Source of the DNA: Nitrospina sp. LS_NOB | GTDB lineage: Bacteria > Nitrospinota > Nitrospinia > Nitrospinales > VA-1 | Direction: 5' to 3' | NCBI GenBank assembly: GCA_001542995.1 | Contig: LFLA01000017.1 | Span: 1 to 32,257 of the forward strand | DNA length: 32,257 nucleotides | Shown: positions 1 to 32,257 of the stretch, in pieces | Layout of the letters: each line of letters begins with the position of its first letter | Numbering within the stretch: position 1 is the stretch's first letter | Program-made: the position numbers and the translations under genes | Notes under the pieces: model-generated | What the model was told of the DNA's origin: nothing | Database searches by the model: none | What the model saw: only the letters and a program-made list of their open reading frames with translations

Positions 1-1047
1 AGGTATATTTTTTGGGGGGGGGGGGTACTTGTTTTCCTTTTGCCTGCGCAAGTAGCGTATGCGCAGACTAATGCAGAACTTCAGACCCAGATCGAGACTG
101 AGGAAACTGCCAGAGAAGACGCGGACACTGCCCTCGACGGTCGGATCGACACTGAGCGCGATCGGATCACCACTGAGGCAACTACCAGAGCCAGCGCGGA
201 CACTGCCCTCGGCACTCGGGTCACCACTGAGACAACTGCCAGAGAAGGCGCGGACACTGCCCTCGGCGTTCGGGTCGACACTGAGCGCGATCGGATCACC
301 ACTGAGGCAACTACCAGAGCCAGCGCGGACACTGCCCTGGGCGGTCGGATCACCACTGAGACAACTACCAGAACCAGTGCGGATACTGCCCTGGGCGGTC
401 GGATCACCACTGAGACAACTGCCAGAGAAGGCGGGGACACTGCCCTCGGCAGTCAGATCGACACTGAGGAAACTACCAGAGCCAGCGCGGATACTGCCCT
501 CGGCGTTCGGGTCACCACTGAGACAACTACCAGAACCAGCGCGGATACTGCCCTCGGCGGTCGGATCACCACTGAGACAACTGCCAGAGAAGGCGGGGAC
601 ACTGCCCTCGGCAGTCAGATCGACACTGAGGAAACTACCAGAGCCACTGCGGATACTGCCCTCGGCGGTCGGATCACCACTGAGACAACTGCCAGAGAAG
701 GCAGGGACACTGCCCTCGGCAGTCAGATCGACACTGAGGAAACTACCAGAGCCAGCGCGGACACTGCCCTCGGCGGTCGGATAACTGATTTGGGGCGCAA
801 AGTACACGAATTAGAAAAAGATCTGTCGTCAGGTATAGCGCTGTCTCTGGCACTGCAGGCACCATTGGTTTCTCTGGATAAAAAGGTGAATCTGTCTCTG
901 GGTGCCGGTTACTATAATGGCGAGACCGCTGCCGCCTTTTCTTTTGGTGTCCGCATCGATGAAAACTGGTCTGTCAATGGCGGTGTCGGTTACGGGGTCA
1001 ACAGAAGGGATTTCGGCACACGTGCGGGGCTCTCCTTTGAGTTTTAA
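1..1047 (+). CDS. YadA-like trimeric autotransporter adhesin, 5' end outside window
   Basis: Probable surface adhesin of the type V (trimeric autotransporter) class. The frame is open from base 1 and encodes a hydrophobic run ending VLVFLLPAQVAYAQ, which reads as the end of a signal peptide with cleavage after AYA. The first in-window start-like codon, TTG at 40, lies inside that signal peptide and has no ribosome site, so the true start is probably upstream. Twelve 18-residue Thr/Glu/Ala-rich repeats form the stalk (bases 94-783). The last ~87 residues begin with a short coiled coil (GRKVHELEKDL) and continue as amphipathic beta strands ending in GLSFEF. This matches a YadA anchor, including the terminal aromatic residue needed for outer-membrane assembly. 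No globular head domain is seen in the window. Family assignment is strong; ligand is unknown. Confidence 0.8.
   Translation, partial: RYIFWGGGVLVFLLPAQVAYAQTNAELQTQIETEETAREDADTALDGRIDTERDRITTEATTRASADTALGTRVTTETTAREGADTALGVRVDTERDRITTEATTRASADTALGGRITTETTTRTSADTALGGRITTETTAREGGDTALGSQIDTEETTRASADTALGVRVTTETTTRTSADTALGGRITTETTAREGGDTALGSQIDTEETTRATADTALGGRITTETTAREGRDTALGSQIDTEETTRASADTALGGRITDLGRKVHELEKDLSSGIALSLALQAPLVSLDKKVNLSLGAGYYNGETAAAFSFGVRIDENWSVNGGVGYGVNRRDFGTRAGLSFEF
14..25 (+). repeat. Poly-G tract (G12) in signal-peptide coding region
   Basis: Twelve consecutive G residues follow a T-rich run. In the adhesin frame they encode Trp-Gly-Gly-Gly just before the hydrophobic core of the signal peptide. 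Tracts of this length are classic sites of slipped-strand mispairing, and a change of one or two bases would shift the adhesin out of frame. The tract sits at the very edge of the window, so a sequencing or assembly artefact cannot be excluded. Confidence 0.7.
94..783 (+). repeat. Twelve 54-bp coding repeats of the adhesin stalk
   Basis: Twelve units of 18 residues with consensus TTETTAREGADTALGGRI. Two seven-residue inserts (DTERDRI) sit before units 2 and 4. Units 6-7, 9-10 and 11-12 form a repeated pair (one ending GSQI, the next starting DTEE), pointing to duplication of two- or three-unit blocks. An 18-residue period with seven-residue inserts fits a coiled coil built from a heptad plus an 11-residue segment. 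The high DNA identity makes copy-number change by recombination likely. Confidence 0.85.
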
Positions 1048-1090
1048 ACGAGCATTATAAAACCTGGCAATGCCCTGTACGGCTCCTCGA

Positions 1091-1501
1091 GGATGACAAA
1101 CTGGCGTTTCCTGTCATGCTGAACGAGATCGCATTGTCATTCTGAACAAAAGGATGACAAACTGGCGTTTCTTGTCATGCTGAACGAGATCGCATTGTCA
1201 TTCTGAACGAGATCGCATTGTCATTCTGAATACTTCGACTTCGCTCAGCACAGGCTCCGTGAAGAATCCCCAGGTTAGTGCAAGGCGCGATCCTTCGTCG
1301 CCTTCGGCTCCTCGAGGATGACAAACTGGCGTTTCCTGTCATGCTGAACGAGATTGCATTGTCATTCTGAACGCAGTGAAGAATCTCTGCGTAAGTCGAA
1401 AAAACAGAAAAGCGCGATCCTTCGGCTCCTCAAGGATGACAAACTGGCGTTTCTTGTCATTCTGAATACTTCGACTTCGCTCAGCACAGGCTCCGTGAAG
1501 A
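1091..1501. repeat. Composite array of dispersed intergenic repeats
   Basis: This gene-free stretch holds a 57-bp module beginning GGATGACAAACTGGCGTTTC and containing GTCATGCTGAACGAGAT. Copies are at 1091-1147, 1152-1208 and 1316-1372, with a partial copy at 1434-1466. A second module beginning TACTTCGACTTCGCTCAGCA occurs at 1231 and 1467. Bases 1387-1430 (TGCGTAAGTCGAAAAAACAG onward) match the arm of the miniature elements at 8037 and 10045, and 1505-1545 matches a sub-module of the latter. Short open frames here are repeat artefacts; I see no gene between 1048 and 1582. Confidence 0.8.
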
Positions 1502-1582
1502 CGTGATGTTTCACCTAAGCTTTCGTGCCCCGCAGGGGTAATCTCGCTTTTCTGTCCCATTGAATTCGGATTTCCTTGAATA

Positions 1583-4500
1583 TTAATTAATTTCCCGCCA
1601 GGTTTTGAGTAAGGGGAAATATAATGCTTTTTTAACAGGCAGTTTCTCACCATATTTTTTCAGCACATTTTCATAGCGGTTCAATTGTTGTCTATAGCGT
1701 TGCACCTCACTATCCAAAAAGATTTCAAGGTTTTTTCCTCCGCCTTTATGGGTTCCGGTTTTGTAGTCAATGATCCATCGAATTCCATCATCCACAAAAG
1801 TGCGGTCAATGACATTTCGGATATACCGATTATCCTGAAAGAACGTCAGGGGATACTCGGAATGGGCGTCTTCATGTGAGGCTAAAATCCACTTTCCCCG
1901 CGCATCTTCAAAAACTCTGGAGAGAGCCAGAAGCCCTGAGTCCAACGCATCCTCTGCTTGCTCAAGGGGCAACCCCTCACCCAGAAGCGCTGATTTGAAA
2001 TTGGGCTTCAAATTTTCAATTCTTTCTTCAGACCAGGTTTCCAGGCCTTCGACGGCTATATCATGCAGGCAACGGTGTAAGACGTTTCCCAGGCAACGCG
2101 CCGTATTTCCTGCCCAATAGTATTCCGGCTCACTATATTTTTCATCTTCGATGTCGACCACCTGTCCCTCAATAATAGGGTCCGCTGCAATTGGAAATGA
2201 AAAGTCGATGGGCAGGCGATGAATGGAATGCGTTTCTGTTGGTAGTTGATCGGGTTCTACAGGACTCGTTTCCGTAGCCTCACTCAGCTTGTCCAGCCAT
2301 TCTTCTTTTATATGTGGCCATAGTTTATTCAGTAAGGATTTGGAATGGGGCTTCCATTTTTCTTCCCTGGAAGGTTCCAAATGGCCAAACAGGTGCAGTT
2401 GCGACTTGGCCCTTGTTGCGGCGACATAGAGGAGCCTTAAAGTTTCATATTCCTCTTTTTCTTTATTCAGGTCTGACAAAAACTCATAGAGAGGTGAAGT
2501 CTCACCGCCCTTTTCCTCAATGGGGGCGAGTAACAGGCCATCGCCATGTGGCATCCAGTAAACCAGACGCTTCTCATCCCCTTTGATGCGTTTGCCAAGG
2601 CCGGGCAAAATGACAAAATCAAACTCCAGGCCTTTGGCCTTGTGCATGGTCATGATCTGTACGGCATTATCGGGAACCGCCAAAGGGCTGGCATACAGGT
2701 CCTTCAGAATTTGGTCAAAATTTTCGAATTGTTCCTCCTGCCCGGAAGCGATGATTTCTTCAACCTTATTAAAAAATACTTCAATGTCATCAGGGCTGGT
2801 TCCCTGTAGGCAGGCGGGCCCGCCCAGCCTGATCCAACAGGCTTCCAGCCCATCGCGGAAATTTTGATCGCTAAAACCGTTTAGAAAATGATACATATTA
2901 TGAACAAGATTTTGCGCCCTTTTTTGTCCGTCTTCACTAAGAAGCCCGATGCGGGAGGGGTCGTTGAGCAGGAACCAGACCGGCGTTGTCCTATCCAGTT
3001 CCACCAAGGCATGGATATCGGTCAAAGATAATCCGCACCAGGGTGCTCTTAAAATCGATAGCCAGGCAGTTCGGTCGCCGGGAAAACGCAGGGCTCGGAG
3101 CAGGGACAGCAGGTCGATAATCGCCGGCCGGTCTGTGAGAGAGTCGATGGCCTCGGCCTTGAATGCAACACCCGATTTGTTAAAATGTCTCACAATAGAA
3201 GTGAGATGGGTTCGCCCTCGGACCAGAATGGCCTGGCTCATTGTCGGATATTGCTGTTGCAGGTCCTTGACCAGCACTGTGATCTTCTGTGCTTCTTCCT
3301 CAGAAATGGCATGGCTATCATCGTGGTGTGGAACAGGATGATACAACACGCCGGGATGCATGGTCTCCTCTTTCACTGCTGACGACGGGGTATAGGAAAT
3401 GGCTCCAAGATCGGGGTCGTTATGCTCTGGAAAGATTTTTTGAAAGCAGGTGTTGATCCAGTCGACCAGGTTTTTTTGTGAGCGGAAGTTGGACTCCAGG
3501 GACAGGGGTTTTAATCGTAAAGTACCAAGGCCTCGCTCCTGAGTTTTGATGAATAGACCCACCTCGGCATCCCTGAATCGGTAAATGGATTGTTTGGGGT
3601 CGCCAACAATGAACAGGGTTCTGCCATCTTCATCGCTCCACTCGGATGTGAGTTTACGCAATAGCTCTTCCTGCTTGAAAGAGGTGTCCTGATATTCATC
3701 CACCAGAATATGATGGATTTTGCAATCGAGATAAAAAAGTAAATCGGTGGGATGTTCCTCCCCATCTTTATCCTTCTGAACCAGGCCGCTGATGGCGGAC
3801 AGGGAAATTTCAGTGAAGTCTGTGATTTGCCTGGATGAAAAAACATCTTTCAGCCTTTTATTGATCTCTGCCAAAAGGCGAATGGTGGATTTCAGTAAAT
3901 CCCATTGCATATTTGTGAAATGGCCTCGTGGAAGTTTTTTTACTCTAGCCAGAGCCACGAGAAGGGCAGGGTTCTCTTGCAGAGCGTTTACCAACTCCAC
4001 AAAATCATTTTTCATTTTTTTTGCACCGGCATCTTTGTCTGCTGGAAAACCCAACCGCACATCGGGTTTTTTTCTACAGGTATTGGTTTGCGTCAAAAAA
4101 AGATGGGCCAACCCTTTCCAGATTTTCAGACTGTCGACCATGGTGTCCGGAAAGTTCGGAAGATTCGCAAGACAGGCGCAGGGATGGGAAGGATCATCAA
4201 TATTACTGCCCGAGTAATTGCCCAGCCGCAAAATATTTTTCTGCATTTCCGGACTGAACAAACCCTCCAACTCACCCAGCCGGGATTGAATCAAACCTCC
4301 CAGGGTTTGTTCCAGTTCCTGTCGGGCGTTTTCATTCAATGGATGCGTTTTCAGGTTTTCACGCGGATCGAAAAACGAGATCATCCATTGGTCCCTTCTG
4401 TCCAAAAGCTGGACGATTCTTTTTATGAAATCTTCCTTGGAGTTGTCAATATGCCGGAGAATGTTCCGCACCAGTACGCCATAGGGATTGGTCTCGCTTT

Positions 4501-5278
4501 CTGTCAGGCTGAGGATGCTTCGGGCTGTTTCCCGATAAAGGCTGCTGGCATTTTCCTGAATGTCCAGACCCGCACCCATCCGGGATAGCAAAGGCATTCG
4601 ACGGGTTAAAGAAGAACAAAATGAGTCAATGGTCACAATTCTCAGGCGGGCCGGGTTACTCATCAGCTTCCAGTCCCGTGCTTGATCCTGCTCAAGAACT
4701 TTTCGAGCCAGTTCCCAGGTCTCTCTGGCGTGGGTTTGCTCGGAACGCGGAGAACCTCCGCTAGCAACTTGCGAAGTCTTTTTACTGAGCTCAAACTGTG
4801 TCGACGGCTCAACGAACCCTTGCTCATTGCCTCCACGGCTAGTGGGCGGAGAACCTCCGCTAGCAACTTGCGAAGTCTTTTTACTGAGCTCAAACTGTGT
4901 CGACGGCTCAACGAACCTTTGCTCATTGCCTCCACGGCTAGTGGGCGGAGAACCTCCGCTAGCAACTTGCGAAGTCTTTTTACTGAGCTCAAACTGTGTC
5001 GACGGCTCAACGAACCTTTGCTCATTGCCTCCACGGCTAGTGGGTTGCTGGGTTTGGGCTTCGGTGAGGGCGGAAAAAATTCTTTCCTTCATTTCTGCGG
5101 CGGCTTTTCGGGTAAAAGTCATCGCCAGAATTTCTTCCGGAAAGTTTGCCAGTCCCAATAATTTCAGATAACGTTGGATGAGCAATTCGGTTTTCCCTGA
5201 TCCTGCCGGGGCCTGAACGATAAAAGACTGGTCGGGTTCCAGGGCTTGTCTTCTTATTTCTTCATCGGCCAGTTTCAA
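1583..5278 (-). CDS. addA: AddA-like UvrD/Rep-family helicase-nuclease
   Basis: Helicase subunit of a probable AddAB-type double-strand-break resection enzyme. About 1231 residues from a TTG start at 5278. This start is chosen because GGAGGA lies about seven bases upstream and TTG overlaps the TGA of the upstream nuclease gene; a longer frame to 5344 lacks this support. SF1 helicase motifs are visible: Walker A APAGSGKT (23-30), MTFTRKAAAEM (53-63), DEYQDTS (527-533), VGDPKQSIYRFRD, LESNFRS, MTMHKAKGLEFD and LLYVAATRAKSQ. A C-terminal RecB-like nuclease domain has GNVLHRCLH and DYKTG near 1171. Residues 79-177 are three copies of a 33-residue repeat placed right after the first helicase motifs. 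They appear to be an inserted element, not part of the family fold. Confidence 0.9.
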   Translation of the reverse strand: MKLADEEIRRQALEPDQSFIVQAPAGSGKTELLIQRYLKLLGLANFPEEILAMTFTRKAAAEMKERIFSALTEAQTQQPTSRGGNEQRFVEPSTQFELSKKTSQVASGGSPPTSRGGNEQRFVEPSTQFELSKKTSQVASGGSPPTSRGGNEQGFVEPSTQFELSKKTSQVASGGSPRSEQTHARETWELARKVLEQDQARDWKLMSNPARLRIVTIDSFCSSLTRRMPLLSRMGAGLDIQENASSLYRETARSILSLTESETNPYGVLVRNILRHIDNSKEDFIKRIVQLLDRRDQWMISFFDPRENLKTHPLNENARQELEQTLGGLIQSRLGELEGLFSPEMQKNILRLGNYSGSNIDDPSHPCACLANLPNFPDTMVDSLKIWKGLAHLFLTQTNTCRKKPDVRLGFPADKDAGAKKMKNDFVELVNALQENPALLVALARVKKLPRGHFTNMQWDLLKSTIRLLAEINKRLKDVFSSRQITDFTEISLSAISGLVQKDKDGEEHPTDLLFYLDCKIHHILVDEYQDTSFKQEELLRKLTSEWSDEDGRTLFIVGDPKQSIYRFRDAEVGLFIKTQERGLGTLRLKPLSLESNFRSQKNLVDWINTCFQKIFPEHNDPDLGAISYTPSSAVKEETMHPGVLYHPVPHHDDSHAISEEEAQKITVLVKDLQQQYPTMSQAILVRGRTHLTSIVRHFNKSGVAFKAEAIDSLTDRPAIIDLLSLLRALRFPGDRTAWLSILRAPWCGLSLTDIHALVELDRTTPVWFLLNDPSRIGLLSEDGQKRAQNLVHNMYHFLNGFSDQNFRDGLEACWIRLGGPACLQGTSPDDIEVFFNKVEEIIASGQEEQFENFDQILKDLYASPLAVPDNAVQIMTMHKAKGLEFDFVILPGLGKRIKGDEKRLVYWMPHGDGLLLAPIEEKGGETSPLYEFLSDLNKEKEEYETLRLLYVAATRAKSQLHLFGHLEPSREEKWKPHSKSLLNKLWPHIKEEWLDKLSEATETSPVEPDQLPTETHSIHRLPIDFSFPIAADPIIEGQVVDIEDEKYSEPEYYWAGNTARCLGNVLHRCLHDIAVEGLETWSEERIENLKPNFKSALLGEGLPLEQAEDALDSGLLALSRVFEDARGKWILASHEDAHSEYPLTFFQDNRYIRNVIDRTFVDDGIRWIIDYKTGTHKGGGKNLEIFLDSEVQRYRQQLNRYENVLKKYGEKLPVKKALYFPLLKTWREIN
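4748..5044. repeat. Three tandem 99-bp palindromic elements in frame within addA
   Basis: Three nearly identical 99-bp units start at 4748, 4847 and 4946. Each begins with the hairpin CGGAG-AAC-CTCCG and ends with the hairpin CCAC-GGCTA-GTGG. Read on the minus strand each adds 33 residues (motifs TSRGGNEQ, FVEPSTQFELSKK, SQVASGG) without a stop. A related 98-bp copy with both hairpins conserved is intergenic at 26214-26311, so this is a dispersed element that invaded the gene and multiplied. Confidence 0.85.
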
Positions 5279-7944
5279 GGGGCGTCCTCCGGGGTTTCCA
5301 GATGGCGAGTGGCCTGAATTCTGCAAAGAGAACCAAACTCGCAATGCCGACAGGGTTCGCCCTTATTGATAGGCGAAACCTGGTGACTTCCCTGTAGGAA
5401 CTCATCGGCGACAGCGTTTAAATTATTCTTCCAGGAATCCAGCAACTCTTCCCATGAGGAATATCCGCTGGCTTTGGTAAAATCCTTGTTTTTGAATTGC
5501 CCAAGAGGCAGGTCCGGGATGGTGGTGCCCTTGAACTCGGGTTTACCGATCATCAGATGGCCATACGCCAGGCCTGCGGGAGATTTGGTTAGCGCATAAA
5601 GGGGCAACTGTGGTGCGCGTATTTTTTCTGCAAACCAGTCTGCCGTTTTTGCTTCCCTTCCTGTCTTGTAGTCGATCAATAGTAAACCCTTGCCGGGAAT
5701 TTCATCAATGCGATCGATTCTTAATTTAAGCTTTATTCCAGACAGGTTTATTTCAACACCTTCCTCGGTTTTGAGCACCTTAAAATCGGGTCGTTTTAGT
5801 TCCACATCGCGCAGCCAGTCGTGGATGACCCGCACGTTCCGTTCTATTTCCAGTTGGTTGAATTGTGTTTGGCCGGCGGTGCGCTCCGAACAAAGCTTGA
5901 GGGCTTCCCGCACACACTGTTCAACGCGTTTTTCCAGCAGGCCGTCATGGAAAAGATTTAAAAGGTTTTTCAGGCTGGAGGTTTTGGCCCAAAAAAGTTC
6001 CAGAGCTTTATGGATAACGTTGCCGCGATCCAGATTGTCAAAGTCCACTTCCGGTGATTGGTATCGATCACTGTTCAAACGGTGGCGGGCAAAAGCCCGA
6101 AAGGGGCATTCCACCTGATCCTTAAGCAGGGCATATCCGGATGAAATACCCTGCGTCTCGAATAGACTTTTTTCAGAATCGGTTGCGGGTAAAAATGCGG
6201 GTTCGGTGAATTCCTCCAGATCATTCAAGGACCGAACTTGATCCTTGATTCGCCTGGAAGGGCGGGGAGGCTCGTCACTCTTTGGGAACTTCTTTATCAA
6301 GGGGCTTATTTCCAGATCCATATCTCCTTCATGGAGGGGGAAACTGAAGTGGACATCCGGTGCCGCCATCAACAGGCGACTCAGGGATTGCTCGGCAAAT
6401 TTTAATTCCCGCTGTGGATTGGAACGCGGGATGGAAAATTTGCTGCGGATTTCGTAGGGAATGAAAGGGTTGGGTTCGGGGTGGGCGGGGAGCGCTTCGC
6501 TATGGCAACCCATGACCCACAAATGGTCAAATTGCATTCCGGATGATTCGAGAAGGCCAATGACCTGAATGGAATGCTCCGGTGTTTTGGTCTGGAAGGC
6601 TTTGCTTCGAGTTATGTTGGTGAGATGATTCAAGGCTTCCAGTCTGTTAATGGGGCCGAGAATCTGGTTCAGGGAGCAAAGCTCATTCAAACAATCTTTC
6701 CAGGCTTCAAAAGCCTGATACCGTTTCGATAAAACGGATTGTTGATCTGCCATCGATTTTCCCGGCCAACCTGTGGTTTTTAAAAACTCCGATAATTCCT
6801 CTGCCCACTTTCCCGGTAACAATCTTTTGTTGTTCAGGGTCCAGGATTTCAGACCCTCTACCAGCCGGTCGATTTGAGGGATGCTGCCATAAATTAAAGG
6901 GAATCGATCAAGAGGGATGGAGAGAATTCTTTTTCTTCTCAGCTTGCGTTCCAGATCGGATATTTCCTGAGTGGGAGGAAACTCAAAACTCAAAAAGGGG
7001 CTCTGGATGAATGACAGGAACGTGCCGACAGGAACAGTGGCTGTTTTCACGGTCAACAGGTCCAGTGCCAGTTTGATCATGGGTTCCTGAGACAATGGGG
7101 AAGCCAGCGAAATATTAAATGGCAAAACCTGCTCGTCCAGAGTGAAAATAGATTCAGGAACCAGTTCTGCCGCCAACTCGCGTTTTAGAAGCGCGCGATA
7201 TTTTTCCAGCTCCGGCACAACGATGCCGATACGTTTTCCCGGTTGAAATATTGACCTTACCCAACGGGCACAAGCTTCGGCTTCTCCCTGTCGGTTTTCG
7301 TATTCCCGGACCCGGGCTGTTTTGTCATTGAGTTTGTCCTCCAGAATTTCGGGGTCGGGTACCGGTGAAAGGAAATCAACACGGGTGCCTTTTTCGCGAA
7401 GAAAATCTAGAAAAACTTTCAGTTGCGGACTTTGTTCTTCGAATCCCATTACACGAAGAGAGGGAGGGATGGGTATCTTCCCCTCCTGCATGGAGTTTCT
7501 CACTGCGTCCATAAGTATGCAGGGGTCCAAAGCACCTAGCGAAGCAAGGCGTTTTTCATATTTTTTTGTCCACCACAGGAAGATTTTGGCCTCATCGGTC
7601 AGTTCATAAAGTCTGGGATTCCGGGGGAGGTCGTATTCATGAATCAGGGCAAAGGCCTTACTGGTCTGAGAGGCTACACCTTGAAGATGAAGAAGGTCAA
7701 GACGGGCTGAGTCCTGCGCTATGATTTGTTCCCAGATTTTTTCACATTGCAAATCGCTGAGGAGATACCGGGTCGGCCATGATTCGATCCAGACATCGCG
7801 CAACCAGGATGAGAAGGCAAATATCTGTGGAGTCAACCAGGCTTTTTCTCCGGCTTGTTTCTTCTGCTCATCCTGTTCCAGTAAAAGCCAGCGGGCCAGA
7901 CGGCTGTTGACGGTCAGTGTGAGAGTGTTTTCAGTAGGGGTCAT
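5275..7944 (-). CDS. addB: AddB-like PD-(D/E)XK nuclease, probable DNA repair protein
   Basis: Partner of the downstream AddA-like helicase, with which it overlaps by four bases. 889 residues. The N-terminal part (LTVNSRLARWLLLEQ, then ~550 residues) resembles the inactivated-helicase-like region of AddB and of the proteobacterial 'probable DNA repair protein' family. The C-terminal nuclease domain shows GNVIHKALELFW (His near 646), IDRIDE, and LLLIDYKTGR (Asp 758, Lys 760). Four cysteines bracket it: Cys614 in ECPFRAF and Cys865, 868 and 874 in CRHCEFGSLC. This is the arrangement that binds the Fe-S cluster in AddB enzymes. All key residues are present, so the two genes should form a complete enzyme with two nuclease sites. 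The ATG at 7944 has only a weak ribosome site. Confidence 0.85.
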   Translation of the reverse strand: MTPTENTLTLTVNSRLARWLLLEQDEQKKQAGEKAWLTPQIFAFSSWLRDVWIESWPTRYLLSDLQCEKIWEQIIAQDSARLDLLHLQGVASQTSKAFALIHEYDLPRNPRLYELTDEAKIFLWWTKKYEKRLASLGALDPCILMDAVRNSMQEGKIPIPPSLRVMGFEEQSPQLKVFLDFLREKGTRVDFLSPVPDPEILEDKLNDKTARVREYENRQGEAEACARWVRSIFQPGKRIGIVVPELEKYRALLKRELAAELVPESIFTLDEQVLPFNISLASPLSQEPMIKLALDLLTVKTATVPVGTFLSFIQSPFLSFEFPPTQEISDLERKLRRKRILSIPLDRFPLIYGSIPQIDRLVEGLKSWTLNNKRLLPGKWAEELSEFLKTTGWPGKSMADQQSVLSKRYQAFEAWKDCLNELCSLNQILGPINRLEALNHLTNITRSKAFQTKTPEHSIQVIGLLESSGMQFDHLWVMGCHSEALPAHPEPNPFIPYEIRSKFSIPRSNPQRELKFAEQSLSRLLMAAPDVHFSFPLHEGDMDLEISPLIKKFPKSDEPPRPSRRIKDQVRSLNDLEEFTEPAFLPATDSEKSLFETQGISSGYALLKDQVECPFRAFARHRLNSDRYQSPEVDFDNLDRGNVIHKALELFWAKTSSLKNLLNLFHDGLLEKRVEQCVREALKLCSERTAGQTQFNQLEIERNVRVIHDWLRDVELKRPDFKVLKTEEGVEINLSGIKLKLRIDRIDEIPGKGLLLIDYKTGREAKTADWFAEKIRAPQLPLYALTKSPAGLAYGHLMIGKPEFKGTTIPDLPLGQFKNKDFTKASGYSSWEELLDSWKNNLNAVADEFLQGSHQVSPINKGEPCRHCEFGSLCRIQATRHLETPEDAP

Positions 7945-8036
7945 ATATGAAGGGGAAATTTAAAGGAAAAACTCCAGCCATTTTAATACTATTTACCACA
8001 GATCAACTTATTTATTTGACTCCTCTCCCATGGAGG

Positions 8037-8165
8037 GAGACCTTTGCATAACCCCGAGATTCTTCGTCACGTTGTTCCTCAGAATGACAAAACAGCCCTT
8101 TATTGTCATGCTGAGCTTGTCGAAGCATCTCGTTTTTCTGCTTTATCGACTTACGCAAAGGTCTC
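8037..8165. mobile_element. MITE-like miniature inverted-repeat element, copy 1
   Basis: A 129-bp non-coding element bounded by GAGACCTTTGCATAA and TTACGCAAAGGTCTC, which are reverse complements except for one base. The interior is an imperfect palindrome in which GAGATTCTTCG and CAGAATGACA on the left face GTCATGCTGAGC and TCGAAGCATCTCG on the right. No target duplication can be seen at its ends. The same ends bound the element at 10045-10209. Confidence 0.75.
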
Positions 8166-8552
8166 TTTAATGGGTGAAAAACTTCCGCTTTTTTCCGGGC
8201 AGAAACGGTTAAGAAACTGGAAAAAGCAGGTTGAAAGCTTGTCCGCCAGAAGGGGTTGCATATGATGATGACCCGACCTGATTACTTGTATACACTTTCC
8301 ATTCCCCGGCATAAAGAGCTTGGCCGGGGCTTTTAAAGAAGCTTCTTTGCCAAGCCAACCTCACTCCAAAAGAATTTATAGATTTGTAGTACTTGTGGTC
8401 ATCACCCTAATACCAAATTCCCCCAACCCATCGAACAAAAAAACACTGGTGGTTAATCACCCCGGCCCTTTTTAAAAAAGAGGGAACCAAAAAATCAACC
8501 CCCTCAGCCCCCCTTGACAGGGGAAAGATTATTAAAGTATTGCGCCTGGGTG
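8166..8552. other. Gene-free stretch with hairpin and G/C-run repeat
   Basis: Nothing here reads as a convincing gene. A 31-codon open frame starting ATGGGTGAAAAACTTCCG at about 8170 may be a remnant. A C/G-run repeat at 8498-8523 (CCCCTCAGCCCCCCTTGACA) recurs in reverse complement near 16895-16925. The rest looks like decaying non-coding sequence. Confidence 0.5.
8304..8334 (+). terminator. Terminator-like hairpin with no obvious gene before it
   Basis: CCCCGGC at 8304-8310 pairs perfectly with GCCGGGG at 8323-8329 around a 12-base loop and is followed by CTTTT. It has the shape of a rho-independent terminator on the plus strand. No plus-strand gene is recognised just upstream, so it may end a short RNA or be a relic. 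Confidence 0.4.
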
Positions 8553-8600
8553 CTCGGCCTGCTTTATGGGCAATGCAGTGCTGGCCTCACGCCGAGTGGC
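8553..8600. repeat. Possible degenerate copy of the addA palindromic element
   Basis: CTCGGCC, then a GCAATGCAGTG stretch, then CTCACGCCGAGTGG resemble the 3' half of the element at 26214-26311 (CTCGGCC, ATTGCTCATTGG, CCACGCCAAGTGG) in the same order and at similar spacing. The 5' hairpin is missing. It lies just downstream of the moaE stop codon. Confidence 0.35.
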
Positions 8601-8610
8601 GGCTTGCCGG

Positions 8611-9048
8611 TCAGGGAGTGTCTTGAACCCAGACTTCGCCTGTGGAAGTGGTTTCGCGTTTCCAGATCGGTGTGGTGCGTTTGAGTTCAGCGATGGCCCA
8701 TTCGCAGGCCTTGAAGGTTTCTCCCCGATGTTCCCCAACCGCGATGATCAAAACAATATTTTCACCGATCTCAATGGGGCCGATTCGATGAATGATGCTC
8801 ATGTCGATGATTCCGAAATCCTTGATGGACTTTTCCCGAATCTCTTCCAGCTTTTTTTCCGCCATCTTCGGGTAATGCTCGAAATTAAGCTGGGTGATAT
8901 TTTGACCTTTTGAAAGCTCTCTCCCTGTTCCCAGAAAGATGGTGATGCCGCCGATATTGCGGGAAACTTTCTTCATGGCTTCGATTTCATCGGTGACCGA
9001 GAAATCTTCTAACTGGATACGTATTTTTGAGTCGGTAGTGGTGCTCAT
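8611..9048 (-). CDS. moaE: Molybdopterin synthase catalytic subunit MoaE
   Basis: Large subunit of molybdopterin synthase. It transfers sulfur from the MoaD thiocarboxylate to cyclic pyranopterin monophosphate in molybdenum cofactor synthesis in the cytoplasm. 145 residues, normal for the family. Signature segments are visible: FEHYPKMAEKKLEEI, IIHRIGPIEIGENIVLI, the HRGETFKACEWAIAELK helix and TTPIWKRE with the conserved lysine near the active site. It is last in a moaC-moaD-moaE order, with a ~100-base gap after moaD in which I see no gene. A repeat relic follows the stop codon directly. Confidence 0.93.
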   Translation of the reverse strand: MSTTTDSKIRIQLEDFSVTDEIEAMKKVSRNIGGITIFLGTGRELSKGQNITQLNFEHYPKMAEKKLEEIREKSIKDFGIIDMSIIHRIGPIEIGENIVLIIAVGEHRGETFKACEWAIAELKRTTPIWKRETTSTGEVWVQDTP

Positions 9049-9152
9049 GATGTTGTCCTTAATTGTTTTTGGGTTCCCTATTTATTCGGTAATTTCCCCT
9101 GCGGCAACTCGCACCCTCATTTTATAAGGTCGCTCATGGCCAAAAGCAATTT

Positions 9153-9416
9153 TTAGGGATGCCCTTTGGCTCCGCCTGAGAACGGGGGAAGAAATGCCAC
9201 CTCGTCTCCATCATGAATGATGGTGTCGGCAGAGGCCATTTCCTGATTGACCGAGATCAAGACTTTTCTCTCCCGGATAATCGCTCCCATTTTCGGTGCT
9301 GTTTCAGAAATGATATCACTCAACTGGTCTATGGTTATTGGATTTTCAATATCCAAACTGTCTTCTTCTTTTCCGGCAATAGATCTCAGGCTGGCAAAAA
9401 ATTTGAGGGAGATCAT
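9153..9416 (-). CDS. moaD: Molybdopterin synthase sulfur carrier MoaD with C-terminal tail
   Basis: Ubiquitin-fold sulfur carrier of molybdopterin synthase, 87 residues. The fold is recognisable ([17 protein letters not shown], then [10 protein letters not shown] and [16 protein letters not shown]). The start ATG overlaps the moaC stop as ATGA, indicating translational coupling. MoaD normally ends at the Gly-Gly that is adenylated and thiocarboxylated. Here five residues (AKGHP) follow the Gly-Gly before the stop. Such a tail should block activation unless it is removed, as happens with some related sulfur carriers that are trimmed by a protease. Identity as MoaD is supported by the neighbours moaC and moaE. 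Confidence 0.88.
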
Positions 9417-9940
9417 TTTTCCACTGTTTCTTTATCGAAGGTTCCTGATTTGCCGCCGGATTTGTGAAGCAACCCGATCTGGTTGAAAACCATTCCGCGG
9501 TCAACGGCTTTGCACATGTCATAAATGGTGAGCACTGTCATGGAAACCGCAGTCAGCGCTTCCATTTCCACCCCGGTCTGCCCTGTTACTTTAACCGTGG
9601 CGGTCACGGTGATGGAACATAACCCTGTTTCCGGATTCGGGTTCGGGTTTATCTGAAAACTGATGTCCACACTGGTTATTAGCAGGGGGTGACACATGGG
9701 AATGACATCATGCGTTCGTTTGGCTCCCATGATACCCGCGACTTGTGCTACTGCCAGCACATCACCTTTCTTTATCTGTCCCTCTTTGATCAGCTGTAAG
9801 GTTGCCGGTTGCATATGCACTTCGCCGGTCGCCACCGCTTTTCGGGAAGTATGGGTTTTATCGGATACATCGACCATGCGAGCACGGCCTTCCTCATTAA
9901 AATGTGTCAATGGATTGTTCGTATTGCCAAGGTCATTCAT
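9413..9940 (-). CDS. moaC: Cyclic pyranopterin monophosphate synthase MoaC
   Basis: Acts with MoaA in the first step of molybdenum cofactor synthesis, forming cyclic pyranopterin monophosphate from the GTP-derived intermediate. 175 residues, slightly longer than usual because of a short N-terminal leader before the conserved ARMVDVSDK. Other signatures are [33 protein letters not shown] (active-site region), [11 protein letters not shown] and [10 protein letters not shown]. It is the first gene of moaCDE; no moaA, moaB or mogA is in the window. The upstream ~100 bases are AT-rich and probably hold the promoter, but I cannot fix a box with confidence. Confidence 0.93.
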
Positions 9941-10044
9941 GCACGGGTTTTCCTGTTATAAATATACGTCAAGGGATTGATTATTCAATAAAGCCAATTG
10001 TACATCATCAATGGCATACGCTCAATGGGATTCCTGTTACTCAG

Positions 10045-10209
10045 GAGACCTTTGCATAAGTCGTGAAAACGGAAAAGCGAGATGCTTCGAGGGCCTCAGC
10101 ATGACGACTGCGGGGGCTTCGGGCTGTCATCCTGAGCTAGTGATATTCGACCTTTGCTTTCTTGCCCCGGAGGGGTATGTCGAAGGATCTCTGGGTATGC
10201 AAAGGTCTC
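10045..10209. mobile_element. MITE-like element with 14-bp TIRs and 9-bp target duplication, copy 2
   Basis: 165 bp, bounded by GAGACCTTTGCATA (10045-10058) and its exact reverse complement TATGCAAAGGTCTC (10196-10209). The 9-bp sequence GTTACTCAG flanks it directly at 10036-10044 and 10210-10218, a target-site duplication. The right copy contains the stop codon of the VOC gene. The interior is an imperfect palindrome with GAGATGCTTCGAGG and CTCAGCATGACGA. Compared with copy 1 it carries an extra ~40-bp module (AGTGATATTCGACCTTTGC, then GCCCCGGAGGGGT) that also appears near 16940. It encodes no transposase, so it would have to be mobilised in trans. Confidence 0.85.
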
Positions 10210-10210
10210 G

Positions 10211-10552
10211 TTACTCAGGAGGTTCATAGAGGCCCAGGATATTTCCGTCGGGGTCCTGAAACCGGGCCAGTTTTCCGTAGGAATGGATTTCTATGTTTCC
10301 ATCCAGTGTGGCATCCAACTCTTTCAATCGGAATACAAAACCTTCAATAGGCCGCGCAAGAAAGTATACCGTGGCGCCAACTCCGGCCGGGCAGTCGGAT
10401 TTCTGCAAAGCCAGTCTTTGTCCATCCAGGTCAAACTCCGCCCAGTCTTTCCGATGAAACAGGGGTTCTTTTCCCAGTACCTTCTGGTAGAATTTCACCG
10501 CCCTGTCTAAATCTGATACCGGGTAGGATATAAATGCGATTTTTGTCTGCAT
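10211..10552 (-). CDS. VOC-family (glyoxalase/dioxygenase-fold) protein
   Basis: Small protein of the vicinal-oxygen-chelate fold, 113 residues from the ATG at 10552. That start places the conserved first strand (KIAFISYPVSDLDRAVKFYQ) at the N-terminus; an upstream TTG at 10606 would overlap the divergent transporter. Typical segments include FYQKVLGKEPLF, EFDLDGQRLAL, ATVYFLA and the C-terminal FQDPDGNILGLYEP. These proteins often bind a metal and act in detoxification, resistance or isomerisation, but the substrate cannot be told. Insertion of the miniature element at 10045 duplicated its stop codon region without changing the protein. Confidence 0.8.
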   Translation of the reverse strand: MQTKIAFISYPVSDLDRAVKFYQKVLGKEPLFHRKDWAEFDLDGQRLALQKSDCPAGVGATVYFLARPIEGFVFRLKELDATLDGNIEIHSYGKLARFQDPDGNILGLYEPPE

Positions 10553-10599
10553 GTCGGGAATCCCGCTTTTCATAAATGAAACGATTCGGAGCTTAACAC

Positions 10600-11502
10600 T
10601 TGTCACTGTTTAATATTGGACTGGTTCTAATATCCAGTCTTTTACATTCTGTCTGGAATATATTGACCCAGACCAGTAAAAATTCCCAGTACTTTTCTGG
10701 TTTAAAAGGGGCTTGCATCATAGTCATGGCTGGGATTGCCTACGCCATGTTCGGAATGGCCCCATTGAACAATGAGATTTGGATCTGGGGCATCCTTTCA
10801 GGAGTTTTGCATGGGGTGTATATACTTTGCCTTTCCCGGGCCTACTCGACGGCGGATATTTCCTATGTCTATCCTATCGCTCGGTCGGCACCGGTATTCG
10901 TCCCGGTCTTTGCCTGGTTGTTGCTCAATGAGCGGCTGAGTATTTCCACCTTTCTTGCTATTGGGTTTATCCTGACAGCCATTTATATTCTGCATTTTGA
11001 AGGCCACCTGATACGAGGATTCAAAAACCTGGCGCAGGCTCTTCGTCACCATGATTTACGTTGGGCCTTTTATACTCTGGCGATGGTGGTCAGCTACAGT
11101 CTGGTGGACAAAAAGGGAATGGATTCCTTTTTGAGTCATTTGCCGGACCAGCCTTTCGCCAATGGCATTACCTTTTTTTTCATTGAGGCGACCATAGGCT
11201 TTGCTCTCTGTAATGTCTATATTTTTTCCAGGCACCCGGCAAAATATATTTTGCGATCTTGGAGAGGGGAATGGCAAAAAGCCTTGCTTGCCGGGATTGC
11301 CACTCTAGGTTCTTATGGACTGATCTGTGTGGTGCTTCAGTTCGAAGCCTTGAGCGCGGTTGTCTCCCTTCGACAGGTCAGCGTATTGATGGTGGTCTAT
11401 TGGGGATGTTGGAAACTTAGCGAGCCGTTTGGCCGACAACGCCTCTTGGCGGGAGGACTGACTGTGATCGGCATATTCCTGATTAGCAGCAACAACAACT
11501 GA
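10600..11502 (+). CDS. EamA/DMT-family transporter
   Basis: Inner-membrane permease of the drug/metabolite transporter superfamily, 300 residues with about ten hydrophobic segments in two homologous halves. The family-like segment SRAYSTADISYVYPIARSAP, then VPVFAWLLLNERLS, closes the first EamA repeat. The second ends near the C-terminus with LLAGGLTVIGIFLIS. The TTG start is supported by GGAG at 10588-10591, eight bases upstream. It is divergent from the VOC gene. Substrate is unknown; members export metabolites, amino acids or nucleotides. Confidence 0.85.
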   Translation: MSLFNIGLVLISSLLHSVWNILTQTSKNSQYFSGLKGACIIVMAGIAYAMFGMAPLNNEIWIWGILSGVLHGVYILCLSRAYSTADISYVYPIARSAPVFVPVFAWLLLNERLSISTFLAIGFILTAIYILHFEGHLIRGFKNLAQALRHHDLRWAFYTLAMVVSYSLVDKKGMDSFLSHLPDQPFANGITFFFIEATIGFALCNVYIFSRHPAKYILRSWRGEWQKALLAGIATLGSYGLICVVLQFEALSAVVSLRQVSVLMVVYWGCWKLSEPFGRQRLLAGGLTVIGIFLISSNNN

Positions 11503-11554
11503 CGGGCGAACAATTATTAAAAAAATTTAACCCCATTTGCTGTCAAGACCCCGA

Positions 11555-11560
11555 TATAAT
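11555..11560 (+). promoter_or_regulatory. Possible -10 box before the protease gene
   Basis: A perfect TATAAT lies 71 bases upstream of the GTG start of the M16 protease. No good -35 element sits at 16-18 bases, so this is only a candidate. Confidence 0.3.
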
Positions 11561-11631
11561 AATGCGGTTGCGAATATTTCCTTACACTTTTAGGCTCCGA
11601 GCCTTTTGATCAAAGAAATTGGAGGTTGGTT

Positions 11632-14439
11632 GTGAATCGGATTCCAAAATTTCTAAAAACCGGGTTGCTTCTGGTTTTATGGATTGTATTTTTAACTTCT
11701 TCCGTCGAAGCGGTTAAGGGAGATAAGCGAAAAACCCAGACACTCTCACTGGAAAACGGACTGGATGTTCTTCTGGTCTCCGACCCGGATGTGCATCGTA
11801 GCGCCGCTGCCTTATCGGTAGGTACTGGTTATTTGTATGACACCAAAGGCAAAGCCGGGCTGGCTCATTATCTCGAGCATATGTTGTTTCTGGGTACAAA
11901 AAAATATCCGGAAGTGGGGTCCTATAAAAAATTCCTGGACTCGCATTCAGGAGGGGCCAATGCCTACACCGGGGGAAACATCACCAACTATTTTTTTCAG
12001 GTGTCGCATGATGGATTCAATGAAGCCCTCGATCGCTTCAGTGATTTTTTCAAGGCTCCTTTGTTCGATAAAACCTATGCGGAGAGGGAAGTCAAAGCGG
12101 TCAACAACGAACACGAAAAAAACAAGCTCAACGATGGGTGGCGTGGAAATTATGTTGCCGGACTGATATCCGAGCCGGGGCATCCTATTGCCAATTTTGG
12201 AACCGGTAATCAGAAAACCCTGTCGGGAGACAACCGCCCTGCATTATTGGAATTTTATAAGCGATATTATGCGGCTTCCAATATGAAGCTGGCCCTTATT
12301 TCGAGCATGCCGATGGAAATTCTTTCCGGCGTGGCGCAGAAATATTTTTCCGGCATCCCCAATCGGCCCGTTAAGGTTCCGAAGTTGTCTCCTGAATTCA
12401 GGAAGCCGCTCAAGGGGCAGTATCGCTTGCTGACCATAAAAACCATCAAGGATGTTCGCTCATTGGAAATTGATTTTCCCACTATCCGCCTTAAAAACTA
12501 TCAGGCCAGCAAACCCGCCTCCATCGTCGGTTCTGTGTTGGGCTATGAGGGCAAAGGTTCTCTGCTCTCCAGATTAAAAGAAGAGGGGCTGGTTTTGAGC
12601 CTCAGCGCGGGTGGGGGAAGCAGTCACCCGGATATCAATTCGTTCGGCATCAATATTTCCCTGACCGAAAAGGGACTGAAAGACTATGAGCGGATTCTTG
12701 AATTGATTTTTGCCTACATTGATATGGTGCGCGAACAGGGGTTTAAGGAATACACTTTCAAGGAAACTCAGGCTATGGCCCAAATCAACTTTGATTGGAA
12801 AAATCCGAATGAGGGTATGGGATTCGTTGCAGGTAAAGCCGCACTGATGCAGGATTATAAATTGAAAGATATAGAAACTTTGCCTTTCCTTTTTACCGAA
12901 TATGAGCCTTCTGCCTATAAGGCAGTCCTGAATACATTGGTTCCTGAAAACGCGATGGTGGTCTTGAGTCACAATTCAGCGGGAACCGATAGCAAAGCGC
13001 CATATTACGATGCCGAATATTCCCTCAAAAAAATAGGTGGAAAGGCTTTTAGTAAATTATCCAGCCCTGGGAAGCTGGACGGTGTTTTTTATCCTGAAAA
13101 AAATGATTTCATTCCTTACAACTTGAATCTTGTGGAGGAATATCCTCATCTGGTTCAGGATGATGACCGGGCAAAAGTCTGGTTTAAATATGACCATCGT
13201 TTCAAGCAACCCAAAATAGCTCTGACATTCAGAATCGAAACCGCAAAAGTTTATCGCAGCGCTAAAAATTTGGAACTGGCTAAACTTTATGAGGCCATGA
13301 TGCAGGAAGGTTTGAATGAACTGGTTTATCCCATTCAAATGGCGGGATTGTCCTACGGCCTGTCGATTCAAAAGAAAGGGGTGCTCCTCAATCTTGGCGG
13401 TTATTCAGAACGGATCGGTGATTTGATCAAGCTGGTGACTGAAAACCTGAAGGAAGTGAAAGTGGATGAACAGAAATTCGCTAACATCAAGGAGGCGATG
13501 ATACGCGGATTGAAAAACAGCAAGCTCGGCCAGGCTTATTCGCGGGGAGGTTATTACAACTGGTTGATGCTTCTCAAGGATCAATACACCGAGGAGGAAA
13601 AACTTGCGGCTCTTACTCCGATCACTTTGAAGGATGTCAAGGCTTACGCTAAAACGCTTTATGACAAGGTGTATATCACTGGAATGATTCATGGGAACTG
13701 GTCGGATGATGAAGCGCGACAAAGCGTGGACATTCTGCTATCGGCTTTGGGGAGCCAGCCGCTACCCGAAAACGAACGTTTCAAGCAGGTGGTGGAAGTC
13801 ATGCCACAAGGGGAACGGTTCCAGTTTAGTCAGGAGGTGGCGGATAATAATAATTCCCTGGCCTACGCCATTCAGGTGGGAGAGAAAGGTTTCCCCCTCA
13901 TGGCCAAGAGTTCACTAATCGCTTCTGTTGTAGAAAGCGATTTTTATACGCAGATGCGCACCAACCAGCAACTGGGATATATCGTGTGGAGTTTTCATCA
14001 GCGCATTGAAGATCGAATCTTTTTCCGGCTGGTGATCCAGTCTTCCACCCACGGTCCTTTTGAAATGAGCAAGCGGGTCAACAACTGGCTGGCAAGCACC
14101 GAAAAACTATTCTCTAATTTGACCGACCAGGAATTTCAGCGGCATCAACAAAGCCTGATCGTCGCGCTGGAAAAGGAAGGCGACAGCATCGGTGCGGTGG
14201 CGGGAGGCCTCTACTCTCTTGCGACAGATGAAAAAGGAGACTTCCGGTTTAAAAAGAAATTGATTCAAGCGATTCGGGGCCTCAAAAAATCAGAGGTTGT
14301 TCAAACGGCGGGCAAAATTTTCCGCGACCCGGGAACTCCTCGGCTTGAAGTCTTAATGAGGGCCAAGGGAAGCCAGAAAAAAGTTCCTGACGGAGTCATC
14401 GCAGAAGTCACTCAGTTTAAAAAGCAGTTAAAGCGATAA
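11632..14439 (+). CDS. Pitrilysin/insulysin-type zinc protease (M16)
   Basis: Probable periplasmic peptide-degrading zinc metalloprotease, 935 residues, the length of protease III. GTG at 11632 is chosen because GGAGG at 11621-11625 is six bases away; a TTG at 11626 directly abuts that site. The N-terminus is a signal peptide (RIPKFLKTGLLLVLWIVFL, cleavage probably after SSVEA). The inverted zinc motif HYLEH has His79, Glu82 and His83. Glu160 in AVNNEHEKN lies 81 residues after the first His, the same spacing as in E. coli pitrilysin. C-terminal M16 halves follow, including MRTNQQLGYIVWS, the conserved substrate-site segment. The next gene begins six bases after the stop, so the two are probably co-transcribed. 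Confidence 0.9.
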   Translation: MNRIPKFLKTGLLLVLWIVFLTSSVEAVKGDKRKTQTLSLENGLDVLLVSDPDVHRSAAALSVGTGYLYDTKGKAGLAHYLEHMLFLGTKKYPEVGSYKKFLDSHSGGANAYTGGNITNYFFQVSHDGFNEALDRFSDFFKAPLFDKTYAEREVKAVNNEHEKNKLNDGWRGNYVAGLISEPGHPIANFGTGNQKTLSGDNRPALLEFYKRYYAASNMKLALISSMPMEILSGVAQKYFSGIPNRPVKVPKLSPEFRKPLKGQYRLLTIKTIKDVRSLEIDFPTIRLKNYQASKPASIVGSVLGYEGKGSLLSRLKEEGLVLSLSAGGGSSHPDINSFGINISLTEKGLKDYERILELIFAYIDMVREQGFKEYTFKETQAMAQINFDWKNPNEGMGFVAGKAALMQDYKLKDIETLPFLFTEYEPSAYKAVLNTLVPENAMVVLSHNSAGTDSKAPYYDAEYSLKKIGGKAFSKLSSPGKLDGVFYPEKNDFIPYNLNLVEEYPHLVQDDDRAKVWFKYDHRFKQPKIALTFRIETAKVYRSAKNLELAKLYEAMMQEGLNELVYPIQMAGLSYGLSIQKKGVLLNLGGYSERIGDLIKLVTENLKEVKVDEQKFANIKEAMIRGLKNSKLGQAYSRGGYYNWLMLLKDQYTEEEKLAALTPITLKDVKAYAKTLYDKVYITGMIHGNWSDDEARQSVDILLSALGSQPLPENERFKQVVEVMPQGERFQFSQEVADNNNSLAYAIQVGEKGFPLMAKSSLIASVVESDFYTQMRTNQQLGYIVWSFHQRIEDRIFFRLVIQSSTHGPFEMSKRVNNWLASTEKLFSNLTDQEFQRHQQSLIVALEKEGDSIGAVAGGLYSLATDEKGDFRFKKKLIQAIRGLKKSEVVQTAGKIFRDPGTPRLEVLMRAKGSQKKVPDGVIAEVTQFKKQLKR

Positions 14440-14445
14440 CAAACC

Positions 14446-15990
14446 GTGAAATTCGGAGCGATTTTTAGAAGAGGGGCCAACCTGCTCAAGCTGGGGCTTG
14501 CCACAAGAAAGTTGCGCAAGTCCACATCGGAAGACCAGCGCCATTGGGCTCAGCATTACCTGATCGAACTGCTGGGTCAGTCAAGAGGACTACCCGCAAA
14601 GATCGGCCAGTTCATCACCATGGATGCAGACGATCGGGCTCTGCGCGAATCCCTCAACAATTCTCTGGAGCCTCTTCCTTTTGAGGAGGTCGCAGAACTG
14701 ATCAGTAACGCCTACGGCAAACCCTGGGACACAATTTTTAAGAAGCTGGATAAATCCTGCAAGACCGCATCGCTGGGGCAGGTGCATTTTGGCAAGCTTA
14801 AGGATGGCACGGAAGTGGCAGTGAAAGTGCAGTATCCCGAAATCGCAACAGCGGTGGAAGCAGAGATGAACCTCATGGGCTGGTTGCCCAAGGTGGGGCC
14901 GGTGGCTAAGTGGGGATTCAAAATGGATGGCTACCGCGATGCCTTCTGGCATAATTTCAGCGAAGAGTTGGACTATCGCATCGAAGCCGGGCATCAGGAA
15001 AACTACCGCCAGAAAATCCCCCCGCTGGAACGCATCGTCGTCCCCGAAGTCATCAGCGATTTGACACAGCCCACCGTACTGGTACAGAAAAGGGAGGAAG
15101 GCTTCGGTCTCGATAAAGCCGAAACAATGATGCCCGAGCAGAAGCAGGCTATGGGCCGGTTATTGCTCCAGCATTATTTTCACATGTTGTTTCGGCACGG
15201 GTTTGTCCATGCCGATCCGCAACCGGCGAACTTTGCCTTTCGGCAATACAAAAAAGATTATTTTGTGTTGGTGATTTACGATTTCGGCAGTGTTCTGGAA
15301 ATTTCGGATGATGTCCGGCTAGCGCTTTTAAGAATCATCCTGGCCTTGCGCGACAGGGAGCATTTGGACCCGGTGACTTGTCTTGCGGCCCTGGGTTTCG
15401 ATCCGGAAAAATTAAAAGACCTGCGCCCGACTCTCCCCGCCCTGATGTCCGTTTTGTTCGAGCCTTTCTTGATAGAAGCTCCCTACCATGTTAAAGACTG
15501 GCGAATGAGTGAACGGTTTGACCAGATCGTTGGCGACATGAAATGGTGGTTCCGCTCATCCGCGCCTCCTCAACTGATATTTCTAATGCGGACCTTGCAC
15601 GGCTTGACCACCATGTTGAGACGGTTGGACGTCCCATTACCCTGGCAGTTCACTATGGACAAAATCTTGTCCGACATTTATCCTCAAGCACGGGCGTTGA
15701 CCTTGCCGCAAGTGGAAGGCGACTCCCAAGGTCCGGCGTTCGACTCCATAGCCCGCTACCTCAAGGTTCAAGTGGTGAAGTCCAACGGTAATAAAGTCAG
15801 CCTCACCATGCCTGCCCGGTGCGCCGATGATATTGAAGGGGTGATGGATGACCCTGTCAAAGAGTCGATCCGAAAGCAGGATATCGACTTGATAGCCATT
15901 CAGGATAAAGCACGGAAATCCGGTTTTGTTCCGCAAGTCCTGTTTGAACTCCACGACGAAGAACGTGATATGAAAGTATGGCTCGAATAG
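14446..15990 (+). CDS. ABC1/UbiB-family atypical kinase
   Basis: Member of the ABC1/ADCK/UbiB protein-kinase-like family, linked to quinone or lipid metabolism. 514 residues from GTG. The family's KxGQ motif appears as GLPAKIGQFITM. The Ala-rich loop and nucleotide site appear as CKTASLGQVHFGKL with AVKVQYPEI (conserved Lys). The catalytic loop is FVHADPQPANFAF and the metal-binding segment is YDFGSVLE. There is no C-terminal membrane anchor like that of proteobacterial UbiB, so it is nearer to the soluble ABC1 group. No clear Shine-Dalgarno site precedes the start, which fits coupling to the protease gene six bases upstream. Confidence 0.88.
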   Translation: MKFGAIFRRGANLLKLGLATRKLRKSTSEDQRHWAQHYLIELLGQSRGLPAKIGQFITMDADDRALRESLNNSLEPLPFEEVAELISNAYGKPWDTIFKKLDKSCKTASLGQVHFGKLKDGTEVAVKVQYPEIATAVEAEMNLMGWLPKVGPVAKWGFKMDGYRDAFWHNFSEELDYRIEAGHQENYRQKIPPLERIVVPEVISDLTQPTVLVQKREEGFGLDKAETMMPEQKQAMGRLLLQHYFHMLFRHGFVHADPQPANFAFRQYKKDYFVLVIYDFGSVLEISDDVRLALLRIILALRDREHLDPVTCLAALGFDPEKLKDLRPTLPALMSVLFEPFLIEAPYHVKDWRMSERFDQIVGDMKWWFRSSAPPQLIFLMRTLHGLTTMLRRLDVPLPWQFTMDKILSDIYPQARALTLPQVEGDSQGPAFDSIARYLKVQVVKSNGNKVSLTMPARCADDIEGVMDDPVKESIRKQDIDLIAIQDKARKSGFVPQVLFELHDEERDMKVWLE

Positions 15991-16070
15991 CTGGCCAGCG
16001 GCCGGTGGCAATGGGGCAGTGATGCTGTCGCGACCGCCAAAGGCGATTAAAATAATACCCCGGATATAGA

Positions 16071-16517
16071 ATGAAAATATGGGTGGATGCAGACGCTTGC
16101 CCCAAACCGATCAAAGATATTTTGTGTCGTGCTGCGGACAGGACAGAAATAATGGTGACCTTCGTTGCGAATCAGAGGTTTCGCGTGCCGGAATCCTCTT
16201 TTATCCATTTGACCCAGGTGGGGTATGGGGCGGATATCGCCGATGATGAGATTGTGAATGAATGCGAAGCTGGGGACTTGATCATCACGGCGGACATTCC
16301 GCTCGCGGCCCGCGTTGTCGAGAAGGGAGCGCTGGCCCTCGATCCGCGAGGTAAAATGTACGATAAAGATAATATAGGGCAGATACTGGATATGCGTAAC
16401 TTCATGGACGAGCTACGCGGTAGCGGTGTCGAAACAGGTGGCCCAAGTGGATTCAGTCAGAAAGAACGCTACAAGTTTGCCAATGAGTTAGATAGGCTTA
16501 TAGCGCAAGAAGGATAG
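16071..16517 (+). CDS. yaiI: YaiI/YqxD-family (DUF188) protein
   Basis: 148-residue protein of the UPF0178 family, recognised by the N-terminal WVDADACPKPIKDIL, the central DIADDEIVNECEAGDLIITADIPLA, and the DPRGKMYDKDNIG and NFMDELR segments. The family has a PIN-like acidic core (Asp in DADA, DD in ADD, D in TADIPLA), suggesting a nucleic-acid role, but no biochemical function is established. It follows the kinase gene by 80 bases containing a GC-rich segment that shares GCGACCGCC with the hairpin region near 16870. Confidence 0.92.
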   Translation: MKIWVDADACPKPIKDILCRAADRTEIMVTFVANQRFRVPESSFIHLTQVGYGADIADDEIVNECEAGDLIITADIPLAARVVEKGALALDPRGKMYDKDNIGQILDMRNFMDELRGSGVETGGPSGFSQKERYKFANELDRLIAQEG

Positions 16518-16574
16518 GGGGACTGCATTGATCGTAAAGAAAGCTGGGGGACTGCATTGATCGTAAAGAAAGCT
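16517..16574 (+). repeat. Perfect 29-bp tandem duplication over a ribosome site and start codon
   Basis: Two exact 29-bp copies (16517-16545 and 16546-16574) each carry GGGGG, then CTGCATTGATCG and TAAAGAAAGCT. Each therefore contains a Shine-Dalgarno-like G run and a TTG start. Because 29 is not a multiple of three, the first TTG (16528) opens a ten-codon frame that stops inside the second copy, while the second TTG (16557) opens the 91-residue gene. The first copy also overlaps the yaiI stop codon region. Confidence 0.9.
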
Positions 16575-16832
16575 AATGAATATTCAGTGGTGTGCCACAC
16601 CAGAACTGCTCCAGACTGCCAGGAAAATGGGGGTTGGTGCGATAGTGAGGAAGAAGCGCAGGAGTGGGTGGAAGCTGAATGCTGGATATTTTCCGGGGAA
16701 GGGTGGATATGCATTGCGTGCAACGCCCACTTCATGAGAAACCTCGCCCAAAATCGAAGAAACACATATGGTGATCGCCCTGATGAGACCCCGGACGATG
16801 ATCTCTACGAAGGCATCGACACTGTAAGATAG
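16557..16832 (+). CDS. Small Cys-rich hypothetical protein
   Basis: 91 residues from TTG, with a G5 run seven bases upstream. I do not recognise a family. Six cysteines are spread over the first 60 residues (VCH, DCQENGGWC, ECW, ICIACNAHF); the CxxC followed by His suggests metal binding or a redox pair. The tail is acidic (DETPDDDLYEGID). It lies 39 bases after yaiI, probably in the same transcript. A strong hairpin follows it. The duplicated start region may reduce or couple its translation. It could be a real small zinc protein, or a minor product. Confidence 0.6.
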   Translation: MIVKKANEYSVVCHTRTAPDCQENGGWCDSEEEAQEWVEAECWIFSGEGWICIACNAHFMRNLAQNRRNTYGDRPDETPDDDLYEGIDTVR

Positions 16833-16843
16833 CACTAGGCGTG

Positions 16844-16870
16844 CGGCCAGCGTGGCGGTGACGCTGGCCG
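16844..16870 (+). terminator. Strong GC hairpin after the small gene
   Basis: CGGCCAGCGT pairs perfectly with ACGCTGGCCG around a seven-base loop. There is no T tract, so it may be a processing or RNA-stabilising stem, or a repeat relic; 15995-16050 contains a partly similar GGCCAGCG / GCGACCGCC arrangement. Confidence 0.45.
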
Positions 16871-16894
16871 CGACCGCCGAACACAAAACATATC

Positions 16895-16982
16895 TCCCCC
16901 CTGACAGGGGGGGGCTAGGGGGGTTGCTTGTCATGCTGAGCTAGTGATATTAGACCTTTGCCTTCTTGCCCCGAAGGGGTAC
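16895..16982. repeat. G/C-run repeat joined to a fragment of the miniature element
   Basis: Bases 16895-16925 (CCCCCCTGACAGGGGG, then CTAGGGGGG) are the reverse-complement counterpart of 8498-8523. Bases 16929-16982 (GTCATGCTGAGCTAGTGATA, then GACCTTTGC and GCCCCGAAGGGGT) match the right arm of the element at 10045, but the terminal inverted repeat is absent, so this is a truncated copy. Confidence 0.65.
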
Positions 16983-17008
16983 ATCGGTGGCTAGAAAAGG
17001 TTGTGTGG

Positions 17009-18409
17009 TTACTGGCAGGATGAAGTTTCGTTTTCCAGAGTAGGATGGATGGGCACAATTTCTACGGTTTTATTGACACAGTCTTTGGTATTTTGTACGG
17101 CTAGTTTGTCAAACAGGAAAGTCATTTTCTCTTCCAGTTCATTGCCGATCCCTGCGCGGATTTCATTGGACAATCCCCAGAATTCGGATTTGAACTCGCC
17201 AAACCCTTTTTTGCGGGTCTTGTAGATGAACTGCTCGTCAGTCTCGCCGGACTTTTTTTCCCGGGAAAATTTTTCTCTAAGATGGGTGTAGATTTTTTCT
17301 TTAAAATCGGCCGGGAACAGATCGCTGCCGTAGATCATATTTTGAAAGTCTGTAGCCAGATGAATTTCTGCTGTTTCCAGTTCCGGGAATTTATTGAACA
17401 GGTTTTGCGGCAGGGTGGATGCGCCGTGCTGGACAGCTCCAGCCAGTCCATAATTCTCGCGTGAAATGCGCGACAGGATTTCCAGCGTATCGAAATCGAG
17501 ATTGACATCAGCCACAGTGCCGTCGGGTAGAGGTACTCCGCCATGCGAAGTTCCGGTCTGGATGGAGATTTTGCTGATGGTGGTGGCGCCCTTCCGATTT
17601 TTTTCCAGCAGTTCATTGAAGTTGTCGAGATAGGCTTTCAATTCCTGCTCGTTGCTGTTTTCTTTTCCCACCTCGCCGATTTCACCCCCCACAGAGATAG
17701 TGATGCCCTCCGGTTCGAATTCCCGAACGTGTTGGGTGAGATCCACACCGACTTCGAAGTTGGTCCGTTGTTGTTCCACGACGGTGGGTTTGTTAAGGTC
17801 GACCAGTGTCGAGGTGTCGATGTCGATATTGTAGAATCCGCCAGCAATACCGCTTTGGATCAATTCTTTGAGTCCGGCGATCTCTTTTTCTGGGTCCTGG
17901 GCGTAGTTTTTGGCATTGACCTGAAAATGGTCTCCCTGGATGAAGACGGGTCCTGTATAGCCTTCTTTAATGGCCGCGCCGAGAATGACGGTGGACAGTT
18001 CGTGCGGTTTCTGGAAGGTGTAGCCCATTTCCGATTTAGCCAGTTCAAAAATAAAGGCACCGGCGTTCATCTTTATAGCGGTGCGAAAAATGGCTCGGCA
18101 CAGTTCATAGGGCAGGCCACGGATGTTGAGAGCGGGAACAGTGAATCCTTTAACTTCGCCCCGGCCTCGGGCTTCATAGAGTCCTTGAATAGATGAACTG
18201 ACAATGCCCAGTTCCAGTGCCGCCGATTTGATGAAAAACCGGCTCATTCCTTTTATCTCTGGTGATGGGTTGAGAACAGCGTTCTGGACTAATTGATCCA
18301 GTACGTCGCCCTTGAGTTTGTCGGCGTTTTCTATTTTCAAGCCACCGTTATCGGGAGTGGCAATATTTTTGAGTTGGTGGGTTATTTCGTCTTTATTATT
18401 AAAAAACAT
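17009..18409 (-). CDS. Class II fructose/tagatose-bisphosphate aldolase-type protein
   Basis: Probable zinc-dependent class II aldolase (Fba/GatY/KbaY superfamily), splitting ketose bisphosphates. 466 residues, over 100 longer than typical members. The excess is an N-terminal ~85 residues before GFTVPALNIRG and a C-terminal ~110 residues. Expected site residues are present: Asp160-His161 in IQGDHFQV, Glu243/Glu246 in VGGEIGEVG, His289 in TGTSHGG and His328 in AVQHGAST. The ATG is preceded by GGGAG. It is divergent from the USP gene across a 600-base region. The motifs depart from canonical Fba (LHLDH, HGGSG), so it may be a long-chain variant with a different sugar-phosphate substrate. Confidence 0.8.
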   Translation of the reverse strand: MFFNNKDEITHQLKNIATPDNGGLKIENADKLKGDVLDQLVQNAVLNPSPEIKGMSRFFIKSAALELGIVSSSIQGLYEARGRGEVKGFTVPALNIRGLPYELCRAIFRTAIKMNAGAFIFELAKSEMGYTFQKPHELSTVILGAAIKEGYTGPVFIQGDHFQVNAKNYAQDPEKEIAGLKELIQSGIAGGFYNIDIDTSTLVDLNKPTVVEQQRTNFEVGVDLTQHVREFEPEGITISVGGEIGEVGKENSNEQELKAYLDNFNELLEKNRKGATTISKISIQTGTSHGGVPLPDGTVADVNLDFDTLEILSRISRENYGLAGAVQHGASTLPQNLFNKFPELETAEIHLATDFQNMIYGSDLFPADFKEKIYTHLREKFSREKKSGETDEQFIYKTRKKGFGEFKSEFWGLSNEIRAGIGNELEEKMTFLFDKLAVQNTKDCVNKTVEIVPIHPTLENETSSCQ

Positions 18410-18833
18410 CGTGCTCCCTTTGAAAGCTTAAAGTCCCTGATAGTAAGCGAGAATCATACATCGGGGTGTCAGTTCAGGAATCGGCCGGAACTAAAAAATG
18501 ATTCCGGGTTTCAGCGTTGTTGCATCTTCTGTTTGCGGTTGAGACCGTATAAAGATGAAGTTTTGCCTGTCGAGTGCATTGTAGCGAAAAATTTGCTTTC
18601 AGGCAAAACATCTTTATGAGGAAAAGAAAAACTAAATTATTACTTTAAAAACAGTTATTTAAAGTTATTATATTAATCCAAATTGTACGAGGTGCTGGCT
18701 GGAATGGTCTATTTAAATCTGAAAAACGGGTTATGATAAATGCTTGAGGGTGCAAGCCGAAACGGTTTTTGGCGGAATCCGCTTAAACTCTTAAAACGCC
18801 TATAATTACAACATTTTCTTGCCTTAATTCTAA
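18410..18833. other. Long divergent intergenic region
   Basis: Apart from the inverted repeat at 18549-18617 and the promoter at 18834, this 600-base divergent region has no open frame I trust. It is AT-rich, with several A and T runs, and could hold the aldolase promoter on the minus strand or a small RNA. I see no tRNA. Confidence 0.5.
18549..18617. repeat. Long imperfect hairpin between divergent genes
   Basis: ATAAAGATG + TTTTGCCTG on the left (with a three-base AAG insert) pair with CAGGCAAAACATCTTTAT on the right: 18 pairs around a ~30-base loop. It could be a small RNA, a leader structure of the aldolase mRNA on the minus strand, or an old miniature element. Confidence 0.6.
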
Positions 18834-18861
18834 TTGACACAATTGAATAATTTGCTAGAAT
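18834..18861 (+). promoter_or_regulatory. Sigma-70-type promoter for the USP gene
   Basis: A perfect TTGACA (18834-18839) is separated by 16 bases from TAGAAT (18856-18861). Transcription would start near 18868, giving a ~140-base AT-rich leader before the ATG at 19009, whose Shine-Dalgarno site is GGAG (GGATCGGAGAAATTG). Confidence 0.65.
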
Positions 18862-19008
18862 GCCCAGCGTCTGTATATTGCGTTGATCGCACCCGATTAC
18901 GCAGTTAATTAAGTGAATTTTTTTTAAGATTCGTTAATTTTTGAATATTTAGATTCTGATTTTTCAAAACTATATTTCCCAGGATTCTGGATCGGAGAAA
19001 TTGACCCC

Positions 19009-20982
19009 ATGTTTAAGAATATTTATATACCGGTAGACAATTCTGATCACTCCAACGCCTGCGTGGATCTAGCGCTTGAGTTTGCGAAGGGATCAGAAAC
19101 GACCATTACCGCAAGCCATGTTTATGCCGCAAAAATGCACGATGTCCGGTTTCGTCAAATGGAAAGCGGACTTCCTGAGGAATATCAGGATGAGCAAGAA
19201 TTAGAGAAACAACGAAATATTCATGACCAGTTGATCACCAAGGGAATGGAAGTTATCAGTGATTCCTATTTGGATGTCCCCAAGGACAAATGTAAAGAAT
19301 TAGACATTCCTTTTGTGGGTAAATCTCTGGAGGGGCGCAATTGGACGGAGCTGGTGCGAGATATCAAGGAATCTCCCTATGACTTGGTTATTATGGGCGC
19401 TTTAGGGCTCGGTGCCATTAAAGACAGCTTGATCGGGACCGTTGCTGAAAGGGTTATCAGGCGTACGACGAAAGATATGCTGGTGGTGAAATATTGTCCT
19501 GAAATTCATGACGACAGGCCTTCAAGCGGGAAAATTGTGGTCGCAGTGGATGGAAGTGGTCATTCTTTTGGCGGATTGATGACGGGTATTGAAATGGCGA
19601 AGAAGTTAAATCGTCCTCTGGAAATCATTTCTACATTTGATCCTTATTTCCATTATGCCATGTTCAATAGTCTGACCGGTGTATTGTCCCGCGAGGCTTC
19701 CAAAGTGTTCAAGTTTGAGCAACAGGAAAAGCTTCATGAAGACATCATCGATAAGGGACTGGCAAAAATTTATCAGGCTCATCTGGAGATTTCCCGAAAA
19801 GTTTGTGAAGAAGAAGATATGGAATGTACCATCCGTCTCTTGGATGGGAAGGTTTTCGAGAAAGTTCTGCAGTACGCTCGGGAGGAGAACCCCTATCTGT
19901 TGATTCTTGGAAGAATTGGAGTTCACAGTGCTCCAGATATGGACATTGGAGGCAATGCCGAGAACCTGTTGCGTCTGGTTCCGTGTAACGTGATGCTTTC
20001 CAGCAGAGTGTTCAAGCCGCCGATAGACTTGCAGGCGGAAGAGAGCATTGAATGGACCGCTGAGGCGAAAGAGCGCTTGAAGAAGATTCCGGGATTTGTT
20101 CGCCCCATGGCGACTTCCGCGATTCTGCGTTATGCGTTGGAGCGGGGACACAGCATGATCACATCCGGAGTTATCACCGAAGCGGTGCAGGAGATTCTAC
20201 CGGCTGGTGCCATGCAGGCTATGTCTGCCATTGGTGAAAGGATGAAGAAAGAAGGAATGGACCCGAACAATCCTGAGGGTCTGGGCATGCTGAAGGAAGA
20301 AATGGCAGAAGCTCATGCTGGTAAACCGCCTGAAGATATAACTTTGAAATGTACCAGTTGTAATACTTTTTATAAAGGTGATGTTGTTAAATGTACTGTT
20401 TGCAATGCGGGTCCGGAACGCTTGCTTCCTGTTAATAAGGAAGAGTATCAGCCAACGGAAGCAGAGGCTCAGGATTCCACTACCTTTACAACTTTGCCTG
20501 ATGGTGTGCAAGTGTCATGGACCCAGGAAGCATTGGATCGACTAAACTCATTCCCGAAAGGGCATTTGAGAAGAAAAGCGCATGCCCGAGTTGAGAAAAA
20601 TGCGCGGGTGCAGAAAGTGAATACAGTCTCATTGGCATTTCTCGATAAAATCCTGAACGAAAAGATCGTCCAGGATGGCAATGGAAATGGGAAAAGCGAA
20701 GGAATTCCGGGAGACATCCTCAGCATAGGAGAATCCTTGAATGCAGATGATTTCAACTGGTCACCGGAAGCTTTGGAAAGGCTGGAACGCGTTCCCCAAG
20801 GGTTTATGAGGGACAATACCCAAAACCGGGTAATGGCCTGGTGTTCTCAAAATGATATCAAGGATATTTCACTGGATGTCTGTGAGGAAGGAATCCGGGA
20901 GTCTGTAAAGATGATGGAAGATGCCATTAAGAATGGCGCAGGCTTGGAAGATTTTATCCCAAAAAAAGAAGTGAAAGCCTAA
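19009..20982 (+). CDS. Double universal stress protein fused to zinc ribbon and three PCP-reductase-type modules
   Basis: 657 residues, probably cytoplasmic. Residues 1-165 form a USP domain with the ATP-binding pattern GALGLG, nine residues, then GTVAER. A second USP domain (172-340) starts KIVVAVDGSGHS and has a weaker nucleotide loop (GRIGVHSAPDMDIGGN). Three repeats of a ~48-residue module follow, at Trp349, Trp504 and Trp584, with the pattern W-x2-EA-x2-RL-x3-P. The first (AKERLKKIPGFVRPMATSAI, then GHSMITSGVITEA) clearly resembles the C-terminal domain of light-independent protochlorophyllide reductase subunits (PCP_red). A zinc ribbon (Cys448, 451, 462, 465) lies between modules one and two. 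The gene has its own promoter and terminator. The combined architecture implies a stress or redox regulator; no photosynthetic gene is nearby. Confidence 0.85.
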   Translation: MFKNIYIPVDNSDHSNACVDLALEFAKGSETTITASHVYAAKMHDVRFRQMESGLPEEYQDEQELEKQRNIHDQLITKGMEVISDSYLDVPKDKCKELDIPFVGKSLEGRNWTELVRDIKESPYDLVIMGALGLGAIKDSLIGTVAERVIRRTTKDMLVVKYCPEIHDDRPSSGKIVVAVDGSGHSFGGLMTGIEMAKKLNRPLEIISTFDPYFHYAMFNSLTGVLSREASKVFKFEQQEKLHEDIIDKGLAKIYQAHLEISRKVCEEEDMECTIRLLDGKVFEKVLQYAREENPYLLILGRIGVHSAPDMDIGGNAENLLRLVPCNVMLSSRVFKPPIDLQAEESIEWTAEAKERLKKIPGFVRPMATSAILRYALERGHSMITSGVITEAVQEILPAGAMQAMSAIGERMKKEGMDPNNPEGLGMLKEEMAEAHAGKPPEDITLKCTSCNTFYKGDVVKCTVCNAGPERLLPVNKEEYQPTEAEAQDSTTFTTLPDGVQVSWTQEALDRLNSFPKGHLRRKAHARVEKNARVQKVNTVSLAFLDKILNEKIVQDGNGNGKSEGIPGDILSIGESLNADDFNWSPEALERLERVPQGFMRDNTQNRVMAWCSQNDIKDISLDVCEEGIRESVKMMEDAIKNGAGLEDFIPKKEVKA

Positions 20983-21014
20983 GTTTTTCCCTCGTTTAAG
21001 CAACAGTTTTTTTT

Positions 21015-21057
21015 AGCCCCTGGATATTGAATTGAGTTCAATGCCAGGGGCTTTTTC
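21015..21057 (+). terminator. Rho-independent terminator of the USP gene
   Basis: AGCCCCTGG (21015-21023) pairs with CCAGGGGCT (21044-21052), with inner ATTGAA/TTCAAT pairing extending the stem, followed by a T tract. It starts 32 bases after the USP stop codon. Confidence 0.88.
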
Positions 21058-21104
21058 CTATCATTTTCTGTCCCACAGATACTGTCTCGAAATCTCGGTG
21101 GCTA

Positions 21105-22871
21105 ATGTCCTCCCAACTTTATAAGCGCTTATTTCGTAACCTAAAACCCTATCTTGGCCGTTTGTATCTGGCTATTTTTTTTTCAGTCATTGTTGGCATC
21201 ATCGCCACTTCCCCCGTTCCGCTTATTCAAAAAACCTTTGACCAGATCTTTGTTGAGAAAGATTATTTCATGCTGAAGGTGATTCCCCTTGCCCTGGTCA
21301 TTTTATACGTTATCAAAGCAATATTGACCTATGCACAGAACCTCATCATTTTCGGTATTTCGTGGGAGTTGGTGGTGAGGTTCAGGGAAAAGTTGTTCAC
21401 CCATATTCACAGGCTTCCTTTTGTGTTTTTTGAGAACCATGATACCGGCGAGCTTATGTCTCGAATCACTAATGATGTTGCCATCATGCAGTCCACCCTG
21501 ACGCGACTATTGAAAGAGTTCATGCAAAACGGTGTGATGTTGATTGGTCTGCTGGGGTGGGTGTTTTACTTGAAATGGGACTGGGCGATAATGGCGCTGA
21601 TCATATTTCCTGCAACGGTCTTCCCGGCATCAAGAATTGCCCGGAAACTGCGGCACCTGTCCCGCAGAGGGCAGGAGATTCTAGGCAGTATCAACGCAAC
21701 GATTCTGGAATCCTTTTCAGGGGTAAAAGTTGTCCGAGCCTTTGGCATGGAACCTCGTGAGATAGAAAAGTTCCGAGTTGATAACGATGGTTATCTTGCA
21801 GTGATGAAAAAAAATGTAAAGTATGCGGAAATCACTTCACCATTCCTGGAGGTTTTGGGAGTTGTCAGTGTGGCGTTCATCCTGTGGTATGGAGGGAATC
21901 AGGTTTTGAATGGCGAAATCAGCCAGGGAACATTTCTGGCTTTCATCGTTGCCCTATTCATGATGTATGCTCCTATTCGAATATTGTTCAAAATCTACAC
22001 CAGTGTCCAGACAGCATTGGCCGGAGCGGATAGGGTGTTCGATATTCTTGACCATGATGCAGAAATGCTGTGGGAAGGCCAGGGTGAACTTCAAAGCTTC
22101 AATGACGGAATTGAGTTTAAGAATGTTTCTTTTCGCTATCCGTCACGCAACGCACTGGTTCTGAACAATATAAATCTTTCGGTTAAGAAATCAGAGATCA
22201 TTGCCATTGTCGGGATGAGTGGGGCAGGCAAGACCACTCTGGTAGACCTGCTGTTCCGGTTCTTCGATGCGACTTCCGGTTCCATCCTGATCGATGGGAA
22301 AAATATTCAGGATTATAAGTTGGCTTCTTTGCGGAGCCAATTGGCTTTGGTGACTCAGGAAACCTTTTTGTTTAACGATACCATTTCGAACAACATTGCG
22401 TTCGGATGTGAGGGGGAAGTCTCACACGAAGAAATCATGGTGGCTGCCCGAGCCGCCCATGTAGATTATTTTGCATCGAAACTGGATGATGGTTACGAAA
22501 CTCTCATCGGCGAACGGGGAGTCAAGCTCTCCGGAGGACAACGTCAGAGGATCGCCATCGCCCGGGCAATTTTAAGAAACGCTCCAATTCTGGTTCTGGA
22601 TGAGGCCACGTCGGCTTTGGACTCCGAGTCCGAAAAGCTGGTTCAAGATGCTCTGCAAAATCTCATGGAACACAGGACGTCTTTTGTTATCGCCCATCGT
22701 TTGTCAACCATCAAACATGCCAACCGGGTCATTGTTATGGACAAAGGACAAATCATAGAGTCGGGGACGCACGAGTCTCTTCTTGCCAGTAGTGGGTTGT
22801 ACCAGAAATATTATGAAATGCAATTCATCGACCTGGAAGACAATAACAAAAATATCAAAGAAAATAATTAA
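21105..22871 (+). CDS. msbA: MsbA-like ABC exporter (fused permease and ATPase)
   Basis: Inner-membrane half-transporter, 588 residues, acting as a homodimer. MsbA flips lipid A; relatives export other lipids or peptides. The first ~320 residues contain about six membrane helices, with ENHDTGELMSRITNDV in the family-typical first intracellular loop. The ATPase domain has Walker A GMSGAGKTTLVDLLFRFF, Q loop VTQETFLFNDTI, signature LSGGQRQRIAIARAI, Walker B ILVLDEATSALD and the switch His in VIAHRLSTIKHA. The oleA start is two bases beyond its stop, so exporter, oleA and oleB are almost surely one operon. That raises the alternative that it moves a product of the ole genes rather than lipid A. 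Confidence 0.88.
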   Translation: MSSQLYKRLFRNLKPYLGRLYLAIFFSVIVGIIATSPVPLIQKTFDQIFVEKDYFMLKVIPLALVILYVIKAILTYAQNLIIFGISWELVVRFREKLFTHIHRLPFVFFENHDTGELMSRITNDVAIMQSTLTRLLKEFMQNGVMLIGLLGWVFYLKWDWAIMALIIFPATVFPASRIARKLRHLSRRGQEILGSINATILESFSGVKVVRAFGMEPREIEKFRVDNDGYLAVMKKNVKYAEITSPFLEVLGVVSVAFILWYGGNQVLNGEISQGTFLAFIVALFMMYAPIRILFKIYTSVQTALAGADRVFDILDHDAEMLWEGQGELQSFNDGIEFKNVSFRYPSRNALVLNNINLSVKKSEIIAIVGMSGAGKTTLVDLLFRFFDATSGSILIDGKNIQDYKLASLRSQLALVTQETFLFNDTISNNIAFGCEGEVSHEEIMVAARAAHVDYFASKLDDGYETLIGERGVKLSGGQRQRIAIARAILRNAPILVLDEATSALDSESEKLVQDALQNLMEHRTSFVIAHRLSTIKHANRVIVMDKGQIIESGTHESLLASSGLYQKYYEMQFIDLEDNNKNIKENN

Positions 22872-22872
22872 A

Positions 22873-23919
22873 ATGCGTTTTGAAAAAGTTCATATTGAAG
22901 GGCTGGGCTACCACCTTCCTGATAATATCGTGACTTCGGCTGAAATTGAAAAAAGGCTGGCCCCTCTTTATGAGCGGCTCAAACTCCCTCAAGGCCGACT
23001 GGAATTGATGAGCGGTATTCAAGAGCGCCGTTTCTGGGAGAAGGGCGTTTTCCCCAGTGAGGTGGCAACCGTTGCCGGACAAAAGGCCCTTGCCCAATCC
23101 GGGATGGATCGGGAGCAAATAGGTTGTCTGATTTCCGCATCGGTCTGCAGGGATTTTCTGGAACCTTCCACCGCTTCGGTCATTCATCATAACCTTAAGC
23201 TTCCGGTTGAGGCCTTTGTGTTCGATGTTTCCAATGCCTGCCTGGGTGTGCTGAATGGGATGATGATCATTGCCAATATGATTGAACAAAACCAGATATT
23301 AGCGGGATTGGTGGTGGCCGGCGAAAATGGCGGCCCACTGGTGAACAACACGATCGAAACTTTGCTGACCCGACAGGATATTACCCGCAGTAATGTCAAA
23401 TCCTCTTTTGCGTCATTGACCATCGGGTCTTCTGCCGTCGGTGTAGTTCTGGCCCATGAAAAGATCGCTAAGCAAAGCCACCGCCTGATGGGTGGCATTT
23501 CTCTGGCTGAAACCCAGTTCAATCATTTATGTCGCGGCAGTGATGACAGTGGCACCGGTGGCGATTGGTCACCGCTGATGGAAACCGATTCTGAAACTTT
23601 GATGCAGGAGGGATGTCGGCTTGCCGGTAAAACCTGGGTGCGTACCCGGGAAGAACTTGGCTGGAACAATGAAGAGGTCAGCCGGGTCTTCTGCCATCAG
23701 GTAGGCAAAGGCCATCGAAAACTCATGTATGAAAGTGTCGGGCTGGACCCTGAAAAAGATTTTTCCACTCTGGAGTTTCTCGGCAATACCGGGTCCGCCT
23801 CCCTGCCAACGACCCTAGCCATGGGGATCGAAAAAAATGTTCTCAAGTCTGGCGACAAAGCTGCATTGCTCGGCATTGGCAGTGGACTCAACTGCATGAT
23901 GATGGGTGTTGAGTGGTGA
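22873..23919 (+). CDS. oleA: OleA-like thiolase-fold condensing enzyme
   Basis: Probable OleA, joining two fatty acyl-CoAs head to head by a non-decarboxylative Claisen condensation to a beta-keto acid, the first step of long-chain olefin synthesis. 348 residues from the ATG at 22873; a longer frame back to 22783 would overlap the exporter gene and is not used. The catalytic Cys123 sits in SNACLGVLNG. His275 (CHQVGKGH) and Asn305 (GNTGSAS) complete the FabH-like triad. Glu97 in VCRDFLEPSTAS precedes Cys123 by 26 residues, as OleA's special Glu117 precedes Cys143 in Xanthomonas. This favours OleA over FabH. The next gene is an OleB-type hydrolase. Confidence 0.85.
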   Translation: MRFEKVHIEGLGYHLPDNIVTSAEIEKRLAPLYERLKLPQGRLELMSGIQERRFWEKGVFPSEVATVAGQKALAQSGMDREQIGCLISASVCRDFLEPSTASVIHHNLKLPVEAFVFDVSNACLGVLNGMMIIANMIEQNQILAGLVVAGENGGPLVNNTIETLLTRQDITRSNVKSSFASLTIGSSAVGVVLAHEKIAKQSHRLMGGISLAETQFNHLCRGSDDSGTGGDWSPLMETDSETLMQEGCRLAGKTWVRTREELGWNNEEVSRVFCHQVGKGHRKLMYESVGLDPEKDFSTLEFLGNTGSASLPTTLAMGIEKNVLKSGDKAALLGIGSGLNCMMMGVEW

Positions 23920-24791
23920 CAGAGCTTTATCCCTTTTCATCACATATCCTGCAACTCGAAAAGTTCCGCTACCATTATCTGGATGAAGGGCCTTCAGGCA
24001 GTGAACCTCTTCTCATGTTACATGGCAATCCGACCTGGTCCTTTTATTATCGCAATCTGATCCTGGGACTGAAAGACTCCTATCGCTGTGTGGTGCCTGA
24101 CCATATGGGGATGGGAAAATCGGATAAGCCCCAAGACTATCCTTACACGCTTTCGCAACACATCGATAATTTGGAAAAACTGGTTGACCACCTGAAACTG
24201 GACAACATCACGTTGGTTGTGCATGACTGGGGTGGAGCGATCGGGATGGGAGTTGCAGTGAGGAAGCCGGAGCGAATCAAGAGGTTGGTGATTTTTAACA
24301 CAGCGGCATTTATACCACGTGGGGTGCCGCTTCCGTTGAGTCTCAGCATGTGCCGTCTGCCGGGATTTGGTTCGCTCGCTGTCCGTGGATTCAATGCCTT
24401 CGCTCGGGGTGCCATCCGCATGGCCTGCATGAAGCAGGAAAGAATGACAAAAGAAGTCCGGGCAGGTTATCTGGCACCTTATGACAGCTTTGCCAACCGG
24501 GTGGCACATTTACGTTTTGTGCAGGATATCCCGATGAGTCCCAGTTCGACGAGCTATCCGGTGGTTCAGCACATTGAAGAGAACCTGAAGTTATTTCGAG
24601 AGCATCCCGTTCAGGTTATCTGGGGAGCGCATGATTTTGTTTTTAACGATCATTTTTTGGAACGCTGGCAGGAGATTTTCCCCCAGGCGGAGGTGCATCG
24701 GATTGAAGATGCCGGGCATTATGTGGTGGAAGATGCGCACGAGCGTATTCTACCGATGATGAAAGAATTCTTCGGGAAGAATCCAATCTGA
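23916..24791 (+). CDS. oleB: OleB-like alpha/beta hydrolase (beta-lactone decarboxylase type)
   Basis: Alpha/beta hydrolase of the haloalkane-dehalogenase-like group to which OleB belongs. OleB decarboxylates a cis-beta-lactone to the final cis-olefin. About 291 residues. GTG at 23916 overlaps the oleA TGA as GTGA; GTG at 23913 is an equal alternative. Visible features are the oxyanion region HGNPTWSFYYRNL, the nucleophile elbow VVHDWGGAIG with Asp104, and the catalytic His268 in DAGHYVVEDAHE. Placement right after oleA supports the OleB role over a generic dehalogenase. OleC and OleD are not adjacent: a terminator and the opposing ahcY gene follow. Confidence 0.78.
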   Translation: MTELYPFSSHILQLEKFRYHYLDEGPSGSEPLLMLHGNPTWSFYYRNLILGLKDSYRCVVPDHMGMGKSDKPQDYPYTLSQHIDNLEKLVDHLKLDNITLVVHDWGGAIGMGVAVRKPERIKRLVIFNTAAFIPRGVPLPLSLSMCRLPGFGSLAVRGFNAFARGAIRMACMKQERMTKEVRAGYLAPYDSFANRVAHLRFVQDIPMSPSSTSYPVVQHIEENLKLFREHPVQVIWGAHDFVFNDHFLERWQEIFPQAEVHRIEDAGHYVVEDAHERILPMMKEFFGKNPI

Positions 24792-24813
24792 AGTGAATAT
24801 ATTTTTAATGGCA

Positions 24814-24852
24814 TAAAAAAACCGGCCTCCCAAAATGGGAAGCCGGTTTTAT
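24814..24852. terminator. Bidirectional terminator between oleB and ahcY
   Basis: An A-run, AACCGGC and TCCC face GGGA, GCCGGTT and a T-run around an AAAAT loop. The stem works in both directions and serves both converging genes. Confidence 0.88.
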
Positions 24853-24867
24853 TTTGCAGTAATTACT

Positions 24868-26169
24868 TTAGTATCGGTAGTGTTCCGGCTTGTAAGGGCC
24901 TTCCACCGGTACGCTCAGGTATTTGGCCTGCTTGTCGGTGAGTGTTGTCAGCTTTACGCCCAGTTTATCCAGATGCAGACGTGCAACCTCTTCATCGAGT
25001 TTTTTCGGCAAGGTATAAACGCCGACCTCATATTGGGTTTCGTACAGTTCTATTTGAGCCAGCACTTGGTTGGTGAAGGAGTTGGACATCACGAAAGAAG
25101 GGTGCCCGGTGGCGCAACCCAGGTTCACCAGTCTTCCTTCTGCCAGTAGAAGGATACTGTGTCCATCCGGGAAGGTGTATTTATCCACTTGTGGTTTGAT
25201 AACGGTTTTCTGAACTCCCGCAAAGTTGTTCAATGCCTCCACCTGAATCTCAATGTCAAAGTGACCGATATTACAAACAATGGCATCGTTCTTCATTTTT
25301 TCCATATGCCCGATACAGATGATGTCGGCACAGCCTGTGGTGGTGACGAAAATATCACCTTCCTTAACAGCTTCTTCCATGGTGCTGACTTCATAACCTT
25401 CCATCGCTGCCTGTAACGCGCAGATGGGGTCGATCTCGGTAACAATCACCCGGGCCCCCAAGCCTTTCATGGAGTCGGCGCAACCTTTGCCGACATCGCC
25501 AAACCCGGCAATGATCACTACTTTTCCGGCTATCATAATATCGGTGGCACGCTTGATACCGTCTGCAAGAGATTCCCTGCAGCCATAAAGGTTGTCGAAC
25601 TTCGACTTGGTAACCGAATCGTTGACGTTCATTGCCGGGAGCTTTAAAGTTCCTTTTTCGATCATTTTGTAAAGGTTGTGCACTCCGGTGGTGGTTTCTT
25701 CTGTGACACCTTTGATGCCAGCCAGCAACTCAGGGTGTTTTTCGTGAACATAAGCGGTAAGATCTCCGCCATCGTCAAGAATCATATTTGGGCCATCTTC
25801 AAAAAGCAAAGTTTGCGCGGTGCACCACCAATACTCGTCTTCCGTTTCTTCCTTCCATGCAAATGTGGGTATGCCTGCCTTGGCCATGGCGGCGGCGGCA
25901 TGGTCCTGCGTTGAAAAGATATTGCAGGAAGCCCAGCGAACCTCGGCCCCCAGTTCGACCAGGGTTTCCATAAGCACGGCGGTTTGAATGGTCATGTGCA
26001 AGGAACCGGCAATGCGTGCCCCCTTCAAAGGTTTGGAAGTACCATATTTTTCGCGCAGGGCCATGAGTCCGGGCATTTCGTTCTGGGCAAGGATGATTTC
26101 TTTACGTCCCCAATCTGCCAGTGACAGATCTTTAACTTTGAAATCTTCAGAGACGGTGGTTGATGACAT
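24868..26169 (-). CDS. ahcY: S-adenosylhomocysteine hydrolase
   Basis: Cytosolic NAD-dependent enzyme that splits S-adenosylhomocysteine to adenosine and homocysteine, relieving product inhibition of methyltransferases. 433 residues, full length. The N-terminal substrate region has [16 protein letters not shown] and the TTTGVHN segment. The NAD site is [20 protein letters not shown]. The C-terminus ends in the invariant-type [10 protein letters not shown], whose Lys and Tyr reach into the partner subunit. The ATG has AGGAG eight bases upstream. The leader is AT-rich and carries the dispersed palindromic element at 26214 instead of a recognisable SAH riboswitch. Confidence 0.96.
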
Positions 26170-26213
26170 GAGTTACTCCTGTAAAAGGCTTTAATTTATA
26201 ATTATAATTTTAG

Positions 26214-26311
26214 CGGAGTGCCTCCGCTGGCAACTAGCAATATTTCTATCCTACGGACATACGTTCTCTCGGCCCAACGGATCATTGCTCATTGGCCCCA
26301 CGCCAAGTGGG
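26214..26311. repeat. Intergenic copy of the addA palindromic element
   Basis: 98 bp beginning CGGAG-TGC-CTCCG and ending CCAC-GCCAA-GTGG. The same two stems bound each 99-bp unit in addA, here with different loop bases. CAACT/GCAA near the 5' end and TTGCTCATTG near the 3' end are shared, while the middle has diverged. It lies between ahcY and the spoVG-like gene, about 45 bases upstream of the ahcY start, and may affect the ahcY leader. Confidence 0.75.
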
Positions 26312-26487
26312 GATACGATAGTTTGAGTAACTGGGATGGAATCTGGGAAGTACGCAGGTTATTTCCATCCTACAATTTCGGCAATCGATTCTATAAGTTT
26401 AGCAGATTATACGCGGACGTCAATCCAAGCTTGTTTTACATGTACACATACAACTTTTGCTTCAAAAAGGCTGCCTTCTTTTCATAG

Positions 26488-26754
26488 ATGAACATTACTG
26501 CCGTTAAAATTTATCCCTTTGATTCCGGTGAACCAGATTCCTCTTTGCGGGCCTATGCCGATGTCACCCTGGATGAAGAGATTTTGTTGAAAGGGTTTCG
26601 CGTTTTCGCTTCTAAAAACGGCGGATTATTTGTCGGCTTCCCCTCCAAAAAAGGTAAGGATGGAAAATTTTATGACACGGTTGAATTCAAGTCTGAAACT
26701 CTACAATCGAACCTCCGGTCAGCGATTCTCGAAGCATACAAAGTTTATTCCTGA
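26488..26754 (+). CDS. spoVG: SpoVG-family regulatory protein
   Basis: 88-residue protein of the SpoVG family, small nucleic-acid-binding regulators first known from sporulation and septation in Gram-positives but widespread elsewhere. Matches are the first strand ITAVKIYPF, the LRAYADVTLDEEILLKGFRV core, the signature GGLFVGFPSKKGKDGKFYDTV, and a C-terminal helix SNLRSAILEAYKVY, which replaces the basic helix of the Bacillus protein. No strong ribosome site is seen before the ATG; GGATGGAA/TTCCATCC at 26334 and 26363 form an inverted repeat in its leader region. It ends two bases before the stop of the converging sigma-54 activator. Confidence 0.85.
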   Translation: MNITAVKIYPFDSGEPDSSLRAYADVTLDEEILLKGFRVFASKNGGLFVGFPSKKGKDGKFYDTVEFKSETLQSNLRSAILEAYKVYS

Positions 26755-26756
26755 TA

Positions 26757-29552
26757 TCAGTTGGATGATATCTTTACCGTTTTATAAAGAAAGTTCTTAA
26801 AGCTGATGAATTTTTTCCTTTCGTCAGATTCCAGATGCGAACGGGTTTTGCATGCACGTAGTTTCACTGCGAGGCCTGGCAGATTGGTTTGATACCTGCT
26901 TTTTGCCACCAGTATCAGCGACCTCACCGTGTCCCGAGTCAAAAGATTGGCTTTAAAAGGCTGATGGATATCCGTCCAGAAATTGGCTTCTCCCGTCTCG
27001 AATTGATTCAACAGGGTATCGATAAAACTCGGGGTGCCTGGCGTTTCTGAAACGGACGGTCGGCATGCCGACATGATTTCGTCTTTAGTGATCGTAGCTC
27101 CCTTACGGAACAGCATGGCTCGCAGCAGGATGTTTTTCAGCTCCCGAACATTTCCCCGATAAGGATGTTGTTTGAGATATTCAACCGCCGCTGGTTCCAA
27201 TTGCGGCGGGGTAGGGTCGTGGCCTTCCTTTTTATAGGAGTTGAAGAGGATGCCGAGAAAATGCGTGGCGAGGTCTTCAATATCTTCTTCTCTTTCATTC
27301 AACCGTGGTATCTGGAAGCTCAAGGCATTGAGGCGGTGGTACAGGTCTTCCCGGAACCGTCCTTCCTGAATTTCTTTGAGCAGGTCTTTATTGGTTGCGG
27401 CAATCAAAAATATTTTGGAAATACGAGGCTGGTTTTCACCCAGTCGCATGAACACTCCGGTGTCGAGAAAGCGCAATAACTGCACCTGGGTTTTTGGGTC
27501 GGCGTCCCCGATCTCATCGAGAAAAACCACTCCGCCATGGGCTTCTTCCAGAATACCCTGGCGGTTGAACTCGGCTCCCGTGAAAGCACCTTTCTTATGC
27601 CCAAACAATTCACTATAGGTCAGTTCGCCACTGTAGGCGGCAATATTGGTTTTTCTTAAAGGGAGTTTGAAATGGGCTCCCTTTTCTTTTTGGAACATAT
27701 CATTGAGATGGGAATAGATATTGTTGAAAAAGAATTCTTTGCCTGTGCCGGTTTGCCCTTGAATGAGAAGGCTTGGCAATCCCGTCATGACCTCGCGTTG
27801 TTGATTGCCCTCCCAATTGAGCATGCGGTTGCAAATGGATTCCACAACGGTCTGGATCTGGTTGACCAGTGAATGGACGTTTTGGCTTTTTCCGATCACG
27901 TTGCCGAAGTGGTAGGAAGAAACCTTGGGGTCGCGGTACTCAATATCTTTTTTAAGTTGTAACAGTTCGCGTTTCAGTGTTTCAATCTGCTGGAGATTGT
28001 TCACCTTCTGGCTGATCAGGCTGGCGATAATTTGCAGGATTCTTTGATGCTCCTGGGTGAAGAAATATTTTCGAAAGCTATCCTGGTTGATCACCCCGAG
28101 AACATGACTGCCTTGAATGATGGGGACGGCCAGTTCAGATTGAATTTGCCCGGAAAGGTTTTTGTAAAAACCCTTTTTTTCATCTTTGACGCTGGCAATT
28201 AAAGCCGGCCTGGCGGTATGGGCCACATAACCGTTCAGTGATCTCTGCTGGGCAGGGAGTTCCTCGCCACCTACAGCCATAAGTGGAATTTTGCTTTTCA
28301 TCCAGCTACGGGATTTTGCTCCCACGAGGTTCCCCTCTTCATCCTCAATGATGAGCCAGGGTTTGCCATCAATAATTTTGTAAATGGAAATGGTTCCCGA
28401 ATCGGCACCGATCAATTCAGAAGTTTTTGCCAGAATCTTATCGAGGAAGGATGTTAAATCGTCATCGGCGTCGGACAGCAGCTCTTCGATTTCGCTGAGC
28501 ACCTCGATTTCAATGTGCTCCGGGTTTTCCTCGAGAATGAGTTTCTCCACCATTGCCGCGTGATTTTCCAAAAGCGGTTTTTCAAAACTGGTGAATTTAT
28601 GCAAGGCATTGGTATAATAATTCACCACGCAAATCAACTGCCCGGTTTTTGCGTTGAACTTTGAGACTTGATAAAGCGAGACGAGATCAATTTTCCGGGC
28701 CACCGCTTTTCGGCTGAAGCTTTCTTCCATGACATCTTCGATGTAGACGGCCTTTTGCTCGGGGTCTTTGGCAATGAGGCCTTTGTGGTCGTCATGAATG
28801 ACAATGCGGTTTATCAGGTTTTCCTTGTGGAGATTGATATGATCGTGGTCGTTATAAATCAGCGCGTCTTCTTTGTTCTTAGAAAAAGCTGCGAGAATTT
28901 CGACCCGGTTGCTCAGCTCCGGGGATTTGAGATTCTGAATGGAAGAGGGCACCCACACCGAAGCCAGAGCCAGTTTATCGATCAGTTGCACGGCCGAACG
29001 CATCATCATCCATGCCGCCTCTTTTTTTCGCGCCAGATCAAGGTGACGGGAGAAGGACAGCTTCTGGTGGAACCGCTTGGCGCGGTCGATGGTGCCGCTG
29101 GCATCGCTAAGAAAATCGACAATCTCCTTTCTCTGTTCTTGATTCAGGAACTCGCCCGTCTTTCCCCAATCCAGGCTGATGGTGCCGATGGGTCGGAACT
29201 GGTGGGTGATGGGGAACACGGCTGTTGCCTTAATGCCGGCTAACTTTTCAAACGGATTCTGCCGTTTGGCGAATTTGTCCGGCTCGTCCCAGGAGAACAC
29301 CACCTCGTTGTTCAAGAAAGATTGTGAAATGATCGAAGCCTCGGGCGAGACAAATTTGGTGATGGGTTGTGGTTTGTTCTGGTCAGTCACATACTGGCAA
29401 ATCAGCATGCCTTCGTATAAGTCCTCAAGATAGATCCGCACCATTTTGCAATCATAGAGTTTCTTCAACCGGGTGGCGATATGGTGAAGAATCTCGGACA
29501 GACTTTCCTTGCCGTAGCGGGAGATTAGATTTTTTGAGGTATTCGGCGTCAT
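26757..29552 (-). CDS. Sigma-54 activator with multiple GAF domains
   Basis: 931-residue enhancer-binding protein. The N-terminal ~530 residues look like three GAF-type sensor domains (near 15-150, 185-345 and 365-515), followed by a short coiled coil (LQQIETLKRELLQLKKDIE). The AAA+ domain has Walker A GQTGTGKE (~600), a GAFTGA loop at 655-660 that contacts sigma-54, Walker B GGVVFLDEIGD, the sensor segment LIAATNKDL and RFREDLYHRL. All are intact, so it should activate sigma-54 promoters. The C-terminus lacks the usual Fis-type helix-turn-helix. It has instead ~110 residues with LTRDTVRSLILVAKSRYQTN and LPGLAVKLR, possibly a divergent DNA-binding or regulatory domain. I found no good -24/-12 promoter nearby, so its targets are probably elsewhere. 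Confidence 0.88.
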   Translation of the reverse strand: MTPNTSKNLISRYGKESLSEILHHIATRLKKLYDCKMVRIYLEDLYEGMLICQYVTDQNKPQPITKFVSPEASIISQSFLNNEVVFSWDEPDKFAKRQNPFEKLAGIKATAVFPITHQFRPIGTISLDWGKTGEFLNQEQRKEIVDFLSDASGTIDRAKRFHQKLSFSRHLDLARKKEAAWMMMRSAVQLIDKLALASVWVPSSIQNLKSPELSNRVEILAAFSKNKEDALIYNDHDHINLHKENLINRIVIHDDHKGLIAKDPEQKAVYIEDVMEESFSRKAVARKIDLVSLYQVSKFNAKTGQLICVVNYYTNALHKFTSFEKPLLENHAAMVEKLILEENPEHIEIEVLSEIEELLSDADDDLTSFLDKILAKTSELIGADSGTISIYKIIDGKPWLIIEDEEGNLVGAKSRSWMKSKIPLMAVGGEELPAQQRSLNGYVAHTARPALIASVKDEKKGFYKNLSGQIQSELAVPIIQGSHVLGVINQDSFRKYFFTQEHQRILQIIASLISQKVNNLQQIETLKRELLQLKKDIEYRDPKVSSYHFGNVIGKSQNVHSLVNQIQTVVESICNRMLNWEGNQQREVMTGLPSLLIQGQTGTGKEFFFNNIYSHLNDMFQKEKGAHFKLPLRKTNIAAYSGELTYSELFGHKKGAFTGAEFNRQGILEEAHGGVVFLDEIGDADPKTQVQLLRFLDTGVFMRLGENQPRISKIFLIAATNKDLLKEIQEGRFREDLYHRLNALSFQIPRLNEREEDIEDLATHFLGILFNSYKKEGHDPTPPQLEPAAVEYLKQHPYRGNVRELKNILLRAMLFRKGATITKDEIMSACRPSVSETPGTPSFIDTLLNQFETGEANFWTDIHQPFKANLLTRDTVRSLILVAKSRYQTNLPGLAVKLRACKTRSHLESDERKKFISFKNFLYKTVKISSN

Positions 29553-29652
29553 AAGAATCCATCAATTGAGTAATAAAAATACATAGTCAGCCAATAAGTA
29601 TAGAATATTTATAGGATTATGAGAAGTTTTTTTAACCTATAGATGAACACTG

Positions 29653-29675
29653 ATATACCCCTCGCGGGGGTATAT
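29653..29675. promoter_or_regulatory. Perfect ATATACCCC palindrome, candidate operator
   Basis: ATATACCCC and GGGGTATAT flank TCGCG, and an outer AACCTA (29634) / TAGGTT (29680) pair extends the symmetry. It lies between the sigma-54 activator and the divergent zinc-ribbon gene. The ACCCC/GGGGT half-sites resemble operators of CsoR/CstR-family repressors, but no such regulator is in the window; it could also be a simple hairpin. Confidence 0.45.
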
Positions 29676-29771
29676 GTGCTAGGTTATGACGATATTGGCA
29701 CCCCATGAAACCCAGCGTATTATCCCATTACCCGAAAATAGTTTTTTGAAGTGCTTGCTAAAAGATAACTG

Positions 29772-30632
29772 ATGTCCTCTCAAATAGATTGCCCAAATCC
29801 GGATTGCGGAAACAAGAAAAATCTTTCATTCAAGGATTGCCCTACCTGTAAAACTTTCTGGTGGTTTCCAAATGTAGAGAAATCTAACCAAAAAGAAGAG
29901 TTGGAGGCATTGGATAAAAATTATCAGAGGGCCGTAATAGAGGCTTGCAAAAAGGGTCATGAATCTCAGCTAAATGGCTTTCAAAATGCACTGAAGGAGT
30001 CTTATGTTGTCGTCAATATGAAGGAGGAGGAATTATTAGAATTTTTGAACGATGATAACAGACAATACAAAAGTCACTTTATGCTGGTAAAGGAGGGAAT
30101 ACGGTCACCTTATTCCCTGCCTGCGGAGGAACAAAGAGCAACAGTGGAAGCCAAATTATTTGGACACTATGCTTCGGAAATAAGATATGGTGCATTAACT
30201 TTAGATGGATTTGGACTTGAGTCCTATGGAAATGTGGCCGTAAATCTAAAAAGCAAGTTATTGCAAGATTGCACGTCATTTTTTGTGGAAAACTCGCTCA
30301 TTTTTATGGAAAAGTATAAAATAGAAGTACTGAAGCCGCTTCCAAAGGGTCTCAGTTCAAGTTGGGGAAATCGTGCTAAGCTTTCAGTTGCCAAAGTGTT
30401 CAATCCGCAAAAAAGTCCACCACAGACTGGAGATTTTGCTAAACTATTACTTAATTCCACAGGTAATAAAAATAAAGATGAATTTATTGAGGCCCATATT
30501 TATGGTGGGTTTACCAATGCGAATTTTGAATTCGTCAGATGGCAGGGAAAAGGCTCTAAAGTTAGTGTAGCGCGAGGCAAGAAGTTCGAGTTTTTACTGA
30601 AACGCAAGAACATAGATTGGGATAATTTATAA
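29772..30632 (+). CDS. Zinc-ribbon protein of unknown function
   Basis: 286 residues. The N-terminus carries a probable zinc ribbon with Cys7, 12, 23 and 26 (CPNPDC, then CPTC), followed by a charged helical segment and a ~150-residue C-terminal domain. Two segments stand out: ESYGNVAVNLKSKLLQDCTS and FIEAHIYGGF (Glu237-Gly245). Their order and spacing loosely recall ADP-ribosyltransferase-like domains, in which a YG-strand is followed later by an E-A/Q-x-H/Y-G strand, but I cannot claim that family. Coding sequence is AT-rich compared with the rest of the window, suggesting acquisition. The stop overlaps the next start as TAATG, so the two are translationally coupled. No ribosome site is obvious before the ATG. 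Confidence 0.75.
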   Translation: MSSQIDCPNPDCGNKKNLSFKDCPTCKTFWWFPNVEKSNQKEELEALDKNYQRAVIEACKKGHESQLNGFQNALKESYVVVNMKEEELLEFLNDDNRQYKSHFMLVKEGIRSPYSLPAEEQRATVEAKLFGHYASEIRYGALTLDGFGLESYGNVAVNLKSKLLQDCTSFFVENSLIFMEKYKIEVLKPLPKGLSSSWGNRAKLSVAKVFNPQKSPPQTGDFAKLLLNSTGNKNKDEFIEAHIYGGFTNANFEFVRWQGKGSKVSVARGKKFEFLLKRKNIDWDNL

Positions 30633-32257
30633 TGCAGGAAGTGTTGGTTTTTGGACAATTAGGTAAAGCAGTCTTTCAAAAAAATGAGGATTTTTTCCTT
30701 CTTGATTTGGAACGGCCTGATGTGGAAACAATCCGGCAGGGTGACATATCTTTTTTGCTTGATTCAGGGGCTGAAAATAGGACCAAAGCCTATCCCAAAT
30801 GGGATGTTGAGGTCTTAAGAAAAGACCTTGAGGAAATAGGAAAAGGACATGACGCTCTAGAAATGGTTTTTGATTGTTTCGATCCTGAGTTTGACGAGGA
30901 AACTCTTCTTTCCTGCGCAGAGGCAGCTGAAGAGTTATTGACTGACGAAGAAGTAGTTGGTTTTGTGACGAAACGAATGTTTTCTCGTCCTTTACCCAAT
31001 AAGGCAAGCCGTTCTTTCCCTGAAAAGATCATTAGGGAAAAGAAACTTCCAAATCTAGGAGGCTTTCTTTCTTTGGTTTTTGGTCATCAAGAGGCCATTG
31101 ATTCGATTTGGATTGCCTGGGAAACAGTTGCAAATCAAAATTTTACCGACATTCATTTGGCTTATAAAACGCAAAATGCTTTTATTGAAGTGGGTGTATT
31201 CGCGCTTGCCGTTCGAGCGTTATATTCTATGGATCAAAGCAAGTTGGGGTTGTTGCCAATAGAATATTTTGAAAACTCACACTTGGAATTTGTTCCCAAT
31301 CTGCAAACAATTTTAACAGAATTACATGCTGAGATTAAAAAACATCTTCCAAGAGAGAAACCTCTGGAGTTTGTCTCCGATAGTAATTTGCTTGACCCTG
31401 TTTTATCAGAAAGTTCCAGAAAGCCTAAAAAGGGGAGAAAAATTGTTCATTTTGATTCAGCTAGAATTTCAGACCTGAAGAGCAGAGTTATTCAATCCTA
31501 TTTCCAAGGAAAAATAAGTGTAGCAGAGAAACTTCAAAGAGAACTTTGCGATTATCAAGTGGACAGTCCTAAATACTTATGTATGAGCCTTTGTGATATT
31601 GCAAACCAAATTGGCAAGAAGGTTGGTTTGTCGGAAATAGCTATTGAGATTTATGAGCTAGCGGTAAGGAAAAATAAAACTGATCTAGTTCCCTGGACAG
31701 GCATGGCGGAGGTGTACAAGGCCATGCGGCAGTATGATATGGCTTTGGAAAAGTATGGGAAGGCTCAGGAGCTTGATCCCGCAAATGTGATTACGTGGAA
31801 TGGTATGGCAGAGGTGTTCAAATCCATGCGGCAGTATGATACGGCGTTGGAAAAGTATGGGAAGGCTCAGGAGCTTGATCCCGCAAATGTGATTACGTGG
31901 AATGGAATGGCAGAGGTGTTCAAGGCCATGCGGCAGTATGATATGGCTTTGGAAAAGTATGAGAAGGCTCAGGAGCTTGATCCATCCGATGTGATTACGT
32001 GGAATGGTATGGCGGAGGTGTACAAGGCCATGCGGCAGTATGATATGGCTTTGGAAAAGTATGAGAAGGCTCAGGAGCTTGATCCCGCAAATGTGATTAC
32101 GTGGAATGGTATGGCAGAGGTGTTCAAATCCATGCGGCAGTATGATACGGCGTTGGAAAAGTATGAAAAGGCTCAGGAGCTTGATCCCGCAAATGTGATT
32201 GCGTGGAGTGGCATGGCGGAGGTGTATAAGGCCATGCGGCAGTATGATATGGCTTTG
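30632..32257 (+). CDS. TPR-repeat protein with unknown N-terminal region, 3' end outside window
   Basis: Open for 542 codons to the window edge. The start ATG shares one base with the preceding stop. The first ~350 residues (QEVLVFGQLGKAVF, then an acidic helical region with DCFDPEFDEETLLSCAEAAE) match no family I know. A lysine-rich linker (SSRKPKKGRK) precedes the second half. From about residue 355 there are at least six 34-residue tetratricopeptide repeats, consensus MAEVYKAMRQYDMALEKYGK plus AQELDPANVITWNG. TPRs act as protein-binding scaffolds. Coupling to the zinc-ribbon gene suggests the two products work together. No signal peptide is seen, so a cytoplasmic location is likely. Confidence 0.85.
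   Translation, partial: MQEVLVFGQLGKAVFQKNEDFFLLDLERPDVETIRQGDISFLLDSGAENRTKAYPKWDVEVLRKDLEEIGKGHDALEMVFDCFDPEFDEETLLSCAEAAEELLTDEEVVGFVTKRMFSRPLPNKASRSFPEKIIREKKLPNLGGFLSLVFGHQEAIDSIWIAWETVANQNFTDIHLAYKTQNAFIEVGVFALAVRALYSMDQSKLGLLPIEYFENSHLEFVPNLQTILTELHAEIKKHLPREKPLEFVSDSNLLDPVLSESSRKPKKGRKIVHFDSARISDLKSRVIQSYFQGKISVAEKLQRELCDYQVDSPKYLCMSLCDIANQIGKKVGLSEIAIEIYELAVRKNKTDLVPWTGMAEVYKAMRQYDMALEKYGKAQELDPANVITWNGMAEVFKSMRQYDTALEKYGKAQELDPANVITWNGMAEVFKAMRQYDMALEKYEKAQELDPSDVITWNGMAEVYKAMRQYDMALEKYEKAQELDPANVITWNGMAEVFKSMRQYDTALEKYEKAQELDPANVIAWSGMAEVYKAMRQYDMAL
31694..32257 (+). repeat. Near-identical 102-bp TPR-coding repeats
   Basis: Six units with the MAEV methionine codon at 31703, 31805, 31907, 32009, 32111 and 32213, exactly 102 bp apart; the sixth is cut by the window end. 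Variant pairs (YKAM/DMAL, then FKSM/DTAL) recur in units 1-2 and 4-5, indicating that a three-unit, 306-bp block was duplicated recently. Confidence 0.92.

Follow-up and report, generated by a model that had tools for sequence, protein, structure and literature searches.

The 165-bp element between a VOC gene and moaC in Nitrospina sp. LS_NOB is, judging from its ends, a MITE of a known kind: they match those of ISNme1 and of the Porphyromonas gingivalis MITE BrickBuilt. It was very probably moved in trans by an IS5-family transposase of the transpos_IS5_4 type. Ends, target duplication, dispersal, element-free sites, autonomous IS5-family relatives and a transposase relic were all observed. 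The window that was analyzed is the whole of contig C12 (32,257 nt).

The perfect 14-bp terminal inverted repeats (TIRs) and the 9-bp duplication on either side, both claimed in the initial annotation, were confirmed at the positions given in Table 1. The length of 165 bp was also correct, but it includes both TIRs and is not the size of the non-coding bases between them. In keeping with a MITE, the element contains no transposase ORF. The VOC stop codon TAA, read as TTA on the + strand at 10211–10213, lies in the VOC-side copy of the duplication, and the insertion point is 1 bp beyond it. The duplicated target thus does contain the stop codon, but the earlier wording that the insertion struck the codon and the duplication restored it was loose, because with the stop inside the VOC-side copy the gene was never interrupted. 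Since the VOC reading frame and the promoter-like sequence on the moaC side are both intact, the junction copy probably has little effect on its neighbors. Its hairpin could act as an insulator between VOC and moaC.

Table 1. Features at and near the VOC–moaC junction (positions in the window)
Feature	Position	Strand	Remark
VOC/glyoxalase-fold gene, coding part	10214..10552	-	PF00903; longest ORF 10211-10606 with stop
moaC	9413..9940	-	PF01967; other side of the element
Promoter-like TTGAGC-17-TACAAT, between element and moaC	9997..10025	-	intact; largely conserved in congeners
MITE copy	10045..10209	.	165 bp, ends included
Left TIR GAGACCTTTGCATA	10045..10058	+	same ends on IS5-family IS
Right TIR TATGCAAAGGTCTC	10196..10209	-	exact complement of left TIR
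Target site duplication GTTACTCAG, moaC-side copy	10036..10044	.	empty site in congeners
Target site duplication GTTACTCAG, VOC-side copy	10210..10218	.	holds VOC stop codon
Left arm of internal hairpin CGAGATGCTTCGAGGGCCTCAGCATGAC	10078..10105	+	
Right arm of internal hairpin TGTCATCCTGAGC...GTCGAAGGATCTC	10125..10191	+	split by nested module
Nested ~40-bp module TAGTGATATT...GCCCCGGAGGGGTAT	10138..10178	+	dispersed repeat in its own right
Second family copy, 129 bp	8037..8165	.	between addB and moaE; no duplication left

Full-length IS with the MITE ends, which the initial annotation had suggested looking for, were found in relatives. Thirty PF01609 loci fetched from related genomes were searched; most lacked the ends, and three (L093, L094 and L095) were IS bordered by GAGA[C/G]CTTTG. 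The IS of L093, from a genome of the same family (G022), is 1154 bp long with an exact 9-bp duplication, CTTCGTAAG. That of L094, from the same order (G041) and also recovered as L243 (Nitrospinaceae OFTM44), is 1212 bp long with the exact 9-bp duplication GTTCTAAAA, and that of L095 is an intact 1165-bp copy in a congener (G002) with no duplication. The transposases of L093 and L094 are 73 and 72% identical, respectively, to that of L095, which contains DUF772 and DDE_Tnp_1 domains. Against NF033581 (NCBIfam transpos_IS5_4; cut-off, 140 bits), the L095 and L094 transposases scored 263 and 253 bits. The MITE therefore has its ends in common with full-length IS5-family IS, and its 9-bp duplication in common with L093 and L094, a length that is not strict in the group, where 4–8 bp also occur. 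The earlier proposal of a family making 9-bp staggered cuts is accordingly narrowed to IS5 and relieved of its fixed length.

A PF01609 profile search of the LS_NOB genome for a living helper gave no match. An active helper in the same genome is usual for IS5-family MITEs, if not strictly defining; here just a truncated relic was found, 76 aa long (C23:20780–21007) and 67% identical to the L095 transposase, in a locus (C23:20780–21333) that two tandem MITE copies interrupt. Seemingly, the mover was an IS5-family transposase that once resided in this lineage and is now extinct in it, although a helper could be hidden in a gap of the assembly (2.65 Mb, 26-contig draft, 98.8% complete).

A mover from another family or subgroup, such as the IS903/ISAba12-type IS5 subgroup, IS4 or IS1, was also considered, since 9-bp duplications are left by several IS families. 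ISAba12-type ends, GGCTTTGTTGCACAAA, moreover resemble part of the present ends (PMC6382973). However, the outer ends differ (GGCTTTG versus GAGACCTTTGC), and the transpos_IS5_4 elements of relatives have the same outer end and duplication length as the MITE, which makes a mover outside the ISNme1/ISAba23-like group very unlikely. On the preferred reading, an IS5-family DDE transposase (transpos_IS5_4, with ISNme1/ISAba23-like ends) acting in trans would have recognized the GAGACCTTTGC ends, mobilized the element by excision or copying, and inserted it at a staggered cut, CCT-GTTACTCAG-GAG, just past the VOC stop. Repair would then have produced the 9-bp duplication, and the helper IS would afterwards have been lost from this lineage.

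The MITE is dispersed in many copies over this genome. Its 15-mer end, GAGASCTTTGCRTAA, gave 142 genome matches compared with 0 for the control, and the 12-mer end gave 120 at up to one mismatch compared with 15 for the reversed control. BLAST of the element against the genome returned 58 matches, and the family comprises about 70 copies. The second copy in the window, absent from the list of the initial annotation, is 99% identical to another copy in the same genome. A further end pair, C7:1449–2474 (1026 bp), was taken up as an IS candidate and dropped, as it encodes no transposase. The window also holds repeats of other kinds. Three near-identical 99-bp units (4747–5044) lie in frame within an AddA-like helicase gene and add a 33-residue repeat near the N terminus of its product. 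A tandem array of ~54-bp units (97–782) encodes a repetitive protein with more than one frame open, 102-bp tandem units (31703–32257) run past the contig end and encode a repeat protein that looks TPR-like, and a perfect 29-bp tandem duplication occupies 16517–16574.

Simple copies of the MITE are mostly 127–131 bp long and consist of a TIR, a short spacer, an arm, a loop, the other arm and a TIR. Their first arm reads GAGAT[G/T]CTTC...CAGAATGACA or CAGCATGACA, and their second TGTCAT[T/C]CT...GAAG[A/G]ATC. The junction copy reaches 165 bp because the ~40-bp module interrupts its right arm; in other copies the module sits at other positions, and L012 and L013 are near-identical except for 39 bp. 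A part of the module, GTGCCCCGCAGGGGTA, has 157 genome sites at up to two mismatches (control, 0), and the hairpin motif TTGTCATYCTSRRG has 127 (control, 0), many of them away from MITE ends. Because module and hairpin motif also occur apart, three repeat families can be told apart: core, module and ends. Within the window, the module (GTGATATT...GTGCCCCGCAGGGGTA), which occurs alone as well as at differing positions in the MITE, is present at 10138–10178 and 1525–1540, and the hairpin repeat TTGTCATYCT[CG][AG][AG]G, which occurs within the MITE and elsewhere, at 1086–1324. MITE and IS resemble each other in their ends alone, so the MITE need not be descended from this IS. Since the core hairpin repeat also occurs without these ends, it may be a sequence that became enclosed by IS ends, and not the remnant of an IS after simple internal deletion. 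Plasmids of Hymenobacter, a member of a different phylum, match short parts of the core at up to 100%; the consensus matched nothing else among plasmids, the element matched no phage record, and a literature search for the core hairpin sequence returned nothing but unrelated papers.

Element-free alleles, the second check suggested earlier, were found in congeners. At least eight of them (L072–L076, L080, L081 and L083), with VOC genes 78–95% identical, have the VOC–moaC junction without the element. The sequence is conserved up to the VOC stop and again onward from GGAAATCCCATTGAGCG, and the flanks of the LS_NOB element joined without it read GAACCTCCTGAGTAACAGGAATCCCATTGAGCG. As the spacer differs between species, these junctions demonstrate absence of the element and not a base-perfect empty target.

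Duplications were surveyed in 113 elements with paired ends from the fetched Nitrospinota loci of this and related genomes, the three full-length IS included. Direct repeats of 9 bp flanked 43 of the 113 (24 exact and 19 with one mismatch); the other lengths were 10 bp (one element), 8 bp (four), 7 bp (one), 6 bp (seven), 5 bp (three) and 4 bp (one). The 53 elements with no flanking repeat, which weigh against the preferred reading, are explained by decay, recombination or mis-pairing. Random re-pairing of flanks predicted ~1.7 repeats of any length and fewer than one of 9 bp (0.23 exact, 0.54 with one mismatch), so a chance flanking match, which the initial annotation had named as grounds for rejecting its claim, was ruled out. 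Together with the full-length IS and the element-free alleles, these results support its view of a transposase-moved MITE that leaves 9-bp duplications.

The element might instead be a REP/REPIN-like structural repeat mobilized by a RAYT/Y1 enzyme, or a regulatory RNA hairpin. It does fold well (z = -3.3 as DNA for the 165-bp copy; z = -5.0 as RNA for the 129-bp copy), and it is high-copy and intergenic. Against this, target duplications and empty sites are both present, the TIRs are identical to those of IS5-family IS, and a search of the element against Rfam gave no match. REPINs, to our knowledge, leave no 9-bp duplications and carry no TIRs identical to IS5-family IS. Such an origin is therefore highly improbable. 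A chance repeat or tandem duplication at an ancestral locus, for which no favorable point was found, is refuted by the element-free congener junctions and the re-pairing control and deserves practically no credence.

The 43 sites with 9-bp duplications, unsymmetrized, gave a symmetrical pattern, CYY-CTTNNNAAG-RRG (hyphens mark the duplication edges). On the left, C was at -3 in 33 sites, and pyrimidines occupied -2 in 40 and -1 in 39; within the duplication, T was at position 3 in 33 and A at position 7 in 32; on the right, a purine was at +1 in 36 and G at +3 in 30. A perfect stem of at least 6 bp occurred in 35% of 60 target sites compared with 2.7% of 4000 random positions, and the target of the window element itself, TCCTG-TTACT-CAGGA, has a 5-bp stem. 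In single-strand folding energy, the reconstructed 9-bp sites were not separated from background (p = 0.14).

Duplications of 4–8 bp make up about a quarter of the duplication-bearing MITE copies. Most copies with 5–6-bp repeats lie in CCC...GGG hairpins, the repeat being the interval from CCC to GGG, as in L026 and L143 (CCCTCCC-TTCATA-GGGAGGG). Unoccupied CTCCCTTCATAGGGAG, in either orientation, is present at nine places elsewhere in the genome among the matches listed, which indicates a genuine 6-bp duplication; in L014 this palindrome carries a 9-bp duplication. The edge motif CYY-DR-RRG was present on both sides in 8 of 10 MITE sites with 5–6 bp and in 16 of 41 with 9 bp, compared with 0.55% of random positions. 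The short-repeat copies could not all be treated as independent, as L026, L143 and L144 share one target palindrome and L034 and L052 have common flanking repeats; perhaps five independent events are represented among those of Nitrospinota.

Related IS gave a similar picture. Among 41 full copies of helper-related IS, mostly from Bradyrhizobium DOA9 and CCBAU 51765, repeats were of 6 bp in 24, 8 bp in two, 4 bp in one and 9 bp in one, and 13 had none. Most were inserted in CCTCTCCC-GC(AA/TT)GC-GGGAGAGG. In both Bradyrhizobium genomes, almost all full copies lie in the loop of one 22-bp palindrome, CCTCTCCCGCNNGCGGGAGAGG (L244–L271, L276, L281, L282, L298, L300 and L301), and CCBAU 51765 also has the unoccupied 22-mer (L338, near 4522). 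Since filled sites carry 28 bp of the 22-mer, 6 bp were duplicated. Of 29 IS sites with a duplication, 27 had the edge motif on either side. The two loops are unlike in 9 of the 29 sites from Bradyrhizobium, one being AA and the other TT, perhaps through loop inversion.

These patterns suggest a tentative rule, which we regard as possible though somewhat doubtful, that duplication length is variable in this IS5 subgroup. The transposase would recognize two half-sites, CYY and RRG, ideally CCC and GGG and in most cases the arms of a hairpin, cut at their inner edges and duplicate the interval (4, 5, 6, 8 or 9 bp); its substrate may be an extruded cruciform. CCC/GGG edges are, however, partly expected once hairpins are preferred, and some cases may reflect local change after a fixed 9-bp cut. 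Elements with these ends have been published with discordant lengths (5, 4 and 2 bp, with 9 bp here); a length tied to CCC/GGG spacing, if true, would explain the inconsistency with one enzyme. Bradyrhizobium is suited to a test, as most of its sites are one 22-bp palindrome in filled and unfilled copies.

The MITE itself is ordinary, and it adds to those described a high-copy Nitrospinota family for which both a helper and a fossil of that helper are identified. BrickBuilt, with ends GAGACCTTTGCA and TGCAAAGGTCTC and no transposase, resembles it in its equal ends, attribution to IS5 by ends, empty sites and internal repeats, but has an unrelated core (a 23-nt minisatellite), belongs to a different phylum and numbers 18–19 copies; its duplications are of 2, 4 and 5 bp, a variation tentatively put down to several transposases (PMC4596501). 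As far as that account describes them, ISNme1 of Neisseria meningitidis is an IS5-family element with ends GAGACCTTTGCAAAA, ATR is a MITE attributed to it by common ends, and the likeness of both to the present MITE lies in the ends alone (PMC4596501). ISAba23, an IS5-family IS of Acinetobacter, has similar ends, G-A-[AG]-ACCTTTGCACG, and a transposase whose alignment covers 99% of the helper at about 38% identity. It differs from the MITE in being a full-length IS, and its published insertion has a 5-bp duplication (PMC4110982). The 113-bp MITEAba12 and ISAba12 also show 9-bp duplications, a helper proposed from common ends only and a core unrelated to the IS, but their ends are GGCTTTGTTGCACAAA and their targets AT-rich without a motif (PMC6382973). 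REP-targeting IS (ISPsy8, ISRm22, ISNm1106 and others), among them an IS5 member in Neisseria, likewise enter dispersed palindromes, some at the symmetry axis (PMC1525189). ISPsy8 has one duplication length, 3 bp (PMC1525189), whereas here the CCC–GGG interval seems to set the length.
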